DNA of 64,000 nt from Cognatundibacterium griseum. GTDB taxonomy: Bacteria > Pseudomonadota > Gammaproteobacteria > Burkholderiales > Burkholderiaceae_D. Location of the stretch: assembly GCF_014284195.1 (NCBI RefSeq), contig NZ_JACOGC010000002.1, positions 1-64,000 on the forward strand. The letters are read 5' to 3'. The position numbers were made by a program, and so were the translations under genes. Of this stretch, positions 1 through 64,000 are shown one piece after another (the first letter of the stretch is position 1; the number at the start of each line of letters is the position of its first letter). The notes beneath the pieces were generated by a model, which ran no database searches, was not told the DNA's origin, and saw only the letters and a program-made list of their open reading frames with translations.

Positions 1-129
1 CAGCCGGAGGTGCATTTAAGGCCGAATGCGGTGGTGCCGTACAAGTCGGTGGCGGCGGTGATGGCCTCGGCGCAGCGGCTGGGGGTGACGAAGATCGGGA
101 TGGTGGGCAATGAGCAGTTCCTGAAGTGA
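1..129 (+). CDS. exbD: ExbD/TolR biopolymer transport protein, C-terminal fragment (cut by window edge)
   Basis: The first 42 codons read in frame to a TGA at 127-129. They encode a peptide containing VHLRPNAVVPYKSV, AQRLGVTKIG and VGNEQFLK, the typical periplasmic C-terminus of ExbD proteins that work with ExbB and TonB to energise outer-membrane transport. The N-terminal membrane helix and its proton-conducting Asp lie outside the window. A second, complete exbB-exbD pair sits at 23.5-24.6 kb, so the genome has at least two such systems. The family is clear; which TonB system it serves cannot be told from the fragment. Confidence 0.8.
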   Translation, partial: QPEVHLRPNAVVPYKSVAAVMASAQRLGVTKIGMVGNEQFLK

Positions 130-268
130 AGCGATCAGGCAATCAGCAAAGTAAATGCGCGGCAATGGTTTCGTGTGATGTCAGCCACGCTGGTAAACAG
201 ATGAAGGCATAGGAAGCGCGGGAGCGGCTCTGAGGCAAGAGGTATGCAAGCTGTGGGTAAAATCAATT

Positions 269-285
269 AATACCACTTAAATACC
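269..285 (+). promoter_or_regulatory. Candidate NagR operator upstream of the amino-sugar operon
   Basis: The 17-mer AATACCACTTAAATACC contains two direct AATACC copies 11 bp apart, one helical turn, and ends 2 bp before a TTGACA -35 hexamer. A copy matching 13 of 17 positions lies at 11881-11897, between the AmpG-like and nagX genes of the same island. That both belong to the GntR regulator encoded at 1448 is an inference. Confidence 0.4.
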
Positions 286-287
286 TA

Positions 288-317
288 TTGACAACCACTA
301 TAAAAAAACTTTACAGT
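288..317 (+). promoter_or_regulatory. Candidate sigma-70 promoter of the amino-sugar operon
   Basis: A perfect TTGACA at 288-293 is followed after 18 bp by TACAGT at 312-317, four of six matches to the -10 consensus. The inverted pair CCACT (295-299) and AGTGG (315-319) spans the spacer and -10, a position where a bound repressor would block polymerase. Confidence 0.45.
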
Positions 318-390
318 GGCGTGATGACAGTCTAACAGAATTCTGTTCAGTCAACGGAGTGCGCTCTGTTCGCCGGGCATGACGTAGGAA

Positions 391-1341
391 ATGAGTAAGA
401 AACTGATGGCACAAGGAAATTCAGCATTATCTGTTGATCCCGGAACTGCGGCAGCAGGTGCAGTCTGCACTTATCTGATCGGCGTTGACGGCGGTGGTAC
501 TGGCACCAGAGTGGTGTTGGCGAATGCGGATGGCGTATTGCTGTCGCGTGGAGCCGGTGGCCCATCTGGTCTGGTTCATGGGCGGCAACGCGCCTGGGAG
601 GCAATCCTGACGGCGACCCTGGAAGCATTTGAACAAGCTGGGCTGGTCATGCCTGCCTTGTCGCAGATTGCCATGGGCTGTGGTCTGGCCGGAATCAATA
701 ATGCGCAGTGGGCAGCAGAATTTACAGCCTGCAATCCGGGCGTGGCGGCGCTGGCAGCCGAGACCGATGCTTACACTACGCTGATGGGCGCGCACCGAGG
801 TCAGCCGGGCGTTGTCATCGCGCTGGGTACGGGCAGCGTGGGCGAAGTGTTGCAGCCGGATGGTCAGCGGCGCGAAGTCGGCGGCTGGGGTTTTCCGGTC
901 AGCGACGAGGCCAGCGGTGCCTGGCTGGGCATGCGCGCAGCGAATCATCTGCAGCGGGCGCTGGATGGCCGTACCGCGCCGGACACCTTGTCAGCCGCTG
1001 TGTTGCAACATTGCGGCGGCGATAAAGATGCGGTGTTCGCCTGGCTCGGTCAGGCCAACCAGACACGCTATGCCGAACTGGCGCCGCTGGTGCTGGCGGC
1101 GGCAGACAATTCGGCAGCGGCGTTACGCATCGTGCAGGATGCGGGTCTGGAAGTGCAGGCAATGGCCGATGCGCTCGACCCGCAACACCAGTTGCCGCTG
1201 GCATTATGCGGTGGTCTGGCTGCGGTGCTGAAACCTTACCTGCCGGCAGACTTGCAGGCGAGGGCGCAGGCGCCGCTGGGCGATTCTGCAGAAGGCGCGC
1301 TGATCCTGATTCAGCGCAGCATGCAGCTGGGCCGGCGGTAG
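391..1341 (+). CDS. N-acetylglucosamine kinase, BadF/BadG/BcrA/BcrD ATPase family
   Basis: Predicted cytoplasmic kinase that phosphorylates GlcNAc to GlcNAc-6-phosphate, the entry step of the pathway encoded downstream. The ASKHA fold is visible as the phosphate-1 loop DGGGTGTR (residues 33-40), the phosphate-2 loop LGTGSVG (145-151) and the following GGWGFPVSDEASGAWLG typical of BadF-type GlcNAc kinases. The length of 316 aa is normal for the family. The start is uncertain: AGGAA directly abuts ATG391, while the alternative ATG406 has that AGGAA about 15 nt upstream. The conserved domain begins near residue 28, so both starts are compatible. It is first in an operon with the GntR regulator, nagA and a deaminase. 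Related sugar kinases, for example for glucosamine, cannot be excluded by motif alone. Confidence 0.82.
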   Translation: MSKKLMAQGNSALSVDPGTAAAGAVCTYLIGVDGGGTGTRVVLANADGVLLSRGAGGPSGLVHGRQRAWEAILTATLEAFEQAGLVMPALSQIAMGCGLAGINNAQWAAEFTACNPGVAALAAETDAYTTLMGAHRGQPGVVIALGTGSVGEVLQPDGQRREVGGWGFPVSDEASGAWLGMRAANHLQRALDGRTAPDTLSAAVLQHCGGDKDAVFAWLGQANQTRYAELAPLVLAAADNSAAALRIVQDAGLEVQAMADALDPQHQLPLALCGGLAAVLKPYLPADLQARAQAPLGDSAEGALILIQRSMQLGRR

Positions 1342-1352
1342 CCGCGGTCATG

Positions 1353-1375
1353 CAGCACAATCAGCACAATCAGCA
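1353..1375 (+). repeat. Short tandem repeat CAGCACAAT x2.5
   Basis: Two 9-bp copies (1353-1361 and 1362-1370) plus a five-base partial copy lie in the 106-nt gap between the kinase and the regulator gene. It is probably slippage-derived; no function is evident. Confidence 0.5.
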
Positions 1376-1447
1376 AGAACAGGCATCAGGACGTACAGAG
1401 TCATTACAAGCAGCAATCAGCAGTCATAACACCGAAGAGAGACAAAC

Positions 1448-2182
1448 ATGCTGGCACAACTGACCGATTTCAAACCGGATAGCGAAAGCTCCACGCCCTT
1501 GTATCTGCAATTGGCGAACAAGCTGGCGAATGGTATTCACAGTGGCCTGTGGCAACCGGATGAGGCGCTGCCTTCGGAGCGCATGCTGTCCGAAGTGCTC
1601 GATATCTCCAGAGTCACAGCGCGCAAGGCGATTGATATGCTGTGCGAACGCGGTTTGCTGACGCGCAAGCACGGTTCTGGCACGTACATCACGCCGAAGC
1701 TGGAGCAGCCTTTATCGCGCCTGACCAACTTCAGTGAAGAATTACGCCAGCGTGGTTTCGTGCCGGGCTCGCGCTGGATTTCACGCGAAACCGGCATCGC
1801 CTCGCCGGAAGAAATTTTATCGCTGGGTCTGTCACCGAACACCGTGGTGTCCCGGCTCAAACGTTTACGTACTGCGGACAATGTCGTGATGGCGATTGAA
1901 AGCACCACGATTCCGGCCATGTATATGCCGAATCCGAAACTGGTGACTGACAGCCTGTATGGTTATCTGGAATCACACAATGTGATGCCGACCCGGGCCT
2001 TGCAGCATATCCGCGCGGTGAATGCGACGGCAGAGCAGGCGCGGCTGGCTGATATCAAACAGGGGGCGGCGATGTTGTTCATCACCCGTGTCGGCTATCT
2101 GCCCAACGGCAGCGCGATTGAGTTATCGCATTCCTATTGCCGCAGTGATTACTATGATTTTGTGGCGGAGTTGTTCAGATGA
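1448..2182 (+). CDS. nagR: GntR/HutC-family transcriptional regulator of amino-sugar catabolism
   Basis: DNA-binding repressor with an N-terminal GntR winged helix (about residues 17-82, with LPSERMLSEVL and RGLLTRKHGSGTY) and a C-terminal UTRA effector domain (about 90-240). This is the HutC/YvoA/DasR arrangement, in which GlcN6P or GlcNAc6P usually relieves repression. The 244-aa length is standard. The gene lies between the GlcNAc kinase and nagA, and its last codon overlaps the nagA start by ATGA (2179-2182), so it is translated with the pathway it probably controls. Candidate operators are at 269-285 and 11881-11897. The symbol rests on context and subfamily; the effector is inferred. 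Confidence 0.85.
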   Translation: MLAQLTDFKPDSESSTPLYLQLANKLANGIHSGLWQPDEALPSERMLSEVLDISRVTARKAIDMLCERGLLTRKHGSGTYITPKLEQPLSRLTNFSEELRQRGFVPGSRWISRETGIASPEEILSLGLSPNTVVSRLKRLRTADNVVMAIESTTIPAMYMPNPKLVTDSLYGYLESHNVMPTRALQHIRAVNATAEQARLADIKQGAAMLFITRVGYLPNGSAIELSHSYCRSDYYDFVAELFR

Positions 2183-3321
2183 GTTTGCAACAGCAATTGC
2201 AGGGACAGGTACTGACGCCGGACGGCTGGGTGCACGGACAAATCTGTTTTGATACGGCGAATGGCCGTATTGATCGTATCGACGCCATTTCTTCCGGTGC
2301 GCAAGACGCAGGAAACGCACCACAGGCTGCGCATTACATCCTGCCCGGATTCGTCGATCTGCACGTGCATGGCGCGGGCGGCAAAGACACGATGGAAGCC
2401 GGTGACGCGGTGCAGGTGATCGCACGCGAACATGCGCGGCACGGCACCACCAGCCTGCTGGCGACCACCATGACCGCACCGATGGCGGATATCGAGACTG
2501 CTTTGCGTGCGATACAACCGGTGATTGCGCAGCGCCCGTCCGGTGCGGCGCGTGTGCTGGGTGTGCATCTGGAAGGTCCGTATATCAATCCCGGCAAGCT
2601 CGGCGCGCAGCCGGATTTTGCCGGTTTAGGCTCGCTGCAACAGGTGCAGCATCTGCATGGGATTGCGCCGATCCGGCTGATTACGGTCGCGCCGGAAATG
2701 CCCGGACATCTGGACCTGGTGCGCGAATTGTCGGCAACCGGCATGCAGGTGCAGATCGGTCACACGCTCGGCACTTACGAAGAAGGCGTGGCTGCGCTGG
2801 AAAACGGTGCCAAAGGGTTCACGCATTTATACAACGCCATGTCACGTCTCGATCACCGTGCGCCTGGCATGGTCGGCGCGGCGCTGGCACATGCGCAGTT
2901 TTCAGAAATTATTCCCGATCTGCTGCATGTGCATCCCGGTGCCATCAGGGCGGCGATGCGGGCGATTCCGCATCTGTATTGCGTGACCGATTCAACCGCT
3001 GCTTCCGGCATGCCGGACGGGCAATACATGCTGGGTCGTCAGGTGGTGCATAAGTGTCTGGGCGGTGTGCGTCTGGAAGACGGCACGCTGGCTGGCAGCA
3101 CGCTGACGATGGATCAGGCTTTGCGTAATCTGGTCAGCATCGGACTCAGTCTGGAAGAGGCTTCGAAACGGGTTTCTACTTACGCTGCGGATTATCTCGG
3201 ATTAGCCGAACGTGGCCGCCTGAGCGCGGGCGCGTTTGCCGACCTCGTTGTGCTGGATCGCCAGCTCAACCTCATTGCTGTGTATGTAGAAGGAGAAAAG
3301 ATTGACCTCGCAAATGCTTAA
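2179..3321 (+). CDS. nagA: N-acetylglucosamine-6-phosphate deacetylase
   Basis: Amidohydrolase-superfamily enzyme converting GlcNAc-6-phosphate to glucosamine-6-phosphate and acetate in the cytoplasm. Visible motifs are the metal-site HVH (H62 and H64 in GFVDLHVHG), the metal-ligand Glu in HLEGPY (E132), H195 in IGHTLG, H216 in FTHLYNAM, H252, and the catalytic Asp in VTDSTAASGM (D271). The 380-aa length matches the family. The start overlaps the regulator stop by 4 nt and the 3' end overlaps the deaminase gene by 20 nt, so the whole set is translationally coupled. Assignment is secure. Confidence 0.96.
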   Translation: MSLQQQLQGQVLTPDGWVHGQICFDTANGRIDRIDAISSGAQDAGNAPQAAHYILPGFVDLHVHGAGGKDTMEAGDAVQVIAREHARHGTTSLLATTMTAPMADIETALRAIQPVIAQRPSGAARVLGVHLEGPYINPGKLGAQPDFAGLGSLQQVQHLHGIAPIRLITVAPEMPGHLDLVRELSATGMQVQIGHTLGTYEEGVAALENGAKGFTHLYNAMSRLDHRAPGMVGAALAHAQFSEIIPDLLHVHPGAIRAAMRAIPHLYCVTDSTAASGMPDGQYMLGRQVVHKCLGGVRLEDGTLAGSTLTMDQALRNLVSIGLSLEEASKRVSTYAADYLGLAERGRLSAGAFADLVVLDRQLNLIAVYVEGEKIDLANA

Positions 3322-4324
3322 AGAAGCCTGCGCTTCATCCGAACGCGTCGCCGAACAACTGACGCAGGAACGTGAACGCTATGCGGAACTCGGCGCCCAT
3401 CTGCGCGACCATCCGCCATCATCGGTGCTGACAGTGGCGCGCGGCAGCTCGGATCATGCGGCCAACTATGCGGCGTATCTGATCATGGCGCGTCTGGGGC
3501 GCATCGTGGCATCGTTGCCGATGTCGCTGGTGACCTTGAACAAGGCGCCATTACTGGCCAAAGACGCGCTGGCGATTGCGATTTCGCAGTCTGGTCAAAG
3601 TCCGGATGTGGTCGAGCCGATCTCATATTTCCGTGCCGGCGGCGCGACCACAGTCGCCCTGGTGAACGATGCCGCTTCGCCACTGGCAAATGCCGCAGAA
3701 TGGACCATGCCCTTGCATGCCGGGCCGGAATTGAGTGTGGCGGCCACCAAGAGTTTCATCACATCGCTGGTCGCCGGTGCGCGCTTAGCGGGCCACTGGC
3801 AGAACGATGCGGCATTCCTGAGCGCCATCGAACAACTGCCGGAAGCCTTGCACGCAGCAACGCAGCTCGACTGGTCGGCGGCACTTGATGTACTGGTTCC
3901 GGCGCAACGCATCATGGTGGTCGGACGCGGCATCAGCTTTCCGGTGGCACTGGAATCCGCATTGAAATTCAAAGAGACATCCGTGATTCAGGCAGAGGCG
4001 TTCAGCGGTGCCGAGATCAAGCACGGGCCGATGGCCTTGATTCACGACGGCTATCCGCTGCTGATTTTTGCAACCCGCGGTCCGGCACAGGAAGGCCTGA
4101 TCAAATTGGCCGAAGAAATGCGCGGACGTGGCGCCAATGTGCTGCTGGCAGCACCGGACAATATCCGCGAACGCAATCTGACATTGCCGGTTGCCGGTAC
4201 GCCGGATCTCGATCCGATTACCGCGATACAGGCGTTTTATGTGATGGCGGCGCAACTCTCGGTCGCACGCGGATTGAATCCGGATCAGCCGCGCCATCTC
4301 AGCAAGGTCACCAAGACCAACTGA
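3302..4324 (+). CDS. SIS-domain glucosamine-6-phosphate deaminase (NagB-II type)
   Basis: Protein of 340 aa with two sugar-isomerase (SIS) domains like the isomerase half of GlmS but without the glutaminase domain. Such stand-alone proteins next to nagA act as NagB-II, deaminating glucosamine-6-phosphate to fructose-6-phosphate and ammonia. The first SIS domain shows ARGSSDHAA (46-54) and SQSGQSPD (95-102); the second contains GRGISFPVALESALKFKE and EIKHGPMAL. I chose the TTG at 3302 because AAGGAGA lies about 5 nt before it, whereas ATG3314 would be some 17 nt away. No classical NagB is in the island, so this enzyme would close the pathway. It could instead act on another phosphorylated amino sugar. 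Confidence 0.85.
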   Translation: MTSQMLKEACASSERVAEQLTQERERYAELGAHLRDHPPSSVLTVARGSSDHAANYAAYLIMARLGRIVASLPMSLVTLNKAPLLAKDALAIAISQSGQSPDVVEPISYFRAGGATTVALVNDAASPLANAAEWTMPLHAGPELSVAATKSFITSLVAGARLAGHWQNDAAFLSAIEQLPEALHAATQLDWSAALDVLVPAQRIMVVGRGISFPVALESALKFKETSVIQAEAFSGAEIKHGPMALIHDGYPLLIFATRGPAQEGLIKLAEEMRGRGANVLLAAPDNIRERNLTLPVAGTPDLDPITAIQAFYVMAAQLSVARGLNPDQPRHLSKVTKTN

Positions 4325-4375
4325 GCCGGTCAGGTTCCACGGAATATTCCGCCGATTTTTAAAAAACCTGTATTT

Positions 4376-4458
4376 ATATACTCCTTCCCAGTATCTTAAA
4401 CAGCCCAATAAAGACAAGGACATCATGGTGTTTTTTGAGAAAAATGGGGGGAGTATAT
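4376..4458. repeat. Nine-bp inverted repeat around the start of the binding-protein gene
   Basis: ATATACTCC (4376-4384) and GGAGTATAT (4450-4458) are perfect complements flanking the proposed ATG at 4425. The right arm lies within a G-run. The same GGAGTAT core recurs near 51435-51517, upstream of an unrelated gene. It could be an operator pair or a long-range RNA stem; no known regulator is recognised. Confidence 0.5.
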
Positions 4459-5810
4459 TAAAGACTCAACGCCGGAGCAGCTTTCCGGCACATTCTGCAG
4501 GGCAATGGCGAAAAGTATTGATGTCCTGTTTTGTGAATCTGTTGCTGAGTCTGGTGCTCCTTTTGAGCATCGTTCCGGCAGCGCATGCAGTCCAGAAAAT
4601 CGAATTCTGGACCATGAGCTTAAAGCCGAAATTCATCCCGTATTTTCAGGAGTTGGTGGCGCGTTATGAAGCCGCGCATCCGGACGTAAAACTGGTCTGG
4701 GTAGATTTTCCGTGGGATATTCTGCAACTCAAACTGATCACCGCGATTGCCGCCGGTAAGCCGCCAGCGCTGGTCAATCTCAGCGTGCCGTGGGCTGAGG
4801 AAATGGCGCGTGATGGTTTGCTGGAACCGGTCGATGCCTATCTGGCGGCACCCGGCAAACCGGTGGATTACACCGATGCCGCACTGGCCGATCTGCGCTT
4901 TCAAGGCAAAATTTACGGTTTCCCGCATTACAGTAATGTGAATGTGATCGCCTATAACCGCACGATATTGGCGGCGGCAGGCATCACCAGAGCGCCGCAG
5001 AATATGGACCAGCTGCTGGAGCAGGCAGTAACGATTGCGGCCCGCACCGGCAAGCCCGGTTACGCGCCTGCGCTCGGCAAGATCGATGGTTTCCTGATGC
5101 AGCAGGGACTGGATCTGATCCGTGACGGCAGGGCGGTGTTTAACTCTCCGGCGCATGTGGCATTGATCCGCAAGCTGGCTGTAACGTACAAAGCCAATGG
5201 TTTTTTAAAGGACAAATTGTTTGCGGAAGATAATTTCCCCGCCGTGGTGGATGCCTATCTGGGCGGCAGGCTGGGCATGATGGTCAGCGCGCCGACTGCG
5301 ATCCGACGCATACAGACCGATGCACCGGACATCTATGCGCAGACCGGTATTTTTCCGATGCCACCGGGGCCGACCGGCATCAATGATGGCGGCTGGATGT
5401 TCCATTTTGCGATTCCCAAAGGCGTGAAAGCAGCGGATCTGCCCGCCATCACCGCATTTGCGCGTTACCTGACGGGCGATGCGAATCAACTCGCATTCGC
5501 CCGGATTGCCGGTGTGATGCCGACCACGCGGCAGGCATTGGCGAATCCGTATTTCCGCCAGTTGCCAGCATCATCAGTGGATGCCGCTGTCGGTGCCGGT
5601 GCCGCAGAACAGGCGCTGATGGTGGCGGCACATTCCATGAACTCGGCACGCAGCCTGTATGTGTCGGGCATCGATGATTATGATGAGTTACGCCGGTTTC
5701 TGGTACAGGCGGTGGAAGCCGGTGTCACCGGGCGGCGCGATATCCAGCAGGCACTCGATGAAGCGGTGCAAATCTGGAACCGCAAACTGGCGAAAGGGAA
5801 AACACCGTGA
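4425..5810 (+). CDS. Sugar ABC transporter, periplasmic substrate-binding protein (family 1)
   Basis: Extracellular solute-binding protein, predicted to capture GlcNAc or chitooligosaccharides in the periplasm for the permeases encoded next. A hydrophobic signal peptide core (LLLSLVLLLSIV) ends in AHA, with cleavage expected after residue 55, followed by the mature start VQKIEFW. The start is debatable. ATG4425 has AAGGA 4 nt upstream but gives an unusually long basic n-region. ATG4521 would give a normal 23-residue signal peptide but has only a weak RBS. It is followed by two MalF/MalG-type permeases, a GH3 glucosaminidase and an ATPase, so substrate specificity comes from context, not from binding-site residues. 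Confidence 0.88.
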   Translation: MVFFEKNGGSILKTQRRSSFPAHSAGQWRKVLMSCFVNLLLSLVLLLSIVPAAHAVQKIEFWTMSLKPKFIPYFQELVARYEAAHPDVKLVWVDFPWDILQLKLITAIAAGKPPALVNLSVPWAEEMARDGLLEPVDAYLAAPGKPVDYTDAALADLRFQGKIYGFPHYSNVNVIAYNRTILAAAGITRAPQNMDQLLEQAVTIAARTGKPGYAPALGKIDGFLMQQGLDLIRDGRAVFNSPAHVALIRKLAVTYKANGFLKDKLFAEDNFPAVVDAYLGGRLGMMVSAPTAIRRIQTDAPDIYAQTGIFPMPPGPTGINDGGWMFHFAIPKGVKAADLPAITAFARYLTGDANQLAFARIAGVMPTTRQALANPYFRQLPASSVDAAVGAGAAEQALMVAAHSMNSARSLYVSGIDDYDELRRFLVQAVEAGVTGRRDIQQALDEAVQIWNRKLAKGKTP

Positions 5811-6733
5811 TGTCCCCGTTCATTGCCCGGTTGTTACAGCCGTTCTCCTTTGTATTTTCTCGCGCCCGTTCGCTGTCATCCGGCTGGCTGCCGTATCTGT
5901 TTCTGATGCCGGCGCTGTTGCTGCTGGCGGCATTTTCTTTCTGGCCGGTGCTGTACGGTTCGTACCTGAGTTTCACCGACTTTAGCCTGATGCGTGCCAC
6001 GCACTGGGTCGGGCTGGACAATTATCGCGCCCTGCTGGACAACGCGATGTTTCTGACCGGCCTGCGCAACTCGTTATTGTTTTTGCTGGTGGTGCCGGTC
6101 ACGCAGCTGGCGGCGATTGCGCTGGCTGTGCTGGTCAATCATCAGCTGCCAGCCATGCGCTGGTTTCGCGCCGCCTATTACGTGCCGGTCGTGACCACGG
6201 TGTCGGTGGTCGGCATCATGTGGGGCTTCATGTTTCATGAGCAGGGCACGCTTAATTATGTGCTGCTGCAATTGCATCTGATCGCGGCGCCGCTGGGCTG
6301 GCTGTCGGATGATCATCTGGCCCTGTTTGCGGTGATGTTTGTCTCATTCTGGCGCGGGCTGGGCTGGTATATGGTGATGTATCTGGCGGCCTTGCAAGCG
6401 CTGCCTGCGGAAATGCAGGAAGCCGCGATTCTCGACGGCGCCAGCCGCTGGCAGCGTTTCTGGCGCATCACCGTGCCGATGCTGTATCCGACCATCGTGG
6501 TGTGCAGCATCATGTCGGTGCTGGCGGCATTAAAAGCGTATCAGGAAGTCGATGTGCTGACGCAGGGCGGGCCGATGAATTCTACTTTCACCGCGCTGTA
6601 CTATGCCTATGATCAGGGGCTCAAACATTTGAAGCTGCCGCGCGGGCTGGCAGCCAGTTTCGTGGTGTCCTTGTGCTGTATGTTGATCGCGCTGCTGTGT
6701 CTGCGTTATCTGAAACCGGGGCGGCACCCATGA
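5810..6733 (+). CDS. Sugar ABC transporter permease 1 (MalF/UgpA type)
   Basis: Inner-membrane permease with about six transmembrane helices. The cytoplasmic EAA loop that docks onto the ATPase is seen as AAILDGASRWQRFWRITVP in the C-terminal third. The ATG at 5810 overlaps the preceding stop as TGATG; a GTG at 5807 is an in-frame alternative. The 3' end overlaps the next permease by ATGA. It belongs to the CUT1 carbohydrate-uptake class and should form the heterodimeric channel with the next gene product. Confidence 0.92.
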   Translation: MSPFIARLLQPFSFVFSRARSLSSGWLPYLFLMPALLLLAAFSFWPVLYGSYLSFTDFSLMRATHWVGLDNYRALLDNAMFLTGLRNSLLFLLVVPVTQLAAIALAVLVNHQLPAMRWFRAAYYVPVVTTVSVVGIMWGFMFHEQGTLNYVLLQLHLIAAPLGWLSDDHLALFAVMFVSFWRGLGWYMVMYLAALQALPAEMQEAAILDGASRWQRFWRITVPMLYPTIVVCSIMSVLAALKAYQEVDVLTQGGPMNSTFTALYYAYDQGLKHLKLPRGLAASFVVSLCCMLIALLCLRYLKPGRHP

Positions 6734-7569
6734 GGAATGTATCTATTCGCCACTGGCGCCGCGTTGCGGCACAATTGCCGCACTATCTGTTACTTTCAGT
6801 GATCGCGCTGCTGTGCATTTTTCCGTTCTGGTGGACACTGGTGACGGCGCTGTCAACGCGCGGCAATCTGTTTGAATTTCCGCCATCTTTCTGGCCGCGC
6901 GGCGTATCGCTGGATAATTTTGTAGAAGTATTTCGCGTCATTCCTATCGTCGCATTTTATAAAAATTCGCTGCTGATTACCGCTGCTACCGTCATCGGCA
7001 AACTGGTGATCTGCTCGCTGGCGGCATACCCACTATCGCGGATGCAATTTCGTGGCAGCAAGCTGGTGCTGGGCATTATTCTGGCGACCATGATTCTGCC
7101 GTCGGAAGTCAATTTTCTGGTGAACTTCATTAGCATGACGAAGCTCGGGCTGGTCGATACTTACACCGGTGTGGTGCTGCCGAATCTGGTGACGGCGGTA
7201 TCGGTATTGTTGCTGAAGCAGGCCTTTGATGAAGTACCGCAGGATCTGCTGGATGCTGCGCGTGTCGACGGTGCCGGTGAATGGACGGTCTTTGTGCGGA
7301 TCGTCTTGCCACTGATCATGCCGTGGCTCGCCACCGTCGGCATTCTGACTGCGGTGGAGGCGTGGAATGACTATATCTGGCCTTCTATCGTGATCGCCAA
7401 ACCGGAAGATTTTCCTTTGTCGGCAGGTGTGTTGTACCTGCGTGGCACCTATGGCAGCAGCACCCGCGTGATTGCCGCCGGAACGATTCTGACAGTCGCG
7501 CCGATTCTGGCCGCCTTTTTATTTACCCAGCGCTTTTTCATGCGCGGTATGGATGGAGCAGTGAAATGA
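6730..7569 (+). CDS. Sugar ABC transporter permease 2 (MalG/UgpE type)
   Basis: Second permease of the importer. An N-terminal helix (HYLLLSVIALLCIFPFWWTL) is followed by the usual five others and an EAA loop, AARVDGAGEWTVFVRIVLP. I start it at ATG6730 because this gives an ATGA overlap with the previous gene and the expected 279-aa length; a longer frame from 6673 would run into the upstream gene. The glucosaminidase gene also overlaps its end by ATGA, so four genes in a row are translationally coupled. Confidence 0.92.
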   Translation: MRNVSIRHWRRVAAQLPHYLLLSVIALLCIFPFWWTLVTALSTRGNLFEFPPSFWPRGVSLDNFVEVFRVIPIVAFYKNSLLITAATVIGKLVICSLAAYPLSRMQFRGSKLVLGIILATMILPSEVNFLVNFISMTKLGLVDTYTGVVLPNLVTAVSVLLLKQAFDEVPQDLLDAARVDGAGEWTVFVRIVLPLIMPWLATVGILTAVEAWNDYIWPSIVIAKPEDFPLSAGVLYLRGTYGSSTRVIAAGTILTVAPILAAFLFTQRFFMRGMDGAVK

Positions 7570-9092
7570 CACTAAAAACACAAGAGACTAACGCGGTCAT
7601 GCCGATCGAGGAAGCACGCCACCTGGCAGGGCAGCTGGTGATGATACGGATGCCCATCACCAGCCTGGATGCGGAATCGGCTGCGTATCTAAAGCAGCAT
7701 CACATCCGCGCAATTTGCCTGTTTCGCGGCAATATGACCGACGAGCTGCAACTGAAAAAACTGACCGCCGATCTGCGTGCAGTCATGGGGCCGGAAGCGT
7801 TGATTGCGATCGATCAGGAAGGCGGCGCGGTGGTGCGCTCTACCTGGGTGCCGCAGCCGCCAGCTGCTATGTCGCTCGGCGCCAGCAATGATCCTGAACT
7901 GTGTTATCAGGTTGGCGCTGCGGTCGCGCGCGGCGTCAAGGCGCTGGGTTTTAACTGGAATTTTGCGCCGGTACTGGATCTGAATAATAACGTTGATAAT
8001 CCGGTGATTTCTGAACGCTCTTTCGGCTCCGATCCGCAACGTGCCAGCGAACTGGCGCTGGCGTGGATGGACGGCAGCCTGTCGGAAGGCGTGGCCTGTT
8101 GCGTCAAGCATTTTCCGGGGCATGGCGACACCAGTGTCGACTCGCACCGCGACCTGCCGACTGTCGATAAAACATGGGAACAATTGCAGGCGCTGGAGCT
8201 GGCACCGTTCCAGATCGCAGTCAGCCGCAATGCGCCGGCGATGATGACGGCGCATATTGTCTATCCGGCGCTGGATGGTGATAATCCTGCCACCATGTCC
8301 AAAGCCATTCTCACCGATCTGTTGCGCCAGCAATGGCAATATCAGGGCGTGGTGATTACCGATGGCATGGACATGCATGCGATTGCCGGTCGTTATGGCG
8401 TCGGCAATGCGGCGGTCAAAGCGCTGCTGGCGGGCGCCGATCTGGTGATGGCGCTGGGCACGACCGAGACGCAGCTCGAAACACTGGAGGCGCTGGCAGA
8501 AGTGATTGCCAGCGGGCAGATTTCCCGCGTCGAAGTGGAGCAGCGATTGACTCGTGTGCGCCAGCTGACAACGGCTTACCCGTGCCAGTCGTCGGCTTAC
8601 CAAACCGAACTGGCAGACCGTATCCTGATGTCTTCTGCCTGGAAGCGTGGGCTGACGACCAGCGGTCATCCATTACCGCCTGTCAGAGGCAGTAAGGTCA
8701 GGTTGGTGATCAGCGCCGATGTGGTCAGTGATGGCGTGTCGGAAGCTGGTATTCCGGCTGGTAAAGTCAGCGCCATGCTCGCCAGTTTGTATGACGTTGA
8801 TACCGTGACTTTTGATAACGCAAATACCTTTGACTGGCTTAGCCTGCCGCAGGATGGGCGCTTTGTGATACTGGCATCGACGGTGCGTATCCGTTACAGC
8901 CAGCAGGTGCGTGACAGCTGGAAACCCGATCTGCATCTGGTGTTGTGGAACCCGTTCCAGATGCTCGACATTCAGGCGCCAGCGCTCATGACCTATGGCT
9001 TTGCACCACCGGCAATCGACGCCGCGCGTGCCTGGCTGGCGGGTGAAATCACGGCCGATGGGCAGATTCCGGTTTCCGGTTTTTCAGTGTAG
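7566..9092 (+). CDS. Beta-N-acetylglucosaminidase, glycoside hydrolase family 3 (NagZ-like, cytoplasmic)
   Basis: No signal peptide is visible, so it should act in the cytoplasm on imported chitobiose or muropeptide-type sugars and release GlcNAc. The GH3 glucosaminidase signature KHFPGHGDT (181-189) is followed by the D192-S-H194 dyad that serves as acid/base in NagZ enzymes, and the nucleophile Asp is in ITDGMDM (D266). At 508 aa it is much longer than the roughly 340-aa E. coli NagZ, having an additional C-terminal domain. Its position inside the importer operon, between permeases and ATPase, argues for a role in oligosaccharide catabolism rather than only cell-wall recycling. Confidence 0.9.
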   Translation: MTLKTQETNAVMPIEEARHLAGQLVMIRMPITSLDAESAAYLKQHHIRAICLFRGNMTDELQLKKLTADLRAVMGPEALIAIDQEGGAVVRSTWVPQPPAAMSLGASNDPELCYQVGAAVARGVKALGFNWNFAPVLDLNNNVDNPVISERSFGSDPQRASELALAWMDGSLSEGVACCVKHFPGHGDTSVDSHRDLPTVDKTWEQLQALELAPFQIAVSRNAPAMMTAHIVYPALDGDNPATMSKAILTDLLRQQWQYQGVVITDGMDMHAIAGRYGVGNAAVKALLAGADLVMALGTTETQLETLEALAEVIASGQISRVEVEQRLTRVRQLTTAYPCQSSAYQTELADRILMSSAWKRGLTTSGHPLPPVRGSKVRLVISADVVSDGVSEAGIPAGKVSAMLASLYDVDTVTFDNANTFDWLSLPQDGRFVILASTVRIRYSQQVRDSWKPDLHLVLWNPFQMLDIQAPALMTYGFAPPAIDAARAWLAGEITADGQIPVSGFSV

Positions 9093-9094
9093 TT

Positions 9095-9120
9095 TTCAGC
9101 ATAATTCAGCATAATTCAGC
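9095..9120 (+). repeat. Short tandem repeat TTCAGCATAA x2.6
   Basis: Two 10-bp copies plus TTCAGC fill most of the gap between the glucosaminidase stop and the ATPase start. It resembles in kind the repeat at 1353-1375. No role is evident beyond intercistronic spacing. Confidence 0.5.
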
Positions 9121-9135
9121 GTAAAGGCGGCAGCG

Positions 9136-10266
9136 ATGGCAGAGGTGCGTTTGCAAGGGCTGAGCAAATCGTATGGCAGCAACACGGTGTTGCAAAACAT
9201 CGACCTGCATATCCGCGATGGCGAATTCATGGTGTTCGTCGGGCCTTCGGGCTGCGGCAAATCCACGCTGCTGCGCATGATCGCCGGACTGGAAGAGATC
9301 AGCAGCGGCGAGCTGCAGATCGGCGGAAAACGCGTGAACGACACACCACCTGCCCAGCGTGGTCTGGCGATGGTGTTTCAGTCATATGCGCTGTATCCGC
9401 ATATGACAGTGTTCGACAACATGGCGTTTGCACTGAGCCTGTCCAGACTACCCAAGCCCGCCATTCGCAGCGCCGTTGAACAGGCTGCGGCTTCATTGCA
9501 GATCACGCATCTGCTGGACCGCAAACCGAAAGACTTATCCGGCGGCCAACGTCAGCGGGTAGCGATTGGCCGCGCCATTGTGCGTCAGCCAGCATTATTT
9601 TTGTTCGATGAGCCGCTGTCCAATCTCGATGCCAGTCTGCGGGTGCAGACCCGGATTGAGCTGAGCCGCCTGCATAAGGAACTCGGCTCCACCATGATTT
9701 ACGTGACCCATGATCAGGTGGAGGCGATGACGCTGGGACAGCGGATTGCGGTGTTTCACGGCGGGCGCATTGAGCAGGTCGGCACACCGATGGAGCTGTA
9801 TCATCAGCCGGTGAATCAGTTTGTCGCTGGTTTTCTCGGATCTCCGGCGATGAATATGCTGCCAGTGACTGTGCTGGCAGCGGAGCAACAAAGCCTGCGC
9901 GTCAGCCTGCCGGGCGGCGCTGAATTGCGTTTGCCATTGAAGCTGCCCTCTGCGCAGCCTGGTCAGCAGCTGACGCTGGGTGTACGCCCGGAACACTGGC
10001 AGCCGGCACAGGCCGGCAGAGACAAACAGGACAGTGTGCAGTGCAGTCCTGCAATCAGGATGGAGTTGGCTTTTTCCGAGCAGCTTGGCGACTGCAATCT
10101 GCTGTATGTCAGCCTGCCGGGTCAGGGCCAGCTTTATGCGGCGAAAACGGCGGCAGATGCCCTGCCACCGGTGCGCGGCAGCCTGATGGAGCTGCGTTTT
10201 GATTTACGCCATTGCCATCTGTTTGATACGCAGGGCAGGGCAATGCCAAGAAATTTACCTGCCTGA
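9136..10266 (+). CDS. Sugar ABC transporter ATP-binding protein (MalK/UgpC/MsiK type)
   Basis: ATPase that drives the importer encoded upstream. It has Walker A GPSGCGKST (about 36-44), the Q-loop in VFQSYALYPHMTV, signature LSGGQRQRVAIGRA, Walker B LFLFDEPLSNLDA and the H-loop in VTHDQVEAMTL. A C-terminal TOBE/OB regulatory extension brings it to 376 aa, typical of the MalK subfamily. A 43-nt gap separates it from the glucosaminidase gene. In the MsiK/MalK group one ATPase may serve several sugar importers, so exclusivity to this transporter is not certain. Confidence 0.94.
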   Translation: MAEVRLQGLSKSYGSNTVLQNIDLHIRDGEFMVFVGPSGCGKSTLLRMIAGLEEISSGELQIGGKRVNDTPPAQRGLAMVFQSYALYPHMTVFDNMAFALSLSRLPKPAIRSAVEQAAASLQITHLLDRKPKDLSGGQRQRVAIGRAIVRQPALFLFDEPLSNLDASLRVQTRIELSRLHKELGSTMIYVTHDQVEAMTLGQRIAVFHGGRIEQVGTPMELYHQPVNQFVAGFLGSPAMNMLPVTVLAAEQQSLRVSLPGGAELRLPLKLPSAQPGQQLTLGVRPEHWQPAQAGRDKQDSVQCSPAIRMELAFSEQLGDCNLLYVSLPGQGQLYAAKTAADALPPVRGSLMELRFDLRHCHLFDTQGRAMPRNLPA

Positions 10267-10432
10267 AACGCGGCAGCAACTCTGCAAGGTAGCAACACGC
10301 AGAGCCGCTGTCTGTGCATGGCATGACTGGTCAGATGGCGTAATGCGGCAGTCTGGTGATGTTTCTGCCGGGAGGGGCACCGCGGTGCGTGCAAGACGGG
10401 CATTTTGCGTCCTGCCAACACCGGGTAAGTTG

Positions 10433-11758
10433 TTATGCCTGCGATGCGCAGTCGGCTTCAGTCTTGATCTGCGCGGCTTCTTCCTGCACGGCTTCAACTG
10501 CCTGATCTGGAATCCGGACAAAGCGGGTCATCACCAGCACCGGAACGGCGCAGGCCAGCACCCAGATGAAAAAGTGCTGATAGCCCAGCGCCATCTGGAT
10601 ATCACCGCTGATCATTTTGAAAAAAACCAGCCCCAGCTGCATTACGCCGGTGCCCAGTGCATAGTGGGCAGTCTGGTATTTGCCGATGGCCACCACCTGC
10701 ATGATGAACAGGATCAGGCCGACAAAGCCGAAGCCGTAGCCGAACATTTCAAAACTCAGCGCAGTGGCGATCACTGCCATCTGCTCAGGTAATTGTGTGC
10801 TGAGAAAAAAGAACACAAAATTCGGCACATTCATTGCCACAATCAGCCACGGCAGCGCCCGGCGCAGACCGAGCCAGGAAGTGAAATAGCCCCCCAGCAC
10901 ACTGCCAGCCAGAAAGGCGACAGTGCCCGCCGTGCCATACACGATGCCGACCTGATCGGTACTCAGCCCGAGTCCGCCGAGTTCGCGCGTATCCCGCAGA
11001 AACAACGGGCCGATCGTCTGTATCTGACCCTCACCGGCGCGGAACAGGATGATGAAGGTGATTGCCAGCCAGATGCCGGGTTTGCGGAAAAAATCGATGA
11101 TGACGCTCATCAGCGTGCTGAATACGCTGCGCATGGATGCCTCAGTCGCCGTATTCTTTGTCCCCGGCAACGCCCAGCTATGATAAATCCCGAGCAGGGT
11201 CAGCATGGCGCCGAGCAGGCCGAAAATAATCATCCATGCATGATTGGCGCTCATCTGCTTTTCCAGATGGCCTGCCAGAATCACCAGTCCGCCCAGTGAA
11301 ATAAATTTGGCGGCGTTGAAAAAAGCACCCTGCCAGCCGGCATAAGCCGCCTGCTGCTTGTGACTCAGTGTTGCGATATACAGTCCGTCGGCAGCAATAT
11401 CATGTGTTGCCGACGCGATTGCCACAATCGCCAGCAAAGCAATGCTGACCGCAAAATACATCGGTAACTGCAAGGACAGCGCAACCAGCACCAGGCTGAC
11501 GCCACCGATACACTGGAACAGCACAACGATGAGTTTCTTGCTGCTGGCAGCTTCCAAAAACGGGCTCCACAGACTTTTGAACACCCAGGCCAGTCCGATC
11601 AGGCCAGTCCAGCGGGCGATCTGATCGTTTGGCACACCCAGACTTTTGTACATCAGCCCGGCAACCAGTGCGACCGCATAAAACGGCAGGCCCTCCGCCA
11701 GATACAGAGTGGGCACCCAGCGCATAGGGTGAGAGGAGGCAGTCTTGTTTGTCGTCAT
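10433..11758 (-). CDS. AmpG-like major facilitator transporter
   Basis: Inner-membrane protein of 441 aa with about twelve hydrophobic helices. The N-terminal WVPTLYLAEGLPFYAV and the ATHDIAADGLYI segment are characteristic of AmpG permeases, which import GlcNAc-anhydro-muropeptides in cell-wall recycling. Here it lies convergent to the GlcNAc operon and divergent from nagX, so it could instead carry GlcNAc or chitobiose. The shared 400-bp upstream region holds the second copy of the candidate NagR operator. Substrate is inferred. Confidence 0.8.
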   Translation of the reverse strand: MTTNKTASSHPMRWVPTLYLAEGLPFYAVALVAGLMYKSLGVPNDQIARWTGLIGLAWVFKSLWSPFLEAASSKKLIVVLFQCIGGVSLVLVALSLQLPMYFAVSIALLAIVAIASATHDIAADGLYIATLSHKQQAAYAGWQGAFFNAAKFISLGGLVILAGHLEKQMSANHAWMIIFGLLGAMLTLLGIYHSWALPGTKNTATEASMRSVFSTLMSVIIDFFRKPGIWLAITFIILFRAGEGQIQTIGPLFLRDTRELGGLGLSTDQVGIVYGTAGTVAFLAGSVLGGYFTSWLGLRRALPWLIVAMNVPNFVFFFLSTQLPEQMAVIATALSFEMFGYGFGFVGLILFIMQVVAIGKYQTAHYALGTGVMQLGLVFFKMISGDIQMALGYQHFFIWVLACAVPVLVMTRFVRIPDQAVEAVQEEAAQIKTEADCASQA

Positions 11759-12158
11759 GTTGCGGTCCCGTCATGTTTGGATATGTCCTGCAGCCTTATG
11801 TCTGATGGTTGGCGCAGTGATTACAGCTATGACAGAACATACTAGGCGGAATTAAGCTGGTCAACTGGTTTTATATTTACAATGCCACTTGAGTGCCAGT
11901 AATATGCGTTGCTGATACTGCACAGGATGCGACAATGCCTGAAGAGCTTTATTTCATCATGATTAGGCAGAATTTTTAAAAAACCGGGCTTGTTGTTGAT
12001 CAGCTGTTGTATTCCGGGAAAATACCGTACTCAGACTTGACTGGTATGCTTGCCTGCTGCGCGCCGGAGCCGGCCTGATTACCGGCTTTCAGAGATGGAA
12101 TGAGATGTGATGGCCGGGTGTTTCTACCCGCCGGCGAGGAAGATTCAGAAGGGAAAAA
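11759..12158. promoter_or_regulatory. Divergent regulatory region between the AmpG-like gene and nagX
   Basis: Four hundred bases without a convincing ORF. It holds the candidate operator at 11881-11897, a direct CTGGTCAACTGGT pair near 11857-11869, and close to nagX two small hairpins: AGCCGG/CCGGCT near 12070-12090 and CGGGT/ACCCG near 12115-12130. It presumably carries promoters in both directions. Confidence 0.4.
11881..11897 (+). promoter_or_regulatory. Second copy of the candidate NagR operator
   Basis: AATGCCACTTGAGTGCC differs from the 269-285 copy only by four A-to-G transitions. These fall symmetrically so that both direct half-sites change in the same way (AATACC-type to AGTGCC-type). 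It sits between two divergently transcribed genes of the same island. Confidence 0.4.
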
Positions 12159-13232
12159 ATGCAAAAACCTGTACGTTACTTATCGCTTGATGCCATGCGC
12201 GGCTGGACAGTGGCCGCCATGCTGCTGGTGAATAATGCGGGTGACTGGAATCATGTCCTGCCCTGGCTGGAACACGCGGAATGGTCTGGCTGCTCCCCGG
12301 CAGACCTGATTTTTCCGCTGTTTTTATTCATCGCCGGTTTGTCGCTGGAATGTTCATTTACACCTGCGCTCGAACAAGGTATTTCGCCAGATGTATTGAG
12401 AAAGCAGGCTATCTGGCGCGGTGTTCGTCTGTTTGCGCTGGGCGTGTTCCTGCACGGACTTGCCAGTCTCACCATCGATGGTCGTGCGTTCCGCTTAATG
12501 GGCGTGCTGCAGCGTATCGGTATCGTATTTGCGGTTGCAGCTTGCCTGATGCTGCACTGGCGTTCAGAGCGCAGTCGCTGGGCGGTGCTGGTGACATTGC
12601 TGACGCCTCACAGCGCATTATTGCTCGCAGGGGGGACGCTGCTACCGCATCAGAATTTGTCTGACAGGATAGACACGGCCTTGCTAGGGACGCTGGCTTA
12701 TCAGTTCGATCCAGCGACCGGATGGGCGCAGGACCCGGAAGGTCTGCTTTCCACACTGGGCGCAGTGTGCAGCACATTGGCAGGTATTCAGGCTGCCACG
12801 CTGCTGCGCACAGGCAGGCTGCGGCAGCTGTTCTGGCTGGCGACAGGCAGTCTGTTGGCAGGCATATTGTTGGCAATGATTTTGCCCTGGAATAAGCAGC
12901 TCTGGACCGCTTCTTTCGTCTGCTGGACCAGCGGTTGGGCAATGCTGTTTCTGCTGGCGTCGCACTGGCTGCTGGATATCCGCGGCTTTCCTGCTATCGG
13001 CCGCAGTTTCGGCCGCAATGCGATTGCCGCTTATGCGGGATCATGGATCATGGCATGTCTGCTCGCGCTGACAGGCTGGGGGGCACAGCTGTACCGGCTG
13101 GTTTTTATTCCTTACCTGGTGCCGTTATTGGGCGATGCCTGGAGTTCTGCAGCGTTCGCAGCAAGCCTGACAGTGGTGTTCGGCGTGCTGACCTGGTGGA
13201 TGGCGCGCAAAAACTGGCGCATCGTGATCTGA
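12159..13232 (+). CDS. nagX: NagX-like heparan-alpha-glucosaminide N-acetyltransferase family membrane protein
   Basis: Polytopic inner-membrane protein of 357 aa in the DUF5009/HGSNAT-like family often found in proteobacterial GlcNAc catabolic loci as NagX. The diagnostic N-terminus is present: SLDAMRGWTVAAMLLVNN, then AEWSGCSPADLIFPLFLFIAG. Roughly ten hydrophobic segments follow. The bacterial members have no firmly established reaction; acetyl transfer to amino sugars or sugar transport has been suggested. AGAAGGGA lies about 7 nt before the ATG. Its location at the end of the island supports an amino-sugar role. Confidence 0.85.
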   Translation: MQKPVRYLSLDAMRGWTVAAMLLVNNAGDWNHVLPWLEHAEWSGCSPADLIFPLFLFIAGLSLECSFTPALEQGISPDVLRKQAIWRGVRLFALGVFLHGLASLTIDGRAFRLMGVLQRIGIVFAVAACLMLHWRSERSRWAVLVTLLTPHSALLLAGGTLLPHQNLSDRIDTALLGTLAYQFDPATGWAQDPEGLLSTLGAVCSTLAGIQAATLLRTGRLRQLFWLATGSLLAGILLAMILPWNKQLWTASFVCWTSGWAMLFLLASHWLLDIRGFPAIGRSFGRNAIAAYAGSWIMACLLALTGWGAQLYRLVFIPYLVPLLGDAWSSAAFAASLTVVFGVLTWWMARKNWRIVI

Positions 13233-13279
13233 CGCTGCCTGAGCAGCATTCGTTGCTGCCAGGGCAGGTTGAGGAATAT

Positions 13280-13591
13280 TTATTCGCGGTATCCGATGCG
13301 ATCACGCCGTGCCGGATACGGCCTCGCCTGCGGCGGATGGTTCTCCTGAAACGGAGATGCCGGACCGCGGGTGATCAGCCCGGCAAAGACGCGGAATGCA
13401 AACAGGGCAATGAACAGGGTAATGATCAAAGGAATCAGACTCAGCATGATCATCAGCGCCAGCAGAATCAGCGCAATCCGCGGCAATGGCGTCCGCAGCG
13501 AGGCGAGCGCCGCACGCGAAGCGAATTGCCGGAATTCCTGGCTGAGCTGCCGCAACACGGAGTACATATATTGTCCAAACGGATGTTTCAT
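13280..13591 (-). CDS. Small membrane protein of unknown function
   Basis: A 103-aa protein that I do not recognise. Residues about 35-72 form one long, nearly uninterrupted hydrophobic stretch (RIALILLALMIMLSLIPLII onward), likely one or two helices. The N-terminus is amphipathic and the C-terminus is Pro/Arg-rich. The reading frame is supported by AAGGAA about 7 nt upstream of the ATG on the minus strand and by lack of a better frame. It stands alone between nagX (convergent) and the S9 peptidase gene. Confidence 0.55.
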   Translation of the reverse strand: MKHPFGQYMYSVLRQLSQEFRQFASRAALASLRTPLPRIALILLALMIMLSLIPLIITLFIALFAFRVFAGLITRGPASPFQENHPPQARPYPARRDRIGYRE

Positions 13592-13835
13592 CTCTGTTCC
13601 TTTCTCTGGGTTTGCGATCTGCCGTTGCAGGAGCAGGCCTCGTCACAGACCAGGCGCGATTATGGCAAACCGGCAGTCAGCTTGCCACGGTAAAAAATCA
13701 GAAAAAATGCCGAGAAAAACTGAAAACAGTCCCGCATGAATACTGCCTGCGGGACTGTTTCAATAAAGCGTCAATGACTCAACTCATTGATCTGTTGATC
13801 CGTCAAAAGCCGGTTAATTGATCACCCCGTCAATG

Positions 13836-16499
13836 CTACTGGCTGGCTGCAGGCAGCGCCGTTCCCAGATGCTGCAGGAAAAAGCGTTCGTATTTTTTAT
13901 GCCAGGCCTTCGCCTTGATGGCGCCGCCCAGCGCATGTTCACCGTCCGGATCGAGAAACAGATCGACCAGTTGCTCCTTGCCGTTTTCGAGCAGGGCGCG
14001 GTACACGTTGACGGTGTCCTGATACAGCACGTTCGGGTCCTGCATGCCATGCACCAGCAGCAGAGGTTTTTTCAGCCCGGCAGTCAGGGGCAGCAGGGAA
14101 TACTGGCGCAGATTCGGCTTGCTGCGCTCGGTTTTGCCAATGGTCCGGCCACTGTACCAGCTATTGTAATTTTCCCATTCGGTCGGACCTGCTCCGGCAA
14201 TCCCGGCTGCAAATGTGTCCGGACTGGTGTACATGGTGTATTGCGTCTGGAAGCCGCCAAAACTCCACCCGGTCAGGCCAATCCGTTTGCCATCCACGCC
14301 CAGATGTTGCTGCATGTATTTCGCCAGGTCTTCCAGATCTTCGGTCTGCGGCTTGCCTGCCTGCTCCCAGTTGGCATCACTGAATTTGCGGCCATAGTTG
14401 GAATGTCCGCGCGGGTCCACCGCGACTGTCACATAGCCATGTTTTGCCGCCATGTACATGCCGAACAGATACGCGGTCGGCTGGAAGCTGTCTGTCTCCA
14501 CGATATGGCGGTCGTTCAGCGGGCCGCCATAGGTGTAGACAATTGCAGGGCGCTGATCGCTGGTCTGCCAGTGGAATGGTTTGAATACATACGCCTGAAT
14601 CTGGTCGCCGTGACGGTTGGTAAAGCTGAAACGTTCAGGGCGCAACAGGTCAATGCTGCTCCATTGCGGATCATGGCTGTTGGTCAGCGTCTGGGCTATG
14701 CCGGTTTTAACATCCATGATTTTCAATTCCGGACGGCTGGACCACTGACCTGCAACGCTGGCCACTTTTTCGCCATTCTCGGCAGCATCGCTCTGGCGGT
14801 GAAAATCACCTGCTGCACCCAGCGCTTTCATATCGCCGCTGGCAAGATCGGCCTTGAAGACATTCATTGCAGCGAAATCCCCTTTGTTTGCCAGCACAAA
14901 CATGGCTTTGCTGTCCGGTGTGAAGCCGAGAATATGATGGGCTTCAAAGTCGCCTTTCAGTATCGCTCTGGCGCTGCCGTTTTCTGTATCGATGACATAA
15001 GGCTGGCGATAACCCTGCTCATCGAGTACGGCGATCAGTTGTTTGCTGTCCGGCGTGAATCGCGGATCGACGACATTCACGACCTCATGGCCGACGTTGC
15101 CGCGGCGCTCGAAAACCATTTTGGGTTTTTCGCTTTCTGCTGCATGGCCGACATAGATGCGCAGCAGATCCTTTTCGCGCTCCCAGGTGGAAAATGTGTA
15201 ACGGCTGCCGTCTTTTGCCCAGCTGACCTTGCTCATCTCAAACCAGATATCACCGCCATCATTGGTGAATACCGGTTGCGGCTGGCGGGTGTTGGCGTCA
15301 GAGATATGCCGGATATACAGCGCCGTTGCGGGAATCCTGCGCTTATCATCCGACACTTCGCGCGGTACTTTTTTGGCGGTGGCAAAACGCTCGTTGTAAT
15401 TCATGATTTCAACCTGGCGCTCGGAAGACGGATTCGGCTTGCCTGTATCCGGATTCACATCCGGCACGGCGGCAGAGATCGCCATCCACTGTTTATCTTC
15501 GCTCAGTACGGTGTCGGTAATGCTGTATTTTTTATCGGCATCGTCAGGATGAATCAGTTCCGGATTAAGTTGGCGGATGACGCTGGAATCAAAGCTGACG
15601 CTGTACAGACGTTTGTCATCCATATACAGATAACCCTGATCATTCGCCTGATACGCGACGATGCGTTCCGGTATGCCAGTGCGGGTCAGGCGTTCAATTT
15701 TGCCGTTAGCTGCTTGCAGACGGAACAGGTCGCCACGATACTGGAAGATCAGCTCATTCTTTTTGTTCGCCCAGACCAGTTGATCGACTCCGGGATACAG
15801 GTCGCCGGGTTTGAGTTTGTTTTTGGCGATTTTCTTTTTCAATTCATCGCGCAATTCCCATAAGGCTTTGGGTTTGTCGTTGTCCGCCTGATTGTCTTTT
15901 TTTTCTTCAACCGGTTTGTCGGCGGCTTTTCCGGCAGCAGCTTTTTCCCTGGAGGCTTCAGCATCCGCTTCCGCTTTTTTGGCTGCTTCTTTCACCTTTT
16001 TTTCTGCCAGTTCTTTTTGGACTTCTTCCAGTGCGGCAGTTTCCCATTGCATCAGATCGACCTGTTCACCGCGCAGATAGGCTGCCTGCGCCTCAGCTTT
16101 GGCCTGACGCTCTGCATCCTCCTGTTCACGTTGCCGGAATTTTTTATCGAATCTGTCCCACACTTCCGGCGCATCAAATGTCTTCATCACGGCAGGTGAA
16201 GTGATACGTCTGGTTTCGCCAGTCAGTGAGTCATAGAGATATAAATCGGATCCGGCCTCGCCAAACGGATTCCAGACATACGCCAGATAGCGCGCATCAT
16301 GGCTGAAGTGAATCAGGCGTGCAGATTGTCCCGCATACGATTTTGCGCGGAACACCTGTTCCAGAGTGAGATCGGCAGGATTTGCTTTCGCAACGATATT
16401 GTTGGCCGGTGCTGCATGAGCAGGATATTGGGGCATTAAACCTGCGGACAGACCGCAGCAGATCAGCGTAATACTGAATGTGAGTGATTTTGGGGGCAT
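13836..16499 (-). CDS. Secreted S9-family (prolyl oligopeptidase-like) peptidase
   Basis: An 887-aa exported serine peptidase. A signal peptide (MPPKSLTFSITLICCGLSAG, cleavage near AHAAPA) precedes a beta-propeller region with repeated WD40/Tol-type segments and a C-terminal alpha/beta hydrolase domain. The triad is visible: nucleophile S746 in GWSFGGFQT, D821 in HGMQDPNV and H855 in DGEHALGG. A striking insertion at about residues 105-235 is rich in Lys, Glu and Ala and is probably a charged coiled coil (ALEEVQKELAEKKVKEAAKK). Such charged insertions occur in some proteobacterial dipeptidyl-peptidase-like S9 enzymes. Exact specificity cannot be read from sequence. Confidence 0.9.
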   Translation of the reverse strand: MPPKSLTFSITLICCGLSAGLMPQYPAHAAPANNIVAKANPADLTLEQVFRAKSYAGQSARLIHFSHDARYLAYVWNPFGEAGSDLYLYDSLTGETRRITSPAVMKTFDAPEVWDRFDKKFRQREQEDAERQAKAEAQAAYLRGEQVDLMQWETAALEEVQKELAEKKVKEAAKKAEADAEASREKAAAGKAADKPVEEKKDNQADNDKPKALWELRDELKKKIAKNKLKPGDLYPGVDQLVWANKKNELIFQYRGDLFRLQAANGKIERLTRTGIPERIVAYQANDQGYLYMDDKRLYSVSFDSSVIRQLNPELIHPDDADKKYSITDTVLSEDKQWMAISAAVPDVNPDTGKPNPSSERQVEIMNYNERFATAKKVPREVSDDKRRIPATALYIRHISDANTRQPQPVFTNDGGDIWFEMSKVSWAKDGSRYTFSTWEREKDLLRIYVGHAAESEKPKMVFERRGNVGHEVVNVVDPRFTPDSKQLIAVLDEQGYRQPYVIDTENGSARAILKGDFEAHHILGFTPDSKAMFVLANKGDFAAMNVFKADLASGDMKALGAAGDFHRQSDAAENGEKVASVAGQWSSRPELKIMDVKTGIAQTLTNSHDPQWSSIDLLRPERFSFTNRHGDQIQAYVFKPFHWQTSDQRPAIVYTYGGPLNDRHIVETDSFQPTAYLFGMYMAAKHGYVTVAVDPRGHSNYGRKFSDANWEQAGKPQTEDLEDLAKYMQQHLGVDGKRIGLTGWSFGGFQTQYTMYTSPDTFAAGIAGAGPTEWENYNSWYSGRTIGKTERSKPNLRQYSLLPLTAGLKKPLLLVHGMQDPNVLYQDTVNVYRALLENGKEQLVDLFLDPDGEHALGGAIKAKAWHKKYERFFLQHLGTALPAASQ

Positions 16500-16879
16500 A
16501 TTGTCTCTGAGTGTTTGTTATAAGTGGTCAGCTGCTGCATACCGATAACGTCGATGTTGACCGGTGGAAAACAAGCAGCATAGACCGGACAAATTGAGGG
16601 ATGGTTCCTTACGAATGAAAGAAAATTTTCAGGGAGAAAAGTTGTTTGATAAGTAATTGTCCCAGGCAAATTGCTATTTCCCGTCGCACCAGGGAACAAC
16701 TTTTGTAGTGGCATTTTGCAGTATTAATTTCATGTTATTTCTGAATAAAAATAAAAGTGTCTTTTATTTAAAAGTTAGTGTTATAGTTAACTAGTACACT
16801 AAATCTGTGTAATAAGAAAAATGCATCAAAACAAGTTGTTCTTTTTGACAAAGAGCTTACTCCCCGGAGGGATCAAATC
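16500..16879. promoter_or_regulatory. AT-rich divergent region between the S9 peptidase and the GntR/YtrA operon
   Basis: It holds no ORF with coding character. The half near the regulator gene is AT-rich and contains the large imperfect palindrome at 16775-16802; GGAGGGATC just before ATG16880 is a strong ribosome-binding site. The rest shows nothing I can name. Confidence 0.5.
16775..16802. promoter_or_regulatory. Candidate autoregulatory operator of the YtrA-type regulator
   Basis: The half-site TTAGTGTTATAGTT is followed directly by AACTAGTACACTAA. The two 14-bp halves are inverted complements at 12 of 14 positions. Palindromes with GTGT...ACAC ends upstream of their own gene are typical for the YtrA subfamily of GntR regulators. 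It lies about 78 bp before the regulator start. Confidence 0.6.
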
Positions 16880-17248
16880 ATGAACGCTGACTGGCATGAT
16901 CAGTCACCGATTTACCGGCAATTAAAGCAGCGCATTCTCATCATGATTTTGGATGGCATCCTGAAATCAGGCGATGCACTGCCTTCGGTTCGGCAAATTG
17001 CAACTGAATATCAGATTAACCCGATTACTGTATCCAAGGCGTATCAGGAGTTAGTCGATGAAAAACTGGTAGAAAAAAGAAGAGGCATGGGTATGTATGT
17101 GATGGAGGGCGCATTGGATCAGTTGCTGGCCAGCGAACGTCAACGTTTTATCGAACAGGAATGGCCGGCGATGTGTGAGCGTATCAAACGTCTCGGGCTG
17201 AATGTGCAGGAGCTTCTGCAACAGCGTCATGAAGGAGAAAAACAATGA
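16880..17248 (+). CDS. GntR-family regulator, YtrA subfamily
   Basis: Short 122-aa repressor with an N-terminal GntR winged helix (PIYRQLKQRILIMILDGILK, then LPSVRQIATEYQINPITVSK and KRRGMGMYV) and only a brief helical tail for dimerisation, which defines the YtrA subfamily. These proteins usually control the ABC transporter genes in their own operon. Here the stop overlaps the ABC ATPase start by ATGA. A strong GGAGG precedes the ATG. The inducer is unknown; cell-envelope stress or peptide antibiotics is the usual theme in the family. Confidence 0.9.
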   Translation: MNADWHDQSPIYRQLKQRILIMILDGILKSGDALPSVRQIATEYQINPITVSKAYQELVDEKLVEKRRGMGMYVMEGALDQLLASERQRFIEQEWPAMCERIKRLGLNVQELLQQRHEGEKQ

Positions 17249-18099
17249 ATACAGTGGTATCTGCAAACAGACTTAGCAAACATTATGGTAAGCAGCAGGT
17301 TCTCGATCAAATGAGTCTGAACATTCCTTCTGGACGCATTATAGGACTGATCGGGCCAAATGGTTCCGGCAAAACGACGACTCTCAAAGCCATACTGGGA
17401 TTAACTTCGTTTGAGGGCGATATGACGGTACTCGGTCTTGATCCACGTACTCAACGCGATAAGCTGATGCGTGATATTTGCTTTATTGCGGATGTTGCGA
17501 TCTTGCCGCGCTGGCTGAAGGTGAAGGAAGCGGTTGATTTTGTCGAAGGCGTGCATCCAAAATTTAATCGTGCCAAAGCAGAACGTTATCTTGCGAAGAC
17601 CAAATTGTCACCGGACATGAAAGTTAAATCTATGTCCAAAGGAATGGTGGTGCAATTGCATCTGGCACTGGTGATGGCCATCGATGCGAAATTATTGATA
17701 CTGGATGAGCCGACGCTGGGCCTTGATATTCTGTACCGGAAACAGTTTTATCAGGATTTACTCGAAGATTATTTTGATCAGCATAAAACTATCATCATCA
17801 CCACTCATCAAGTTGAAGAGGTCGAGCATGTTCTGAGCGATCTGATCTTTATCCGTGATGGAAAAATTAACTTAACCATCAGCATGGAGGATATTGAGCA
17901 ACGCTTTATCGAGGTTGCTGTCAGTCCCATGCATGTCGAACAGGCGCTCGCATTGAAGCCGATTGATCAACGCAATGTGTTTGGTAAGTATCTGATGCTG
18001 TTTGACGGTGTACAGCGTGAACTGCTGGCTCCATTGGGGGACTTACGTCAACCCAGTGTTGCTGACCTGTTTGTCGCAACCATGAAAGGAAAAAAATAA
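17245..18099 (+). CDS. ABC transporter ATP-binding protein (YtrB-like exporter)
   Basis: A 284-aa ATPase of the drug/peptide-export class. Walker A GPNGSGKTTT lies near residue 36, Walker B LLILDEPTLGLD near 152, and the H-loop is TTHQVEEVEH. The signature is degenerate (SMSKGMVVQLHLALVMA instead of LSGGQ), as is common in YtrB/EcsA-like ATPases. It overlaps the regulator at its start and the permease at its end (TAATG), so the three form one translational unit. Confidence 0.92.
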   Translation: MNTVVSANRLSKHYGKQQVLDQMSLNIPSGRIIGLIGPNGSGKTTTLKAILGLTSFEGDMTVLGLDPRTQRDKLMRDICFIADVAILPRWLKVKEAVDFVEGVHPKFNRAKAERYLAKTKLSPDMKVKSMSKGMVVQLHLALVMAIDAKLLILDEPTLGLDILYRKQFYQDLLEDYFDQHKTIIITTHQVEEVEHVLSDLIFIRDGKINLTISMEDIEQRFIEVAVSPMHVEQALALKPIDQRNVFGKYLMLFDGVQRELLAPLGDLRQPSVADLFVATMKGKK

Positions 18100-19052
18100 T
18101 GAATACACTGAAGTGGTTGCTGAAACGGGAATTCTGGGAAAACCGCAGCTTGTTGCTATGGCCGAATCTGCTGGTCAGCGCTGTGATGATTTTATTTTCT
18201 TTGATTGCTGTCTTTAAAAATTTACACGAGGATCGTTACGCGGTTATCTTGCATCATGGCGTACCGTTGAGCGAAGTGCAATTTTCTGACATGACATCAA
18301 GAGTCGCCGGTGGGAGCGGGCTTCTTATGCTTGGTTTCTTTATGCTGGCAATGGTTCTTACGATGTATTCGTATTTATCCGGCGCACTTAGTGATGAAAG
18401 AAAAGACCGCAGCATTTTGTTCTGGAAATCCATGCCCGTTTCCGATGCTGCGACGGTTCTTTCCAAGGCGATATTCGGAGTAGTGGTTTTTCCAGTGACG
18501 ATGATTGTCTTTGCTTTCTCGAGCAATCTGATTTGTCTGCTGATTATCTGTACGAGCTACGCGTTGAATGGGGTCAATTTATTCGTGCCTGTCTTGTTTC
18601 ATCATGATGCCTGGCAACCTGTTTATCTGGCGATATTCAATTTTCCGATTTATCTTGCGTGGTCAGTGTTGACGGTTGGCTGGTTATTGCTGGTTTCTAG
18701 TTCACTGAATAAGCGTGTCGGTTTGTGGGTTGTTTTAGGACCGGTTGGCGTGTTCTTCTTTTTTGTCTGGATGAGCAGTCAATTTGGGCTCGATTGGAAT
18801 GTACGGCATTTTGGTTATTTTGTTGTAGGGCGATTGATCTTCAGTTTGATTCCTTGTGGCTGGTTATTCAGTAATGAAATCGCACAACAATACCTGCTTA
18901 TACAGGGACAAAAAGAAAAAATTGAATGGCTATTCCAGATAATGCGTGATCCGCAATGGCAATTGTTTGCTCACTGGAATATCTGGGTTGGGATGATTGT
19001 CGGAGCAGGGATGATTCTTGCTGCGATTAAAATCCGGCGCTGGCGCGAATGA
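18099..19052 (+). CDS. ABC transporter permease, partner of the YtrA-operon ATPase
   Basis: A 317-aa membrane protein with about six hydrophobic helices (for example LLWPNLLVSAVMILFSLIAV and GLWVVLGPVGVFFFFVWM). No enzymatic motif is seen, and similarity is only to ABC-2-type export permeases by topology. The start overlaps the ATPase stop by one base. With the ATPase it should form an exporter controlled by the regulator at 16880. The substrate is unknown. Confidence 0.85.
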   Translation: MNTLKWLLKREFWENRSLLLWPNLLVSAVMILFSLIAVFKNLHEDRYAVILHHGVPLSEVQFSDMTSRVAGGSGLLMLGFFMLAMVLTMYSYLSGALSDERKDRSILFWKSMPVSDAATVLSKAIFGVVVFPVTMIVFAFSSNLICLLIICTSYALNGVNLFVPVLFHHDAWQPVYLAIFNFPIYLAWSVLTVGWLLLVSSSLNKRVGLWVVLGPVGVFFFFVWMSSQFGLDWNVRHFGYFVVGRLIFSLIPCGWLFSNEIAQQYLLIQGQKEKIEWLFQIMRDPQWQLFAHWNIWVGMIVGAGMILAAIKIRRWRE

Positions 19053-19129
19053 GTATTGTCAGCAGACGGGCGCTGCTGGTTTATATTTGTCATGTCCGGA
19101 TTCAATCATCTGCGATGACATCAGACATG

Positions 19130-19170
19130 CCCAGCCTGGCAGTGTCACATATTGCGCCTGGCAGGCTGGG
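19130..19170. other. Stem-loop between convergent genes
   Basis: CCCAGCCTG (19130-19138) and CAGGCTGGG (19162-19170) form a perfect 9-bp stem with a 23-nt loop in the short gap between the ABC permease and the DMT permease. There is no T-tract, so it is not a classical terminator. It may aid transcript ending or stability from both sides. Confidence 0.4.
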
Positions 19171-19193
19171 TGGGATGTTTTCCCGAATCAGTT

Positions 19194-20066
19194 TCAGCGT
19201 GCCGGCCGTACCACCAGTGCCACACCGGCCAGTGCGATCGCCATTCCTGCTGCTGCAGTTGCGGTGAATTTTTCACCGAACATCAGCCATGCCATTGCTG
19301 CGGTGACTGCCGGAACAAGGTACATGTAACTGGTGACTTTGGTGGCCTCGCCATGCCGGATCAGGATGTAGAGGACCGAGATGCCGACTCCGGACAAGAC
19401 AAATACCGACCATGCCAGCGCTGCGAAAAACTGTGGAGTCCATTGCACGGTCTGGGTTTCCAGCAGCAGCGCAAACGGCAGAGTCACCAGCAGCGAGGCG
19501 CCAAACTGAATGACCTGGCCGGTACGCACATCGAAAGAGGGACAGGTTTTTTTCTGATACAGCGTGCCTGTGGTCATGGCCAGCAATGCCATCGTGGCGA
19601 GCCCTACACTGACCGGCGATAAACTGACGACGGAGATTTTATTCGCAACCACCAGTCCCACGCCCATGATGCCAAATGCCAGCCCCAGCCATTGCTTGCC
19701 GCGGATGCGCTCGCCGATCAGCGGCCCCATGACGGCAGTCAGAATCGGCTGGGTGTTGGCGATCAGTGCCGCCAGGCCTGCGGGCATACCGAGCTTGACG
19801 GCGCACCAGATGCCGCCCAGATACATGGCCTGCATCAGGATACCAGCGACCGCAATCTGCGGCCAGGCGGAACGTGCCGGCCAGGGGGCGCGCATGATGA
19901 CGGCGAGCGTCAGCATGAACAGGATGACGCCAAGGTAGCGCATGCAGAGGAAGGTCAGTGGTTCTGCATAAGGCAGACCGTATTTGGCGACCACATAGCC
20001 GGAAGCCCAGATAAAAATGAAGATACCTGGCAGCGAGCGCAGCAGCAGTGAAGATTGGGATTGCAT
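19194..20066 (-). CDS. EamA/DMT-superfamily permease
   Basis: Inner-membrane protein of 290 aa with about ten helices arranged as two EamA repeats. The first begins GIFIFIWASGYVVAKYGLPY; the second ends in AWLMFGEKFTATAAAGMAI, the usual repeat end. These proteins export metabolites or amino acids; the substrate cannot be deduced. The gene stands alone, convergent with the ABC operon and upstream of sodB on the same strand, separated by a long gap and the sodB terminator. Confidence 0.88.
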   Translation of the reverse strand: MQSQSSLLLRSLPGIFIFIWASGYVVAKYGLPYAEPLTFLCMRYLGVILFMLTLAVIMRAPWPARSAWPQIAVAGILMQAMYLGGIWCAVKLGMPAGLAALIANTQPILTAVMGPLIGERIRGKQWLGLAFGIMGVGLVVANKISVVSLSPVSVGLATMALLAMTTGTLYQKKTCPSFDVRTGQVIQFGASLLVTLPFALLLETQTVQWTPQFFAALAWSVFVLSGVGISVLYILIRHGEATKVTSYMYLVPAVTAAMAWLMFGEKFTATAAAGMAIALAGVALVVRPAR

Positions 20067-20213
20067 GATTTTCTTGTCTCTTTGATGGCCTGAATTCGTC
20101 GTGCCGGAAGTAATTCGCCAAGACAGGGTATTGGCGAAAAAGTACCGGCAGGCGTTCAGTGTTATACGGTGAAACCTGATTTCATCTTCGCATAAACCGG
20201 TGGGCCGATAGAT

Positions 20214-20254
20214 GAAAAAAAACCTGCGCTGTCAAAACATGCGCAGGTTTTTTT
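20214..20254 (-). terminator. Intrinsic terminator downstream of sodB
   Basis: AAACCTGCGC (20220-20229) pairs with GCGCAGGTTT (20241-20250). A-tracts on the left and T-tracts on the right make it usable from both strands. It lies 36 nt beyond the sodB stop. Confidence 0.85.
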
Positions 20255-20290
20255 CATGTGTGCCGGCCGGACGACCGGAACAACGATCAA

Positions 20291-20869
20291 TTATGCCAGG
20301 TTGGCGGCAGCAAAATCCCAGTTCACCAATGCCCAGAATGCTTCCAGATATTTAGGACGCGCATTGCGATAGTCGATGTAGTAAGCGTGTTCCCACAGAT
20401 CGCAGGTCAGCAGCGGCTTGTCGGTCGTGGTCAGCGGTGTGGCTGCATTGGATGTGTTGACGATGTCCAGTGTGCCGTCAGCTTTTTTCACCAGCCAGGT
20501 CCAGGAGGAGCCGAAGTTGCCAACGCAGGACTTGGTGAAAGCTTCCTTGAAGGCGTCGAATGAGCCCCATTTTGCATTGATTGCGTCTGCCAGTGCGCCG
20601 GCCGGTGCGCCGCCGCCGTTAGGTTTCAGGCCATTCCAGTAGAAAGTGTGATTCCAGATTTGAGCTGCATTGTTAAAGACGCCGCCGGAAGATTTCTTGA
20701 CGATTTCTTCCAGTGTGGCGTTTTCAAATTCGGTACCTTTGATCAGGTTGTTCAGATTCGTGACGTAAGTCTGGTGATGCTTGCCGTAGTGGTATTCCAG
20801 GGTTTCCTGGGAAATATGCGGAGCCAGGGCGTCCAGTGCATAGGGCAATGCCGGTAAGGTATGTTCCAT
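20291..20869 (-). CDS. sodB: Iron superoxide dismutase
   Basis: Cytoplasmic enzyme that converts superoxide to hydrogen peroxide and oxygen. The metal ligands are all present: H27 ([13 protein letters not shown]), H74 (WNHTFYW), D157 and H161 ([10 protein letters not shown]). Q70 in NNAAQIWNH and the GGGAPAG stretch are marks of the iron type rather than the manganese type. I start at ATG20869 ([15 protein letters not shown]), the conserved N-terminus with AAAGGA about 6 nt upstream, giving 192 aa; an upstream in-frame extension has no conserved residues. A strong terminator follows. Transcribed as a single gene. Confidence 0.97.
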
Positions 20870-20969
20870 GTTGCGTCCTTTAATTGTCGTCAGTGGTTTC
20901 CGTCTGTACAACGGGGAAAACCTGCATTGTAAGCGTTTGTGCAAAAGCTTGCAGCGTCAGGGCAGGAAT

Positions 20970-22340
20970 TTATTTTGTGTCTGGAAGGCTTTGCTGCACG
21001 CTGCCTATCGTAATGTCTGCAGTTCCTCTGGCGAGCCTGACGGTCAGTATTGCGGCAGGTTGCAGCTCGCTGGCAGAGCGCAGGGAATGCCCTTTACGGT
21101 CGCTCAGAATGGCATAGCCGCGTTCCAGCGTGCGTTGCGGGTTCAGTAATTCCAGTTGCGTCTGTAAAGCCGTTAAATGCTGCTGCCGGGAACCGGACAT
21201 TTGTCGTTGCGCCTGTTGCAGACGGCGCTGCCATTCGTCCAACCGCAGGTGTGCGGCAGAGGTCTGCGGACGATGGGTCGTGAACTGATTCTGCAGATAG
21301 TGCAGCCTTTGCATTGCCCGTTGCAGCGGCAGTGCCGCACTCAGACGCAGACGCTGTGCCAGATGTTGCAATTGCTGATGACGCAGCGCGAGTGTGGCGG
21401 ACGGGCTCAGCAAGCGTCGCCCCAGCCAGTCCAGATTCTGCTGTTGCTCCTGCACACGGCGGCGCATGGCGCGCTGCATCAGCTGTTGTTGCGCAAGGAG
21501 TTGCGCCATCCAGTCACTGCGCGGCGTTGCCGCCAGTTCGGCGGCGGCGGTCGGGGTCGGCGCGCGCAGGTCTGCGGCGAAATCGGCGATGGTGAAGTCG
21601 GTTTCGTGCCCGATGCCGGTAATGACCGGAACCGGGCAATGGGCGATCGTGCGGGCCAGGGTTTCGTCATTGAAAGCCCACAGGTCTTCCATGCTGCCGC
21701 CGCCACGGCACAGCAGCAGGACATCGCATTCGGCCCGCGCAGCAGCAGTGGCTATGGCCTGCGCGATTTTTGCCGCAGCGCTCTCCCCCTGCACCGGTGT
21801 CGGGTACAGAATCACCTGCACATGCGGCGCCCGTCGCTGCAGCGTCGTCAGGATGTCGCGCAAAGCGGCTGCCTGCGGGCTGGTCACGATGCCGATCGTG
21901 CGCGGAAAAGGTGGCAGCGGACGTTTACGCGCCGGATCAAACAAACCCTCTTGCGCGAGCTGCGCCTTCAGGCGCAGGAAAGCCTCATACAGATTGCCGA
22001 TGCCGGCACGCCGGATGGCTTCGACGCTTAACTGGTAATCGCCGCGGGGAGCGTATAAGGAAACCAGCGCCCGGACCTCCACCTTGTCGCCCTCGCGCGG
22101 CTGGAAGTCGGCATATTGTGCGCGTCCGCGAAACATCACCGCCCTGACCTGGGCGGCTTCATCTTTCAGTGTGAAATACCAATGTCCCGAAGCGGCGCGG
22201 GTAAAGTTGGATATTTCGCCAGAAACCCATGTCAGCGGTATATGACGCTCCAATAACTGAGCAACCGTCTTGTTCAGCGCCGAAACACTGATGACAGCAG
22301 GCGTGGTTATTGGGTTTGGTTCAGGAAATTCAGTATTCAT
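20970..22340 (-). CDS. xseA: Exodeoxyribonuclease VII large subunit
   Basis: Catalytic subunit of ExoVII, which degrades single-stranded DNA to oligonucleotides with the small subunit XseB (not in this window). It has the N-terminal OB-fold ([35 protein letters not shown]) and the conserved core [30 protein letters not shown] and [15 protein letters not shown] long helical, Gln- and Arg-rich region forms the C-terminal coiled coil. I start at ATG22340 (456 aa, normal length); in-frame ATGs up to 22427 exist, but their extra residues are not conserved. No convincing RBS decides the matter. Its upstream side borders the repeat region with DnaA-like boxes. Confidence 0.94.
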
Positions 22341-22503
22341 CAAGGCTGGCATTGGAAAAGCTGTCCACAGAAGCGCTGGGTCATGGTCAGGACGGTACTC
22401 TGCCATATTCCTGCCCGGGAAATGCAAATTTTTTCAGTAAGTCGTTGATTTTCATTATAAAAGCATTTGCAAGTTACTTGTGCAATATGAAAATTTCCTT
22501 ACA

Positions 22504-22568
22504 AATCAAGGGCGTTACTCAGTGATACAGTGCTTGTGCACAAACTTATCCACAGAAAAGGTGCATAA
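22504..22568 (+). repeat. IHF/DnaA-box module 1
   Basis: IHF-like AATCAA...TTA (22504-22517) has one extra base in the spacer. It is followed by boxes TTGTGCACA (22534-22542), TTATCCACA (22546-22554, a perfect strong DnaA box) and inverted GGTGCATAA (22560-22568). The distance from the TTR triplet to the second box is 31 nt, as in all modules. Confidence 0.75.
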
Positions 22569-22664
22569 GCTGTGAGTATCTTTTTTTACCGGGCTGGCAG
22601 GCATGTCTGATGTCTCGCATGTTTTTTCTGATGATTTTTTGAGCACAATCTGAATTGTGAATGA

Positions 22665-22728
22665 AATCAATCACTTACCGTTATTTCTTTTTCTTTTGCA
22701 CAATGTTGTCCACAAAAAATGTGCAGAA
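22665..22728 (+). repeat. IHF/DnaA-box module 2
   Basis: AATCAATCACTTA (22665-22677) matches the IHF consensus WATCAANNNNTTR exactly. Boxes follow: TTTTGCACA (22694-22702, full match to TTWTNCACA), TTGTCCACA (22706-22714) and inverted TGTGCAGAA (22720-22728). Confidence 0.8.
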
Positions 22729-22834
22729 TGTCCCTGAAATCCACAAGAAAATTTCTTCAGATCATCGGGCAGCCGGTTTTGCTGTCTTTTGGATGGCGCG
22801 CCTAAAAAACAGGCGGCGATAAATTTTTATTTAA

Positions 22835-22898
22835 AATCAATGATTTAAGATGATTTTCATTTGCTTATCACACACTTGTCCACAAAAAATGTGCAAAA
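22835..22898 (+). repeat. IHF/DnaA-box module 3
   Basis: AATCAATGATTTA (22835-22847) is an exact IHF consensus match. Boxes: a degenerate CTTATCACA (22864-22872), TTGTCCACA (22876-22884) and inverted TGTGCAAAA (22890-22898), the last a full consensus match on the minus strand. Confidence 0.8.
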
Positions 22899-23015
22899 AC
22901 ATGCCAGATCCGCCTGCCGGACCGGAATTGGCGGTTTTCCGGGACGAATTTAAGGTGTTTTGTGAACGGATTGCAAGTATGCTTATTTTTTAAGCGAAAA
23001 ATTTTTATCAATATA

Positions 23016-23079
23016 AATCAAATACTTGAGATTTTTTCTAGGAATTTTACACATACTTGTCCACATAAAATGTGCAGAA
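23016..23079 (+). repeat. IHF/DnaA-box module 4
   Basis: AATCAAATACTTG (23016-23028) is an exact IHF consensus match. Boxes: TTTTACACA (23045-23053, full match), TTGTCCACA (23057-23065) and inverted TGTGCAGAA (23071-23079). Confidence 0.8.
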
Positions 23080-23184
23080 TCAGGGACTTATTCAGGCAGG
23101 AAACGGAGCTGCCCGGATTTTCAGCAAAAACACGGCAAAACGGCTTGTTGCCTATTTTGTTTGCACAAGAGTAATTGTTTTTGA

Positions 23185-23248
23185 AATCAGTGACTTAATG
23201 AATTTTTCTGCATTTGTTCACACGTTTGTCCACACAAAGTGTGTAAAA
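23185..23248 (+). repeat. IHF/DnaA-box module 5
   Basis: AATCAGTGACTTA (23185-23197) has one mismatch to the IHF consensus. Boxes: TTGTTCACA (23214-23222), TTGTCCACA (23226-23234) and inverted TGTGTAAAA (23240-23248, full match on the minus strand). Confidence 0.75.
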
Positions 23249-23334
23249 GAAGCGAGCTACATTTTGTTTTGAAATATGTTTTTTGCAATGAAAATCATTG
23301 CCTAATTCTTCAGCGAATCATAAAAAACCTATGA

Positions 23335-23398
23335 TTTCAAAGACTTGGAAGGCATTCATTGGTTTATCCACAAGCTTGCGCACAGATTTTGTGTAAAA
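23335..23398 (+). repeat. IHF/DnaA-box module 6
   Basis: TTTCAAAGACTTG (23335-23347) has one mismatch to the IHF consensus. Boxes: TTATCCACA (23364-23372, perfect strong DnaA box), TTGCGCACA (23376-23384) and inverted TGTGTAAAA (23390-23398, full match on the minus strand). Confidence 0.75.
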
Positions 23399-23441
23399 CG
23401 GGGATGAATGCTGAAAGAAACACATTTTCTGCGCCATGCTC

Positions 23442-23470
23442 TTGCCGGTATGCCTGCAAAGCGCTACATT
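23442..23470 (+). promoter_or_regulatory. Possible promoter of exbB
   Basis: TTGCCG (23442-23447) and TACATT (23465-23470) are 17 bp apart, each with four of six consensus matches. They lie just downstream of module 6 and 37 bp before the exbB start. Weak evidence. Confidence 0.35.
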
Positions 23471-23506
23471 GCGGGGTTAGATTTCTGAACCTATAAGGAG
23501 TGCGCT

Positions 23507-24112
23507 TTGTTCGCCATCATTCAGGCTGCCGGCTGGCCCATTTATCTGTTGCTGATTGCTTCTGTCATTGCCCTGACACTGATTATTGAGCGCAGTTTTT
23601 CTCTGCGCAGAAATAAAATCTTGCCCGCCACCTTACTTGATGAGGTGATCCGCGTTTATCAGTCTGGCAAGGTCAAGCCGGAAGTGATCGATCAGCTGGC
23701 TGGCAATTCCCCGCTGGGGCAGGTGCTGGCCGCTGGCTTGCGCAATGCTGCGGCACCGCGCGAAGTCATGAAGGAATCGATTGAAGAGGCGGGTGCCGCT
23801 GTGGCGCATGAGCTGGAGCGCTTTCTGACGACGCTCGGAACGATTGCTTCGCTCGCACCTCTGATGGGGCTGTTTGGCACGGTGGTCGGCATGATTGAGA
23901 TTTTTGGTTCCCAGACTGCCAGTGGCGCAAATCCGGCGCAATTGGCGCACGGTATCTCGGTGGCGCTGTACAACACCGGATTCGGCCTGCTGATTGCGAT
24001 GCCGACGCTGGTGGCTTACCGCCATTTCCGGGCGCTGGTTGACAGTCTGGTGGTCGATATGGAGCAGAAGGCAGTTAAATTTGTGGATGTTGTACACGGC
24101 GCCAGAAAGTAA
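23507..24112 (+). CDS. exbB: MotA/TolQ/ExbB proton channel family protein
   Basis: Inner-membrane component of a TonB-energising or Tol-like motor, 201 aa. It shows the N-terminal helix (WPIYLLLIASVIALTLIIER) and the conserved C-terminal helices (LGTIASLAPLMGLFGTVVGM and ISVALYNTGFGLLIAMPTLV). The start is a TTG at 23507 with AAGGAG 6 nt upstream; no ATG fits. It is followed after 5 nt by its exbD partner. In Burkholderiales this pair commonly precedes lpxK and kdsB, suggesting a link to envelope biogenesis. Confidence 0.93.
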   Translation: MFAIIQAAGWPIYLLLIASVIALTLIIERSFSLRRNKILPATLLDEVIRVYQSGKVKPEVIDQLAGNSPLGQVLAAGLRNAAAPREVMKESIEEAGAAVAHELERFLTTLGTIASLAPLMGLFGTVVGMIEIFGSQTASGANPAQLAHGISVALYNTGFGLLIAMPTLVAYRHFRALVDSLVVDMEQKAVKFVDVVHGARK

Positions 24113-24117
24113 CTCCC

Positions 24118-24567
24118 ATGAATTTTCGTAAAGGTCAGAGCAGGGAAGAGCCGGAAATCAACCTGATTCCGTTCATTGACGTATTGCTGGTGATCCTGAT
24201 TTTCCTGATGGTGACCACGACCTACAGCCGGTTCACCGAACTGCAGATCACGCTGCCGACGGCAGATGCTGAAAAAGCGCAGGAAAAACCGAATCAGATC
24301 GAGATCGGTATTGATGCGCAGGGGCGGTATAAGATCAACAACCAGGCGGTCTCGTTTCTGGATACCGCGACTCTGGCGGATGACCTGCGGCGCACGGTCA
24401 GTGCCATGAATGGCGCTAACGGCGGCGGTCAGCCGGACCCCGTCATCATCATCAACGCAGACCGTGCTGCCACGCACCAGTCGGTGATTGATGTGCTGGA
24501 GGCGGCGCGCATTGCCGGGCTGGCCAAAGTCACTTTTGCAGCACAGGCTGCGAACCGTTCCAGATAA
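24118..24567 (+). CDS. exbD: ExbD/TolR family protein
   Basis: A 149-aa protein with a single N-terminal transmembrane helix, INLIPFIDVLLVILIFLMVT, carrying the conserved proton-conducting Asp (PFIDV). A periplasmic domain ends in NADRAATHQSVIDVLEAARI, the ExbD/TolR C-terminal motif. It partners ExbB encoded 5 nt upstream. It is distinct from the partial exbD at the window's left edge, whose C-terminus is different. Confidence 0.93.
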   Translation: MNFRKGQSREEPEINLIPFIDVLLVILIFLMVTTTYSRFTELQITLPTADAEKAQEKPNQIEIGIDAQGRYKINNQAVSFLDTATLADDLRRTVSAMNGANGGGQPDPVIIINADRAATHQSVIDVLEAARIAGLAKVTFAAQAANRSR

Positions 24568-24689
24568 GCCAGAAACTGTCTTTGCAGGCGAGGCGCGATG
24601 ACGCCGTCGTGATCTGCACCATGGTCATGGTCTTCGCCTTGGTCTGTTCCCGGCAGATACCGGCATGGTGAAAGTGTGATGATCAACAT

Positions 24690-24717
24690 CGGGGAGGATA
24701 CGCTCCCCGGTTTTTTT
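24690..24717 (+). terminator. Intrinsic terminator between exbD and lpxK
   Basis: CGGGGAG (24690-24696), a GATACG loop and CTCCCCG (24703-24709) are followed by GTTTTTTT. The hairpin is strong, and its T-tract ends only 14 nt before the lpxK ATG, overlapping the region that should hold the RBS. Confidence 0.8.
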
Positions 24718-24731
24718 AAGGATGGCTGACA

Positions 24732-25775
24732 ATGCGCATCTGGCTGGAAAACAGCTTGCTACGGGCATGGCAGAAACGGGGCCTGCTGGCATATTTGCTG
24801 CGCCCCTTGTCTTTGTTGTTTCAGTGGATCGTGGCATTCCGCTTCGGATTGTTTGTCATGGGCTACAAGGCGCAGACCCGCTTGCCGGTGCCGGTCATCG
24901 TGGTTGGCAATATTTATATCGGGGGAACCGGTAAAACGCCGCTGGTGATCTGGCTGGTGCAGCAGTTGCAGAAGGCAGGGTGGCATCCCGGCGTGGTTTC
25001 CCGCGGATATGGTGCAGCCGCTGATAATGTGTCGCTGCTTGATGCGCATGCGGATGCTGCGGTAGCCGGTGACGAGCCGGTATTGATTGCGCAGCGTACT
25101 TCTGTGCCGGTTGCCGTTGGCCGGGGCAGGGTAGCCGCAGCCCGGGCATTGCTGCAGGCTTTTCCGGATACCGATGTGTTGATTGCCGATGATGGTTTGC
25201 AGCATTATTTTCTGGCACGGGATATTGAAATCATGCTGTTTGACCAGCGTGGTGCGGGAAATGGCTGGATGCTACCCGCCGGCCCTTTGCGCGAGCCCTT
25301 GACACGGCGGCGTGATTTCACGGTGGTGAATGCGCCGGAACAGATTGCTCTGACGCAGATTCCGGGCGTACCGGCAGCAGCCGTGCGGATGCAGCTGATT
25401 GCGCAGGATGCTTATCAGCTGATGCAACCGCAACGGCATCAGGCTTTATCTGAGATGACAAATACCCGGGTGATTGCCGCCGCCGGGATCGGCAATCCGC
25501 AGCGTTTTTTCATGATGTTGAAAGCAGCCGGCTTACAGTGTGAAGAAATGCCGCTGGCAGATCATCAGCATTTTCACAGCGGTATTTTTGCCGGGCGCAA
25601 TGCGGATTGCATTCTGATCACTGAAAAGGATGCAGTAAAATGTCGCCAGATTCCAGCTTTGCAAACGGATGCCCGGATCTGGGTAGTGCCTGTTGAGGCG
25701 CAGCTTGATCCTGGTTTTGCGGCTGATTTATTACCTATGATTGCGGAGAAAAAGCATGGACGCACGTCTGCTTGA
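24732..25775 (+). CDS. lpxK: Tetraacyldisaccharide 4'-kinase
   Basis: Inner-membrane-associated kinase that phosphorylates the lipid A precursor at the 4' position. An N-terminal membrane helix ([20 protein letters not shown]) precedes the P-loop GGTGKT (64-69) within [25 protein letters not shown] and IADDGLQHY follow. The 347-aa length is typical. The start lies just behind a strong terminator. The 3' end overlaps the Trm112-like gene by 20 nt, and kdsB follows, so lipid A and Kdo steps are encoded together. Confidence 0.96.
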
Positions 25776-25941
25776 TATTTTGGTTTGCCCTTTGTGCAAA
25801 GGCCCACTGGTTTATAACAAAAATGCACAGGAGCTGATCTGTTATGGCGACAAGCTGGCTTTCCCGGTCCGGGATGATATCCCGATCATGTGGGCAGATC
25901 AGGCGCGCGCGCTGACCGCAGAAGAAATTGAAGCCCGCTGA
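25756..25941 (+). CDS. Trm112/YcaR-family small protein
   Basis: A 61-aa protein beginning [18 protein letters not shown] and containing [10 protein letters not shown], the hallmark of the YcaR/Trm112-like family. Only one CxxC pair (CPLC) plus a later single Cys are present, so full zinc binding is uncertain. The start is ATG25756 with GGAG about 8 nt upstream, inside the end of lpxK. The function of the bacterial family is not established; it is regularly placed between lpxK and kdsB. Confidence 0.88.
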
Positions 25942-25976
25942 AAATACGTTCAAATACCGACACACCGGATCACAGT

Positions 25977-26735
25977 ATGAGTTTTGTTGCGATTATTCCT
26001 GCCCGTCTGGCATCGAGCCGCCTGCCCGATAAACCGCTCGCTGATCTGGAAGGAAAACCCATGGTGGTGCGCACAGCAGAGCGTGCGCTGGCATCGGGCG
26101 CAAGGGAAGTCATGGTCGCAACGGATCATGCCGACATTGTGGCTGCGTGTGAAGCCTTTGGTATCCCGGTTTGCCTGACCCGCACGGATCATCCGTCCGG
26201 CACAGACCGGATTGCAGAAGTGGCTGCCCGCATGGAGCTGCCGGCAGATGCCGTGATTGTGAATGTACAGGGCGATGAACCGCTGATTGACCCTGACCTG
26301 ATCGCCGCCACTGCAGCACTGATCAATGCCGCCACGCCGATGGCAACTGCCGCGCATCCGTTGCATGAGGCGCCTGATGTGTTTAATCCGAACGTGGTGA
26401 AAGTGGTGCTGGATAAGATGCAGCGCGCACTGTATTTTTCCCGTGCCACGATTCCCTGGCACCGGGATGCCTTTGCGCAGCAGCGGGATCAGTTGCCTGC
26501 CGGATACCAGCCTTTGCGCCATATCGGTCTGTATGCCTACCGTAACGATTTCCTGCAGATGTATCCGCAGTTACCCGTGTCGCCGCTGGAGCAGATTGAA
26601 GCGCTGGAGCAACTTCGCGTGTTGTGGCATGGCTACCCGATTGCCGTGCATGTGACGGCAACGGCACCTGCGCCTGGCGTCGATACACCGGAAGATCTGC
26701 TGAGAGTGCGCCGGATTTTTCAGCAAATGCGCTAA
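25977..26735 (+). CDS. kdsB: 3-deoxy-manno-octulosonate cytidylyltransferase (CMP-Kdo synthetase)
   Basis: Cytoplasmic enzyme that activates Kdo with CTP for attachment to lipid A. The nucleotidyltransferase N-terminus [17 protein letters not shown] and the motifs [27 protein letters not shown] and YFSRATIPW are all present, as is the C-terminal [16 protein letters not shown]. The 252-aa length is typical. It follows the Trm112-like gene by 35 nt in the lpxK operon. Confidence 0.96.
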
Positions 26736-26752
26736 AAAATTAACGAACTTAG

Positions 26753-27593
<841 letters not shown>

Positions 27594-27595
<2 letters not shown>

Positions 27596-27623
27596 AAAAA
27601 GCGGACTGATGTCCGCTTTTTTT
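27594..27623 (+). terminator. Intrinsic terminator after adk
   Basis: GCGGAC (27601-27606), TGAT loop, GTCCGC (27611-27616), with an A-run before and a T-run after. It begins at the adk stop codon. Confidence 0.88.
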
Positions 27624-27872
27624 ATTTCGTTATCCGTTAAGAATCAGGACTCCTGCAGCTCAGGGATGATCAGATTGCGAATAAGGTGTACAGGTTTCAG
27701 CAGTATCTGAATTGCATGTAAATGGCATGTATGCAGAATTCATCGCATCAGCAGGGTGGAGATGAGTTCTGGTGGTTATTGCAAACAATGTTCTTGCTGT
27801 GCTTTGTCGTTTGTCGTCATCAGACCGGACTTACTCATAAGGTGAGCCGGTAATAATAATGGAGGAGTCAAC

Positions 27873-30065
27873 ATGGTAGCGAGTCTCTGGTTTGTCATCG
27901 CCTGTGGCGTTATTGCGGTCGTCTATGGCCTGATATCACGTAACTGGATCTTACGGCAGGATGCAGGTAATCCGCGCATGCAGGAAATTGCTGCGGCGAT
28001 ACAGCAGGGCGCGGCGGCTTATCTGGCGCGGCAGTACCGGACCATTGCGTTGGTCGGTGTGATTTTGTTTGTGGTGATCGCTGTCATGCCCGGTCTTGGC
28101 ATGACCACGGCGAGCGGATTTCTGATCGGTGCCGTGCTGTCCGGAGCCTGTGGTTTCATCGGCATGAATGTCTCGGTCCGGGCCAATGTCCGTACCGCGC
28201 AGGCTGCCACCAAGGGCATGAATGAGGCGCTGGATGTAGCTTTTCGCGGCGGCGCAATTACCGGGATGCTGGTGGTCGGGCTCGGGTTGCTGGGGGTGGC
28301 CATTTTTTATGCAGTGCTGATCACTTCCGCACCGCACGGCATGGGGCTGACAATCAGCCAGCATGATGTGATCAAGCCGCTCATCGGACTCGCGTTTGGC
28401 GCTTCCCTGATTTCAATTTTTGCCCGTCTCGGTGGCGGTATTTTTACCAAAGGTGCGGACGTCGGCGCCGATCTGGTCGGTAAAGTGGAAGCCGGAATTC
28501 CCGAAGACGATCCGCGCAATCCGGCGGTGATTGCTGACAACGTGGGCGACAATGTCGGCGACTGCGCCGGGATGGCGGCTGATTTGTTTGAAACGTATGT
28601 GGTGACGCTGATTGCCACCATGCTGCTCGGTGCATTGGTGGTGACCGGAGCAGTGACGGAAGCAATTATGTATCCCCTGCTGCTCGGCGCGGTGTCCATC
28701 CTTGCTTCGATTGTTGGTTGCTCGGCAGTCAAGGCAAAACCTGGCAAGAAAATCATGTCTGCGCTGTACACCGGTTTGTGGTGGGCGGCTGGCTTATCCC
28801 TGATTGGTTTTGCCGTCGTGACCTGGATGGTGTGGCAGGATGATGCGATGCGCTGGAAAATGCTCGGCGCAACCGTGGTCGGTATCGTTCTCACTGGCCT
28901 GATGGTGTATATCACGGAGTATTACACCGGCACCGATTTCAAGCCGGTTCGTCATGTTGCGGAGGCGTCTACAACGGGCCACGGAACAAACATCATTGCA
29001 GGTCTGGGTGTGTCGATGAAATCGACTGCATGGCCGGTGCTGGCCGTTTGCGCAGCGATCCTGATTTCATTTTCCCTGGCAGGTCTGTATGGCATTGCGA
29101 TTGCTGCCACGGCCATGTTGTCCATGGCCGGCATTGTGGTGGCGTTGGATGCTTATGGCCCGATCACCGACAATGCGGGCGGCATCGCTGAAATGTCCGA
29201 GATGCCGGCTTCCGTGCGCGCAATTACTGATCCGCTGGATGCGGTCGGCAATACGACAAAAGCCGTCACCAAAGGCTATGCGATCGGCTCTGCGGGTCTT
29301 GCATCGCTGGTTTTATTTGCCGATTACACGCATGCGCTCGAATCCGTCGGGCAATCGACCGTTTTCAGCCTGTCGGACCCGAAGGTGATCGTCGGTCTGT
29401 TTATCGGTGGCCTGATTCCTTACCTGTTTGGCGCCATGGCAATGGAAGCGGTGGGACGGGCTGCCGGAGCCGTGGTGATTGAAGTGCGCCGGCAGTTTAA
29501 AGAAATCAAAGGCATCATGGATGGCAGCGGCAAACCGGAATACGATAAAGCGGTTGATATGCTGACCAGTTCAGCGATCCGCGAAATGATTCTGCCGTCA
29601 TTGTTGCCTGTGATTGTTCCGGTGCTGGTCGGTTTGTTGCTGGGATCGGCAGCATTGGGCGGTTTGCTGATGGGAACAATTGTGACGGGTTTATTTGTTG
29701 CGATATCAATGACCACTGGTGGCGGTGCCTGGGATAATGCCAAGAAATACATCGAGGACGGGCATTATGGCGGCAAAGGATCAGACGCCCATAAAGCGGC
29801 TGTCACGGGGGATACCGTGGGTGATCCGTATAAAGACACGGCTGGTCCGGCTGTGAATCCTCTGATTAAAATCATTAATATCGTGGCACTGCTGCTGGTC
29901 CCCCTGCTGCCGGCGGCAAGTGTGACTGCTCATGGTGACAACGGTCCGGTCATGCAGGCTGCACCTATCATTCACTCTGTGCCTGAGCCGGCAGCTGGCG
30001 CAGCGGTTAGTCAGCCAGCTGCACCTGCAACAGCATCGGCGGCAAGTGCGGCAGGTGCCAAGTAG
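27873..30065 (+). CDS. hppA: Membrane-bound proton-translocating pyrophosphatase
   Basis: Integral membrane enzyme of 730 aa that couples pyrophosphate hydrolysis to proton pumping. The substrate-binding signature [12 protein letters not shown], then [19 protein letters not shown], is present near residues 194-228, as are the repeated acidic motifs near DNAGGIAEM and [15 protein letters not shown]. The sequence [10 protein letters not shown] carries Lys where potassium-dependent enzymes have Ala, so a K+-independent proton pump is predicted. The C-terminal 40 residues are an Ala/Pro-rich tail. GGAGGAGTC precedes the ATG. Monocistronic, bounded by terminators. Confidence 0.95.
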
Positions 30066-30087
30066 TCCGCTGTTTCCGGTAATCTTT

Positions 30088-30124
30088 GAAAAAATGACCG
30101 TTCAGCGAATGGTCATTTTTTTTT
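30088..30124 (+). terminator. Intrinsic terminator after hppA
   Basis: AAAAATGACC (30090-30099) pairs with GGTCATTTTT (30111-30120), with a further TTTT run. It lies 25 nt after the hppA stop. Confidence 0.85.
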
Positions 30125-30165
30125 GTATCTGAAATTTTGGGATTGAGTCGTGTTTTAAAGTGACG

Positions 30166-30181
30166 TTTACGTTAACGTTAA
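30166..30181. promoter_or_regulatory. LiuR-like palindromic operator
   Basis: TTTACGTT and AACGTTAA form a 16-bp palindrome with seven of eight matching positions. TTTACGTTAACG-type palindromes are reported operators of LiuR, a MerR-family regulator of branched-chain amino acid and fatty acid degradation. It lies 145 bp upstream of a short-chain 3-hydroxyacyl-CoA dehydrogenase-like gene, a plausible target. No LiuR gene is in the window. Confidence 0.45.
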
Positions 30182-30325
30182 TTTGAGTCAGAATGATGGA
30201 ATTGGCTGAATTGGCGGTTGAGCAGACCGATATCTGATTGCGCTGTACAGCCAGGTGCTTTATCTGTGGTTTTTTCAAACTTCTTATTGTCAGACAAACA
30301 TTAACCAAACACGGGAAGAAACAAT

Positions 30326-31084
30326 ATGCAAATCCAGAACGGCGTATTTATTATTACTGGCGGTGCTTCAGGCTTGGGAGCCGCGACCGCAAAAATGCTG
30401 GCAGCGAACGGCGGTAAAGTCGTGCTGGCAGATGTGCAGGTTGAAGCAGGTGAGGCGCTGGCAAAAGAGCTGGGTGGTCAGTTTGTAAAGTGCGATGTGA
30501 CTTCTGAGGCTGACGGTAAAGCCGTGGTCGAAGCGGCAACGGCACTTGGTACCGTCCGTGGCCTGATCAATTGCGCTGGTGTGGCGCCTGCGGTCAAAAC
30601 GGTCGGTAAAGACGGCCCGCATCCACTGGACGTGTTTCAGCGTGTGGTCAACATCAATCTGGTCGGGACTTTCAATATGTGCCGTCTGGCTGCTGATGCC
30701 ATGGCAAAAACGGAAGCAAATGCGCAGGGAGAGCGCGGCGTTATTATCAATACAGCCTCTGTCGCCGCTTATGACGGGCAGATCGGGCAGGCTGCGTATG
30801 CGTCTTCCAAGGCAGCGGTGGTTGGCCTCACTTTGCCGATGGCGCGCGACCTGTCCCGCAGCGGCATCCGCGTAATGACGATTGCGCCGGGCATTTTTGA
30901 AACGCCGATGCTGCTTGGCATGCCGCAGGAAGTGCAGGATGCCCTGGGTAAAATGGTACCGTTCCCGCCGCGCCTGGGTAAACCGGAAGAATATGCCCAT
31001 TTGTCTAAAACCATCATCGAAAACGTCATGATGAACGGCGAAACAATCCGGCTGGATGGCGCTATCCGCATGCAGCCAAAATAA
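30326..31084 (+). CDS. Short-chain 3-hydroxyacyl-CoA dehydrogenase (type II, HSD10-like)
   Basis: Cytoplasmic SDR of 252 aa. The NAD-binding TGGASGLG (11-18), D36-type acidic residue after beta-2 (VLADVQ), NCAG (82-85) and the catalytic set S145, Y158 and K162 (YASSK) are present. [18 protein letters not shown] and [14 protein letters not shown] match the type II 3-hydroxyacyl-CoA dehydrogenases that act on 3-hydroxy-2-methylbutyryl-CoA in isoleucine breakdown and on other short acyl-CoAs. A LiuR-like site upstream fits that role. A terminator with a TTCG loop follows. Substrate is inferred. Confidence 0.88.
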
Positions 31085-31180
31085 GTGCAGCAGAATTGAC
31101 TGTGGATTGTTGTTTTTGCAGTCTGCGGGCACTATTGAGCAGTGCTGCAACATGACAAGCCGGTAACAGGCTAATACACT

Positions 31181-31210
31181 AAGGCAAATTTCGATTTGCC
31201 TTATTTTTTT
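31181..31210 (+). terminator. TTCG-loop terminator between the dehydrogenase and patatin genes
   Basis: AAGGCAAAT (31181-31189), a TTCG tetraloop (31190-31193) and ATTTGCCTT (31194-31202) are followed by ATTTTTTT. The T-tract ends 8 nt before the patatin start codon. Confidence 0.85.
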
Positions 31211-31218
31211 GGATTCCA

Positions 31219-32403
31219 ATGCGTGATCATGCGGGAACAGGGCTGATACTGACCGGTGGCGGAGCGCGTGCCGCTTATCAGGTCGGCGTCATTGATGAGA
31301 TTGCACGGATACTCAGACAGAATGGCTGGCCGGCGCAAGAGAATCCGTTTGGCATCATTTGCGGAACATCGGCTGGTGCCATTAATGCCGTTGCGCTGGC
31401 ATGCCGGGCGGATAATTTTGCCGAAGCCACCTCAGCGGTACTGCATATCTGGGAAAATTTTCAGGCAGCGCAGGTTTATCGTGCTGACTCTCTCGGAGTA
31501 ATGCGCAGCGGCGCACGCTGGCTGACTTTGTGGTCATTTGGCTGGTTATTGAACAAATGGCGCAAGGCTCCTCCTAATTCTCTGCTGGACTGTTCGCCGC
31601 TGGAAGCCTTGCTGAACAGAATGCTGGATTTTCAGCGGCTGGACACGGCATTGCGTGCCGGACACTTGCGTGCACTGGCGGTCACGGCTTCGTCCTATAC
31701 GACGGGTCAGCATCTGACGTTTTATCAGACGCTGGCGCAGATTGAACCCTGGATCCGAAGCCAGAGACTGGCGCAGCGCGACTATATCACCGTGCCACAT
31801 CTGATGGCATCGGCCGCGATTCCGTTTGTGTTTCCAGCAGTGCCGCTGAATTGGGGCGGGCAGCTGGAGTATTGCGGCGATGGTTCTATGCGTCAGTTGG
31901 CGCCGATCTCACCGGCTATTCATCTTGGTGCGCGCAAAGTGCTGATCATCGGCGCCGGGCGTCTTACCGAGCCGCCAGTAGTCAGTCGTGAAGCTGCCCG
32001 CTACCCGAGTCTGGCGCAGATTGCCGGACATGCCTTGTCCAGTATTTTTCTCGACAGCCTCGCTGTCGATATTGAACGGCTGACCCGCATCAACAAAACT
32101 TTATCGATGTTGCCACCTCCTTTATTGGAAAAAACACCGTTACGACCGGTGGAGCTATTGGTGATCGCCCCCTCAGAACGATTGGATGAAATTGCCAGCC
32201 GTCATATACAGAGTCTGCCCTTACCCGTCCGGACCATGCTGGGCGGTATTGGCGCAACGGAGGTCAGAGGGTCTGCGCTGGCTTCTTATCTTTTATTTGA
32301 ATCGAGTTATACCAGGGAGTTGATCGCTCTGGGACGCAGTGATACGCGACAGCGGGAGAAAGATGTGTTGCAATTTTTTAACCGCCAAGAGGTACATATC
32401 TGA
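31219..32403 (+). CDS. Patatin-like phospholipase family protein
   Basis: A 394-aa serine hydrolase without a signal peptide. It has the oxyanion loop TGGGARAAYQ (12-21), nucleophile elbow GTSAG (S51) and catalytic Asp in CGDGSMRQ, the Ser-Asp dyad of patatins. Such proteins hydrolyse phospholipids or lysophospholipids; in PHA producers some act as depolymerases. The ATG at 31219 sits right behind an intrinsic terminator and lacks a good RBS, with only TTGGA upstream. Expression must therefore depend on read-through or on a start not recognised here. Confidence 0.88.
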   Translation: MRDHAGTGLILTGGGARAAYQVGVIDEIARILRQNGWPAQENPFGIICGTSAGAINAVALACRADNFAEATSAVLHIWENFQAAQVYRADSLGVMRSGARWLTLWSFGWLLNKWRKAPPNSLLDCSPLEALLNRMLDFQRLDTALRAGHLRALAVTASSYTTGQHLTFYQTLAQIEPWIRSQRLAQRDYITVPHLMASAAIPFVFPAVPLNWGGQLEYCGDGSMRQLAPISPAIHLGARKVLIIGAGRLTEPPVVSREAARYPSLAQIAGHALSSIFLDSLAVDIERLTRINKTLSMLPPPLLEKTPLRPVELLVIAPSERLDEIASRHIQSLPLPVRTMLGGIGATEVRGSALASYLLFESSYTRELIALGRSDTRQREKDVLQFFNRQEVHI

Positions 32404-32495
32404 AAATCGGCATCGAGGTCAATTTGACATATTGCCCTGATGCTGCCAAAAGGCTAATCTCTGTTCTTAAAATCTATTGAAATTCATTTAAATCA

Positions 32496-32867
32496 ATGAA
32501 AAATACGCAATTTATACGGCAGTGGGCAATGTTTCTGATGATTACATTGCTTGCTTCGATGGCATTTGCAAAAGATAATATCGGAATTGTCCCCGTTAAC
32601 GAGCTTCCGCAGGAAGCGCAAACCACGTTAGTACTCATCAAGCACGGCGGTCCTTTTCCCTATGAAAAAGATGGTGTCGTTTTTGGCAATTATGAGTCCA
32701 GGCTTCCTAAGCAAAAGCGTGGGTATTATCACGAATATACTGTTAAGACACCGCGTGCCCGTAACCGCGGCCCTCGCCGCATTATTGCTGGCGGCGTGCC
32801 GGAGAGTTCGGGTGAATACTATTACACAGATGACCACTACGAAAGTTTTCGTCGTATCAAAGAATAA
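32496..32867 (+). CDS. Secreted microbial ribonuclease (RNase N1/Sa/barnase superfamily)
   Basis: A 123-aa protein with a signal peptide (cleavage expected after AFA, residue 25) and a mature domain of about 98 aa matching guanyl-specific RNases. Diagnostic are ELPQEAQTTLVLI, GGPFPYEKDGVVFGNYE, YYHEYTV with catalytic E80, RGPRRIIAGG with R95, and YYTDDHYESF with catalytic H114. All catalytic residues are present, so it should be active. It is followed 2 nt later by a barstar-type inhibitor, forming a toxin-antidote pair. It may serve nutrient scavenging or competition; the sequence alone does not decide. Confidence 0.92.
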   Translation: MKNTQFIRQWAMFLMITLLASMAFAKDNIGIVPVNELPQEAQTTLVLIKHGGPFPYEKDGVVFGNYESRLPKQKRGYYHEYTVKTPRARNRGPRRIIAGGVPESSGEYYYTDDHYESFRRIKE

Positions 32868-32869
32868 TT

Positions 32870-33298
32870 ATGATCTCATCGACTGAGGAAGAGAAAGAGC
32901 CGGGTTTGCTGGAAACGGTTGCGCCGAATGTGGTGCAGTCAATCCGGGCTTTCCGTGTTCTGGATTTGCAATCAGAAGCTGCGCATCTCGGGCAGCATTT
33001 TTTGTATGCGTACTGTCTCGAAGCAAGCACTAAACAACAGGTATTGGGCAAGATAGCCGCTTCTTTCGGTTTCCCAAAATATTTCGGAAAAAATTTCGAT
33101 GCATTATCCGACTGCCTGACCGATATGATCTACAAAGCAGGTCCGCAACCCGGTTTCGTGATTGTTCTGGAACAATTGCCCAATACACCTAAATTTGACA
33201 AGGAAGCACGCGAAACCTTGCTGGATGTATTCCGTGACGCAGCAGATTTCTGGGCAGAAAAGAAAGTTGCCTTCAGAGTTTTTTATTCATTTGAATAA
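32870..33298 (+). CDS. Barstar-family ribonuclease inhibitor
   Basis: A 142-aa cytoplasmic protein, the predicted inhibitor of the RNase encoded 2 nt upstream. The barstar core occupies the C-terminal 90 residues. YFGKNFDALSDCL (71-83) carries D77 and D81, equivalent to the barnase-binding Asp35 and Asp39 of Bacillus barstar. An N-terminal extension of about 50 residues is longer than classical barstar (about 90 aa). Tight coupling would ensure inhibitor is made whenever the RNase is. A terminator hairpin follows at 33324. Confidence 0.92.
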   Translation: MISSTEEEKEPGLLETVAPNVVQSIRAFRVLDLQSEAAHLGQHFLYAYCLEASTKQQVLGKIAASFGFPKYFGKNFDALSDCLTDMIYKAGPQPGFVIVLEQLPNTPKFDKEARETLLDVFRDAADFWAEKKVAFRVFYSFE

Positions 33299-33323
33299 AT
33301 TCCGGCCAGTACCGTTTCCTGTA

Positions 33324-33353
33324 TGCCGGTGCTGACCACCGGCACTTTTATTT
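33324..33353 (+). terminator. Terminator after the RNase-barstar pair
   Basis: TGCCGGTG (33324-33331), CTGAC loop, CACCGGCA (33337-33344), then CTTTTATTT. It closes the two-gene operon before purN. Confidence 0.75.
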
Positions 33354-33387
33354 GGGGCTTCCTGCCTTACAGCGTTACAATGCCGCC

Positions 33388-34014
33388 ATGAAAAAGATCG
33401 TTATCCTCATTTCTGGCCGCGGCAGTAACATGCAGGCCATCGTCGAGGCCTGCCAGGCGGAACAATGGCCAGCACAGATTGCCGCGATTATCAGCAATAA
33501 AGCCGACGCCAGCGGCCTTGTCTATGCGGCGAACCGGGGCATACCAACTGCCGTGGTTCCCAGTAAGGAATATACGGAACGGAGCGCATTTGATCAGGCA
33601 TTACTTGAGCAGATTGACCAGTATTCCCCGGACTTGGTCGTGCTGGCCGGTTTCATGCGGATTCTGACACCTGGATTCGTGGCGCATTATGCAGGAAGGA
33701 TGCTGAACATTCACCCCTCGCTGCTGCCCAGTTTTGTCGGTCTGGCAACGCACCGTCAGGCGCTGGAGGCAGGGGTCAAGGTGCACGGGGCGACAGTGCA
33801 TTTTGTGACCGCCGAACTTGACCACGGCCCGATTGTCGCGCAGGCCGTGGTTCCGGTTTTTTCGGGGGATACCGAAGACAGCCTGGCGCACCGGGTGCTG
33901 GAACAGGAACATCGCTTATATCCGCAAGCTGTACGCCAGTTTGTGGAAAATAAAATCAGCATTATTGGCAATACGGTCCACATCAGCGAGCCAGCATCCG
34001 CCAATATGCGCTAA
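33388..34014 (+). CDS. purN: Phosphoribosylglycinamide formyltransferase
   Basis: Third enzyme of purine synthesis; transfers a formyl group from 10-formyl-THF to GAR. It shows ILISGRGSNMQAI at the N-terminus, the catalytic Asn-His in NIHPSLLPSF and HGATVHFVTAELDHGPI with the catalytic Asp. I start at ATG33388 (208 aa); the in-frame ATG at 33352 lies within the upstream spacer. One variation is FVGLATHRQAL where most homologues have FPGLHTHRQAL; this is near but not in the active site. Confidence 0.95.
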   Translation: MKKIVILISGRGSNMQAIVEACQAEQWPAQIAAIISNKADASGLVYAANRGIPTAVVPSKEYTERSAFDQALLEQIDQYSPDLVVLAGFMRILTPGFVAHYAGRMLNIHPSLLPSFVGLATHRQALEAGVKVHGATVHFVTAELDHGPIVAQAVVPVFSGDTEDSLAHRVLEQEHRLYPQAVRQFVENKISIIGNTVHISEPASANMR

Positions 34015-34058
34015 TCACCAGGGTCAGATTTGACCTGTCAGGAATTGAAGGAAGCAGA

Positions 34059-35315
34059 ATGAGATTACCTCCCGCCATCATTGGTCATGCAGAAGAAGTT
34101 TTGCGTGAAATTTTACGTTTTACCGGACCAGCAGATGGCACATTGTCCCGCTATTTCCGGGAACACCCCCGGCTTGGCTCCCGTGAGCGTGGTGTGATCG
34201 CAGAAGCGATCTATGGCTTATTGAGAAACAAGTTGGTCTACACCAGCTTTGCCGAATCCGGGTCTGGTTCTGCCATGCGCAGACTGACTTTGCTGGGACT
34301 GGCAGACGCCGTGGGTGTTGACTCACTCGGCGGATTAAGTGAAGACGAAACCGCATGGCTGACCAGAGTTATGCAGATTGACCGCTCTCATTTGCCCTTG
34401 CTGATGAAAGCGAATCTTCCGGAGTGGCTATGGACAAAACTCTGCACCCAGTTTGGCGAAGCCGGGGCGCTGACGCTGGCAGAATCCATGAATATGCCGG
34501 CAGCGCTTGATCTGCGGGTAAATTCGCTCAAGAGTGACCGCGATACGGTCGCCCAGACATTGGCTGAAGCACCGATCATCACTGAACCGACACCCTATGC
34601 CAGTACTGGTTTGCGTGTCCGGAAAAAGCCATCGATACAGAATTTGCCTTTGTTTAAAGATGGGACGATCGAAGTACAGGATGAAGGCAGTCAGTTACTT
34701 TCGCAACTGGTCGGTGCGCGTCGTGGTGAAATGGTGGCTGATTTTTGTGCCGGCGCAGGCGGCAAGACCCTTGCACTGGGCGCCATCATGCGTAACACCG
34801 GCCGGCTGTATGCATTTGATGTGTCGGAAAAACGGCTGGCAAAGCTGAAGCCGAGACTGGCGCGCAGCGGTTTATCCAATGTGCATCCGGTCGTCATTGC
34901 GCATGAAAAAGACGCCAAAATCAAGCGTCTGGCTGCCAAGCTGGACCGGGTTCTGGTGGATGCTCCTTGCAGTGGCCTGGGGACATTGCGTCGTAATCCC
35001 GATGTGAAATGGCGCCAGACTCCGGAAGGGGTTGCTGAGCTGAACCAGAAACAGAGTTCCATTCTCGACAGCGCCTCGCGCATGGTAAAGCCGGGCGGAC
35101 GCCTGGTGTATGCCACCTGCAGTATTCTAGATGAGGAAAATGAAGGAATCGTTGAGGCGTTTTTGAATGCGCATCCTGAATTCTCTCTGGTACCGGTTTC
35201 CCGTGTTCTGGAAGAGCAGAAAATCCAGCTGGAGATGGGAGACTATCTGAAACTGTATCCGCATATTCATCAGACCGATGGTTTTTTTGCTGCGGTGCTG
35301 GAACGCCAGAAGTAA
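34059..35315 (+). CDS. RsmB/NOP-family RNA m5C methyltransferase
   Basis: SAM-dependent cytosine-5 RNA methyltransferase, 418 aa. An N-terminal NusB-like helical region (about 1-130) is followed by the Rossmann methyltransferase. It has the SAM motif VADFCAGAGGKTLALG, the motif IV VDAPCSGLGTLRRNPD and the motif VI LVYATCSIL, so both active-site cysteines are present. By organisation it resembles 16S rRNA C967 methyltransferase RsmB, though the N-terminal domain is divergent. GAAGGA precedes the ATG. It sits 44 nt behind purN. Confidence 0.9.
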   Translation: MRLPPAIIGHAEEVLREILRFTGPADGTLSRYFREHPRLGSRERGVIAEAIYGLLRNKLVYTSFAESGSGSAMRRLTLLGLADAVGVDSLGGLSEDETAWLTRVMQIDRSHLPLLMKANLPEWLWTKLCTQFGEAGALTLAESMNMPAALDLRVNSLKSDRDTVAQTLAEAPIITEPTPYASTGLRVRKKPSIQNLPLFKDGTIEVQDEGSQLLSQLVGARRGEMVADFCAGAGGKTLALGAIMRNTGRLYAFDVSEKRLAKLKPRLARSGLSNVHPVVIAHEKDAKIKRLAAKLDRVLVDAPCSGLGTLRRNPDVKWRQTPEGVAELNQKQSSILDSASRMVKPGGRLVYATCSILDEENEGIVEAFLNAHPEFSLVPVSRVLEEQKIQLEMGDYLKLYPHIHQTDGFFAAVLERQK

Positions 35316-35387
35316 TACCGTCATGCAGGATCAGCGTTCCGGATTGCCGCAAGCGCTGATCTTTTCTGTTTCATGTAACGACTTTCC

Positions 35388-36728
35388 ATGAATAGTTCAT
35401 TACTCGCCAACTTGTTGTCTGATCTGGCTCTTGATTTTCGGGAGCCGCAATTTTTATGGCAGGTCGGTACGGTTGCATTGTGCCTTTGCCTGGCATGGTT
35501 GTTCGCCAGATTTCTGCGTCAGATTTTTGCCCGGAGTGAGCCTGATTCTTCGGTTGTCCGGCTTGGGGCAGAAAGTTTTGGCCGGGTGTTGCAGCCCGCG
35601 CTGAGCGTCCTGTTCCTGATGATCGGCAAGTGGATGCTGGGACGCTGGCAGCATACGCATTTGCTGATGCTGCTGTTCCCCATCATTGGCTCGCTTGCAC
35701 TGATCCGGTTTGGATTTTATGTGGTGCGCCGGACTTTTGCGCGGGATGGCGACATCGGGAAATTTCTGGCGTTATTTGAAAAACTGTTTGCCGGACTGGT
35801 CTGGCTGGGTGTTGTTTTGCATTTCACGGGCCTGTGGCCGGATTTGCTGGACGCGTTAGACAGCGTGGTGTTGCCAGTCGGTAAAAATAAAATTACGGTA
35901 CTGAGCATCCTGCAGGCCTGTATCTCCGTGGCACTGACCATGGTGATTGCATTGTGGGCCAGCGCTGCGCTCGAAACCCGCCTGATGCAATTGCCTACGA
36001 CACACATGTCGCTGAAAGTGGTGCTTTCGAGGGTTGGCCGTGCTTTACTGATTCTGCTGGCCTTATTGATCAGCCTCACCATCGTGGGTATTGATCTCAC
36101 GGTATTGTCTGTTTTTGGCGGCGCATTGGGCGTGGGGCTTGGATTCGGTTTGCAGAAAATTGCCAGCAGTTATGTGTCCGGCTTTATTATTTTGCTCGAC
36201 AGAAGTATGTCTATCGGCGATTTGATTACAGTCGATAAATTCAACGGCAAAGTTACCCAGATAAATACCCGCTATACTGTCTTACAGGGGCTGGATGGCG
36301 CCGAGTCGGTTATTCCGAATGAAGTGCTGGTCTCTTCACCGGTACAGAATTACTCACTGACCAACCGCAGCGTGGCAATGTCAACAGATGTGACGGTGTC
36401 TTACCGTACTGACCTGGGAGCATTGTTGCCCGTCCTTGAATCGACTGTCGCCAGTGTACCCAGGGTGGCGCAGGAGCCGGCACCTGCTGCTTATCTGATG
36501 AAATTCGGGGCGGACGGGCTGGAATTACGGATCGGATTCTGGATTGCGGATCCCGAAAATGGCCGTACCAATGTTTTGTCTGCTGTGAACCGTGCGTTGT
36601 GGAGCGCATTACAGATGCACCACATTGATCTGCCTTTCCCGCAGAGAGTCGTCACTTTTGCCGGAGCGCCTGCCAGTGTACCGAGTCAGTCTGTACCTGA
36701 TGACGGTGATGCAGGAAATTGCAGATAA
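35388..36728 (+). CDS. MscS-family mechanosensitive ion channel
   Basis: A 446-aa inner-membrane protein with about five N-terminal helices followed by the MscS pore helix and beta domain. The pore-lining segment is VFGGALGVGLGFGLQKIASS, then YVSGFIILLDRSMSIGDLI and VIPNEVLVSSPVQNYS. It is longer than E. coli MscS (286 aa), having extra N-terminal helices like the medium-size homologues. It is expected to open under osmotic downshock. The last residues are acidic and Pro/Ser-rich. Single gene with its own upstream gap of 72 nt. Confidence 0.92.
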   Translation: MNSSLLANLLSDLALDFREPQFLWQVGTVALCLCLAWLFARFLRQIFARSEPDSSVVRLGAESFGRVLQPALSVLFLMIGKWMLGRWQHTHLLMLLFPIIGSLALIRFGFYVVRRTFARDGDIGKFLALFEKLFAGLVWLGVVLHFTGLWPDLLDALDSVVLPVGKNKITVLSILQACISVALTMVIALWASAALETRLMQLPTTHMSLKVVLSRVGRALLILLALLISLTIVGIDLTVLSVFGGALGVGLGFGLQKIASSYVSGFIILLDRSMSIGDLITVDKFNGKVTQINTRYTVLQGLDGAESVIPNEVLVSSPVQNYSLTNRSVAMSTDVTVSYRTDLGALLPVLESTVASVPRVAQEPAPAAYLMKFGADGLELRIGFWIADPENGRTNVLSAVNRALWSALQMHHIDLPFPQRVVTFAGAPASVPSQSVPDDGDAGNCR

Positions 36729-36847
36729 ATTGAGGAAGTAAAGTCAAAAACGCGTACAATGCGTCCCCATATCTTTATCTGTTCTGAGACAGTTAACTTT
36801 GCGATATAAGTTACGAAGCGAACATTAACAATGGAGTACATGTTATT

Positions 36848-38050
36848 TTGAGCACATTTGTTGAAACTGTAATTGATTTTTTGTCTAATGGCTTTACTCG
36901 CGCCAGTGGATGGCAGGTATTTATTTTTACAATGGTCGTGACACATATCACGATTGCCAGCGTGACGATTTTCCTGCATCGCTGTCAGGCGCACCGCGCT
37001 CTGGAGCTGCATGCAATCCCCAGCCATTTTTTCCGTTTATGGTTATGGCTGACTACAGGTCAGGTAACCAAGGAGTGGGCATCCATCCATCGCAAGCATC
37101 ATGCAAAATGCGAAACAGAAGAAGACCCACACAGCCCGCAGACACGCGGCATCAAAAAGGTGTTGTTGGAAGGTGCTGAGCTCTATCGTGCGGAATCCAG
37201 AAACCTGGAAACCATGCAGAAATATGGACACGGAACACCGGACGACTGGATTGAGCGCAATCTGTATACCCGTTTCAGCTGGGCAGGTATTTTGCTGATG
37301 TTTATAGTTGATTTTTTGTTGTTCGGCGTTATTGGTATCACAGTCTGGGCAATCCAGATGATCTGGATTCCGGTGACCGCAGCGGGCATCATCAATGGCA
37401 TCGGTCACTATTGGGGCTATCGTAACTACGACTGTGTTGACGCCTCTACCAACATTTTCCCGATTGGCATCCTGATCGGCGGCGAAGAATTACATAATAA
37501 TCACCATACATTTGGCACATCGGCCAAGCTGTCCTCCAAATGGTATGAGTTTGATATCGGCTGGTTGTATATCCGCATTATGGAAATAGTCGGTTGGGCA
37601 AAAGTCAAAAAGCTGGCACCGGAACCGAAATTTGCAGAGAGCAAAGCGGTGATTGATATGGATACTTTGCAGGCGGTGATCACGCATCGTTACGATGTCA
37701 TGGCAAAATATACAAAATCTTTACGTCGTACCTGGCGTCATGAAGTCGCAGTGCTGCGTGAAAAAGCTCAGTTTGGGGCGGCGCATTTAAAGCTCACCAA
37801 AAAACTCCTGCAGCGTGAGCCGAACAAACTGGAGGCGCCACAGCAGCAGCAGTTGTCTGAAGTGCTGGCGCACAGCACGGTCTTAAAGACTATGCACGAC
37901 ATGCGGGTGGAGCTGGGATTGATCTGGGAGCGCTCTACCGTCAGCCGTGAGCAGTTGGTGCATCAGCTGCAGGACTGGTGTTTGCGGGCAGAAGCATCGG
38001 GCATCCAGGCGCTGCATGATTTTTCCCGCCGTCTGCGGACTTATGCCTGA
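36848..38050 (+). CDS. Acyl-CoA/acyl-lipid delta-9 fatty acid desaturase
   Basis: Membrane-bound di-iron desaturase of 400 aa that introduces a double bond into fatty acyl chains. The three His boxes are present: HRCQAH (44-49), HRKHH (81-85) and HNNHH in GEELHNNHHTF. A C-terminal extension of about 130 residues after the desaturase core is helical and charged. The start is unusual: no ATG opens the frame, so I use TTG36848, whose nearest GGAG is 11 nt upstream. The sequence in between is a six-codon frame (MEYMLF) whose stop overlaps the TTG. A terminator follows. Confidence 0.9.
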   Translation: MSTFVETVIDFLSNGFTRASGWQVFIFTMVVTHITIASVTIFLHRCQAHRALELHAIPSHFFRLWLWLTTGQVTKEWASIHRKHHAKCETEEDPHSPQTRGIKKVLLEGAELYRAESRNLETMQKYGHGTPDDWIERNLYTRFSWAGILLMFIVDFLLFGVIGITVWAIQMIWIPVTAAGIINGIGHYWGYRNYDCVDASTNIFPIGILIGGEELHNNHHTFGTSAKLSSKWYEFDIGWLYIRIMEIVGWAKVKKLAPEPKFAESKAVIDMDTLQAVITHRYDVMAKYTKSLRRTWRHEVAVLREKAQFGAAHLKLTKKLLQREPNKLEAPQQQQLSEVLAHSTVLKTMHDMRVELGLIWERSTVSREQLVHQLQDWCLRAEASGIQALHDFSRRLRTYA

Positions 38051-38068
38051 TTGCGGTATCGGTCACAA

Positions 38069-38099
38069 TAAAAAAACGGTGCAACTGCACCGTTTTTTT
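38069..38099 (+). terminator. Intrinsic terminator after the desaturase gene
   Basis: ACGGTG (38076-38081) pairs with CACCGT (38088-38093) between A- and T-tracts, 19 nt after the stop. Confidence 0.85.
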
Positions 38100-38150
38100 A
38101 TGAATAGTGCCGTCTGCGGAAATGATACTTCGCACAAGATGTAAATAAGT

Positions 38151-38172
38151 GAGAATTTCCGGGGAAATTCTC
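38151..38172. repeat. Perfect 22-bp palindrome between two terminators
   Basis: GAGAATTTCC (38151-38160), GG centre, GGAAATTCTC (38163-38172). It lies between the desaturase terminator and the rpmG terminator in a stretch with no gene. There is no T-tract on either side, so it is not itself a classical terminator. Confidence 0.6.
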
Positions 38173-38195
38173 GATCAATACAATTTGAATAAAAT

Positions 38196-38228
38196 AAAAA
38201 AAAGCCTCGCAGAACGAGGCTTTTTTTA
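38196..38228 (-). terminator. Bidirectional terminator after rpmG
   Basis: AGCCTCG (38203-38209), CAGAA loop, CGAGGCT (38215-38221), with A-tract left and T-tract right. It ends the rpmB-rpmG operon 20 nt beyond the rpmG stop. Confidence 0.88.
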
Positions 38229-38247
38229 TGTCCAAAGAAAAATCGGA

Positions 38248-38415
38248 TTACTTGATTTTTGTTTCTTTGTAGATCACATGCTTACGTGCTTTAGGATCAA
38301 ACTTCATGATCTCCATTTTTTCAGGCATCGTGCGCTTGTTTTTGGAGGTTGTGTAGAAGTGACCAGTGCCGGCAGTGGATTCCAGCTTGATTTTGTCGCG
38401 ACCAGATTTAGCCAT
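38248..38415 (-). CDS. rpmG: 50S ribosomal protein L33
   Basis: A 55-aa basic protein, [18 protein letters not shown] then [17 protein letters not shown], the standard proteobacterial L33. No zinc-binding CxxC pairs are present, so it is the zinc-free form. AGGAAAA lies about 7 nt before the ATG. It is the second gene of an rpmB-rpmG operon, 25 nt behind rpmB. Confidence 0.97.
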
Positions 38416-38440
38416 GATATTTTCCTAACAATAGTTTAGC

Positions 38441-38677
38441 TTAAACTTTTTCGCCGCGAGCGCGCAGGTCAGCCAAAACGGCATCGATGCCGACTTTGTC
38501 AATGACGCGCAGACCAGCGTTAGACAAACGCAGAGAAACCCAGCGGTTTTCTGATTCTACGAAAAAGCGACGGTTTTGCAGGTTAGGCAAAAAGCGGCGT
38601 TTGGTTTTGTTGTTAGCGTGGGAAACGTTGTTGCCAACCATTGGCCCTTTCCCAGTCACTTGGCAGACACGTGCCAT
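38441..38677 (-). CDS. rpmB: 50S ribosomal protein L28
   Basis: A 78-aa protein of the large ribosomal subunit beginning [20 protein letters not shown] and ending in [14 protein letters not shown]. The start is ATG38677 with AAGGAG-like sequence (TAAGGAGTTA) just upstream; a longer in-frame version would add a non-conserved N-terminus. It precedes rpmG on the minus strand, with radC further upstream, the usual neighbourhood. Confidence 0.97.
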
Positions 38678-38803
38678 GATTAACTCCTTAATAGTTTCCG
38701 AAATTGGAAAAAAAGAGAGTATAAACAAAATTCTTTGAATTATCAACGACTTGTGAAAAACAATTGTGTCTTATTTAAAATTTAAATTTAACAATTTAAA
38801 TTT

Positions 38804-39478
38804 TTATACCAGGTCATGCTCTGCAAGTGAATAAACATGCGGGTTTGCAATGATGAAGTGATCCAGAACCCGTACGTCAATCAATGCCAGTGCCTGTTTT
38901 AGTACCCGGGTCAGTTCGATATCTGCCTGGCTGGGTTCCGGTGTGCCGGATGGATGATTGTGCGCGAATATGATCGCAGCGGCATTATGCTTTAAAGCAG
39001 ATTTCACCACTTCTCTGGGGTAGACGCTGGCATGATTCAAGCTGCCGCGAAATAATTCTTCCGATGCGATCAGCCTGTTTTTGACATCCAGAAACAAGGC
39101 GACGAAGATTTCATGTCCTTTATTTCCAATCAGTAATTGGAGGTAATGCCTGACAGCCTGCGGGGAGGATAAGGTGGTTCCATTCTGTAATTCTTCTGCA
39201 ATCGCTCTTCTGGCCAGTTCGGAAACTGCCTGCAACTGGGCATATTTGGCACTTCCCAGGCCATGTATGGCGCAGAACTCTGTCCGGCTGGCGGAGAACA
39301 TGCGGGATAGCGAGCCGAAGTGCTGGAGCATGTCGCGTCCCAGCTCGACTGCACTTTTTCCGGCCACGCCGGTGCGCAGAAAAACCGCCAGTAATTCTGC
39401 GTCGGATAATGCTGATGCGCCTGATTTAATCAGTCTTTCCCGTGGCCGCTGATCTTCCGGCCAGTCCGTAATTGCCAT
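38804..39478 (-). CDS. radC: RadC family JAB-domain protein
   Basis: A 224-aa protein with an N-terminal helix-hairpin-helix region ([20 protein letters not shown], then [17 protein letters not shown]) and a C-terminal JAB/MPN domain with the metal motif [14 protein letters not shown] and the upstream catalytic Glu. Named for DNA repair, but a direct role is disputed; the fold suggests a metalloprotease or nuclease-like activity. It sits upstream of rpmB-rpmG on the same strand and divergent from slpA. Confidence 0.94.
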
Positions 39479-39572
39479 ATTGCTCCAGTCTGTCTCTGAG
39501 GAGGATCACGTCGAAGTGTTAAAGCTGGCTTACAATACATACTGTTAACCTGCTATTTTTCAGCCATCCATC

Positions 39573-40028
39573 ATGACTACTCCAGCTATACCCGTCGTTA
39601 CCCCGAATGCTTACCTGACATTGCATTATCGCCTTGCCACCTTGGATGGTGAGGATATTATCAGTACTTTTAATGATAGTCCTGCAACTTTGCAAATGGG
39701 GGGCGGGCAATTGGCTCCCGAACTGGAAAGTGCATTATTGGGGCTGGCGGAGGGGACGCATTCCACGCAGGAGCTCCCCCCTGAAAAAGCGTTCGGCGAG
39801 CGTAATCCGGAACTGATCCAGAGAGTGTCCGCCGAAACGCTGAAAGAAAACTCTGCATTCGGTGAGCAATATGTGATCGGTGATCTGGTCGATTTTACCG
39901 CGCCTTCAGGTGGCCGTTTCGCCGGTATTTTGCGTGAAATGGATGCACAGGGATATGTGTTTGATTTTAATCATCCGCTGGCAGGACAAACGTTGTTGTT
40001 TGAAACCAAAATCATAGGAATTCTGTAA
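39573..40028 (+). CDS. fkpB: FKBP-type peptidyl-prolyl isomerase (SlpA/FkpB)
   Basis: A 151-aa cytoplasmic prolyl isomerase of the SlpA group. YRLATLDGEDIISTF and the flap region ELPPEKAFGERNPELIQR match the family. The sequence DFNHPLAGQTLLFETKIIGI is the conserved C-terminal FKBP strand with the chaperone-like insert before it. It lies directly before ispH (3 nt apart), an arrangement conserved from E. coli fkpB-ispH. No clear RBS is seen before ATG39573. Confidence 0.93.
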   Translation: MTTPAIPVVTPNAYLTLHYRLATLDGEDIISTFNDSPATLQMGGGQLAPELESALLGLAEGTHSTQELPPEKAFGERNPELIQRVSAETLKENSAFGEQYVIGDLVDFTAPSGGRFAGILREMDAQGYVFDFNHPLAGQTLLFETKIIGIL

Positions 40029-40031
40029 GTG

Positions 40032-40964
40032 ATGGATAAGGAAATTGTATTGGCGCAGCCCAGAGGGTTTTGCGCCGGAGTTGACCGGGCCATTGAGATT
40101 GTTGAAAAAGCGCTGCAAAAATTTGGTGCGCCAATCTACGTCCGGCACGAGATCGTGCATAACGCGTATGTCGTGAATGACCTCAGGGAGAAAGGTGCCG
40201 TTTTCATTGAAAATCTGGAAGACGTACCTCCCGGTAATACTTTGATTTTCTCTGCGCATGGTGTGTCTCAGGCGGTGCGTAAGGAAGCTGAACAACGTGG
40301 CGTCCGGATTTTTGATGCAACTTGTCCCCTGGTTTCCAAAGTCCATGTTGAAGTCGTGAAAATGCGCCATGAAGGTCGTGAAATCATCATGATCGGTCAC
40401 GCCGGACATCCTGAAGTCGAGGGAACCATGGGACAGACGGAAGAGGGTATGCACTTGGTCGAAACGATCGCCGATGTGGCAAAGCTGCAGGTGAAAAATC
40501 CCGATTTGTTAGCCTACGTGTCCCAGACCACGTTGTCTGTGGATGATACGGCCGAAATTATCGCTGCTTTGAAACAACGTTTCCCCCTGATCAGTGAACC
40601 TAAAAAAGGTGATATCTGCTATGCCACCACCAATCGCCAGGAGGCCGTCAAATTCATGGCGCCCCAGGTCGATCTGGTGCTGGTGATTGGTAGCCCGAAC
40701 AGTTCTAATTCAAATCGCTTGCATGAACTGGCCAGAAAAATCGGTGTTCCCGCCTTTATGATTGATAACGCGACCCAGATTGATGCGGCCTGGCTGAATG
40801 ATGCGGTACGTATCGGCGTTACGGCAGGTGCTTCTGCACCGGAAGTGTTGGTCGCAGAGGTCGTGGCGCGATTGCGTGAATATGGTGCAAAAAGCGTACG
40901 TACGCTGGAAGGCGTGGAGGAGCATGTGACTTTTCCCATGCCGAAAGGACTGAACAGCGACTGA
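40032..40964 (+). CDS. ispH: 4-hydroxy-3-methylbut-2-enyl diphosphate reductase
   Basis: Last enzyme of the MEP isoprenoid pathway; a [4Fe-4S] protein giving IPP and DMAPP. The three cluster cysteines are C14 ([10 protein letters not shown]), C98 ([11 protein letters not shown]) and C196 ([10 protein letters not shown]); [14 protein letters not shown] and [11 protein letters not shown] are also present. I start at ATG40032 (310 aa); a GTG directly upstream at 40029 is an equal in-frame option. It follows fkpB immediately and is probably cotranscribed. Confidence 0.96.
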
Positions 40965-41281
40965 TCTGATCGTTTCATGCCGCATACACACAAGCAGGCA
41001 GGAAGGTGAACAAGTATTAAAAAACTGCATTTTCCCAAGTTTTCGATATTTTATTTTGTGGATTCGTGATTAAGATTGCGCAACTCCTTTGCTCTGCGGC
41101 ATGACAGGGCAAAGAGGGAAGCAATCGAAGTGGCTTTGTGGAAAATACGTAGCACCGGGTGGTTTTTTTACCACGGACTCGATTAAATGCATCGGTATAA
41201 TCCCGCCCACTTCAATGGCGAACTAAAAGAAGTCACAATATTAGAAAAACTTTTACCAAAAGTTGCAGAGGAGAACTGAAG

Positions 41282-41338
41282 ATGTGTATGACACGCAATA
41301 TTGTCACTCTCGATATGATGACACGCCTTTTCGGATAG
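41282..41338 (+). CDS. Possible leader peptide of the liv operon
   Basis: An 18-codon frame encoding MCMTRNIVTLDMMTRLFG with AGGAG about 8 nt upstream. It contains adjacent Ile, Val and Leu codons (NIVTL) and is followed 20 nt later by an intrinsic-terminator-like hairpin. That is what a branched-chain amino acid attenuator would need, but the run of regulatory codons is short compared with known ilv leaders. It could simply be a chance frame. Confidence 0.35.
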   Translation: MCMTRNIVTLDMMTRLFG

Positions 41339-41357
41339 CAGATGACGACAACGTGAG

Positions 41358-41386
41358 CGGCGCCCAGACATCAGGGTGCCGTTTTT
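41358..41386 (+). terminator. Terminator-like hairpin in the liv leader
   Basis: CGGCGCCC (41358-41365) pairs with GGGTGCCG (41374-41381) over eight positions including one G-U, followed by TTTTT. It lies 100 nt before livH, so it would prevent entry into the operon unless antiterminated. Confidence 0.65.
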
Positions 41387-41485
41387 GTTATCAGGAATGA
41401 TTTTTGCTGACATGTTCCGATGTTTAACCGGTATATTGAGCCGGTCAGCATAAATTTCGATTCGTTTATATAGAGAGATGCAAAT

Positions 41486-42415
41486 ATGGATACCTTTATC
41501 CAACAAATTATCAATGGGCTGGTGTTGGGCAGTATGTATGCACTGGTCGCATTGGGCTACACCATGGTTTATGGTGTGCTGAATCTGATTAACTTTGCCC
41601 ATGGCGATGTGCTGATGGTTGGCGCCATGGTCGGGCTGAGTATCATCAAGTTATTGCAGGTCGTGGCACCGGGACTGCCGGGTATCGCCATGCTGCTGAT
41701 TGCTATTCTGGGAGCGATTCCAGTCTGTATTATCGTGAACATTCTGATTGAGCGGATTGCTTACCGCCGCTTAAGAAATGCTCCACGTCTGGCACCATTA
41801 ATCACTGCGATCGGTGTGTCTATCCTGGTGCAGACGTTTGCGATGATGATCTGGGGCCGGAGCCCGATTCCTTTCCCTTCTGTGATGCCAACGGTTCCGG
41901 TTCAAATCGGCGGAGCGGTGATTTCCCAGATTCAGATATTGCTGCTGGTGTTGGCTACTGCCGCCATGATTGGTCTGGTTTTACTGGTCGAAAAAACCAA
42001 GATGGGAAGAGCGATGCGTGCGACGGCTGAAAATCCGCGCGTTGCAGGGCTGATGGGTGTTGACTCCAATAAAGTCATTGTGGCTACATTTGCAATTGGT
42101 GCCGCGCTGGCGGCGATTGCCGGCGTCATGTGGGCGGCTAATTATTCCTCTGCGCAGTTTGCGATGGGCTTTGTTCCGGGTCTGAAGGCGTTTTCCGCCG
42201 CGGTGCTTGGGGGAATCGGCAACATCTATGGTGCGATGGTAGGCGGGATTTTGCTCGGGCTGATTGAAAGTCTGGGTGCCGGTTATATCGGCGATCTGAC
42301 TGGCGGCATTCTGGGCAGTCAGTATCAGGATATTTTCGCTTTCATCGTATTGATTATTGTGCTGACATTGCGTCCATCCGGCATCATGGGTGAGCGTGTG
42401 GCTGATCGTGCTTAA
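41486..42415 (+). CDS. livH: Branched-chain amino acid ABC transporter permease LivH
   Basis: Inner-membrane permease of 309 aa with about eight helices. The N-terminus IINGLVLGSMYALVALGYTM and YGVLNLINFAHGDVLMVGAM, and the EAA-like ATAENPRVAGLMGVDSNKVI, are standard for LivH. It is first in a livHMGF operon. No periplasmic binding protein gene accompanies the operon here, so a LivJ/K-type protein must be encoded elsewhere. Confidence 0.95.
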   Translation: MDTFIQQIINGLVLGSMYALVALGYTMVYGVLNLINFAHGDVLMVGAMVGLSIIKLLQVVAPGLPGIAMLLIAILGAIPVCIIVNILIERIAYRRLRNAPRLAPLITAIGVSILVQTFAMMIWGRSPIPFPSVMPTVPVQIGGAVISQIQILLLVLATAAMIGLVLLVEKTKMGRAMRATAENPRVAGLMGVDSNKVIVATFAIGAALAAIAGVMWAANYSSAQFAMGFVPGLKAFSAAVLGGIGNIYGAMVGGILLGLIESLGAGYIGDLTGGILGSQYQDIFAFIVLIIVLTLRPSGIMGERVADRA

Positions 42416-42426
42416 GGAGAAAAGCC

Positions 42427-43608
42427 ATGTCAACGATATTTGATGTAAAAGCCAATCCTCAAAAAGCCTATGCCAGTTTTGCTGTGCTTGGTATTGTGCT
42501 GGTGCTGTTTCCATTTGTTGCTGCTAATTTCGGTAATTCCTGGGTCCGTATTATTGATTTCGCGCTGCTGTATATCATGCTGGCGCTGGGGCTCAATATT
42601 GTGGTCGGATTTGCCGGTCTGCTTGATCTGGGATATATCGCGTTCTACGCAGTAGGTGCTTATCTGGCGGGTATTTTCGGGTCTCCTCAGTTCGCCACGA
42701 TCCTCGAGTCGTTTGTGGATAATTACCCGACCGTCGGGAATTTTCTGGTCACTGCTTTCGGTCCTGAAATCGCACAGAAAGGTATTCACCTGTCTGTCTG
42801 GATTATCATTCCATTTGCGGCAGCCATTGCCGGAATGTTTGGTGCTCTGCTCGGTGCGCCGACGCTGAAGCTGCGCGGGGATTACCTGGCAATCGTGACA
42901 CTGGGCTTCGGTGAAATTATCCGTATTTTCATGAACAACATGAACTCTCCGGTGAATATCACGAACGGTCCTCAGGGAATTAACATGATCGACCCTGTGA
43001 GCGTCATGGGAGTTTCACTGGCCGGTGAGTCGGGTGTGGTGCATATCGGCGGTTTCAGCATGCCATCGGTCAATGCCTATTATTTCTTGTTCCTGGCATT
43101 GTGCATCCTGATTATTTTTGTTTCCACCCGGTTGCAGCATTCACGTCTGGGGCGGGCATGGGTTGCTATCCGTGAAGACGAAATCGCAGCCAAAGCGATG
43201 GGCATCAATACACGGAATATCAAGCTGCTTGCATTCTCTATGGGGGCTTCTTTCGGAGGCGTTTCCGGTGCCATGTTTGGCTCGTTTCAGGGTTTCGTTT
43301 CACCGGAGTCATTCTCCCTGATGGAATCCATCGTGATTCTGGCAATGGTTGTGCTGGGCGGTATCGGGCATATTCCCGGGGTTGTGCTGGGCGCTATTTT
43401 GCTGGCGGCTCTTCCGGAAGTTTTGCGCCATGTCGTGGAGCCGGTTCAGATGCTGATGTTTGGCAAAATCTGGATTGAGGCGGAAGTTCTGCGTCAGTTG
43501 CTGTACGGTCTGACCATGGTGGTCGTCATGTTGAATCGTCCGGCCGGTTTGTGGCCAGCGCCAAAGCATGAAGACCGAATCACCAAAACCAACGATGCCG
43601 CAGCCTGA
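42427..43608 (+). CDS. livM: Branched-chain amino acid ABC transporter permease LivM
   Basis: Second permease, 393 aa, with LGLNIVVGFAGLLDLGYIAF, PTLKLRGDYLAIVTLGFGEI and the docking loop AIREDEIAAKAMGINTRNIK. AAGGAG lies about 8 nt before the ATG, and the gene starts 11 nt after livH. An insertion of about 40 residues (near FATILESFVDNYPTVGNFLV) before a transmembrane helix is typical for betaproteobacterial LivM and accounts for the larger size. Confidence 0.95.
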   Translation: MSTIFDVKANPQKAYASFAVLGIVLVLFPFVAANFGNSWVRIIDFALLYIMLALGLNIVVGFAGLLDLGYIAFYAVGAYLAGIFGSPQFATILESFVDNYPTVGNFLVTAFGPEIAQKGIHLSVWIIIPFAAAIAGMFGALLGAPTLKLRGDYLAIVTLGFGEIIRIFMNNMNSPVNITNGPQGINMIDPVSVMGVSLAGESGVVHIGGFSMPSVNAYYFLFLALCILIIFVSTRLQHSRLGRAWVAIREDEIAAKAMGINTRNIKLLAFSMGASFGGVSGAMFGSFQGFVSPESFSLMESIVILAMVVLGGIGHIPGVVLGAILLAALPEVLRHVVEPVQMLMFGKIWIEAEVLRQLLYGLTMVVVMLNRPAGLWPAPKHEDRITKTNDAAA

Positions 43609-43619
43609 GGAAAACAGAC

Positions 43620-44390
43620 ATGAGTGAACAGACAATGTTGAAAATCGAGGGTGCCAATAAGCGTTTTGGTGGCTTGCAGGCACTGTCGAATGTAGGAATT
43701 GATATTAAAAAAGGCCAGATTTATGGTCTGATTGGCCCAAATGGCGCTGGAAAAACCACGTTCTTTAACGTCATCACCGGTTTATATCAGCCGGATACCG
43801 GATCTTTTGAACTCGATGGCAAGCCATATTCTCCTTCTGCGCCGCACGAGGTCGCCAAGGCAGGGATTGCACGTACTTTCCAGAACATCCGCTTGTTCGG
43901 AGAAATGACCGCGTTGGAAAATGTCATGGTTGGCCGGCATATCCGTACCCACCAGGGTGTCTGGGGGGCGGTGACCAGAAATGCAGCCGCACGCAAGGAA
44001 GAAGCGGAAATCCGCAGCCGTGCGCAGGAGCTGCTGGACTTTGTCGGTATTGGTCAGTTTGCTGACCGTACTTCCAAATACCTGTCGTACGGCGATCAGC
44101 GTCGTCTGGAAATTGCACGTGCGCTGGCCACGGATCCGAAATTGCTGGCGCTGGATGAGCCGGCGGCAGGGATGAATGCGACTGAAAAACTGGCGCTGAG
44201 GGAGTTACTTGTCAAAATCAAGGCTGAGGGAAAAACAGTCCTTCTGATTGAACACGATGTAAAACTGATGATGGGCTTGTGTGACCGCATCACCGTGCTT
44301 GATTACGGCAAACCGATTGCAGAAGGTCAGCCGGCAGATATCCAGAAAAATCCGGCAGTCATTGAAGCATACTTGGGAGGGGGCCACTAA
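43620..44390 (+). CDS. livG: Branched-chain amino acid ABC transporter ATPase LivG
   Basis: A 256-aa ATPase with Walker A GPNGAGKTTFFN, the LivG-type insertion around RHIRTHQGVWGAVTRNAAAR, signature LSYGDQRRLEIARAL and Walker B LLALDEPAAGMNATE. The stop overlaps the livF start by one base (TAATG). It should pair with LivF to power uptake of Leu/Ile/Val or related compounds. Confidence 0.95.
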   Translation: MSEQTMLKIEGANKRFGGLQALSNVGIDIKKGQIYGLIGPNGAGKTTFFNVITGLYQPDTGSFELDGKPYSPSAPHEVAKAGIARTFQNIRLFGEMTALENVMVGRHIRTHQGVWGAVTRNAAARKEEAEIRSRAQELLDFVGIGQFADRTSKYLSYGDQRRLEIARALATDPKLLALDEPAAGMNATEKLALRELLVKIKAEGKTVLLIEHDVKLMMGLCDRITVLDYGKPIAEGQPADIQKNPAVIEAYLGGGH

Positions 44391-45115
44391 TGGCTGAGAA
44401 CGTATTGAAAATCAGTAACCTGAAGGTTGCGTATGGCGGTATCAAGGCAGTTAAAGGCATTGATCTGGAAGTCAACAAAGGTGAGCTGATTACTCTCATT
44501 GGTGCCAATGGCGCTGGTAAAACCACCACCTTGAAGGCAGTTACCGGAACGTTGCCAAGCTGTAAGGTGGAAGGCGACATTCTGTATATGGGAAGCTCTA
44601 TTCGCGGGAGCAATTCTTTTGAACTGGTGACACGCCATCTGGCGATGGTACCGGAAGGTCGTGGCGTGTTTACCCGCATGACGATTCACGAGAATCTGAT
44701 GATGGGCGCCTACACCCGTAACGATAAAGGCGGGGTTGATGCGGATATCGATAAGTGGTATTCGGTATTTCCCCGTCTGAAAGAGCGTTCTGCGCAGCTG
44801 GCGGGCACACTTTCCGGAGGCGAGCAGCAGATGCTGGCGATGGCGCGTGCTTTGATGAGCCATCCCAACCTGTTGTTGCTCGATGAGCCATCCATGGGTT
44901 TGTCACCCATCATGGTGGAAAAAATCTTTGAAGTGGTGCGGAATGTTTCTGCGCAAGGTGTGACGATTCTGCTGGTTGAGCAAAATGCGAAACTGGCATT
45001 GCAGGCAGCGCATCGGGGCTATGTCATGGAATCCGGTGCGATCACCATGAGCGGTTTGGCCAGTGATATGCTGAATGATCCCAAAGTCCAGGCAGCATAT
45101 CTGGGCGAAGCCTGA
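44390..45115 (+). CDS. livF: Branched-chain amino acid ABC transporter ATPase LivF
   Basis: A 241-aa ATPase with Walker A GANGAGKTTTLKA, LAMVPEGRGVFTRMTIHENL (the LivF-specific PEGR motif), signature LSGGEQQMLAMARALM and Walker B LLLLDEPSMGLSPIM. It is the last gene of the liv operon and is followed by a bidirectional terminator shared with the phasin gene. Confidence 0.95.
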   Translation: MAENVLKISNLKVAYGGIKAVKGIDLEVNKGELITLIGANGAGKTTTLKAVTGTLPSCKVEGDILYMGSSIRGSNSFELVTRHLAMVPEGRGVFTRMTIHENLMMGAYTRNDKGGVDADIDKWYSVFPRLKERSAQLAGTLSGGEQQMLAMARALMSHPNLLLLDEPSMGLSPIMVEKIFEVVRNVSAQGVTILLVEQNAKLALQAAHRGYVMESGAITMSGLASDMLNDPKVQAAYLGEA

Positions 45116-45156
45116 CGCTTTATTTGCTTCGGTATTTTTTAATAAATGTTCAGCCA

Positions 45157-45188
45157 ATAAAAAAGCCCCGGATCGGGGCTTTTTTATT
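45157..45188. terminator. Bidirectional terminator between livF and the phasin gene
   Basis: GCCCCG (45165-45170), GAT loop, CGGGGC (45174-45179), with A-run left and T-run right. It serves both convergent transcripts. Confidence 0.88.
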
Positions 45189-45249
45189 ATGTTCTGCTGC
45201 CTGGTCCGGACACTTCATGAGTGATTTGCCAGGCATTACGCCGCCAGAA

Positions 45250-45819
45250 TTACTTCTTGGCTGCTGCGCGTGGAGCAGCTTTGGTTGTCGCTTGCGTCAG
45301 TTGATTGACTGTGTTGTTCATGTTTGCTTCGATAGCTTCAACCGCCTGTTTGGTGGTCTTGCTTAATTGCTCGTAGCCGCTGTTGGCGTTGTTCATCGCT
45401 GTCTTGAAAAAAGACACGATTTGCTCTGTGCCGGCAGGTGCATTTTTAGATACTTCGTCGAACAGGGACTGGATTTTACGGTTATTCTCCAGAATCTGCG
45501 CTTCTGCGGCATGGGTGATTTCAGCCTGTGCTTCGGAAGCAATGGCTCCCAGGTGACGGCTGTATGCGAGGAATTTTTCCGCATTAGGCTGTGTCTGGGC
45601 GCTGCTCAATGTGAAGAATTCCTGTGGGTCTTTGGCTGCCAGCAACTGTTTGGTGTGTGCTGCAGATTCTTCCAGCGAGCTTTTGACTGCATTCAGGTTC
45701 AGCTCGATTAATTTCTCAACACCCTCAAATGCTTTGCCGCTCAGAGATGAAAACAGAGCGAGTTGTGCATCAAAATTAGCTTTAGTAGCGGCCGAAAATT
45801 GTTCTGGTACGGAAAACAT
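45250..45819 (-). CDS. phaP: Phasin, polyhydroxyalkanoate granule protein
   Basis: A 189-aa helical protein of the Phasin_2 family that coats PHA granules. The N-terminus MFSVPEQFSAATKANFDAQL, then LSGKAFEGVEKLIELNLNAV, and a middle segment with AAKDPQEFFTLSSAQTQPNA are diagnostic. The tail is Thr/Ala/Lys-rich (ATTKAAPRAAAKK), as in many betaproteobacterial phasins. AGGAGA precedes the ATG by about 7 nt. It implies that the organism stores PHA; no pha synthase is in the window. Confidence 0.95.
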   Translation of the reverse strand: MFSVPEQFSAATKANFDAQLALFSSLSGKAFEGVEKLIELNLNAVKSSLEESAAHTKQLLAAKDPQEFFTLSSAQTQPNAEKFLAYSRHLGAIASEAQAEITHAAEAQILENNRKIQSLFDEVSKNAPAGTEQIVSFFKTAMNNANSGYEQLSKTTKQAVEAIEANMNNTVNQLTQATTKAAPRAAAKK

Positions 45820-46149
45820 AGCAATCTCCTAAAAAGAGGAAGTAAGCAAAGATGAAGCTGGTTTATCCAATAATTAAAAGTAAATGTTTTACATTAAATT
45901 TGTGCGATGCGTCATTTCTATTATATTGATTTGTAAGACTAAATCAATCATTGATTGTGCGTTGCAATTTATTTTGACGCATTTACCTGTGTCATCAGTG
46001 AAATTTAATTTTTATGAATTTACTTGAAGAAATGTAAATTTCTCCGACATCCATTGTCGGTCAGATTTATGACCACTGAATGAATTGAATCGCTTATGTT
46101 AGACTTTTAGTTTGATTTTCTCTCTGTGGTACCTGATCCACATATTCCG
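45820..46149. promoter_or_regulatory. AT-rich divergent region between the phasin and thioesterase genes
   Basis: About 330 bases, strongly AT-rich, with no plausible gene. It should hold the phasin promoter on the minus strand and the thioesterase promoter on the plus strand. I see no clear operator palindrome. Confidence 0.4.
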
Positions 46150-46590
46150 ATGAAAATACAGGCAAAAAAACGGTGTGAATTTGGCTATTTTCACGACATC
46201 ACGACCCGCTGGATGGATAACGACGCATATGGACACGTGAATAACGTGGTCTATTACAGTTGGTTTGACACCATCGTGAATCAGTTTTTGATCAGCAACC
46301 AGGTGCTGGATGTGGAGAAAAGTGAAGTGATCGGGCTGGTGATCGAAACGCAGTGTAATTATTTTTCATCGGTCGCATTCCCTGAAAAGGTGGTTGCCGG
46401 AGTTGCGGTGAGCAAGCTGGGAAACTCCAGCGTCCGTTATGAGGTGGGTATCTTTAAGGAAAATGAAGACATCGCTTCAGCGCAGGGGCATTTCGTTCAT
46501 GTGTATGTTGATCGCAGCAACCGTCGCCCGGTCCCGATACCTTCTGCATTACGTCAAATATTGGAATCTATACAGAGAGAGGCAGCATGA
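46150..46590 (+). CDS. 4-hydroxybenzoyl-CoA-type (hotdog) acyl-CoA thioesterase
   Basis: A hotdog-fold thioesterase of about 146 aa. The motif TTRWMDNDAYGHVNNVVYYS, with the catalytic Asp (DAYGHVNN), is the 4HBT signature; ETQCNYFSSVAFPEKVVAGV follows. The start is uncertain: ATG46150 lacks an RBS, and an in-frame GTG at 46126 is possible. The stop overlaps the nitroreductase start by ATGA, so the pair is cotranslated. The acyl substrate is not deducible. Confidence 0.87.
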   Translation: MKIQAKKRCEFGYFHDITTRWMDNDAYGHVNNVVYYSWFDTIVNQFLISNQVLDVEKSEVIGLVIETQCNYFSSVAFPEKVVAGVAVSKLGNSSVRYEVGIFKENEDIASAQGHFVHVYVDRSNRRPVPIPSALRQILESIQREAA

Positions 46591-47282
46591 TAGAAACACC
46601 GGCTCAGCAATGCGTTGATCAGATTATTACCGGACGTCGCTCAATCCGGGCGTTTTTAAAAACGGAAATCGATACTGACGATATCCGCTCCATCCTGACG
46701 GTCGCATCACGCGCGCCTTCGGGTAGCAACACACAGCCCTGGAAGGTGTATGTGTTGCAAGGCGAGCGTCTGAAAAAATTATCTGAGTGCATTTTGCAGG
46801 CACACCATCTGCCTCTTGCTGAGAATGGTCACCGCGAGGAATACAACTACTATCCGGTAAAGTGGGTCACGCCTTATCTGGAAAGGCGGCGCAAGGTCGG
46901 ATGGGATTTATATTCCCTGCTCGGGCTGGGACGGGACAATAAGCAAGGCATGCATGCCCAGCATGGCCGTAACTATGCGTTTTTTGATGCGCCTGTCGGT
47001 CTGATTTTTACGATTGATCGTGTCATGGAACAGGGTTCCTGGCTGGATTACGGAATGTTCTTGCAGAATATTATGCTGGCGGCAAAGGCCAGAGGGCTCG
47101 ATACTTGTCCTCAGGCAGCATTTACCCAATATCACCAGATTATTCGCGACGAACTGATGTTGCCAGAAAATGAAATGCTGGTTTGCGGGATGGCGCTGGG
47201 TTATGCAGATATGTCGAAAATTGAAAACAGTCTGGTGACGGAGCGCGATGACCTCGCGACTTTCGTACAGTTTTTAAGGTGA
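46587..47282 (+). CDS. Nitroreductase family FMN-dependent oxidoreductase
   Basis: A 231-aa flavoprotein with the FMN-contacting ITGRRSIRAF near the N-terminus, SRAPSGSNTQPWKVYVL, and the C-terminal LPENEMLVCGMALGYAD. This is the usual layout of NAD(P)H nitroreductases. It forms a two-gene unit with the upstream thioesterase, which hints at a joint step in aromatic or acyl metabolism rather than pure detoxification. Substrate unknown. Confidence 0.9.
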   Translation: MIETPAQQCVDQIITGRRSIRAFLKTEIDTDDIRSILTVASRAPSGSNTQPWKVYVLQGERLKKLSECILQAHHLPLAENGHREEYNYYPVKWVTPYLERRRKVGWDLYSLLGLGRDNKQGMHAQHGRNYAFFDAPVGLIFTIDRVMEQGSWLDYGMFLQNIMLAAKARGLDTCPQAAFTQYHQIIRDELMLPENEMLVCGMALGYADMSKIENSLVTERDDLATFVQFLR

Positions 47283-47392
47283 ACCGGGACTTCAATACAT
47301 TGCGCTAAGTCTTTAATTCGCTTGCGATATTTCATAAATTTGCTACACTGCACTAAATTTTTTGGCACATTTTATTTGAGGAGTTGTAGACA

Positions 47393-48436
47393 GTGAAATT
47401 TGCCCATCAGGCCCGCCAGGCTCTCATTGTTTCTCTGATCGGACTGTTGCCCGTATTGGCGCACGCAACGGACAGTCAGCCGGCACAACATAAAAAACGT
47501 ATCGTCCATAAACACGTGACGCATGTGGCAGCCAAGCCTGCCAGACATTATGTGACGGTGAATGGTAAACGCCGGCTGGTTGCCGGTGCAGCGATTGCCG
47601 CTGTCGCGCCGATCGTGGTCGAAAAAGCCAGTGTCGGGGATACCGTTGGCTTAAAACATACGCATGATCCTCTCGCGCTGCAGTCCAACGTGGCGTATGT
47701 GGTGGATCAGGCCAGTTCAAAAGTTTTATTCGAAAAAAATCCGGATGTTTCTTTACCGATTGCATCGATTACCAAGCTGATGACCAGTCTGGTGGTGGTG
47801 GAAGCCAATCAGGACATGAATGAACTGATTGAGGTCACTACGGATGATATTGACAAAGAAAAAGGTACAGGTTCGCGTCTGAAAATCGGTGCCAAATTGT
47901 CGCGTGCCGATATGCTGCATATTGCGCTGATGAGTTCCGAAAACCGGGCCGCCTCTGCGCTTGGCCGTAATTATCCGGGCGGCTTGCCAGCGTTTGTCAA
48001 CGCCATGAATGCCAAGGCCAAACAGCTCGGTATGACGGAAACGCATTACGTTGATTCCAGCGGATTGTCCAGCCAGAACCGCGCCAGCGCCAAAGACCTG
48101 GTGCGGCTGGTGAATGCGGCTTATCAGCATCCTGTGATTCGTGAGTATTCGACGGATTCCCGCTATACGGTCAATCCGGGCGGCCATCAGCTGGAATATG
48201 GAACATCGAATAAACTGGTTTCGAATCCTGCCTGGGAAATCGGGTTGCAGAAAACGGGTTACATTACTGAGGCGGGTCGTTGTCTGGTGATGCAGGCGAT
48301 GATCGAGGGGCGTGCGATTGTCATGGTATTTCTGGATTCCAAAGGCAAATATTCGCGGCTGGCCGATGCCGGTCGTATCAAGAAGTGGCTGGAAACAACG
48401 ATGACAGCAACGGCGAAAGCGCCACCGCAAATTTAA
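47393..48436 (+). CDS. pbpG: D-alanyl-D-alanine endopeptidase (PBP7/PbpG, S11 family)
   Basis: Periplasmic low-molecular-weight penicillin-binding protein, 347 aa, that cleaves peptidoglycan cross-links. A signal peptide (cleavage near AHA, residue 25) is followed by a basic linker. The active-site triplets are S125xxK128 (ASITKLM), S181-E-N (SSENRAAS) and KTG (QKTGYITEAG). Start is a GTG at 47393 with GAGGAG about 9 nt upstream. The short length without a C-terminal PBP5-like domain fits PBP7 rather than DacA. A terminator follows at 48482. Confidence 0.94.
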   Translation: MKFAHQARQALIVSLIGLLPVLAHATDSQPAQHKKRIVHKHVTHVAAKPARHYVTVNGKRRLVAGAAIAAVAPIVVEKASVGDTVGLKHTHDPLALQSNVAYVVDQASSKVLFEKNPDVSLPIASITKLMTSLVVVEANQDMNELIEVTTDDIDKEKGTGSRLKIGAKLSRADMLHIALMSSENRAASALGRNYPGGLPAFVNAMNAKAKQLGMTETHYVDSSGLSSQNRASAKDLVRLVNAAYQHPVIREYSTDSRYTVNPGGHQLEYGTSNKLVSNPAWEIGLQKTGYITEAGRCLVMQAMIEGRAIVMVFLDSKGKYSRLADAGRIKKWLETTMTATAKAPPQI

Positions 48437-48481
48437 GCGTCATTATCAGTCTGTTGCGCGGGGAAGTGATTTCGTCTTCGC

Positions 48482-48513
48482 AAAAAAAGCCGGATCATGA
48501 AATCCGGCTTTTT
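48482..48513. terminator. Bidirectional terminator between pbpG and glnE
   Basis: AAGCCGGAT (48487-48495) pairs with ATCCGGCTT (48502-48510), with A- and T-tracts. It lies between two convergent genes. Confidence 0.85.
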
Positions 48514-48602
48514 GTTTTGGCGCATCCTTGTGCTGCCATGACTCATGGTGAAAACGACGGTAGCTGTTGAGCGGTTTTGATTACCGTTGGTGCGCCTGCA
48601 TG

Positions 48603-51320
48603 TCATCCAGATGGAAACAGACTGGCCCATAATTGCCGGGTTGCTCCGGCCTCGTGGGTCACGCGGGTGGTGGCAACCCGCGCACGGTCTGCCCCCTGCA
48701 GCCGGATACCGTGCTGCAGCTTGCGGAACCAGCGGTAAGCACGCGCGGTTTTTTCTGCCAGTTCCGGATCGATCAGTTGCAGTTCGCCGCATCGTTGAAG
48801 CAGGGCTATATTGCCGATATTGGCTGTCAGCTGCGGGTATCGATGCGCATATTTGAGCACCAGGTATTGCACGATGAATTCAATGTCAATCATGCCGCCG
48901 GCATCATGTTTCAGATCGAATAAATCACTGCGGTTCAGATGCGCATCGTGCATTTTTTTTCGCATGCTGATGACTTCCTGCGTCAGCGTCGCCGGATCGC
49001 GCTGCTGGCATAATACGTCGCTGCGGATTGCTTCAAACGCGGCGCCGATTGCGCTGTCCCCTGCGCAGAAGCGTGCCCGGGTCAGTGCCTGATGTTCCCA
49101 TAACCAGGCAGATTTTTCCTGGTAGCGGGAAAAAGACTGAACCGACGACACCAGCAAACCGCTTGCACCGTCAGGCCGCAGTGCGATGTCGATATCAAAC
49201 AGGATGCCTGCCGGCGTATGGCTGGTCATCCAGGTGATGAAGCGTTGTGCCAGTTTTGCGTAATTGGCCGGCGCCTCCTGATCTTCGTCGTCGTAGAGGA
49301 AAATGACATCCAGATCGGACGCGTAACCCAGTTCTTTGCCACCCAGTTTTCCGTAGGCAATGACCGCAAAACGGGGGATGTCGCGGTGGCGGCTGGCGAT
49401 GGTTTGCCAGGCTGCCTGGATGGTGGCGGCAACGATCAGATCCGCCAGCTGAGACAGACCATCTGCCAGGTGTTCCACGGTCAGCTCGCCCTCCAGATCC
49501 TGCGCCAGTAAGCGGAATTGCATGGCATGATGCATTTCACGCAGTGTCTCCATTTGTCTTTCGGTATCGCCCTGATGATGTTGCAGCTGGCGCTGCAGTT
49601 CCTGCTCGAAGTGGCGCCAGTCGGGGCGCTGATGCAGGACGGATTCATCCAGCAATTCATCGAGCAGGATGGGGTGGCGGGTCAGAAACTTGGCGGCCCA
49701 GTCGCTGGCTTCCATCATCCGGATCACCCTGGCCAGCGCATGCGGGTATTCCGTCAGCAGCGACAGGTAGGCGGAACGGCGTGCGATGGTTTCCATAAAG
49801 TCGAGCAGGCGATTCCAGCAGGTCAGCTGATTTTCCGGTAGTTTGCCGACCAGTCCGGAGGCCTGATTCAGCAGCATGACCAGCTTGTTACGGCTGCCTT
49901 CCGATAAGGCTTGTATCCGCGGCGATTGCCAGCTTGCCAGCAGACGTCGGGCTGCATCCTGCGCTTCCTGGAAGCCGGCGCTGCTGAGTTGCGCTGCCAG
50001 CGCATCAGTATTTTCAGCGGCATCCAGATGATTGCTGAGCAAACCGGAAGTCTGATCGGCGGCAGAGCCGGATTTTTCCTTGAAAATGGCATCAAACTGC
50101 TCGGCCACAAACTGGCGGTGGTGGCTCAGTTCGTTCAGCAATTGCTGCACAGTCTGATAGCGCATCATGACTGCAATGCGCTGCTGATCTTCCGCCGCAG
50201 CCGGAAAAGTGTGGGTCTGCGCATCGTCCAGATATTGCAGGCGGTGTTCCAGATTGCGCAGAAAGGTATAGGAATTCAGCAGCCCCTGTACGATCTGTTT
50301 GTCCAGGATGCCTTTGGTGGCGAGGGTTTCCAGCGTATGGCGGGTTGAGCGGTCGCGCAGCTGCAAGTCGCGTCCGCCACGGATCAGCTGGAATACCTGC
50401 GCCAGAAACTCGATTTCACGGATGCCGCCGCGTCCCAGTTTGACATTATTACTGCGTTCCGGATGACGGGTTTCCTGACGCACGACTTCGGCCCGGATTT
50501 GCGCATGCATAGAGCGCAATGAGTCGATCGCGCCGTAATCGAGATAACGCCGGTAGACGAAGGGCCGGATAATTTTTTCCAGCGCTGTAATTTCATCTGC
50601 CTTGCCGGTCATGGCGCGCGCCTTGACCCAGGCGTAGCGCTCCCATTCACGCCCCTGAATCAGGAAATATTCTTCTACCATCGCGAAGCTGGCGACCAGC
50701 GGACCGGATGCGCCGTTCGGACGCAGCGCCATATCGACCCGGAAACTGAAACCGTCTTCGGTGATTTCAGAAATAGCCGCAATCAGTTTCCTGCCAAGGC
50801 GGCTGAAATATTCATGGTTTGACAAACTGCGCTGGGAGTCATCGGTGGTGCGGGTTTCACCATCTTCGGCATAGCAGAAAATCAGGTCGATATCGGAAGA
50901 AACATTGAGTTCATAACCTCCCAGCTTACCCATGCCCAGCACGACCAGTTCCTGTGCCGTACCGCTGTCCTGTCCGATCGGGATGCCGTACAGTACCTGA
51001 CACTCGGCATCGAGCGCCGCCAGATGCTGTTGTACGACAAAGTCGGCGAATTCGCTGATAGTCGTCACCACTTCATGCAAGTTGGCCGCTCCGGACAGAT
51101 CGCGCCGTATCAGGGTGCAGATCACCAGATTGCGCAGCCGGCGCATGGCTTTGTTCAGACTGGCGCCGCCGGAAATTTCTTTTTGTAAAATCTGAGCAAA
51201 AATCGCCGGGCTCAAGGATAATTCAGAGATTGTGTCCAGCACCGGTTGGCGTTCGTCCGATGCTTGCAGCCAGCGTTGTAAAAAACGGGAAGTGAGAAGA
51301 ATATCGGTGGTTGATGTCAT
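48603..51320 (-). CDS. glnE: Bifunctional glutamine synthetase adenylyltransferase/deadenylase
   Basis: A 905-aa regulator that attaches or removes AMP on glutamine synthetase in response to PII signals. Two nucleotidyltransferase domains are seen: the N-terminal deadenylase core GMGKLGGYELNVSSDIDLIF and the C-terminal adenylylase core AYGKLGGKELGYASDLDVIF. Helical linkers lie between them (RHPERSNNVKLGRGGIREIE). The length is normal. No clear Shine-Dalgarno is seen before ATG51320. It is transcribed divergently from the yhdP-like gene. Confidence 0.96.
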   Translation of the reverse strand: MTSTTDILLTSRFLQRWLQASDERQPVLDTISELSLSPAIFAQILQKEISGGASLNKAMRRLRNLVICTLIRRDLSGAANLHEVVTTISEFADFVVQQHLAALDAECQVLYGIPIGQDSGTAQELVVLGMGKLGGYELNVSSDIDLIFCYAEDGETRTTDDSQRSLSNHEYFSRLGRKLIAAISEITEDGFSFRVDMALRPNGASGPLVASFAMVEEYFLIQGREWERYAWVKARAMTGKADEITALEKIIRPFVYRRYLDYGAIDSLRSMHAQIRAEVVRQETRHPERSNNVKLGRGGIREIEFLAQVFQLIRGGRDLQLRDRSTRHTLETLATKGILDKQIVQGLLNSYTFLRNLEHRLQYLDDAQTHTFPAAAEDQQRIAVMMRYQTVQQLLNELSHHRQFVAEQFDAIFKEKSGSAADQTSGLLSNHLDAAENTDALAAQLSSAGFQEAQDAARRLLASWQSPRIQALSEGSRNKLVMLLNQASGLVGKLPENQLTCWNRLLDFMETIARRSAYLSLLTEYPHALARVIRMMEASDWAAKFLTRHPILLDELLDESVLHQRPDWRHFEQELQRQLQHHQGDTERQMETLREMHHAMQFRLLAQDLEGELTVEHLADGLSQLADLIVAATIQAAWQTIASRHRDIPRFAVIAYGKLGGKELGYASDLDVIFLYDDEDQEAPANYAKLAQRFITWMTSHTPAGILFDIDIALRPDGASGLLVSSVQSFSRYQEKSAWLWEHQALTRARFCAGDSAIGAAFEAIRSDVLCQQRDPATLTQEVISMRKKMHDAHLNRSDLFDLKHDAGGMIDIEFIVQYLVLKYAHRYPQLTANIGNIALLQRCGELQLIDPELAEKTARAYRWFRKLQHGIRLQGADRARVATTRVTHEAGATRQLWASLFPSG

Positions 51321-51434
51321 GTCAGGGCAGGCCGGCAGCTGCAGAATAAGATGAAAACTGATTCTAAGGCATATGGGCGTTGCTAGCAGGATTTTACGTC
51401 GGGTTTTCTGACGGGACGATAAGGTGAGTGAAAT

Positions 51435-51451
51435 ATACTCCGGGGGAGTAT
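51435..51451. promoter_or_regulatory. 17-bp palindrome with GGAGTAT core between glnE and the yhdP-like gene
   Basis: ATACTCC-GGG-GGAGTAT is a perfect inverted repeat with 7-bp arms. The same core occurs at 51505-51517 and around the sugar-binding-protein start at 4376-4458. It is likely an operator of an unknown regulator. Confidence 0.5.
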
Positions 51452-51504
51452 GTTTGCCAGCCCTTCATTGGTGCGGATAATTGGCTGAAATTTTAAAAAA
51501 TACA

Positions 51505-51517
51505 GGGGAGTATGTTG
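51505..51517 (+). promoter_or_regulatory. Second GGGGAGTATGTTG element
   Basis: It repeats GGGGAGTATGTT of the palindrome's right half, 63 bp further on (six helical turns), and lies 50 bp before the proposed start of the yhdP-like gene. Confidence 0.4.
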
Positions 51518-51566
51518 AAAGCAGTGGTTTACTCAGCAACGGCAGACGCCGGATTGTTGCTGTCTG

Positions 51567-54500
51567 ATGTGCCCCGATAGCATGACAGAAGACGCATCTT
51601 CCCCTCGCAGCACAGAACAGGCCGCCTGCCCGCCGGTATGGCAGCGGGCGGGCACACACCTGTGGTTTGCCTGCGGTGGCTGCCTGCGCTGGTGCTTGCG
51701 TCTGGCGCTGGTGTTGTATTTTTTATTTGCCGCGCTGGTTCTGGTGTCCCGCTACGTTCTGCTGCCCCAGGTCGCCAATTACAAGCCGCAGGTGGAGCAA
51801 CTGGTCAGCCGCAGCATTGGGCGTGTCGTCACCATTCAGGCATTGCAGGCTTCCTGGCAGGGAATGAATCCGCAGCTGGCGCTGGAAAACGTGGTGCTGC
51901 ACGATCAGAACGGTCAGGCCGCGCTGGCTCTGCCGGAAATCCGGACGACCTTGTCCTGGTGGTCGCTGATGGTCGCCAACCTGCGGTTCAATCGTATTGA
52001 GCTGAATCGACCTGTCCTGAATATGCAAAGGGATGCCGGCGGGCAGATTTACATCGGCGGTTTTTTGATCGACTCCCGGCAAAGCGGTGATGGCAAAGGA
52101 CTGGACTGGGTGCTGGAGCAGCATCAGATTGTGATCCACGATGGCCTGCTGCGCTGGAAAGACCAATACCGTCAGGCGCCTGAGCTGCAGCTGACGCAAG
52201 TAAATCTGCTGTTGCAGAATCAGTGGCGGCATCATCGCTTTGCATTGCGTGCCACGCCGGCAGCGGGGCTGGCTGCGCCGCTGGATATCCGGGGGGATAT
52301 GCTGCATCCGGCGTTTACCCGGAAAATTTCCGATTTCAGCACCTGGGCCGGGGATCTGTATGTCGATCTGCATCAGACGGACCTGAATCAGTTGAGTGCG
52401 TATGTGGATTACCCGGCCCTGATCCATCGCGGTTTTGGCTCGGTCCGTTCCTGGCTGCGCTGGGAACGCGGGCGGGTGGCTGATCTTACAGCAGATCTGA
52501 AACTCAGTGATGTGCAGGGAAAACTGGGGCGCGATCTGCCCGAACTGGACATGAGCGAAATCAGCGGGCGGGTGATTGCCAGCGAAAAAATCGATCTTGG
52601 CAAAAAATACCTGCCGTCGATTTTCGGCAAGGCAGGTCACACCATTGCGCTGGAAAATTTTTCCATGAAAGGCCGCGATGGCATGAGCATGCCCGCCACC
52701 ACCATCAAGGAAAGTTTTACCCCCGGCAGCAATGGGCAGCCGGAGCGGGTTGAGCTGTACGCCAAATTCCTTGATCTGGAGATGCTCGCCAATTTTGCCG
52801 AGCACCTGCCGCTTCCGGCAGACCAGCGCCAGATGCTGGCGGACTTTGCGCCGAAAGGTCAGTTAAAGGAATTTTCCGCCAGCTGGCAGGGAAGTTACCC
52901 GGAAATCGCTGCCTATAAAGTCAAGGGGGAATTTATCCAGCTCTCGATGGCGCCGCAGGCAGCGCAGCTGGCCCATCCTAAGACGGCGCGCAGCCCGGCG
53001 AAGGCGGCGGTGCCCGCCATTCCTGGATTTGAAAATCTGTCCGGCACGATTGATGCTAATGATCAGGGCGGGCATTTCGCGCTGGATTCACGCGATCTGT
53101 CGCTGCGGCTGTCGAGCTATTTTGTCGATCCACTGATGCCGTTCAACCGGCTGCAGATGCAAGCCAGCTGGAAATTTGACAAGGATGACAAACTGCTGTT
53201 CCAGATCGCAAAAATGGACATGGTGCAAGGTAGTATGCATGCCAGTCTGAGTGGCAGGCATGTGCTGCCGATGCGGCAGTCAGCGCAGCCGCAGCCCGGA
53301 GAGGTCGATCTGAGCGCGCATATTCAGGGTTTTGATCTGAAACAACTGGATCGCTATATCCCGGCCGTGGCCGAGGAAGATTTGCGGCACTGGCTGACCC
53401 GGGGGATTCTGGATGGCCGCGCCGATGATGTCAGTGTCAGGGTCAAAGGCGATCTGACCTATTTTCCGTTTTCTGCCAGCGATGCGTATGCCCGCAGCAA
53501 AGGTGAGTTTCTGGTGAAGGGCAACCTCAGCGGCGGCAAACTCGATTTCACCGCCGGCGCGTTATCCGACAACGGAAAAACGACGCTCTGGCCGGTGATA
53601 GATGATATCAAGGGCAGTTTTATTTTCGATCGCGCCCGCATGGAAATTCATGGCGATACAGCGAAATCGCAGGGCGTTGAATTGCGCAAGGTGAAGGCAG
53701 TGATTCCCGATCTGCTGACCAGCGGCTCGGTGCTGAATATTGAAGGCAATGTCGGCGGCAGCCTGCAGAACATGCTGGGGTATGTGGCAGCCAGTCCGGT
53801 CAGCGGCTGGCTGGGGCATTTTCTGGATGAAACAAGAGCCGGTTCTGCTGCCGCGCTGAGTCTGAAACTGCAATTACCCTTGCAGCACCTGATCGATGCC
53901 AAAGTCCAGGGGGCGCTGCAACTGATGAACAATGAAGTTGCGCTGCAGCCGGGTATTCCTGTGGTCAGCGCTGCCAGTGGCAGGCTGGAATTTAATGAGC
54001 GCGGCGTGAATCTGGGAACGCTGAAGGGCTATGCGCTGGGCGGCCCGGTCGTGATCAGCGGCGGGTCGCAAAAAGACAGCAGTATCCGCATCCGGCTTGA
54101 CGGCAGCGCCACAGGCGAAGGTTTGTCGCAGTTCCTGCCGGCAGCTTACCGCGAGCAGCTCAGTGGCCGGGTCAGCGGCACGACAAGGTATACCGCCAGT
54201 ATCAATGTGAAAAAACAATTGCCGGAAATCGTGATTGAATCCGGTTTGCAGGGACTGGCGCTGAATTTTCCTGCGCCGTTAAAAAAGAACAGTGCCGAAT
54301 TGCTGCCGTTGCGCATCGATATCCAGCCACAGGCTTCTGCAGACAGCAATGTCTGGCAGGACGAGCTGCGGGTGAATCTGGGGAGCTTGCTGCATGCCCG
54401 TTACTGGCGGAAAAAAGCCGCTGACAAAACCGCCAGCTGGCAGGTGGTGCGCGGTGGGATCGGCGTGAATGCCGCGGCACCCGAACCGGCTGCCGGCCTG

Positions 54501-55775
54501 GTCGTGAATATCGACACGCCGGTTCTGCAGGCCGATGAATGGCGGGCACTGACCGGTTTGTCGGCGGGCAACAATCCGGCTGGCGACAACCGCAGTACCG
54601 GTGCTGCCAGTCTGGATATCCGTCCATACATCGACGCCGGCGTGATGGCGGTGCGCACCGGGCAACTTCACATTCTGGGTAAGCAGCTGGATCAGGTGGT
54701 ACTCGGCGTTTCACATCTGAACGATACCTGGCAGGCCAACATTGATGCCCGGCAGGTATCCGGCCACTTCAGCTGGACTGATAATCCGGCGCGGCCCGGT
54801 CCCGGCAATATTTCAGCGCGGCTCAGCAAACTGATTATTCCGCATTCCGCCGCATCGGAAGTCAGCGACCTGTTGGAAGGAAAAAACGCCGGAACGCAAA
54901 TTCCCGGACTCGATATCGTTGCCGAGCAATTTGAACTGCTGGATAAAAAGCTGGGAAGGCTGGAACTGCAGGCCAGCAATCAGATGAATGCCGGTGCCAG
55001 TGAATGGCTGCTGAACAAAGTCTGGCTGAAAAATCCCGATGCCGAATTACGCGCCAGCGGCAAATGGAGCAGTCGCAACGACGATGGCAATACCCGGCTT
55101 GATTATGTGCTCGATATTGCCAATAGCGGTCAGCTGCTGGAACGGTTTGGCTTTCCGCATGTACTGAGCGGTGGCCACGGTCGTCTGGAAGGCGATATCC
55201 GCTGGGCCGGATTGCCGTTTGCGATGGATATTCCCAGCATGAACGGCAAGGTGAAACTGGATCTCTCGGCAGGGCAATTTCTGAAAGTCGATCCGGGTGC
55301 CGCCAAATTACTCGGCGTGCTCAGCATGCAGTCATTGCCACGTCGCCTGACGCTCGATTTCAGGGATATTTTTTCAGAGGGGTTTGCTTTTGATGCCATC
55401 ACTGGCACGGCCCAGATTCAGCAGGGAATTGCAAAAACGGATAATCTGAAGATGCGGGGCGTGAATGCCACCGTCGTGATGAGCGGGCAAGCCGATATTG
55501 TGCGCGAATCGCAGCAACTGCACGTGGTGGTGATTCCAGTCATTAATGCCGGTGCGGCTTCGGTGGTGTACGGACTGGCGGTCAATCCCGTGATCGGACT
55601 GGGAACCTTTCTGGCGCAACTGTTTCTGCGCGAGCCGCTGGCGAAAGCATTTACTTTCGAATATCTGATCAGCGGTCCGTGGAAGGACCCGGTGGTCAAA
55701 AAGCTGGAACGGTTTGACAGCGGAGAGCTTGCCGCCACGCATGGGCAGCCGGCTATGAATAAGGGGGATGAATGA
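51567..55775 (+). CDS. YhdP/AsmA-like protein (TIGR02099 family)
   Basis: Very large 1402-aa protein anchored in the inner membrane by one N-terminal helix (LRLALVLYFLFAALVLVSRY), with the rest in the periplasm. The N-terminal AsmA/DUF3971 features (LLPQVANYKPQVEQLVSRSI then GRVVTIQALQASWQGMNPQL) and a C-terminal AsmA_2-like region (VLSGGHGRLEGDIRWAG, then LLGVLSMQSLPRRLTLDF) match YhdP. Repetitive beta-strands between fit a lipid-transfer bridge. The family is implicated in phospholipid transport to the outer membrane. The start may be ATG51567 or ATG51582; neither has a good RBS. The nitrilase gene overlaps its end by ATGA. Confidence 0.92.
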   Translation: MCPDSMTEDASSPRSTEQAACPPVWQRAGTHLWFACGGCLRWCLRLALVLYFLFAALVLVSRYVLLPQVANYKPQVEQLVSRSIGRVVTIQALQASWQGMNPQLALENVVLHDQNGQAALALPEIRTTLSWWSLMVANLRFNRIELNRPVLNMQRDAGGQIYIGGFLIDSRQSGDGKGLDWVLEQHQIVIHDGLLRWKDQYRQAPELQLTQVNLLLQNQWRHHRFALRATPAAGLAAPLDIRGDMLHPAFTRKISDFSTWAGDLYVDLHQTDLNQLSAYVDYPALIHRGFGSVRSWLRWERGRVADLTADLKLSDVQGKLGRDLPELDMSEISGRVIASEKIDLGKKYLPSIFGKAGHTIALENFSMKGRDGMSMPATTIKESFTPGSNGQPERVELYAKFLDLEMLANFAEHLPLPADQRQMLADFAPKGQLKEFSASWQGSYPEIAAYKVKGEFIQLSMAPQAAQLAHPKTARSPAKAAVPAIPGFENLSGTIDANDQGGHFALDSRDLSLRLSSYFVDPLMPFNRLQMQASWKFDKDDKLLFQIAKMDMVQGSMHASLSGRHVLPMRQSAQPQPGEVDLSAHIQGFDLKQLDRYIPAVAEEDLRHWLTRGILDGRADDVSVRVKGDLTYFPFSASDAYARSKGEFLVKGNLSGGKLDFTAGALSDNGKTTLWPVIDDIKGSFIFDRARMEIHGDTAKSQGVELRKVKAVIPDLLTSGSVLNIEGNVGGSLQNMLGYVAASPVSGWLGHFLDETRAGSAAALSLKLQLPLQHLIDAKVQGALQLMNNEVALQPGIPVVSAASGRLEFNERGVNLGTLKGYALGGPVVISGGSQKDSSIRIRLDGSATGEGLSQFLPAAYREQLSGRVSGTTRYTASINVKKQLPEIVIESGLQGLALNFPAPLKKNSAELLPLRIDIQPQASADSNVWQDELRVNLGSLLHARYWRKKAADKTASWQVVRGGIGVNAAAPEPAAGLVVNIDTPVLQADEWRALTGLSAGNNPAGDNRSTGAASLDIRPYIDAGVMAVRTGQLHILGKQLDQVVLGVSHLNDTWQANIDARQVSGHFSWTDNPARPGPGNISARLSKLIIPHSAASEVSDLLEGKNAGTQIPGLDIVAEQFELLDKKLGRLELQASNQMNAGASEWLLNKVWLKNPDAELRASGKWSSRNDDGNTRLDYVLDIANSGQLLERFGFPHVLSGGHGRLEGDIRWAGLPFAMDIPSMNGKVKLDLSAGQFLKVDPGAAKLLGVLSMQSLPRRLTLDFRDIFSEGFAFDAITGTAQIQQGIAKTDNLKMRGVNATVVMSGQADIVRESQQLHVVVIPVINAGAASVVYGLAVNPVIGLGTFLAQLFLREPLAKAFTFEYLISGPWKDPVVKKLERFDSGELAATHGQPAMNKGDE

Positions 55776-56569
55776 AAATTGCAGCGATCCAGATGATTTC
55801 CGGTGCTGATCTGGAGCACAACATCGCCACGGCCCGCCGCTTGCTGACCGAGGCAGCAGCAGACGGTGCGCAATTATTGTTGTTGCCGGAATACTGGCCA
55901 TTAATGGGATTGCGTGACACCGACAAGCTTGATATTGCCGAGCCTGCCGGAACGGGGCCCATGCAATCATTTCTGGCGGAGATGGCGCGAACACTGAAGG
56001 TCTGGCTGATCGGCGGTACGATTCCCCTGCAGTCGCCGGAGCCGGGTAAAGTATTGAACACCACTCTGGTCTGGAGTCCGGAAGGCACAGTCTGCGCCCG
56101 TTACGACAAAATGCATTTATTCGGTTTTACCAAAGACGAAGAATCATACGAGGAATCGCGCACCATTACCCCCGGCCATCAGGTCGCCGCATTTGATCTG
56201 GAGCTGGGGCAAGTCGGATTATCCATTTGTTACGACCTGCGCTTTCCCGAGCTGTACCGCGCCATGGGGCCGTGTGCGCTGATCGTCGTTCCGGCAGCAT
56301 TTACCTATACAACCGGACAGGCGCACTGGGAGATTCTGCTGCGTGCCAGAGCCATCGAAAACCAGTGTTATGTGCTGGCTTCCGGTCAGGGTGGGGTGCA
56401 TCAGAATGGTCGCCGCACCTGGGGACACAGCATGCTGATCGACCCGTGGGGTAAGGTGCTGGCGGTATTGCCGGAGGGCGAGGGATTTGTCAGCGGTGAG
56501 CTCGATGCGGACGTGATCAGGAATATCCGGCAGAGCCTGCCGGCGCTTCAACATCGTCAGATATGGTAA
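55772..56569 (+). CDS. Carbon-nitrogen hydrolase (Nit1-like, probable deaminated glutathione amidase)
   Basis: A 265-aa cytoplasmic nitrilase-superfamily enzyme with the catalytic triad E40 (LLLLPEYWP), K113 (YDKMHLFGF) and C153 (LSICYDLRFPELYR). YDLRFPELYR and the FTYTTGQAHWEILLRARAIE segment match the Nit1/NitFhit branch, whose members hydrolyse deaminated glutathione. The gene overlaps the yhdP-like gene and precedes tldD; the yhdP-nit-tldD order is widespread in beta- and gammaproteobacteria. The substrate is assigned by family. Confidence 0.92.
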   Translation: MKIAAIQMISGADLEHNIATARRLLTEAAADGAQLLLLPEYWPLMGLRDTDKLDIAEPAGTGPMQSFLAEMARTLKVWLIGGTIPLQSPEPGKVLNTTLVWSPEGTVCARYDKMHLFGFTKDEESYEESRTITPGHQVAAFDLELGQVGLSICYDLRFPELYRAMGPCALIVVPAAFTYTTGQAHWEILLRARAIENQCYVLASGQGGVHQNGRRTWGHSMLIDPWGKVLAVLPEGEGFVSGELDADVIRNIRQSLPALQHRQIW

Positions 56570-56668
56570 GGAATCATGTCCCGGGTTGCAGGGTGTTCCG
56601 TATCGACGGCCAGCGTTTTCCAAGTTGCTTTACAATGCAAGTCTTGAATCATTTTGTGTGAATAATTT

Positions 56669-58132
56669 ATGATGTTTCCCGTTGACCCCGCCCTGAATCA
56701 TCTTGCCATCGCCAGAGAAATCTTATTGACGCCGTTTGGTCTGGATGAGAACCGGTTGTTGAAAGTATTTGGCTCCATGCTGACCCATCGTGTCGATTAT
56801 GCAGACTTGTATTTTCAGTTTACCCGCAGCGAAGGCTGGAGCCTGGAGGAAGGCATCGTCAAGACCGGCAGTTTTTCCATTGATCAGGGCGTGGGGGTGC
56901 GTGCTGTATCGAAGGACAAAACCGCATTTGCCTACTCAGACGAAATCTCTGAAAAAGCGTTGAATGATGCCGCCATGGCTACCAGAACGATTGCTGCGCA
57001 GGGCGCAGGCAGAATCAAGGTGGCATCCTCCATGCGCGATGTTCAGGGACATCAGCTCTATTTGCCGGATGATCCTTTGAACTCACTCGACGCCAATCAG
57101 AAAGTCCGCTTGCTGGAACGCATAGAAAAAATCGCCCGGGCCAAAGATCCCCGTATCGTGCAGGTGATGGCTGGACTGGCAGGAGAATATGATGTGGTGC
57201 TGGTCGCGCGCAGCGACGGTGTGATTGCGGCTGATATCCGCCCTCTGGTGCGGGTCTCGCTGACAGTCATTGCTGAACAGAATGGCCGGCGCGAAATGGG
57301 TTCCAGCGGTGGCGGCGGCCGTTACGATTATGCTTATTTCACCGATGCATTGCTGGAGCAGTATGCGGAAGAAGCCGTGAAGTCGGCGCTGGTCAATCTC
57401 GAAGCTCGTCCTGCGCCGGCAGGCCCGATGACTGTGGTGCTGGGGCCGGGCTGGCCGGGTGTTTTACTGCACGAAGCGGTCGGGCACGGACTGGAAGGTG
57501 ACTTTAACCGCAAAGGTTCGAGCACGTTTTCCGGTCGTATCGGTGAACGTGTGGCCGCCAGAGGCGTGACGGTGGTGGATGACGGCACCATGAAGCAGCG
57601 CCGTGGCTCGCTGAATATGGATGATGAGGGCAATCCGACCCAGTGCAATACCCTGATTGAAGACGGCATCCTGAAAGGTTATATGCAGGATACGATGAAT
57701 GCCCGCCTGATGAAGATGGCGGTAACCGGTAATGCCCGGCGCGAATCGTTCGCGCATTTGCCGTTGCCCCGCATGACCAATACTTACATGCTGGCCGGTG
57801 ACAAAGATCCGGAAGAAATTCTCGCTTCGGTCAAGAACGGTTTGTATGCAGTGAATTTTGGTGGTGGGCAGGTTGATATCACGAACGGGAAATTCGTTTT
57901 TTCTGCCAGTGAAGCATACATGATTGAAAACGGAAAAGTGACGTATCCGGTCAAAGGTGCGACACTGATCGGCAACGGCCCGGAGGTGCTCAATCATGTG
58001 TCCATGATCGGTAACGATTTACAACTCGATGCCGGTATCGGTGTCTGCGGCAAGGAAGGACAGAGCCTGCCAGTGGGCGTCGGACAACCAAGTTTGCGGA
58101 TTGATAGCCTGACAGTGGGCGGTACTGCCTGA
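56669..58132 (+). CDS. tldD: TldD metalloprotease
   Basis: A 487-aa subunit of the TldD-TldE metalloprotease that degrades unfolded peptides and processes modified peptides such as microcins and CcdA. The zinc motif HEAVGH (268-273) is within [33 protein letters not shown] and the C-terminal [20 protein letters not shown] are conserved. Start ATG56669 or the adjacent ATG56672. TldE (PmbA) is not in the window. A ParA-like gene follows 33 nt downstream. Confidence 0.95.
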
Positions 58133-58165
58133 TCTGATGAAAAAATTTATTCTGGAAAATTACCC

Positions 58166-58933
58166 ATGTTTGTAATCGCGGTCGTTTCCGCCAAAGGCGG
58201 TGTGGGTAAAACCACCTTATCTGCCAATCTCGGGGTGGGAATTGCCCAGCGCGGCTATCCCGTGCTGATTGTGGATCTCGATCCGCAAAATGCGATGCAA
58301 TGGCATCTGGGTGGGCTGGATCAGAATGATTGTAAAGGAATCAGCGCCTTGACCGGTTCGCGGACAAGGCTGGCGGGTGTCATGCATTCCAGCCCTTATC
58401 AGGTGAATTTTGTGCCTTTTGGTCATGGCGGCGAAGCGCAGCGGTTACGGTTTGAAAATGCCCTGGAAAGACAGGACGACTGGTTATATAACAAATTACT
58501 GAGCGCAAACTTACCGGACAATACGGTGGTGCTGCTGGATACGCCACCTGGGCCGTCTGTCTATCTGAAGCAGGCGATCCGTGCTGCTGATTACCTGTTG
58601 GTTGTGTTGCTGGCCGATGCCGCATCGTATTCCACCGTGCCGGAAATGGAAGAGCTGATTGCTGCCTACGGCAGCCGCCCGTCCGGGCAAGTCGGGTCGG
58701 CCTATATCATTAACCAGACCGCAGAGCGTCAGCTGGCGCAGGATGTGCTGACATTGATTGCTGATCGCCTCGGGGCGCGGATGGTGCCTTATGTGGTCCA
58801 GGAAAATCCGGAAGTGGAAGAAGCGCTGGCCCATGAACGGCCGTTACTTTCGTATCGCCCGGAAAATCCCGCTGCGCAGACTATCCGCTCTATCGCCGAC
58901 TGGATTGCGCACCGCCTTCCGCCGTCACGCTGA
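58166..58933 (+). CDS. BcsQ/YhjQ-like ParA-type ATPase (first copy)
   Basis: A 255-aa MinD/ParA-superfamily ATPase with the deviant Walker A KGGVGKTT (10-17), VDLDPQNAMQWHLG and LLDTPPGPSVYLKQA. It has the PQNA, DTPPGPS and DAASYSTVP segments of cellulose-locus BcsQ and has the same length as the second copy at 60530. BcsQ proteins localise cellulose secretion to the cell pole. Unusually this copy lies 33 nt behind tldD and is split from the bcs operon by a 518-bp gap, so it may be transcribed with tldD. Confidence 0.85.
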   Translation: MFVIAVVSAKGGVGKTTLSANLGVGIAQRGYPVLIVDLDPQNAMQWHLGGLDQNDCKGISALTGSRTRLAGVMHSSPYQVNFVPFGHGGEAQRLRFENALERQDDWLYNKLLSANLPDNTVVLLDTPPGPSVYLKQAIRAADYLLVVLLADAASYSTVPEMEELIAAYGSRPSGQVGSAYIINQTAERQLAQDVLTLIADRLGARMVPYVVQENPEVEEALAHERPLLSYRPENPAAQTIRSIADWIAHRLPPSR

Positions 58934-59451
58934 GGCGGTTCAAGGTCTGCTTAGCTGCTATGTGTTGTTGGGGTGACCTGTTTGAATGAATCCACAACCC
59001 ATTAAAATAAAGACCCAGAAGTTTTGTAGCAAAATTGTATCTGCCGGATTTCTCGGGCGCTCGGTCTGTCGCTGCATGCAGTGACACATAAGTCAGCCTC
59101 AGTCATTGATGGTCTGTTTCTTGCATTCTTCTCCGTTCATGCCGGATACGGGGATTTTCCATGATAAAACCCGCATTTCAGGTGAATAGTAAAAAGAGGT
59201 GAGATTGTTAAAATTTCCTTGTGGAAATATTAATGCTTGTTTCGCTAATTAACTTCACTGTTCCGGTTCTGTGCACTACGGGGTGATCGCTTGCGATCCC
59301 TGATTTTGCGTATAGATTGTTGACATTTGTCTATGATTGAGTGCTGGACTGCAAATAAGCCCAAGTGGTAAAGTTGTAACGAATCAAGCCGTTTATGTAA
59401 CAAATACCCGCTGACAAAATATCAGTACAGTTACTTAGGGAAGTCTTCAGC
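58934..59451. promoter_or_regulatory. Upstream region of the bcs operon
   Basis: 518 bases with no plausible gene. It contains the inverted repeat GATCGC-TT-GCGATC (59285-59298) and a TTGACA at 59320-59325 lacking a convincing -10. I looked for and did not find a c-di-GMP riboswitch core. It presumably carries the promoter of bcsD. Confidence 0.4.
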
Positions 59452-59943
59452 ATGTTCAAAAATAACGCGCAATACTATGAAGCGCAGCAATGCCCGCCGC
59501 AATGGAAGGCATTTTTGGCTGCTTTTTCAGCAGAATTTGCTTCGAAAGGCGAGACCCGGGATTTACGGGCACTGATGCATCAGCTCGGGCGGATCATGGC
59601 AAAGCAATGGCAGACACTGGATGGCAGCAGCCTGCAAGCGCTGGAAGACGGTATCAACGCTATCTTGTTTCAGATGAACTGGGGATGGATAGAAATGATG
59701 GAAGAGCGCGAAAGCCTGATCGTGGCACATCATGCCTCTCCGTTAAAAGTTGCTTTTGGGGCAGAGGCATTGCCCTGGTCCCCCGCATTGCTGGAAGGAA
59801 TCTATGCGCAGATTTTTGAGCAACTCGGCATGGACCAGTCGCTGCGCCTGTCTCAGCGCGGTGAACCGGCGGAAGACGGTCAGCTGTTTGTATATGAACT
59901 CAAAAAACAGCAGGATGAATCCCACTATTTTGCGCGTCGCTGA
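59452..59943 (+). CDS. bcsD: Cellulose biosynthesis protein BcsD
   Basis: A 163-aa protein resembling AcsD/BcsD of Komagataeibacter, the periplasmic octameric guide for crystalline cellulose export. Shared features are the GxxLGRIMAKQW region after a helical N-terminus, INAILFQMNWGWIEM in the middle, and ALPWSPALLEGIYAQIFEQL near the end. No signal peptide is visible, as is usual for the family. It is first in the operon here, whereas in Komagataeibacter it comes last. Confidence 0.82.
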   Translation: MFKNNAQYYEAQQCPPQWKAFLAAFSAEFASKGETRDLRALMHQLGRIMAKQWQTLDGSSLQALEDGINAILFQMNWGWIEMMEERESLIVAHHASPLKVAFGAEALPWSPALLEGIYAQIFEQLGMDQSLRLSQRGEPAEDGQLFVYELKKQQDESHYFARR

Positions 59944-59960
59944 AACGGTTGAGAAAAATC

Positions 59961-60533
59961 ATGGATGATGATGTAAAAAATCTTTTTCAGAAATTCGGAC
60001 ATACCGGGCCAGGCTACCAGGAAATTAACCGTGAAACCGAAAGTGAGCAGGCCAGACAACGCTGGCCTTTGCTGCGCGATGTGCGGGTGTATGCAACGCC
60101 AGATCACTTCTCTCACGCAGATACCAGCCTGAACGGCGCTTCTGAATCACATCCCGCGCACCCTGCTGTTGCGATGGTGAGCAACGCACCTGTTCCCGTT
60201 GCAAACACCCGGGAATTACCCGTGTTTCTGAAGCGGCAGACAACTGAAGATCAAATTCTTCGTGCTGACCAACCACAAGTTGCAGTCGCTGCCACAGGCA
60301 CACAACGTCGTGGCGAAGTCAGTCAAAATCAGTCTTTTATAGCTCAGGCACTCAGCAAGACAGCAGAAATCACGCATACCAATAGCGCCGGTAAAAGTAC
60401 ATCGACAGAACCGGCCTATTCGAAAGAACATTCCGTCAGCGAGGTGTTTCAACGTCTGGCCAACAAGCCGGAGCCTGTGCGGGATGAGCCTTCACCGGTC
60501 AATTCATTCTTCAAAAAAATCTTTAAATCATGA
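59961..60533 (+). CDS. BcsR/BcsP-like cellulose biosynthesis protein
   Basis: About 190 aa, beginning MDDDVKNLFQKFGHTGPGYQ. The segment with ARQRWPLLRDV resembles the short BcsR (YhjR) protein, which contains RWPLL. The remaining 130 residues are low in hydrophobics and rich in Ser, Thr, Pro and Gln, so probably disordered, and end in a short basic-hydrophobic peptide (NSFFKKIFKS). I take ATG59961; a TTG at 59949 is in frame. The stop overlaps bcsQ by ATGA. BcsR/BcsP proteins act with BcsQ to position or stabilise the synthase. Naming as BcsP is tentative. Confidence 0.65.
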   Translation: MDDDVKNLFQKFGHTGPGYQEINRETESEQARQRWPLLRDVRVYATPDHFSHADTSLNGASESHPAHPAVAMVSNAPVPVANTRELPVFLKRQTTEDQILRADQPQVAVAATGTQRRGEVSQNQSFIAQALSKTAEITHTNSAGKSTSTEPAYSKEHSVSEVFQRLANKPEPVRDEPSPVNSFFKKIFKS

Positions 60534-61297
60534 GGATTGTTGCTGTTATTTCTCCGAAAGGCGGGGTAGGAAAAACAACAGTGACGGCAAATTTAGCGGC
60601 ATCACTGGTACGCTTTGGCGGCAAGGTGATGGTGCTGGATCTGGACCCGCAGAATGCTTTGCGCTTGCATTTCGGGATGTCTTATGAAGACCCTGCCGGG
60701 ATGTCTGATCATGATCTTGCCGGCACCGGGTGGCGCGGGGCGGTTTGCCACAGTCAGTATGGAGTTGATTTTTTGCCTTATGGAAATATCGACGAAGAAC
60801 AGCGCAGTATCCTGGAAGAGCGTATCAAGAATGATCTGCTCTGGCTCAGCAGCCGTCTGCAGGAACTGGCGTTGCCGGAAGAGCAGATCGTGCTGATTGA
60901 TACTCCGCCAGGACCGAGTATTTATTTACAGCAGGTGTTGAGCGTGGCGCATGTCGGCCTGGTCGTGTTGCGGCCTGATGCGGCGTCTTATTCCACCGTG
61001 CCGGCGATTGAATCCCTGGTGCAGTTTTACACGAAAAAGCGTACCGATTTCCTGGGATGCTGTTACGTCTTGAATCAAATGGATGCCTCTAAGCAATTAT
61101 GCCGGGATGTGTACGGTATGTTGCGTGCGACGTTTAAAGAGCGGTTTGTCGCATCTGCCATACACCGGGATGAAGCTGTCAGCGAAGCGCTGGCTTGCCA
61201 GGCTCCCGTGTCTTATTATGCTCAACACAGCTCGGCAACGCATGACATACAGCAACTTGCAACGTGGCTGCAGAAAAATTTCGGATTGATTGATTAA
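60530..61297 (+). CDS. bcsQ: Cellulose biosynthesis protein BcsQ (second copy)
   Basis: ParA-type ATPase of 255 aa with Walker A KGGVGKTT (10-17), LDLDPQNALRLHFG and LIDTPPGPSIYLQQ. It sits in the canonical place between the BcsR/BcsP-like gene (ATGA overlap) and bcsA (TAATG overlap). It resembles the copy at 58166 in all motifs but differs at many positions, so the duplication is old. BcsQ is required for polar localisation and function of the cellulose machinery in E. coli. Confidence 0.92.
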   Translation: MRIVAVISPKGGVGKTTVTANLAASLVRFGGKVMVLDLDPQNALRLHFGMSYEDPAGMSDHDLAGTGWRGAVCHSQYGVDFLPYGNIDEEQRSILEERIKNDLLWLSSRLQELALPEEQIVLIDTPPGPSIYLQQVLSVAHVGLVVLRPDAASYSTVPAIESLVQFYTKKRTDFLGCCYVLNQMDASKQLCRDVYGMLRATFKERFVASAIHRDEAVSEALACQAPVSYYAQHSSATHDIQQLATWLQKNFGLID

Positions 61298-64000
61298 TGC
61301 GTTCCATACTTAATTCCAGATACTTATATGGCCGGCTCAACGAGGTTGGTCGCCAGCTGGTGAAATGGTCTGGATGGAATTTGCCATTGTCACGCATCAT
61401 TGCGCTGGTCGTTGCCGCTTTTTTTTACTGGTTTGCCATCAGTATCCCGCTGGATTTGCCGTTGCAGGCTTTTTTTTCCACGGCCGTATTTTTAACTGCC
61501 TTGTATTTGCGGCGATATACCGGAACACTGATTTCACTGATCATGGTGATGTTTTCCGTCAGTGCCACCAGCCGCTATATTTACTGGCGCATTAATTACA
61601 CCATCGATACCGAGAATCTGCTGGACCTGTTTTTCGCACTGGTGCTGATTGGTGCGGAGATTTACGCATGGCTGGTGTTGCTGCTGGGGTATCTGCAGAC
61701 AGCCTGGCCGCTCAAACGCAAGCCGGTGATTCTCCCTGCCGACACGTCCACCTGGCCGGTGGTGGATCTGTTTATACCCAGCTACAACGAAGACCTGAGC
61801 GTCGTCGCGCCGACCGTGATGGCAGCCCTGGGCATTGACTGGCCCAAAGATAAGCTCAATGTGATTATTCTGGACGATGGACGCCGCCCTGAATTTGCCG
61901 AGTTTGCTGCAAAAGTGGGTGTTCAGTGTTTTACCCGGCCGGATAATAATCATGCCAAGGCCGGGAATATTAACGCTGCGCTCAAGAGAACATCGGGGGA
62001 ATTCGTCGCTATTTTTGATTGCGATCACATGCCGACCCGCTCATTCCTGCAATACACCATGGGCTGGTTTCTGGTAGATCCCAAACTGGCCATGGTCCAG
62101 ACGCCGCACCATTTTTTATCGCCAGATCCGTTTGAGCGAAACCTGCAGACTTTCCGTAATGTTCCGAATGAGGGTGAACTGTTTTATGGCTTGATTCAGG
62201 ATGGCAATGATTTATGGAATGCGACTTTCTTTTGCGGATCCTGTGCTATTTTGCGCAGACATTGCCTGGAAGAGATTGGCGGCATCGCTGTTGAAACCGT
62301 GACTGAGGACGCGCATACCGCGCTGAAAATGCAGCGCCGCGGCTATAACACGGCTTATCTGGCGTTGCCACAGGCTGCCGGGCTGGCAACGGAAAGCTTG
62401 TCCGCCCATGTGGGGCAGCGTATCCGCTGGGCACGGGGAATGGCGCAGATTTTCAGGGTGGATAATCCCTTGCTCGGAAAAGGGCTCACTTTTGGCCAGA
62501 GACTGTGTTACAGCAATGCGATGCTGCATTTCTTTTATGGCTTGCCGCGCATGGTTTTTTTGCTGGCGCCCATTTCCTATCTGTTCTTTGAAGTGCATAT
62601 CATCAAGGCATCGGCGCTGACGATTGCGGCTTATTCCTTGCCGCATCTGCTGCATGCCAATCTGACCAACTCCCGTATCCAGGGCGCACACCGGCACTCT
62701 TTCTGGGCTGAAGTGTATGAGGCAACGCTGGCCTGGTATATTTTCCGCCCGACACTGGTGGCGCTGATTAATCCCAAGCTCGGTAAATTCAACGTGACGG
62801 CCAAGGGTGGTCTGGTTGAGCAGGAACACTTTGACTGGGTGATTTCAAAACCTTATCTGGTCATGCTGGGACTGAATATACTGGGTTTCCTGATCGGCAT
62901 CGGCCGGGCGCTCTGGTGGAACACCTATGAAATGGACACCGTGATTCTGAATTTGCTGTGGACGGTGTACAACCTCGTTATTTTAGGGGCCACGCTGGCC
63001 GTGGCAACGGAATCCAAGCAAGTCCGCCGTTCACACCGGGTCCGTGCAACTCTGAGCGCCATTTTGCGTTTGCCGAATGGCCATTCGATTGTCTGTGAAA
63101 CGGAAGATTTTTCCATGGGCGGCATGTCATTGAGAGTGCCGGAAGGCGTTACCGCGGCAAAGGGTGACGATGTGATGATCTCTTTGTATGGGACGAATGG
63201 CGAATGCCCGTTTCCGGCAAAGGTGGTGTTTTCCAAGGAACGCCTGCTGAGCATGCAGTTCGGTGAGCTGAATATGGAACAGCAGATGAGCCTGATCAAT
63301 TGCACGATCGGACGTGCCGATGTCTGGCTGAAGTGGTCGGAGGATCGCAGTATCGATCATCCGTTGAATGGGTTGAAGGAAATTGCACACCACAGCATGC
63401 GGGGGTTTGCACGATTTGGATCAGGAATAATGCAGTACTTGAAGAAAAACGCCGGGCATATGAATACAACTAACAAAGCTGATACCGTGAAAAAAATAAT
63501 CGCCAAATTACCTTGGAAGCGTGCCGCGAAATCAACGCTTGGACTGGCAATGATTGCCGCGCTGAGTCTGGCCGGGCATGACAGTGTGCAGGCGAAATCG
63601 AAGCGGACTAAAGCCGAAGCTGCGACGGAGGAAGTGATCAGTCCGTCGCAGTCAGATGCAGCGGCGAACAGCAATCCGTCCGGACAAAAAACCTATAACG
63701 TCAGCCTGAAGCAGATGGGGCAGATCGGCAGCGTCGAGTTGCGCGGTGTCGAGGGGGAGCGGTCTTTTCCTTTTACCGTTCGCAGCGATGAAATCATTAC
63801 TGCCGCCAAACTTCATTACGGTATCGCTTACTCGCCATCGCTGATTCCTGAGCTGTCCCATATCAAGGTGCTGGTGAACAACGAGCTGGCAAGCGTCGTG
63901 TCTTTGCCCAAAGAAAATACGAAAGGCATTGTCAGGGACGATACGATTGATCCACGTTTTTTTGCTGATTTCAACCAGCTCAGTTTCCGGTTTATCGGCC
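61297..64000 (+). CDS. bcsA: Cellulose synthase BcsA fused in frame to BcsB (incomplete at right edge)
   Basis: From ATG61297 (TAATG overlap with bcsQ) the frame stays open to the window end: 901 codons without a stop. BcsA is complete: membrane helices, DDG (193-195), DCD (241-243 in FDCDHMPT), FFCGSCAILRR, TED (336-338), QRIRW (374-378), then a PilZ domain with RRSHR (577-581) and DFSMGG (604-609) for c-di-GMP. After a linker (about 690-725), a basic-hydrophobic signal-like segment (STLGLAMIAALSLAG, 746-760) and then BcsB-type sequence (TYNVSLKQMGQIGSVELRGV) follow. Such AcsAB fusions are known from Komagataeibacter. A GTG at 63487 could also start a separate BcsB. Confidence 0.9.
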   Translation, partial: MRSILNSRYLYGRLNEVGRQLVKWSGWNLPLSRIIALVVAAFFYWFAISIPLDLPLQAFFSTAVFLTALYLRRYTGTLISLIMVMFSVSATSRYIYWRINYTIDTENLLDLFFALVLIGAEIYAWLVLLLGYLQTAWPLKRKPVILPADTSTWPVVDLFIPSYNEDLSVVAPTVMAALGIDWPKDKLNVIILDDGRRPEFAEFAAKVGVQCFTRPDNNHAKAGNINAALKRTSGEFVAIFDCDHMPTRSFLQYTMGWFLVDPKLAMVQTPHHFLSPDPFERNLQTFRNVPNEGELFYGLIQDGNDLWNATFFCGSCAILRRHCLEEIGGIAVETVTEDAHTALKMQRRGYNTAYLALPQAAGLATESLSAHVGQRIRWARGMAQIFRVDNPLLGKGLTFGQRLCYSNAMLHFFYGLPRMVFLLAPISYLFFEVHIIKASALTIAAYSLPHLLHANLTNSRIQGAHRHSFWAEVYEATLAWYIFRPTLVALINPKLGKFNVTAKGGLVEQEHFDWVISKPYLVMLGLNILGFLIGIGRALWWNTYEMDTVILNLLWTVYNLVILGATLAVATESKQVRRSHRVRATLSAILRLPNGHSIVCETEDFSMGGMSLRVPEGVTAAKGDDVMISLYGTNGECPFPAKVVFSKERLLSMQFGELNMEQQMSLINCTIGRADVWLKWSEDRSIDHPLNGLKEIAHHSMRGFARFGSGIMQYLKKNAGHMNTTNKADTVKKIIAKLPWKRAAKSTLGLAMIAALSLAGHDSVQAKSKRTKAEAATEEVISPSQSDAAANSNPSGQKTYNVSLKQMGQIGSVELRGVEGERSFPFTVRSDEIITAAKLHYGIAYSPSLIPELSHIKVLVNNELASVVSLPKENTKGIVRDDTIDPRFFADFNQLSFRFIG

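Follow-up and report, generated by a model that had tools for sequence, protein, structure and literature searches.

A tandem array of six candidate DARS2-type units between xseA and exbB of Cognatundibacterium griseum and its possible role in the timing of DNA replication

The xseA-exbB locus

The spacer between xseA and exbB of Cognatundibacterium griseum contains six sequence modules, all in one orientation, which were analysed within a window of 64,000 nucleotides (contig NZ_JACOGC010000002.1, positions 1 to 64,000). Each module consists of an IHF-type motif followed by three DnaA-box-like sites, referred to here as boxes III (first), II (middle) and I (inverted). In all six modules, the first box lies 12 bp before the middle box and the inverted box 14 bp after it, leaving a gap of 5 bp, and the distance from the TTR of the IHF-type motif to the middle box is 31 nt; the 16-bp linker between the IHF-type motif and the first box is unconserved. 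The middle boxes of modules 1 to 6 start at positions 22546, 22706, 22876, 23057, 23226 and 23376, neighbouring modules are 150 to 181 bp apart, and the array comprises 18 DnaA-box-like sites within less than 1 kb of an AT-rich spacer (37% G+C over 22450-23450). The features of the locus are as follows:

20970..22316, minus strand: xseA, for the large subunit of exodeoxyribonuclease VII, one flank of the array (its mechanical ORF extends to 22427)
22504..22517, plus strand: module 1, IHF-type site AATCAA-GGGCG-TTA with one extra spacer base
22534..22568, plus strand: module 1, core with box III TTGTGCACA, box II TTATCCACA and inverted box I GGTGCATAA
22665..22677, plus strand: module 2, IHF-type site, exact WATCAANNNNTTR
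22694..22728, plus strand: module 2, core TTTTGCACA / TTGTCCACA / inverted TGTGCAGAA
22800..22814, plus strand: module 3, Fis-like site with one mismatch to GNNYANNNNNTRNNC
22835..22847, plus strand: module 3, IHF-type site, exact
22864..22898, plus strand: module 3, core CTTATCACA (weak first box) / TTGTCCACA / inverted TGTGCAAAA
22981..22995, plus strand: module 4, Fis-like site GCTTATTTTTTAAGC, complete match to GNNYANNNNNTRNNC
23016..23028, plus strand: module 4, IHF-type site, exact
23045..23079, plus strand: module 4, core TTTTACACA / TTGTCCACA / inverted TGTGCAGAA
23185..23197, plus strand: module 5, IHF-type site, one mismatch
23214..23248, plus strand: module 5, core TTGTTCACA / TTGTCCACA / inverted TGTGTAAAA
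23335..23347, plus strand: module 6, IHF-type site, one mismatch
23364..23398, plus strand: module 6, core TTATCCACA / TTGCGCACA / inverted TGTGTAAAA
23507..24112, plus strand: exbB, the other flank of the array
24118-24567: exbD, downstream of exbB
24732-25775: lpxK, after exbD

xseA was named by an earlier sequence-only reading of this DNA and by the NCBIfam xseA assignment of the core-adjoining ORF in locus L134, and lpxK by NCBIfam on an ORF in the same locus; the two genes between the array and lpxK are taken, in line with that reading, to be exbB and exbD. xseA is a conserved flank of the array, and the gene order at the exbB flank is retained in many of the xseA loci compared.

The sequence-only reading had placed six modules at these positions, with the 31-nt spacing, the box offsets of 12 and 14 bp and an IHF motif with three exact copies, two with one mismatch and one with an extra base, all of which was found in the sequence. 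The exact copies belong to modules 2, 3 and 4, those with a single mismatch to modules 5 and 6, and the one with the extra base to module 1. Its module size of 64 bp is too small: the conserved columns begin about 66 bp ahead of the first box and continue through the inverted box, which gives a unit of roughly 100 bp. It had also assigned a perfect box to modules 1 and 6; in module 1, this is indeed the middle box (TTATCCACA), but in module 6, TTATCCACA is the first box and the middle box is TTGCGCACA. In the inverted box of module 1, GGTG stands in place of the TGTG found in the other modules. The Fis-like site of module 4 has counterparts at the equivalent place of the other modules, with one mismatch in modules 2, 3, 5 and 6 and two in module 1.

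Six sites in the array region score at least 25 of 27 at the module geometry, whereas 400 random sequences generated with a first-order Markov model of matching composition contain no site of at least 25 and, on average, 0.0025 sites per region of at least 23. A search of the whole genome with up to two mismatches returned nine pattern matches, namely the six modules, one good core at C10:131803 and two weak ones, and a reversed control pattern matched once. A coding region appears unlikely, as the ORFs of at least 60 aa located in the spacer are mechanical and short, with 66-71 aa. A structured RNA, the alternative named in the sequence-only reading, was rejected since the window has no Rfam match at the gathering threshold and the conserved parts correspond to binding-site motifs.

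The same reading had asked whether the modules are kept in relatives while the rest drifts. Conserved modules with drifting spacers were observed in the comparison with a congener (L111), in which identity is 100% for box II, 93% for box I, 91% for box III and 83% for the IHF motif, and 79% for the Fis-like site, 60% for the 16-nt linker and 62% for the spacers. Identity of box II and the IHF motif lies above that of the spacers in four of the seven relatives compared (L111, L253, L002 and L033); two others (L255 and L256) align poorly and show little contrast, and the comparison with L001 is little informative because it is a near-identical relative. In the closer relatives, the boxes and the IHF motif are kept and the linkers drift.

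Core geometry and comparison with E. coli

E. coli DARS2 is an element of 455 bp located between rppH and mutH, which requires IHF and Fis, and DARS1 is an element of 101 bp between bioD and uvrB. In the sequences of both, box I is followed by an inverted box II after 14 bp and by an inverted box III 12 bp further on. Read on the other strand, the core is III, II (+12) and inverted I (+14), which is identical to the arrangement in the window. PMC5742627 describes a box spacing common to DARS1 and DARS2, with box I facing the other way from II and III, and the head-to-head pair of boxes I and II is described as functionally essential (excerpt of PMC10380432; see also PMC8682772). All six modules contain this three-box core with the spacing of DARS1 and DARS2 and with box I opposite to II and III. 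The core of module 1 is identical to that of DARS2 at 29 of 35 bases, and the six modules have 20-25 of 35 bases in common with DARS1. In an excerpt of PMC5742627, DARS1 is presented as one unit that releases ADP without IHF or Fis, in which it differs from the modules described here.

Around 216 anchor boxes from both strands of 81 xseA loci, a CACA box lies at -12 in 167 cases on the array strand and in none on the opposite strand, and an inverted CACA box lies at +14 in 160 and seven cases, respectively; the next commonest offsets account for 15 and 20 cases. Modules were found in 57 of the 81 loci, 198 in total with the window included, of which 31 loci contain at least two and 26 one. After removal of modules that were at least 75% identical, 137 remained, of which 123 belong to the Oxalobacteraceae set and 14 lie at xseA loci outside it. 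These 137 modules, none of which is from E. coli and which stem largely from the same family, were used to train a core matrix of 35 columns. The matrix was then applied to five selected stretches of the E. coli MG1655 genome, together 249 kb, which hold DARS1, DARS2, datA, oriC and one other region. The first two hits were the core of DARS2, with a score of 26.6, and that of DARS1 (21.8), and the likeness to the E. coli cores hence goes beyond the single boxes. The training modules score 22.0 to 54.4, so the DARS1 core lies just below the lowest of them. The third hit (12.2) is located within the DARS2 region, the fourth (9.2) at datA and the fifth (0.9) at oriC.

The datA locus promotes ATP hydrolysis, not ADP release, and combines DnaA boxes 2, 3 and 7 with a single IBS. 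Like the array, it is non-coding and pairs DnaA boxes with an IHF site, as each unit of the array does, and the tandem arrangement places each IHF site between the boxes of neighbouring units, which would fit a datA-like locus that stimulates ATP hydrolysis. Within a module, however, the boxes are all on one side of the IHF site, and datA has no III-II-I core and scores 9.2 with the matrix as opposed to 26.6 for DARS2 and 21.8 for DARS1. We prefer DARS over datA because of the head-to-head pair of boxes I and II accompanied by box III and because of the matrix scores, and regard a datA-like function as very improbable.

A degenerate core-like site is present in the DARS2 region of MG1655 at position 2969451 (L238), parallel to the DARS2 core and 316 bp from it. 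Its double box is one that is listed under a DnaA ChIP peak in an excerpt of PMC11317965. Judged from its sequence, DARS2 might hold the relic of a second unit. Among 165 pooled, redundant cores, box III is mostly of a TTGC type (G at position 3 in 64%, C at position 4 in 70%), which is off the E. coli consensus and is maybe a weaker site.

IHF and Fis sites

In the Oxalobacteraceae set, 94 of 123 modules have a match to the IHF consensus, with no more than one mismatch, within 75 bp on their upstream side, compared to 6.9 in shuffled sequences and 11 downstream. The matches are concentrated at offset 30 (n=56) and offset 29 (n=37), and five are found elsewhere; in this set, the IHF site thus occupies a fixed place on the box III side, as is expected for the DARS2 type. 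In the 14 modules from outside, this place lacks an IHF match; one of the 14 has a match with at most one mismatch, which is located differently. The conserved columns also include an A-rich tract 10-14 bp ahead of the IHF motif, which fits known IHF sites. Further upstream lies a palindrome-like TGCC...GGCA element that fits the Fis consensus given in an excerpt of PMC8682772. Perfect matches to this consensus are present upstream of 20 of the 123 modules of the Oxalobacteraceae set (5.9 in shuffled sequences, 12 downstream), with offsets of 64-66 in 17 cases, and upstream of six of the 14 outside modules (0.9 in shuffled sequences, one downstream). When one mismatch is allowed, the count is 95 upstream versus 73 in shuffled sequences and 87 downstream, and because this excess is small, the Fis site stays a proposal.

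DARS2 itself has two IHF-type motifs, 3 bp apart and 58 bp past box III, which by their sequence are probably IBS1-2, and a complete Fis match beyond them. The order of core, IHF site and putative Fis site is the same in DARS2 and in the modules, and the nearer DARS2 motif has the orientation of the modules' IHF site. The distance differs: the modules' IHF site is 16-17 bp from box III, whereas that of DARS2 is about 42 bp, or four helical turns, further away. The modules also differ from DARS2 in having one IHF site per unit, in their packing into about 100 bp and in their place in the genome. Furthermore, E. coli has one full DARS2 unit, whereas the xseA arrays contain two to seven in tandem.

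Arrays within the family and helical phasing

A match to xseA was found in 124 of 126 genomes of the family. Ninety of the 124 xseA regions were searched, a non-random sample that comprises 30 regions taken automatically and 60 of the other 94 picked by hand down the list, with some short contigs and close duplicates skipped. In this sample, 27 regions have no core at the threshold, 23 have one and 40 contain two to seven modules. Arrays are thus frequent in the family, though not universal, and the 27 regions without a core and the 23 with one indicate that an array is not needed for DARS function as such. The single copies seen outside the family suggest that one module is the ancestral state.

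The spacing between neighbouring modules was examined in 62 non-redundant intervals out of 159 and clusters at multiples of 10.63 bp (95% bootstrap interval 10.50-10.76), with an R of 0.64 and a mean phase of 0.00 turns. An R this large was absent from 5000 jittered sets, and also from 2000 sets over periods of 5-25 bp and 18000 over 9.5-12 bp. When the 42 distinct spacing values alone were used, R was 0.55 (0 of 5000 jittered sets as high), and with one interval per distinct array the phasing was weaker (R 0.52, n 35, p about 8e-5). A first, overlapping interval set, which overlaps in lineage with the set of 62, had given 10.8 bp (R 0.49, n 82), and three control landmarks gave R values of 0.11-0.16. 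Since the spacings cluster at whole turns, modules tend to share one face of the DNA, an arrangement that independent units would not need.

The phasing also bears on the question whether the array is a titration sink, in which the boxes would hold DnaA off oriC and thereby delay initiation, with IHF merely compacting the DNA. Such a sink would be served by 18 box-like sites in less than 1 kb, multiplication of modules raises the number of sites, and titration is, according to an excerpt of PMC12371093, an active model in E. coli. A sink, however, needs neither the 12/14 geometry, a single orientation and an inverted third box nor an IHF site at a fixed offset or helical phasing, and the first boxes are often off consensus (TTGC-type). 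We therefore consider titration unlikely, although it is the least improbable of the alternatives to DARS. Six clusters of DnaA boxes outside oriC, which affect initiation, have been described for B. subtilis in an excerpt of PMC13220808. By this description they resemble the array in having several DnaA boxes away from oriC and differ from its modules in that the host is said there to be without IHF and DARS.

Distribution of single cores

Within the order, the exact core pattern was found in 188 of 250 genomes and, within the class, in 194 of 274; the reversed pattern was found in one of 250 and none of 274, respectively. In 18 of 23 genomes, a core lies within 600 bp of xseA, a rate that is biased because the genomes were chosen for their core matches and mostly have long contigs. 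A second recurrent place emerged from 23 core loci, which represent 22 distinct places (L113 and L132 are the same place) and include two xseA loci (L134 and L135): a PriA-like neighbour is encoded at 12 of the 23 loci (11 places) and a HemE-like one at eight. The window's own genome has a second core at this place (L136/L141; C10:131798-131832), between genes assigned to hemE and priA by NCBIfam. This hemE-priA core, which recurs across the order, consists of the three perfect boxes TTTTCCACA, TTATGCACA and inverted TTATCCACA and shares 27 of 35 bases with DARS1. Two cores 465 bp apart occupy the hemE-priA place of another genome (G007), among the matches listed.

These additional places are relevant to a possible control of xseA and/or exbB transcription by DnaA and IHF, with boxes III and II acting as a 'double DnaA box'. 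Pairs of boxes 2-3 bp apart are described as E. coli DnaA targets, promoters included (excerpt of PMC11317965), and the array is located in a divergent spacer between xseA and exbB. Transcription control would, however, not account for the inverted box I at +14, whose frequency (160 of 216 anchors) is close to that of box III (167), nor for the recurrence of the same core beside priA and elsewhere; in genome G053, the core adjoins lpxK with xseA far away. Regulation of the flanking genes is thus improbable as the main function, and less likely than titration.

Outside the family, cores are dispersed in six many-core genomes, save for one pair 401 bp apart in G430. A genome from another family of the order (G176) contains, among the matches listed, two core pairs, 292 and 435 bp apart, one of which lies between lpxK and xseA. 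Pairs hence occur outside the family as well, and those of G176 possibly represent an independent start of an array; they correspond to loci L103 (contig C5) and L134 (contig C14). Among the matches listed and the six many-core genomes, arrays longer than pairs were seen solely in the family of the window.

Position in the chromosome and protein partners

For 15 genomes of the family, selected because their chromosome contig is long, the position of the locus was determined with dnaA in place of the origin. Expressed as a fraction of the chromosome, the distance between the locus and dnaA is 0.215-0.382 in the ten genomes with an array (median 0.305) and 0.146-0.314 in the five with fewer than two modules. 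The corresponding distances from oriC in E. coli are 0.206 for DARS2 and 0.329 for DARS1. In the window's own genome, dnaA is probably not at the origin. In the sampled part of contig C10, the predominant sign of the GC skew switches from negative to positive near 90-95 kb, and six perfect DnaA boxes are located at this change (C10:94573-96376, L244), which is likely oriC. From this candidate, dnaA (C10:243550) is about 148 kb away and the hemE-priA core 36 kb; mnmG lies at about C10:116.4-118.3 kb. In a relative (G056), GC skew in twenty 20-kb samples was too noisy to place the origin.

The array itself might be taken for a main or auxiliary replication origin, given that it is AT-rich and contains many DnaA boxes and IHF sites. 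However, when the window is divided into sixteen blocks of 4 kb, each of them has a positive GC skew, and the change of sign lies elsewhere, beside the six perfect boxes of contig C10. An origin was rejected on these grounds and appears extremely unlikely.

The genome encodes DnaA, IHF alpha and a Fis homologue (40% identity over 80 residues). A second ORF with a DnaA domain may be Hda.

A model for the array

The DARS sequence features that were looked for are all present in the modules; of those of the DARS2 type, the IHF site is present, albeit at another distance, and a Fis site is proposed. The locus is probably a tandem array of six DARS2-type units, which would reactivate DnaA-ADP as a cooperative station. 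The unit would be composed of a Fis-like site, an IHF site and the DnaA boxes III, II and inverted I. The comparisons show the geometry of the core, the conservation of the motifs, the IHF offset, the spread of the core, the position of the arrays in relatives and the helical phasing; occupancy by DnaA, IHF and Fis, release of ADP and cooperation between units we infer. On the head-to-head pair of boxes I and II, ADP-DnaA would be bound with the aid of DnaA on box III. Strain placed on this complex by IHF bending, and perhaps by Fis, would drive ADP out and free apo-DnaA, which could then bind ATP. Because adjacent units tend to be whole helical turns apart, their complexes could face the same side and touch each other. 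The array would then act as one cooperative station for DnaA reactivation, at a distance from dnaA that amounts, as seen in relatives, to about 30% of the chromosome. It is tempting to speculate, with somewhat less than even confidence, that two to seven DARS2-type complexes on one DNA face form a regular stack bent by IHF, which acts as a collective, steep switch from ADP- to ATP-DnaA, and that the number of units tunes the timing of initiation by lineage. The sequence evidence suggests that the array helps to time DNA copying, with the units acting together.

DARS-like sequences are reported for many proteobacteria (excerpt of PMC10380432), DARS2 is said to be retained by relatives of E. coli among the beta- or gammaproteobacteria (excerpt of PMC5742627), and its core is described as conserved among gammaproteobacterial relatives of E. 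coli (excerpt of PMC4245941). The sequence-only reading had proposed a multi-copy DnaA-titrating or nucleotide-switching locus that was not known in Burkholderiales. Its description of a multi-copy DnaA/IHF locus away from dnaA is supported by the sequence, and the geometry favours DARS among the options; its claim of novelty is only partly right in view of these reports. In the literature searched (listed titles and abstract openings, with few subscription papers), no tandem DARS and no DARS at xseA were found, and the DARS work found there concerns E. coli and single units. What appears to be new is the tandem, phased form, whereas DARS as a kind is known and said to be widespread.

Arrays of two to seven copies with a conserved inner geometry constitute a natural dose series for DnaA reactivation, and the whole-turn spacing predicts contacts between neighbouring complexes. 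Since the reversed control is close to zero, the 12/14 core pattern can be used to map candidate DnaA-recharging sites in beta- and gammaproteobacteria, with xseA and hemE-priA as two recurrent places named here.

Two further observations were made in the course of the searches. The contig of locus L039, titled as an Alistipes MAG, encodes an Oxalobacteraceae-like xseA (58% identity) and is probably mislabelled or derived from a mixed bin. Symmetric double cores, in which the pattern occurs on both strands 12 bp apart, such that two forward and two inverted boxes surround one head-to-head pair, were found among the matches listed at G119 C1:79740, G194 C1:229670 (L096, L097), G453 C62:64822 and G332 C16:2909.
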